A stretch of DNA of 11,999 nucleotides. Source: Alphaproteobacteria bacterium (GTDB lineage Bacteria > Pseudomonadota > Alphaproteobacteria > RF32 > CAG-239). Positions 1 to 11,999 of the stretch are shown here, piece after piece. The first letter of the stretch is position 1. Each line of letters begins with the position of its first letter. The position numbers and the translations under genes were made by a program. A model generated the notes under the pieces. It had not been told where the DNA came from. It saw only the letters and a list, made by a program, of their open reading frames with translations, and searched no databases. Where the stretch lies: NCBI GenBank assembly GCA_017963715.1, contig JAGCTK010000071.1, forward strand, positions 1-11,999, in the 5' to 3' direction.

Positions 1-672
1 GAAACGGGTGTTTTTATATACGAAGTGCCGCAAATTGCATCCATTCAAGCGGAAAAAAAGACTAAAAAAGCACCTGTTACCACAAAAGACACATCGTTTA
101 CATATCAAAAAGCCCCTCAGGAACAACCACTTTCAAAACCTTTTTCGCCATCACATATGGATGAGGATGACGAGGTTGCCGCCGCATCACCGTTGGCCGA
201 CAGCAACATTTTTTATCAGCGCGGTCGACTGATACACAAAATTTTGGAATTGTTGCTCGGTATCTCGGATAAAAAGTGTCAAAAAGAGGTGACAACAGCC
301 TATCTTGCCGCGCAAAAAGAAGTGTCGGACAAATGCCGTGCAGATATCGAAAAAGAGATTTTTGCCTTATTGGATAATCAAGATTTTGACTTTCTGTTTT
401 GTGAAAATGCCAAAGCCGAAGTGGGCGTGATGGGCGAGGTGGACGGTCAGATTATTTCGGGACAGATTGACCGATTGATTGTGTTTGATGACAAGATTGT
501 GATTGTTGATTTTAAGACCAATCGTCCTGCGGCCTTGACGATTGAACAAGTGCCTCCGGCCTACATCAAACAACTGAATGTGTATCAAAGTTTGGTTTCG
601 CGCATTTATTCCGACAAACCGATTGAAACATATATTTTATGGACGAACACGCTCAATTTGATGAAAATATAA
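1..672 (+). CDS. addA: AddA helicase-nuclease, C-terminal nuclease domain (5' partial)
   Basis: The reading frame is open from base 1 and ends at TAA 670-672, leaving 223 C-terminal residues. AddA is the helicase-nuclease subunit of the AddAB complex, which resects double-strand breaks for RecA loading. What remains matches the RecB-family PD-(D/E)XK nuclease domain. The visible motifs are RGRLIHKILE (His about fragment residue 79), GQIDRL (Asp about 157), VDFKTN (Asp 170 and Lys 172) and KQLNVY (Gln 191, Tyr 195), so the catalytic set looks intact. A low-complexity, Lys/Pro/Ser-rich linker (fragment residues about 15-55) precedes the domain. The helicase motifs lie upstream of the window. 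The position just before trxA is the usual alphaproteobacterial arrangement, which favours AddA over RecB. RecB or a Cas4-like nuclease is a less likely alternative. Confidence 0.85.
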   Translation, partial: ETGVFIYEVPQIASIQAEKKTKKAPVTTKDTSFTYQKAPQEQPLSKPFSPSHMDEDDEVAAASPLADSNIFYQRGRLIHKILELLLGISDKKCQKEVTTAYLAAQKEVSDKCRADIEKEIFALLDNQDFDFLFCENAKAEVGVMGEVDGQIISGQIDRLIVFDDKIVIVDFKTNRPAALTIEQVPPAYIKQLNVYQSLVSRIYSDKPIETYILWTNTLNLMKI

Positions 673-718
673 ACAAAGGTTTTGTTTTGTCTTTAAATCC
701 TCAAATTGCCGTGTTATA

Positions 719-724
719 TATAAT
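719..724 (+). promoter_or_regulatory. possible -10 box upstream of trxA
   Basis: A perfect TATAAT lies about 32 bases before the trxA start, in the 83-base gap after addA. I find no convincing -35 hexamer 15-19 bases upstream, so this may be chance in AT-rich DNA. trxA could instead be read through from addA. Confidence 0.25.
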
Positions 725-755
725 CTATCATTTTAAGTTATGAAAGGAAAACAAT

Positions 756-1067
756 ATGCTCTCGTTACAGGAAAACGATTTTAAATCCGAAGTTTTAGAT
801 GCCAAAGGTTTGGTTTTGGTTGATTTTTGGGCGGAATGGTGCGGTCCGTGCCGCCAATTGGGCCCGATTTTGGAAAAAGCATCCGAGCAAATCGCCGATG
901 TCAAGTTTTGCAAAGTCAATGTCGATGAAGCACCGAATACGGCCGCATCTTTCGGTATCAGAAGTATTCCGAGTATGTTTTTGTTTAAAGACGGCAAGCA
1001 AATTGATGTGAAAGTCGGCTTTAGTTCGGAAGCATCGATTGTCGATTGGCTCAATTCGTATAAATAA
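756..1067 (+). CDS. trxA: Thioredoxin
   Basis: A 103-residue protein of normal thioredoxin length. It is a cytoplasmic dithiol-disulfide oxidoreductase that reduces protein disulfides and is recycled by thioredoxin reductase. The active site WCGPC is at residues 28-32, preceded by the VDFWAEW strand. Buried Asp23 is present. The cis-proline is Pro72 in the motif RSIPS, where most thioredoxins have RSIPT or RGIPT; Ser for Thr is conservative. The start ATG is preceded by GAAAGGA about 9 bases upstream. The gene follows addA in the same direction and ends just before a strong hairpin terminator. Its position next to addA is typical of alphaproteobacteria. The assignment to thioredoxin rather than another family member rests on the CGPC motif, the single domain and the lack of a signal peptide. 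Confidence 0.96.
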   Translation: MLSLQENDFKSEVLDAKGLVLVDFWAEWCGPCRQLGPILEKASEQIADVKFCKVNVDEAPNTAASFGIRSIPSMFLFKDGKQIDVKVGFSSEASIVDWLNSYK

Positions 1068-1085
1068 TCTGATGTATTCAAGAAT

Positions 1086-1115
1086 AAAAAAATGCTCCGA
1101 GAGGAGCATTTTTTT
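1086..1115. terminator. bidirectional intrinsic terminator between trxA and pnp
   Basis: Seven A, then the six-base stem TGCTCC, a GAGA loop, the exact complement GGAGCA, then seven T. The structure is symmetric, so it has a stem plus T tract on both strands. It lies 18 bases after trxA and about 20 bases past the pnp stop, so it should end transcription of both converging units. Confidence 0.93.
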
Positions 1116-1135
1116 ATAATATTTATCAGCCGAAA

Positions 1136-3253
1136 TTACAAAATTTCTTCGCCTGTTTCCTGATTGACGTGTTTGGCTGATAATTTCCACTTACCGCGGT
1201 TATCAACACCCAAACATTTTACCCAGATTTTATCGCCTTCCTGATAAAAATCAGACACGGATGCGATGCGTTCATTCTTGATTTCGGAAATGTGGACCAA
1301 ACCTTCGGTCGAACCCACAAACCGCACAAAAGCACCAAAGTCCATAATCTTGGTGATGGTGCCGTGATAAATGGCATCTTTTTCAGGTTCGGCAATGATA
1401 TCCATCACGATATCAAGTGCAGCCTGTCCGTCTTGTGTGTTGGCAGATGCAATCGTCATAACGCCATCGTCGGAAATATCGATTTTTGTATTGGTTTTTT
1501 CGACGATCTCACGGATGACCTTGCCGCCCGTACCAATCACCTCACGAATTTTATCGACCGGAATCTTTAAGGTGATAATGCGCGGTGCCAAATCAGACAC
1601 TTTTGCACGAGGTGCCTCAATGGCTTTGGCCATTTCGCCCAAGATGTGCAAACGACCTTCATGAGCCTGTGCCAACGCATTTTTCATGATTTCTTTGGTG
1701 ATGGATGTGATTTTGATATCCATTTGCAAAGCCGTGACACCGTCTTTTGTACCGGCAACTTTGAAATCCATATCACCCAAGTGGTCTTCATCACCCAAGA
1801 TATCTGTCAAAATCGCAATACGACCATCATCTTCTTTGATAAGGCCCATGGCAATACCGGCCACAGGTTTCTTCATCGGGACACCGGCGGCCTCAAGCGA
1901 GAGCGTTGTGCCGCAAACCGTTGCCATAGATGAAGAACCGTTTGATTCCATAATATCGGACACCACGCGGATAGAATAGGGGAACTTTTCTTTATCTGTC
2001 GGGAGCATCGGGTGAATGGCACTCCATGCCAATTTACCGTGTCCGATTTCACGACGTCCCGGTGTACCCAATCTGCCGCATTCACCGACGGAAAAGGGCG
2101 GGAAGTTGTAATAAAGCATAAAGTCTTGTTTGTATTCGGCCATCAAACCGTCTACAACTTGCGCATCTTCCTGTGTGCCTAACGTTGTCACAACCAAAGC
2201 CTGCGTTTCGCCACGCGTAAAGAGTGCGGAACCGTGTGCCATCGGCAACACGTCAACCTGACAATCAATCGGGCGAACGGTTTTTGTATCACGTCCGTCA
2301 ATTCGTTTGCCGGTTGATAAAACTTTTTCACGCATTGTGGTGTGCATAATATGCTCAATTGCAGCCGGTGCATATTTGACCTCAATTTCATTTTCGGGAT
2401 CAATCGTTGCCGTAAACTGTTCGGCCAAAGCACCTAAAGCATCGGCACGTTCTTGTTTGTTGACAATGCTGAAGGCTTTTTCATACTGATCGCCGTATTC
2501 TTTTTGCAAACGTGCACACAAAGCATCATATTCTGCCGGAAATTGAGGTGCTTCCCAAGCCGGTTTGCCGGCTTCGGCCTTAAATTCGTTGATCATATCG
2601 ATAACGGGTTGAAAACTTTCAAATCCGAACATCACCGCACCGAGCATAACGTCCTCAGACAATTCATTGGCCTCGGATTCCACCATCAACACGCCGTCTT
2701 TTGTACCGGCAACAGCCAATTCAAGTTCGGATGTTGTTTGTTCGCTGATGGTCGGGTTTAAGATGTATTGACCATCTTTATAACCGATTTTGGCAGCACC
2801 GATCGGACCCATAAACGGAATGCCCGAAATGGCAAGTGCCGCAGAAGTTGCAATCATCGACACGACATCCGAATCATTTTTCTGATCGTGCGAAACGGTG
2901 GTGCAAACGATTTGAACTTCATTTTTGAACGCATCCGGAAACAGTGGGCGAATCGGTCTGTCAATCAAACGCGAAATCAAAATTTCACGTTCGGAGGGTT
3001 TGCCCTCGCGTTTGACGAAACCACCCGGAATTTTACCGGTTGCATAATATTTTTCTTGATAATTAACCGTTAACGGGAAAAAATCCTGATCCGCTTTCAC
3101 TTCTTTGGCGGCGCAGACAGTGGCAACCACAACGGTTTTACCGTATGTTGCAACAACGGCACCTGTCGCTTGCTTGGCAATTTTTCCTGTTTCTAAACTC
3201 AACATTCTGCCGCCCCATTCCAATTCTTTGCGGCAAACTGGGAAATTAATCAT
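1136..3253 (-). CDS. pnp: Polyribonucleotide nucleotidyltransferase (PNPase)
   Basis: A 705-residue, full-length PNPase, the phosphorolytic 3'-to-5' exoribonuclease that forms a homotrimer and degrades mRNA with RNase E and helicases. The domains run in the normal order: RNase PH-like 1 (about 10-145), helical linker (about 150-240), RNase PH-like 2 (about 320-545), KH (about 555-615, with the GTGG loop at 574-577) and S1 (about 628-695). The phosphate-binding SNGSSSMA is at 437-444 and the catalytic acidic stretch [10 protein letters not shown] at 487-496. [11 protein letters not shown] (99-109) is also conserved. The start is supported by [10 protein letters not shown] near the N-terminus, which aligns with the family start, and by GAAAGG about 9 bases before ATG. 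It is the last gene of the minus-strand block, after rpsO, and its leader contains hairpins that may mediate autoregulation. Confidence 0.98.
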
Positions 3254-3285
3254 ATTTTTTACCTTTCTTACCTAAATAAACCTCG

Positions 3286-3376
3286 CCCAACCCCATGTCG
3301 GGACTTCTTTTCTGACCGAAAATTTTGCGGACAGAACGTTCAAAATGTGCGGAGCCGAAACCCCGCAACTTTGAAC
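3286..3376 (-). promoter_or_regulatory. pnp 5' leader with three predicted hairpins
   Basis: The roughly 130-base gap between rpsO and pnp can fold, on the minus strand, into three consecutive hairpins. Hairpin 1 (3376-3338) has outer arms GTTCAAA/TTTGAAC and inner arms GCGGGG/CTCCGC with one G-U pair. Hairpin 2 (3336-3310) has TTCTG/CAGAA and CCG/CGG separated by a T-T mismatch. Hairpin 3 (3302-3286) has CCCGAC/GTTGGG with one G-U pair. None is followed by a strong T run, so they do not look like simple terminators. In Escherichia coli, RNase III cuts a pnp leader stem and PNPase then represses its own mRNA; a similar role here is inferred from position and structure only. No clear internal promoter was seen. 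Confidence 0.55.
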
Positions 3377-3386
3377 ATATCGGATA

Positions 3387-3656
3387 TTACTTACGCAAAT
3401 CCAACTTTTTGATGATGGCTTGATAACGCTCTGCGCTTGTAGATTTTAAGTGATCCAACAAGTGACGACGTTTGCTTACCATCTTCATCAAACCTAATCT
3501 TGAATGCAAATCTTTTTTATGAACATTAAAGTGCTCAATCAATGCATTGATACGATAGGTCCAGATGGCAATTTGCACTTCCGGAGAACCAGTATCACCC
3601 GGTTTTAAGCCATATTTTGCAACAATTTCTTGTTTCTTTTCATTTGTAATCGACGT
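3387..3656 (-). CDS. rpsO: Small ribosomal subunit protein uS15, apparent ACG start
   Basis: The frame encodes 89 residues when read from ACG at 3656, exactly the usual uS15 length. uS15 binds 16S rRNA helices early in 30S assembly. Conserved uS15 sequence is visible throughout, including [44 protein letters not shown] and the C-terminal IIKKLDLRK. The codons after ACG read [11 protein letters not shown], matching the family N-terminus MSIT. The codon order upstream is TGA, AAG, ACG, so there is no ATG, GTG or TTG before the conserved N-terminus. The first common start codon in frame is GTG at 3578, which would remove 26 conserved residues. AAGGA ends 8 bases before ACG, ideal for initiation there. 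The start overlaps the last 17 bases of truB, suggesting coupled translation. A true ATG altered by a sequence error is the main alternative. Confidence 0.93.
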
Positions 3657-4581
3657 CTTTCAATTCCTTTTTGAATAAATTAAAAACACGAATCGGAGAG
3701 ATTTTTTTCTCTTCAACCCGAACAAGCGCCACCAAACCGGACGAATCATAAGCTGCCATCATATCGCCTTGATGTTGCAAAACATCATACGCTTTTAATG
3801 ACAAACCCTGTCCGTGCCTTAATTTAGCAGCATCTTCAGCCGAAACAGCCAGTGCCGCGATGTCGCGCAGCGCGGTTTCTATCGGCAAAAGAACATCTTG
3901 TCTGCCCCCTTCATACACTATATTTTTCAAATTTTCCAGTAAAATCGTATCCGAACTTAAAAAAAATGAACATTTTGTTCGACGTAACTCCGTCAAATGA
4001 CCGACAGTATTGAGTTTGAGGGCAATATCTCGCCCGAGAGCCCTTATATACGTTCCTTTGGAACAGGACACCTTAAAACAAAACGAATCGGCCGATGTTT
4101 GAGTGCGCAAGACAAGCGAATGTATTTCGACACGGCGAGTCGGCATTACGGGGGCTTGACCGGATCTTGCTAAATCATAGGCGCGTTTGCCGTCGATTTT
4201 GATGGCGCTGTATGCCGGCGGTGTTTGCTCGATTGTACCGATAAAGGAAGGCAATATACCCGTAATTTCATCAATTGACGGAATTCGGCCGCCGCTGCGC
4301 ACAATATCGCCCTCAATATCATCCGTTGAAGTGGCAGTGCCGAATTTTAAGGTAAATTCGTATTCTTTGGAGCCGTCCATCACATAAGCAATCAATTTTG
4401 TGGCTTCACCGAATGCAATCGGCAAAACGCCCGTTGCAAACGGATCTAATGTGCCGGCATGCCCGTTTTTGTTGGCATCAAACAAGCGCCGCGTTTGGTT
4501 GACCACATCAGTTGAGGTCATACCCTTTGGTTTGTCGATGATAAGCCATCCGTTGATGTCTTGATGCTTGGTATGCTTCAT
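3640..4581 (-). CDS. truB: tRNA pseudouridine(55) synthase TruB
   Basis: A 313-residue TruB, which isomerises uridine 55 in the T loop of tRNAs. The N-terminal [14 protein letters not shown] (11-24) and the catalytic motif [15 protein letters not shown], with nucleophile Asp46, are intact. [19 protein letters not shown] and [16 protein letters not shown] are the other family signatures. The last 60-70 residues form the C-terminal PUA-like region. The start ATG follows the upstream membrane-protein gene by 5 bases; the Shine-Dalgarno match is weak (GAAG within the upstream gene), pointing to coupled translation. The stop TGA lies inside the beginning of rpsO. The truB-rpsO-pnp order is common in bacteria, but rbfA, often just upstream, is not here. 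Confidence 0.97.
3654..3669 (-). promoter_or_regulatory. Shine-Dalgarno sequence and ACG start of rpsO
   Basis: On the minus strand AAGGA (3669-3665), an 8-base spacer, then ACG (3656-3654). The spacing picks ACG over the third codon, ATT, which would be 14 bases away. The whole site lies within the 3' end of truB. Confidence 0.7.
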
Positions 4582-4586
4582 AAAGG

Positions 4587-5015
4587 TTACTTCGTCTCGT
4601 TGTCTTGAGCCCCGGCTGGTTCGGCCTCATCTGTTTTTTCGACTTTGATATTGTCGCTTGTCCATTTTTTGAATGTTGTTTTGAACAGATTGCCGGCGGC
4701 ATCTTTGAGTTTTTGCGTCATTGTTTTTTTGTCTTCGCAAACTTTAAGTTCTTTGTTCCAATGGCGGCCGGCATTTTTGCATTCTAATTCTTGATAATGC
4801 AAAACATAATAACCGGCAAACAGCATGGCACCCAACAATACAATGGCCAGCATGATTTTGATAACCGATTTGGCAAAAATCCACAACAGCCAAAAGCCGA
4901 CAATCATAATCATAATCATCTTGTTGAGCATCGGATCTTTTTCAATTACAAAGGCTAATAGGCCAAAATAAGCCAAAGCGCAAGCAAACAGGATATGAAC
5001 AGCATATTTAATCAT
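4587..5015 (-). CDS. small three-helix membrane protein, unknown function
   Basis: A 142-residue protein of no recognised family. Three hydrophobic segments are visible at about residues 6-24, 33-48 and 54-72. The basic residues MIKY and KSVIK, placed by the positive-inside rule, suggest a cytoplasmic N-terminus and a periplasmic C-terminal part. That part starts with a short segment carrying two cysteines 14 residues apart (Cys79 and Cys93, around AGRHWNKELKVC), which could form a disulfide, followed by a charged tail rich in Lys, Glu and Asp. The start chosen is ATG 5015, because GAGGA lies 8 bases before it. An ATG five codons upstream (5030) has no such site. The gene sits between terC and truB with gaps of 17 and 5 bases, so it is probably co-transcribed. 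Function cannot be inferred from the sequence. Confidence 0.72.
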   Translation of the reverse strand: MIKYAVHILFACALAYFGLLAFVIEKDPMLNKMIMIMIVGFWLLWIFAKSVIKIMLAIVLLGAMLFAGYYVLHYQELECKNAGRHWNKELKVCEDKKTMTQKLKDAAGNLFKTTFKKWTSDNIKVEKTDEAEPAGAQDNETK

Positions 5016-5032
5016 AAATTTTATCCTCATTT

Positions 5033-5983
5033 TTATTGGTTCTCAGGCTGTGACTTGATAAGCGACAGAACAATACCGCCTGTCAGCATCAGCATCGTAA
5101 AGGTTAAAGATTGCCATGTCTTAACTTCAAAGCCAAGGTGTGGGGCAAAGATTTTGAGCCCGATAAAAATCAAAATAATCGACAGGGCCGGTTTCAGATA
5201 AGCAAACTTGTTGACAATCGCGGCCAGCAGAAAATAAAGCGCTCTCAAGCCTAAAATGGCAAAAATATTGGAGGTATAGACGATGAACACATCTTGTGTG
5301 ACCAAAAAAATCGCCGGAATACTGTCAAAGGCAAACACGACATCCATCGTCTCAATAATAAGAAGCGCAAAGAGCAGGGGCGTGATGTGCCATTTGCCGT
5401 TTTCTTTAACAATAAAATGCTCGCCCTTGATCTCACTCGTGACGTGAAAGATCTTGGACATCCATTGATAAATTTTTGTTTCTTTGAACGGCTTTTCTTC
5501 TTCCTTTTGAAACAACATGTGTGCACCCGTATATACCAAGAAAATCGAAAACAGGTATAAAATCCAGTGAAAACGCGCGACCAATGCTTCACCCAAAAAT
5601 ATCATAACGCCGCGCATGACAAGCGCGCCCAAAATGCCCCAAAACAAAACACGATGTTGGTATTTTGACGGCACACCGATGGCCGAAAACACAACCGACA
5701 TTACAAAAATATTATCAAGCGACAAACTTTTTTCGAGTAAATAGCCCGTAAAATAAAGCATTCCCTTATCAGAGCCTTCTTCATACATCACAAAAAAGCC
5801 GAAAATAATGGCAATCACGATGTAAAAAACGCACATCCAAAATGTGTGCCAAAAGTGCGGTTCTTCATTTTTGCGATTGAATAAAAATAAATCAAGTGCC
5901 AAGAGTACAACAACGGCAATGCCGAAAATCGTCCACATCATATTTTGCGACAAAACCGCGTGTGTTGAGCTTAACATATCCAT
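5033..5983 (-). CDS. TerC/Alx-family integral membrane protein
   Basis: A 316-residue polytopic inner-membrane protein with about nine hydrophobic segments and the TerC/Alx signatures. These include EKSLSLDNIFVM (Glu84, Asp90), a central charged cytoplasmic loop (about 160-198), and ETMDVVFAFDSIPAI (Glu211, Asp214, Asp220). In this family such acidic residues lie in the membrane and are linked to metal handling; Alx-type members export manganese. No other tellurium-resistance genes are nearby, so the tellurite label should not be taken literally. The start chosen is ATG 5983, with GGAG 8 bases upstream and only 2 bases after the galE stop. A TTG seven codons earlier (6004) would overlap galE and is less likely. 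I see no manganese or pH riboswitch in front of it; expression probably comes from galE read-through. Confidence 0.9.
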   Translation of the reverse strand: MDMLSSTHAVLSQNMMWTIFGIAVVVLLALDLFLFNRKNEEPHFWHTFWMCVFYIVIAIIFGFFVMYEEGSDKGMLYFTGYLLEKSLSLDNIFVMSVVFSAIGVPSKYQHRVLFWGILGALVMRGVMIFLGEALVARFHWILYLFSIFLVYTGAHMLFQKEEEKPFKETKIYQWMSKIFHVTSEIKGEHFIVKENGKWHITPLLFALLIIETMDVVFAFDSIPAIFLVTQDVFIVYTSNIFAILGLRALYFLLAAIVNKFAYLKPALSIILIFIGLKIFAPHLGFEVKTWQSLTFTMLMLTGGIVLSLIKSQPENQ

Positions 5984-5985
5984 GC

Positions 5986-6948
5986 TCAAATCTCCATATT
6001 CCAAGTTGTTTGTATGATTTCTTTAATGTCTGTGTAACGCGGCGTCCAGCCCAAAACTTTGAACGCCAAATCTGCCTTGGCGACCAATACGGCAGGATCA
6101 CCTGCACGGCGCGGTGCGTACGAATATTTTAAGGGCTTGCCGATGACCTGTTCGGCCGCATCAACCACTTGTTGAACCGAAACGGTTTTGCCTGTGCCCA
6201 AATTGAGACAACGTGACTGTTCGCCAGAGAACAGTTTATGAATGGCTTTTTCATGCGCCGTTGCCAAATCCGACACATGAATATAATCACGTTCACATGT
6301 GCCGTCTTTTGTGTCATAATCGTTACCGAAAATTTGAAAACCGTCGCGGCGTGATGTTGCCGCATCCATGATAATCGGCAGCAAATTTTGCGGATTTGCT
6401 TCTTTACCTTTGACACGCTTTAAGGCGTCATAGCCCACCGCATTAAAATATCTTAAGGCCATATAGCGAATACCTTTGAGTTTTTCATACCATGCCATCA
6501 AATCTTCCATCATGCATTTGGTATAACCGTAAAAATTCATCGGATTTTTGGGATGCTGTTCGTCAATCGGCAAATACTGCGGTATGCCGTAAACAGCCGC
6601 CGATGAGGAAAACACAATATTCTTGACGTTTTCTTCTACCATGGCATTTAAGATATTGATAGAACCTTGCATATTGTTGACGGCATAAAGTTGAGGATTT
6701 TGCATTGATTCACCCACTGCTTTTTTGCCCGCCAGATGAATAACGGCATCAACACCTTTCATCGCATTTTTAAGTGATTGAAAATCTAAAATATCACCTT
6801 GAATAAACTTTGCTTCTTGTGTCAGATTGGCTTTTTGCCCGGTTGAAAGATTGTCATAAACCGTTACATCATACGATTTGTCAATCAGTTCTAACGCAAC
6901 ATGGCTACCGATATATCCTGCACCGCCGATGACCAAAACTTTTACCAT
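5986..6948 (-). CDS. galE: UDP-glucose 4-epimerase
   Basis: A 320-residue extended short-chain dehydrogenase. It interconverts UDP-glucose and UDP-galactose using bound NAD and supplies galactose for surface polysaccharide or for galactose breakdown. The NAD-binding GGAGYIGS is at 8-15, VYDNLSTG at 30-37, FSSSAAVYG at 113-121 (catalytic Ser116) and the YxxxK pair at Tyr140-Lys144. LRYFNAVG and CERDYIHVSDLA are further GalE hallmarks, and the C-terminal half carries GDPAVLVA. AGAGG lies 8 bases before the ATG. It follows recR by 15 bases and precedes terC by 2. No other sugar-nucleotide genes are in the window, so its presence in a replication and translation block is unexpected. UDP-N-acetylglucosamine epimerase activity cannot be excluded from sequence alone. 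Confidence 0.95.
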   Translation of the reverse strand: MVKVLVIGGAGYIGSHVALELIDKSYDVTVYDNLSTGQKANLTQEAKFIQGDILDFQSLKNAMKGVDAVIHLAGKKAVGESMQNPQLYAVNNMQGSINILNAMVEENVKNIVFSSSAAVYGIPQYLPIDEQHPKNPMNFYGYTKCMMEDLMAWYEKLKGIRYMALRYFNAVGYDALKRVKGKEANPQNLLPIIMDAATSRRDGFQIFGNDYDTKDGTCERDYIHVSDLATAHEKAIHKLFSGEQSRCLNLGTGKTVSVQQVVDAAEQVIGKPLKYSYAPRRAGDPAVLVAKADLAFKVLGWTPRYTDIKEIIQTTWNMEI

Positions 6949-6963
6949 ATGCTACCTCTGATG

Positions 6964-7557
6964 TTAAATTTCTTTTCGGGCTTCAAGCGCCATTTCAATC
7001 GTGCCGTCATCCATATAATCAAGTTCAGCACCGACCGGCAAACCTAAAGCAAGAGTTGATATTTTTATATTTAATTGTTTGATTTTACTTAAAATATATT
7101 GTGATGTAATTTGTCCATCGACTGTCGGCGGCAAAGCCAAAATCACCTCTGTAATATTGTCTTCTTGAATACGTGTCGGCAAAGAGGCAATATTCAAATC
7201 TTCCGGCAAAATACCCTCAACGGCCGATAAAATGCCACCCAAAACATGATATTTTCCTTTATAAAATGAGGCGCGTTCCATAGCCCACAAATCCGTGACA
7301 TTTTCAACGATACAAAGTGTTTGTGCATCGCGTTTGTCGTCGGTGCAAATATGGCAAACATCGGTTGTATCAAAATTGCCGCACACACGGCATGTCTTGA
7401 CATTGTTTTTAACATTTTCGAGTGCCTCAATCAGCGAGCCTAACTGCGTATCCTTGTTTTTAAGCAAATGAAGGACAATTCGCCTGGCAGAACGCGTCCC
7501 GAGTGCCGGCAATTTTGCAATTTGCCTGATTAAAATATCAATATCCGATTTGGCCAC
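6964..7557 (-). CDS. recR: Recombination mediator protein RecR
   Basis: A 197-residue protein of normal RecR length. RecR works with RecF and RecO to load RecA on gapped DNA and forms a ring-shaped clamp. The N-terminal helix-hairpin-helix LPALGTRSARRIVLHLL (16-32) is followed by a four-cysteine zinc site, CRVC...CHIC (Cys56, 59, 68 and 71), and then a Toprim domain with LCIVEN and KYHVLGGIL. The usual SPL after that motif is SAV here. The start codon is GTG 7557, with AGGAG 6 bases upstream. That Shine-Dalgarno sequence overlaps the ybaB stop codon, so translation is probably coupled. The dnaX-ybaB-recR order is very widely conserved. Confidence 0.97.
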   Translation of the reverse strand: MAKSDIDILIRQIAKLPALGTRSARRIVLHLLKNKDTQLGSLIEALENVKNNVKTCRVCGNFDTTDVCHICTDDKRDAQTLCIVENVTDLWAMERASFYKGKYHVLGGILSAVEGILPEDLNIASLPTRIQEDNITEVILALPPTVDGQITSQYILSKIKQLNIKISTLALGLPVGAELDYMDDGTIEMALEARKEI

Positions 7558-7566
7558 AACACGCTC

Positions 7567-7887
7567 CTAAAACGGAATTTTTAATCCGCCGAAATCTGCG
7601 CCGCCCGTTGCTTCTTTCATGCCTTCGTCCTGCATTTTAACGATTTTGGCGTGCGCATCATGATAGGCTGCCGTAATGGCATCTTCTAAGAGTTCAACAT
7701 CATCTTTGCTCACCATGTCGGGAGATATTTTGATGCTTTTCAAATCATGGTGTCCGCTCAAAACAACTTTGACGGCACCGCCTGCTGCCGTGCCTTCACG
7801 CTCTTCATTGCCCAGTTTTTCCTGTGCATCGGCCATGCGTTTTTGCATCATTTGCGCTTGTTTCATCAAATTTTGGATATTAAACAT
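7567..7887 (-). CDS. ybaB: YbaB/EbfC nucleoid-associated protein
   Basis: A 106-residue member of the YbaB/EbfC family, small dimeric DNA-binding proteins thought to act as nucleoid-associated factors. The N-terminal helix MFNIQNLMKQAQMMQKRM and the beta-strand region around GGAVKVVLSGHHDLKSIKISP are typical. So are the long second helix from about residue 63 and the Gly-rich tail. The start ATG overlaps the end of dnaX by 8 bases, with GAGGAAG just upstream inside dnaX. The position between dnaX and recR makes the assignment firm, although the biochemical role of the family is still debated. Confidence 0.95.
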   Translation of the reverse strand: MFNIQNLMKQAQMMQKRMADAQEKLGNEEREGTAAGGAVKVVLSGHHDLKSIKISPDMVSKDDVELLEDAITAAYHDAHAKIVKMQDEGMKEATGGADFGGLKIPF

Positions 7888-9601
7888 AAGTTTCTTCCTC
7901 TTCTATATTGTTGATTTGTTCTTGTTCGTCATCTTCAGACGTGTTGCTGACACGCAAAACCGTGTCAAACTTGATACCCTTAAATTCATTTAAGATGGTT
8001 TTGATTAAAGGATATTCAATAATTTTTTGCTTATTGGCCTCATTGGCTTCTTTTTCAATATCATTTAAGGTTTTGCCGAGTGTGCCGTATTTGACATCAA
8101 TATTCCATGGGCTGCCCGTTGCTTCTTTGAGTACAGCCGATAAGGTCGGCACAAAATCAGGCGCCGTTTTTTCGCAAACGGTCAGTGTGATGGCGCCGTC
8201 ACTAATGTTGTCGATAGAGACATCATTTTTGAGCGCGTATAACAAAATCATCTTTTTGTGCGCTTCAAGATATGAGGTTAAATCTTGAATATCGGTGATA
8301 CTGTGATTGGTTTGAGCCGGCATTTTAGGTGATAAAATAGGTTGTTGAATGCTGACCGAAGCCGCCGTTGTTTGAGGCGTCGTATCAACTTTGTGTTGAG
8401 GCAGCGTGATTTTTATCGGCTCATGAGTTGGTTTTTTTTTTAATTCTTCGAGCAACTCGGCAGGGGTGGGCAGTGATGCGCCGTATGCCGTTCTTATCAG
8501 CACCATATCCAAAGCATCCTGAGGGTAAGGTGCCAAATTCAATTCATCAATACCTTTGAGCAACATTTGCCACATTTTTGACAGCACGGCCACCGATAAC
8601 GATGCAGACAGTTTTTCACACAAGTTCTTGTCGTTTTCACTCATCATCTCGTCTTGCAAAATATCGGGCACAACCTTGGCTTTGGTCAGCATATGCACGA
8701 TTTCAATCAAATCGTTTAAGATAAGTGAGGGGTGTGCACCATGCTGATATTGTTCATGCACATTTTCCAAAACCTTTGCCATATCACCTTGAAGAAGATA
8801 TTCGAATAAAGCAAGTGTTTTGGTACGATCGGCCAAACCGATCATATCACGCACAATTTCAAATTTGACTTTACCGCCGCTCAAGACAATGGCCTGATCC
8901 AATATTGACAGACCGTCTCGGGCCGAACCGTCGGCTGCTTTGGCAATCATCTCCAAAGCCTCATCATCGGCAGTAATCTTTTCTGCCTTTAAGATTTTAT
9001 GGAACAATTCCATCAAAGTCGGTATTGTCAGCCGCTCTAAATCAAACCGTTGACAACGCGACAAAATCGTGACCGGCACTTTTCTGATTTCGGTTGTGGC
9101 AAAAATAAATTTGACGTGTGCGGGCGGCTCTTCCAAAGTTTTGAGCAAGGCATTGAACGCGCCTTTGGATAACATATGCACTTCGTCGATGATATACACT
9201 TTATAGCGTGCATTTGTCGGCTTATATTGCACACCGGCCAAAAGTTCACGCATGTCGTCAACACCGGTGCGTGAAGCGGCATCAAGTTCTAACACGTCAA
9301 TATGACGCCCATTGGCAATGGCCTGACAATTTTCGCATTGACCGCAGGGATGTATTGTCGGGCCGCTTTTGCCGTCAAGCCCGGTGCAATTGAGTGCACG
9401 CGCAATCAATCTTGCGGTTGTCGTTTTACCGACACCTCTGATACCCGTTAAAATATAGGCATGGTGTAAGCGATTGTTTTCAATGGCATTTTTAAGTGTT
9501 TTGACAAGCGCATCCTGCCCGAGCAAATCTTCAAAAACCTGCGGACGATATTTTCGTGCCAAAACGACATAGGGTGTGCTGTTGTCTTTGTTTTCTGCCA
9601 T
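7880..9601 (-). CDS. dnaX: DNA polymerase III subunit tau (and probably gamma)
   Basis: A 573-residue clamp-loader ATPase that loads the beta clamp; tau also tethers the polymerase core and the DnaB helicase. Domains I-II carry VLARKYRP, the Walker A motif GIRGVGKT (53-60), a four-cysteine zinc site (Cys72, 86, 89, 92), Walker B IIDEVHML (137-144), the sensor I region FATTE, and the sensor II segment GSARDGLSILDQA (225-237). Domain III ends near residue 375. A Pro/Thr/Ser-rich linker (about 390-440) leads to a tau-specific C-terminal domain. Ten consecutive A bases encode Leu387-Lys390 at the start of that linker. ATG 9601 is chosen because MAENKDNSTPYVVLARKYRP fits the family start. A TTG nine codons earlier (9628) lies within the SRP RNA. 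No clear Shine-Dalgarno sequence precedes the ATG. Confidence 0.97.
   Translation of the reverse strand: MAENKDNSTPYVVLARKYRPQVFEDLLGQDALVKTLKNAIENNRLHHAYILTGIRGVGKTTTARLIARALNCTGLDGKSGPTIHPCGQCENCQAIANGRHIDVLELDAASRTGVDDMRELLAGVQYKPTNARYKVYIIDEVHMLSKGAFNALLKTLEEPPAHVKFIFATTEIRKVPVTILSRCQRFDLERLTIPTLMELFHKILKAEKITADDEALEMIAKAADGSARDGLSILDQAIVLSGGKVKFEIVRDMIGLADRTKTLALFEYLLQGDMAKVLENVHEQYQHGAHPSLILNDLIEIVHMLTKAKVVPDILQDEMMSENDKNLCEKLSASLSVAVLSKMWQMLLKGIDELNLAPYPQDALDMVLIRTAYGASLPTPAELLEELKKKPTHEPIKITLPQHKVDTTPQTTAASVSIQQPILSPKMPAQTNHSITDIQDLTSYLEAHKKMILLYALKNDVSIDNISDGAITLTVCEKTAPDFVPTLSAVLKEATGSPWNIDVKYGTLGKTLNDIEKEANEANKQKIIEYPLIKTILNEFKGIKFDTVLRVSNTSEDDEQEQINNIEEEETYV
8421..8441 (-). promoter_or_regulatory. 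A10 slippery run in dnaX with nearby out-of-frame stops
   Basis: On the coding strand TTAAAAAAAAAACC gives ten A in a row (8441-8432), coding for Leu387 and Lys388-390. A -1 shift after Lys390 reads ACC AAC TCA and then TGA at 8423-8421. A +1 shift reads AAC CAA CTC ATG AGC CGA and then TAA. Either slip therefore ends the protein at about 393-396 residues, keeping domains I-III and losing the tau-specific part. Transcriptional slippage on A runs in dnaX is known from Thermus, and ribosomal frameshifting at A AAA AAG from Escherichia coli. That it happens here is an inference. Confidence 0.6.
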
Positions 9602-9610
9602 TTTTTTATT

Positions 9611-9706
9611 AAAAGAGCGAAGGAACAAAAGCCTCGACTAATCGTTACGGCTGCTTTCTTCCGAACCTGACCGGATTGGCGATTGAAAACCGACCCTTTG
9701 CCCTTC
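9611..9706 (-). ncRNA. ffs: Signal recognition particle RNA (4.5S-like)
   Basis: The minus strand contains the SRP RNA core CAGGTTCGGAAGAAAGCAGC (9670-9651), flanked by GGT and C, with the GGAA tetraloop that binds Ffh. Compared with the Escherichia coli loop stem, one C-G pair is replaced by T-A, a compensated change that keeps the stem. The outer arms also pair: GAAGG (9706-9702) with CCTTC (9623-9619), CAAAG with CTTTTG allowing one bulge, TCG with CGA, and AATCG with CGATT. The run GCAGCCGTAACGA after the loop resembles other alphaproteobacterial SRP RNAs. The hairpin is followed by GCTCTTTT, a short T run where the transcript may end. The exact ends are estimated. The gene lies directly before dnaX, a common place in alphaproteobacteria. 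Confidence 0.92.
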
Positions 9707-9724
9707 ATGAAATTAAAAACTGCT

Positions 9725-9755
9725 CTTATATTGGCTTTTTTGGTATGATTTTCAA
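9725..9755 (-). promoter_or_regulatory. possible ffs promoter
   Basis: TTGAAA (9755-9750) and TATAAG (9730-9725) on the minus strand are separated by 19 bases, slightly long for a sigma-70 type promoter. Initiation would lie about 10-15 bases before the paired 5' arm of the SRP RNA, so some 5' trimming would be needed. The 78-base gap between the methyltransferase and ffs holds nothing else I recognise. Confidence 0.4.
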
Positions 9756-9794
9756 GCAAAAGTTTTAACCTATCAACATCAAATGATTTTTTTA

Positions 9795-10745
9795 TCAGTC
9801 GATGGGCAGGGGCTTGGTGTTGCGCTCCCAAAAAACGCCGTTTTCATAGCCCTGAATAGAGGGATTTTCTTTGGCTATTTTTAAGCGTTTTTCTGCGAGC
9901 AAAGCGTATTCCTGATTAATTTCAACGCCGCAATAACGGCGGCCGAGTTTTTGCGCCACCACGCTGGAGGTGCCGCTGCCTAAAAACGGGTCAAACACCA
10001 TATCGCCTTTTTGGGACGAGGCCAAAATCAATTTTGCATACAATTTTTCGGGCTTTTGCGTGGGATGCGGGGTGTTTTCTTTCATCGACCAAAAGGGCAC
10101 GGAGATATCATCCCAAAAATTTGAGGGATAAGTGTTGCGAAAATTACCGTTTTTTGTTTTTTCCCAATCTTTCGGACGACCGTCAGATTTATAAGGGGCA
10201 TTGACTTGACGCCGCATCATGACATTACGCGCATTGAAATAATATTGTTTCGGGTTTTTAACGCCGAACCAAATATCTTCCATGCAATTTTTCCAGTTTT
10301 TTAAGGCACCGCGACCTTTTTCACGCTGCCATGTGATACGATTTAATATTGTCAATTCTTTTTCCATCACGCGTTGCAAGGCGGACGAACACTTGAAATC
10401 GCCGCACAAATAAAGCGAGCCGGTGGGTTTGAGTTTGCGACATACTTTCGAAAACCAACTTTCAAGGTAGGTGTCATAATCGTCACTGTGCATCGCCTTG
10501 AATTTGAGGCCGTTATAATCTTTGGTGAGATTATAGGGCGGATCCACAATAATCAAATCGGCAAATTCATCGGGCAAATAGTCCAAAACCTTATATAAAT
10601 CGGCATTAATGGTGGTGTTGTCAATATCAGCTGATGATTTCAAATCGTTTAATGTGATAAGTTGCGGCTTAAAAATTGCGATATCTTCTGCGCTTAAGTG
10701 CAAAGTATGATTGCGCGGCGCCTTTTTTTGCTTGCGTTCTATCAT
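9795..10745 (-). CDS. Beta-class site-specific DNA methyltransferase
   Basis: A 316-residue S-adenosylmethionine-dependent DNA methyltransferase of the N6-adenine/N4-cytosine type. The catalytic motif IV, DPPYNL (68-73), comes before the AdoMet-binding motif, DPFLGSGTSS (252-261, FxGxG). This gives the beta-class order, with a presumed target-recognition region between them. HPTQKPEKL (227-235) is also typical. The first 45 residues are basic and not conserved. It lacks the extra C-terminal domain of the cell-cycle methyltransferase CcrM and is shorter, and its middle region (GRGALKNWKNCMEDIWFGVKN) does not look like CcrM or HinfI methylase. I therefore do not call it CcrM, and its target sequence is unknown. 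DPPY with this layout favours N6-adenine. Its ATG sits in an ATGA overlap with the upstream unknown gene. No recognisable restriction enzyme is beside it. Confidence 0.9.
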   Translation of the reverse strand: MIERKQKKAPRNHTLHLSAEDIAIFKPQLITLNDLKSSADIDNTTINADLYKVLDYLPDEFADLIIVDPPYNLTKDYNGLKFKAMHSDDYDTYLESWFSKVCRKLKPTGSLYLCGDFKCSSALQRVMEKELTILNRITWQREKGRGALKNWKNCMEDIWFGVKNPKQYYFNARNVMMRRQVNAPYKSDGRPKDWEKTKNGNFRNTYPSNFWDDISVPFWSMKENTPHPTQKPEKLYAKLILASSQKGDMVFDPFLGSGTSSVVAQKLGRRYCGVEINQEYALLAEKRLKIAKENPSIQGYENGVFWERNTKPLPID

Positions 10746-11314
10746 CTGCTCATCGCCGAATATGTTGCGGCCATTTCGATACGTTTTTCTTGTTGTTTTT
10801 CGCGGTAGATACGACTGGCTTGATAAATTCTGTAATAATCGCGATCAGCCTTATCCGGCAATAAAAAGTCATCAATCAACTTTTTGGCCGGCGCATTGTG
10901 GCGCAGTTGAAAACGGATATCATACATATTGAAAATGTCGGTATTTTCATTAAGCGTAAAAGTGCCTTGCGAAGATGAAAGTTCAACTTTATCGCTGACA
11001 ATCAGTTGGTTCGAGCGTGAGGCATAAGCCGTGATGGCAATAGGTGTAAATTGACCGTCATTTTCAATCAAAAAACAGTTGGTATCAGTCATTTGTCCAT
11101 CCGAAGAGGCGGCAAAAAACAGCGCGTTGCCGACGTGGTATGTTTGCGCACCTTTTTGAAGTTCCACAATAGCAGGTTTCAGCCATTCATCCGTGCGTAT
11201 CCTGCGTCCGAAATCCATGGTGTCAAACTTGGCATCAAAAGCCTCTCTTAAAGCGGGATCATCAACATCTTTTGAAATAATCCGGGTGCGTGTATTTGAC
11301 AATGCTGACCTCAT
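10742..11314 (-). CDS. unknown protein coupled to the methyltransferase
   Basis: A 190-residue soluble protein that I do not recognise. It has no signal peptide or membrane helix. The first two thirds look like mixed alpha/beta, with predicted strands such as TYHVGNALFFAAS, NCFLIENDG, FTPIAITAYA and QLIVSDKVEL. The C-terminal 50 residues are likely helical, charged and Tyr-rich (about 140-190). I see no PD-(D/E)XK, HNH, helix-turn-helix or zinc motif, so calling it a restriction enzyme would be a guess. Its stop overlaps the methyltransferase start in ATGA, so the two are probably translated together. The start ATG has no good Shine-Dalgarno sequence, although a strong promoter lies about 30 bases upstream. 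As the first gene after that promoter, it heads the minus-strand block. Confidence 0.72.
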   Translation of the reverse strand: MRSALSNTRTRIISKDVDDPALREAFDAKFDTMDFGRRIRTDEWLKPAIVELQKGAQTYHVGNALFFAASSDGQMTDTNCFLIENDGQFTPIAITAYASRSNQLIVSDKVELSSSQGTFTLNENTDIFNMYDIRFQLRHNAPAKKLIDDFLLPDKADRDYYRIYQASRIYREKQQEKRIEMAATYSAMSR

Positions 11315-11345
11315 AAGGTTGTCTGATTGGTGTTAAAATTGGCAT

Positions 11346-11374
11346 TTTATAGCATATTTTGCACCAAAAGTCAA
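11346..11374 (-). promoter_or_regulatory. strong sigma-70 type promoter for the minus-strand block
   Basis: On the minus strand TTGACT (11374-11369) and TATAAA (11351-11346) are separated by exactly 17 bases, with TGC directly before the -10 box (an extended -10). Transcription should begin near 11339 and give a leader of about 25 bases before the unknown gene at 11314. Confidence 0.75.
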
Positions 11375-11380
11375 GAAAAC

Positions 11381-11402
11381 ATCTTAACGTTTGATTTAAG
11401 AT
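11381..11402. repeat. inverted repeat in the divergent control region
   Basis: Perfect seven-base arms ATCTTAA and TTAAGAT are separated by 8 bases. The repeat sits just upstream of the -35 boxes of both divergent promoters, where an operator could act. It does not match the CIRCE element that HrcA binds. Confidence 0.55.
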
Positions 11403-11403
11403 T

Positions 11404-11424
11404 GATAAAAAATATTTTTTTATC
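11404..11424. repeat. AT-rich palindrome upstream of the groES promoter
   Basis: Nine-base arms GATAAAAAA and TTTTTTATC flank a 3-base loop. It ends 3 bases before the groES -35 box, so it could act as an UP-like or bent element. Chance pairing of A and T runs is also possible. Confidence 0.4.
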
Positions 11425-11427
11425 TTC

Positions 11428-11456
11428 TTGACAAGCCCGTTTTGAAACACTACCTA
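11428..11456 (+). promoter_or_regulatory. probable groESL promoter
   Basis: TTGACA (11428-11433), a 17-base spacer, then TACCTA (11451-11456). The -35 also reads CTTGAC, as in alphaproteobacterial heat-shock sigma-factor promoters, while the -10 is a poor match to either consensus. The expected leader is about 30 bases. No CIRCE repeat (TTAGCACTC and its complement) is present. Confidence 0.55.
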
Positions 11457-11492
11457 ATCATTAGTTTGAAATTTTATGAAGGACAAAACAAT

Positions 11493-11999
<507 letters not shown>

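Follow-up and report, generated by a model that had tools for sequence, protein, structure and literature searches.

The start region of rpsO

The DNA analysed (the window) is a stretch of 11,999 bases that makes up a whole contig of a metagenome assembly from an alphaproteobacterium, presumably of the gut or rumen. This assembly consists of 1,161,772 bases in 245 contigs and is 90.65% complete. Ribosomal protein uS15 is encoded by rpsO, which is located on the minus strand between truB and a gene which we take to be pnp. The following features were identified at this locus:

4581 to 3640, minus strand: truB, tRNA pseudouridine synthase, 313 codons, ending inside rpsO with the stop codon TGA at 3642-3640
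3669 to 3665, minus strand: AAGGA, Shine-Dalgarno-like, exactly 8 bases before the ACG
3662 to 3660, minus strand: TGA in frame two codons upstream of the ACG, closing the rpsO frame
3656 to 3387, minus strand: rpsO, ribosomal protein uS15, 89 codons from the ACG plus stop codon, matching PF00312
3656 to 3654, minus strand: ACG at the conserved ATG start site, placed by sequence, alignment and relatives, with 3655 as middle base
3656 to 3640, minus strand: overlap of truB and rpsO in the sequence, 17 bases
3578 to 3576, minus strand: GTG, the earliest of the usual start codons in frame with rpsO, for a product of 63 residues without 26 conserved residues
3253 to 1136, minus strand: presumed pnp

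A profile search of the assembly revealed that uS15 covers the full PF00312 domain (positions 1-81 of 81, E 1.8e-33), and this was the single uS15 match in the whole 1.16 Mb; TruB was identified by PF01509. The rpsO frame opens with TGA (3662-3660), AAG (3659-3657) and ACG (3656-3654), followed by TCG ATT ACA AAT GAA, and it contains no ATG, GTG or TTG upstream of the GTG at 3578. Because the stop codon lies two codons upstream and the GTG 26 codons downstream, a usual start codon compatible with the conserved N-terminus of uS15 is excluded. A preliminary description of this DNA had placed the ACG exactly at the conserved start of uS15, with the normal length of 89 residues, AAGGA 8 bases upstream, a loss of 26 residues for a start at GTG 3578 and a distance of 17 bases to the end of truB. 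Recounting of the sequence and its translation gave the same values throughout, the last one counted from the A of the ACG to the last base of the truB stop codon. This confirms the opening of the uS15 frame with ACG for the deposited sequence, as distinct from the base itself.

The overlap with truB

An exchange of T for C at position 3655 is silent in truB, in which Asp309 is encoded by either GAT or GAC, and for this reason protein records read the same for ATG and ACG. The overlap of the two genes, which had been counted as part of the peculiarity, turned out to be ordinary in the family. Among the 140 family loci where it was resolved both how TruB ends and where rpsO starts (L164, L176 and L077 were left out), 20 show such an overlap, 19 with ATG and the present genome with ACG. 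In the 19 loci with ATG (L040, L050, L102, L112, L138, L151, L153, L156, L158, L159, L161, L163, L165, L166, L169, L170, L171, L175 and L177) the stop codon of truB lies inside rpsO and the two genes share 11 to 38 bases. TruB stops short of rpsO in the seven congeners that have uS15.

A different TruB sequence, P0001, which stands for a cluster of 7 members and whose contig has a listed length of 3,503 bases, is identical in 306 of 313 residues, including the last 13. Since the same end occurs in this separate sequence, a misassembly of the truB/rpsO junction is unlikely; P0001 is equally compatible with ATG and ACG, as its Asp309 can come from GAT or from GAC. The end signature of TruB was present in 10 of the 120 TruB proteins among the matches listed, P0001 included, in one case as DVAYK.

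The start codon of rpsO in relatives

The family set consisted of 152 genomes including the present one, and all 143 with a uS15 match were read; the nine others were left out. The start of rpsO is ATG in 142 of 142 relatives, and ACG occurs in the present genome alone. In 136 of these relatives the ATG is located at the same codon (133 plus 3 resolved separately), and in 6 it lies one to five codons away from it and the N-terminus differs. Of 24 genomes with a uS15 match outside the family, 21 were read (19 plus 2 resolved separately; G041, G050 and G052 were left out), all of them with ATG. An ACG start common to relatives was consequently found neither in the family nor in these outgroups. 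An alignment of 21 start regions shows the T of the start codon in the 20 other sequences and not in the present genome, and together with the ATG of the 142 family relatives this argues that the position of the ACG is more than chance. The preliminary description had named uniform ATG in relatives as one half of what would speak against its claim, and this half was indeed observed.

Three genomes of the same genus, G004, G009 and G010, gave no uS15 match in the first or in a second search, and these absences were given no weight. The TruB match of G010 lies near a contig end. G009, which is 99% complete, lacks a match for both uS15 and TruB, probably owing to an assembly gap.

Search for compensating features

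For 125 family loci we scored the Shine-Dalgarno site and the energy needed to open the start region; the other 18 of the 143 were left out since their motif or flank did not match the stricter pattern. AAGGA was the best site in 99 of the 125 loci, with spacings from 6 to 11 bases and 8 bases as the most common value (56 loci). The opening energy of the present start region is 7.01 kcal/mol, compared with a mean of 4.73 (sd 1.51), and 119 of the 124 relatives scored open more easily here. Thus, measured against the family loci, no compensation for the ACG was detected: the intact Shine-Dalgarno site and its spacing are ordinary, and the opening energy is high. A recent change, a variant or an error would fit this better than a tuned device.

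The tRNA scan of the assembly yielded 29 matches, including an ordinary-looking tRNA-Thr(CGT) and two CAT tRNAs. Judged by eye against the usual initiator features, neither CAT tRNA looks initiator-like, and an initiator tRNA is seemingly absent from the assembly; a special tRNA reading ACG was not evident among the 29 matches. IF3 of the present genome, aligned with 11 relatives (12 sequences), showed no obvious oddity which would indicate a defective factor.

No Rfam family matched at the rpsO start, the sole match in the window being an SRP RNA. The consensus fold of the start region from 21 sequences is weak (-1.11 kcal/mol, by a method that does not cover pseudoknots), its single longer stem is located upstream inside truB, and the single-sequence fold has a z of -1.02. 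Among the 120 of 267 matches that were listed, no uS15 was shorter than 84 residues, so that a short protein of 63 residues from the GTG was not seen. This search is uninformative, since clusters at 90% identity may hide a short copy in a longer one.

Constraint on rpsO and soundness of the assembly

Compared with G001, rpsO differs synonymously in 22 codons and non-synonymously in 2, codons 73 and 75. For six other congeners the corresponding numbers are 22/4, 26/6, 28/4, 26/3, 18/9 and 32/7. On the basis of the 22 to 2 ratio with G001, uS15 is under constraint at the protein level; codon differences of this kind carry no date for the T-to-C change.

To see how often conserved genes of this genome lack a usual start, we read 196,265 bases in 30 stretches, about 17% of the genome, which contain 60 conserved genes whose frame is closed upstream by a stop codon. 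The genes were chosen by their match to relatives (10 more, cut by contig ends, were left out), and a gene was flagged if at least 8 conserved residues preceded the first ATG, GTG or TTG. Fifty-eight of the 60 genes were unflagged. The two flagged ones were rpsO and L241, which judging by its sequence is a tRNA taken for protein and hence an apparent artefact. As the control flagged only rpsO and this apparent artefact, ACG is not a general start codon in the present genome.

Frameshift-like breaks were not detected in 39 aligned stretches with 10,707 residues. The alignments contain 15 internal stop codons: those of the window either precede pnp or fall on the opposite strand of pnp or truB, those of L228 precede a gene start and those of L229 are on the wrong strand. 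A lone stop codon in L245 (5517-5519, minus strand, contig C123) interrupts the conserved region of a gene at a distance of 61 bases from the end of the contig. The gene probably encodes a methyltransferase, and the stop falls inside what resembles motif I. It could be due to an error, to a variant or to decay of the gene. Since a lone premature stop occurs in a conserved gene, single-base faults are possible in this assembly, which lowers the odds of a real ACG and raises those of an error or variant.

A possible base error or minor variant at position 3655

These data bear on the possibility that the C at 3655 is a base error or the allele of a minor strain in the consensus, in which case the species would have ATG and make uS15 normally. 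Such an explanation has a good claim, though we would not call it probable. The ACG is known from one fragmented metagenome assembly only, every relative read has ATG, no second such start was met among the 60 control genes, no compensating change accompanies it and the stop in L245 provides a possible precedent in the same assembly. Furthermore, the neighboring gene offers no argument against an error, as the exchange is silent in truB, and the start codon came to attention in a scan of raw sequence for oddities, a procedure which would favor rare errors. On the other side, contig ends are the likelier fault sites and position 3655 is not near one but well inside a contig of 11,999 bases; the 60 control genes show no further lost start, apart from the apparent tRNA artefact, and an error that falls precisely on the start codon of one particular gene has a low prior probability. 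If the C is an error, it advises caution with start-codon oddities in metagenome assemblies, above all in overlaps where the other frame stays silent.

Possible weak initiation at ACG

The other explanation, to which we give the same tentative standing, takes the base as real. A recent T-to-C change in the strain or species would have turned the start codon of rpsO into ACG, silently with respect to the overlapping truB. The initiator tRNA is able to pair with ACG at the first and third base and would start uS15 at this codon with the middle base mismatched, while the intact AAGGA would position the ribosome on it. Ribosomes that end truB translation 14 to 16 bases downstream would perhaps help and could re-initiate. 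The yield of uS15 is expected to be well below the level of an ATG, and such a yield could be tolerated because uS15 is dispensable, at least in E. coli. Weak initiation at a recently changed codon and a variant or base error are in our view about equally likely.

Published data are consistent with a low yield. In an E. coli reporter system ACG belongs to the group of codons with 0.1-1.5% of the ATG yield (PMC6925171), and with IF3, complexes formed on non-canonical triplets are lost more rapidly (PMC8266586). A yield of about 1% looks low for a ribosomal protein. The values of the reporter study scatter, however, as some quite unrelated codons reached up to 33% (PMC6925171). A strong fall of uS15 need not be lethal either, since E. 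coli with a deletion of rpsO is reported as viable and cold-sensitive (PMC10931766).

If the base is real, the locus would test in nature the minimum of initiation with which the gene of a ribosomal protein gets by, and rpsO would be misread by any gene finder that accepts no start other than ATG, GTG and TTG. In this host the one-letter oddity may represent a start that is real but weak, a variant of rare occurrence or an error in the sequence.

Comparison with other unusual starts

A natural ACG start in a bacterial gene was not found in the literature searched, which comprised titles and the beginnings of abstracts of the papers listed, outside the subscription journals. Hecht and others are said to have studied all 64 codons as start codons. 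Plant organelles likewise carry ACG in the DNA at conserved ATG sites, and we know of no C-to-U editing of start codons of such a kind in bacteria. In chloroplasts the editing of ACG into AUG is common (PMC9845219).

A further case is infC, the gene of IF3, with its AUU and AUA starts. Like rpsO here, it is a gene of the translation apparatus with a codon against which IF3 discriminates, and its unusual start serves autoregulation. The infC gene reads as an ATA start behind GGAGG in 11 of 11 loci examined (L183-L188 and L190-L194, with L185 from the present genome; L189, which has an ATG near the N-terminus, and L195 were left out). In three of the 11 loci an in-frame TAG directly precedes the ATA, so that a start at ATG, GTG or TTG is not possible. 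The ATA in 11 loci means that non-AUG starts exist in the lineage. In contrast to the infC start, which is common to the loci read, the ACG of rpsO occurs in one genome, and no sign of a regulatory role was seen for it. We consider it highly improbable that uS15 is naturally made from the ACG under a control in which start-codon discrimination keeps its level low and ribosomes finishing truB raise it, with a supply that would answer to IF3 and to the translation of truB.

The same gene, rpsO, is autoregulated by uS15 in E. coli, B. stearothermophilus, T. thermophilus and mycobacteria. The known autoregulation works through mRNA structures (PMC10931766), whereas rpsO of the present genome has no Rfam family match and a weak consensus structure only. 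In E. coli, too, rpsO is flanked by truB and pnp (PMC4684408).

The ATA of infC also lends some weight to a start of uS15 at another unusual codon of a genuine rpsO sequence, most likely the ATT at codon 3 (3650-3648), which is near-cognate like ACG and would shorten uS15 by two residues; in a variant of this idea the gene would be nearly silent. This is very unlikely: the ATT is situated 14 bases from AAGGA, outside the range of 6 to 11 bases in the 125 loci scored. Synthesis of uS15 as a TruB-uS15 fusion by a +1 shift of truB ribosomes can practically be dismissed, for although the frames overlap by 17 bases and rpsO is in the +1 frame relative to truB, there is no recognised slippery signal, about 310 extra residues would be attached to a ribosomal protein and ATG is the start in the 19 relatives that share an overlap of this kind.

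SRP RNA and the start of dnaX

The Rfam search of the window identified one further feature:

9708 to 9613, minus strand: bacterial small SRP RNA (RF00169, 49.7 bits), just upstream of dnaX

Since the TTG-started reading frame of dnaX runs into this RNA, dnaX probably begins at a more internal ATG.
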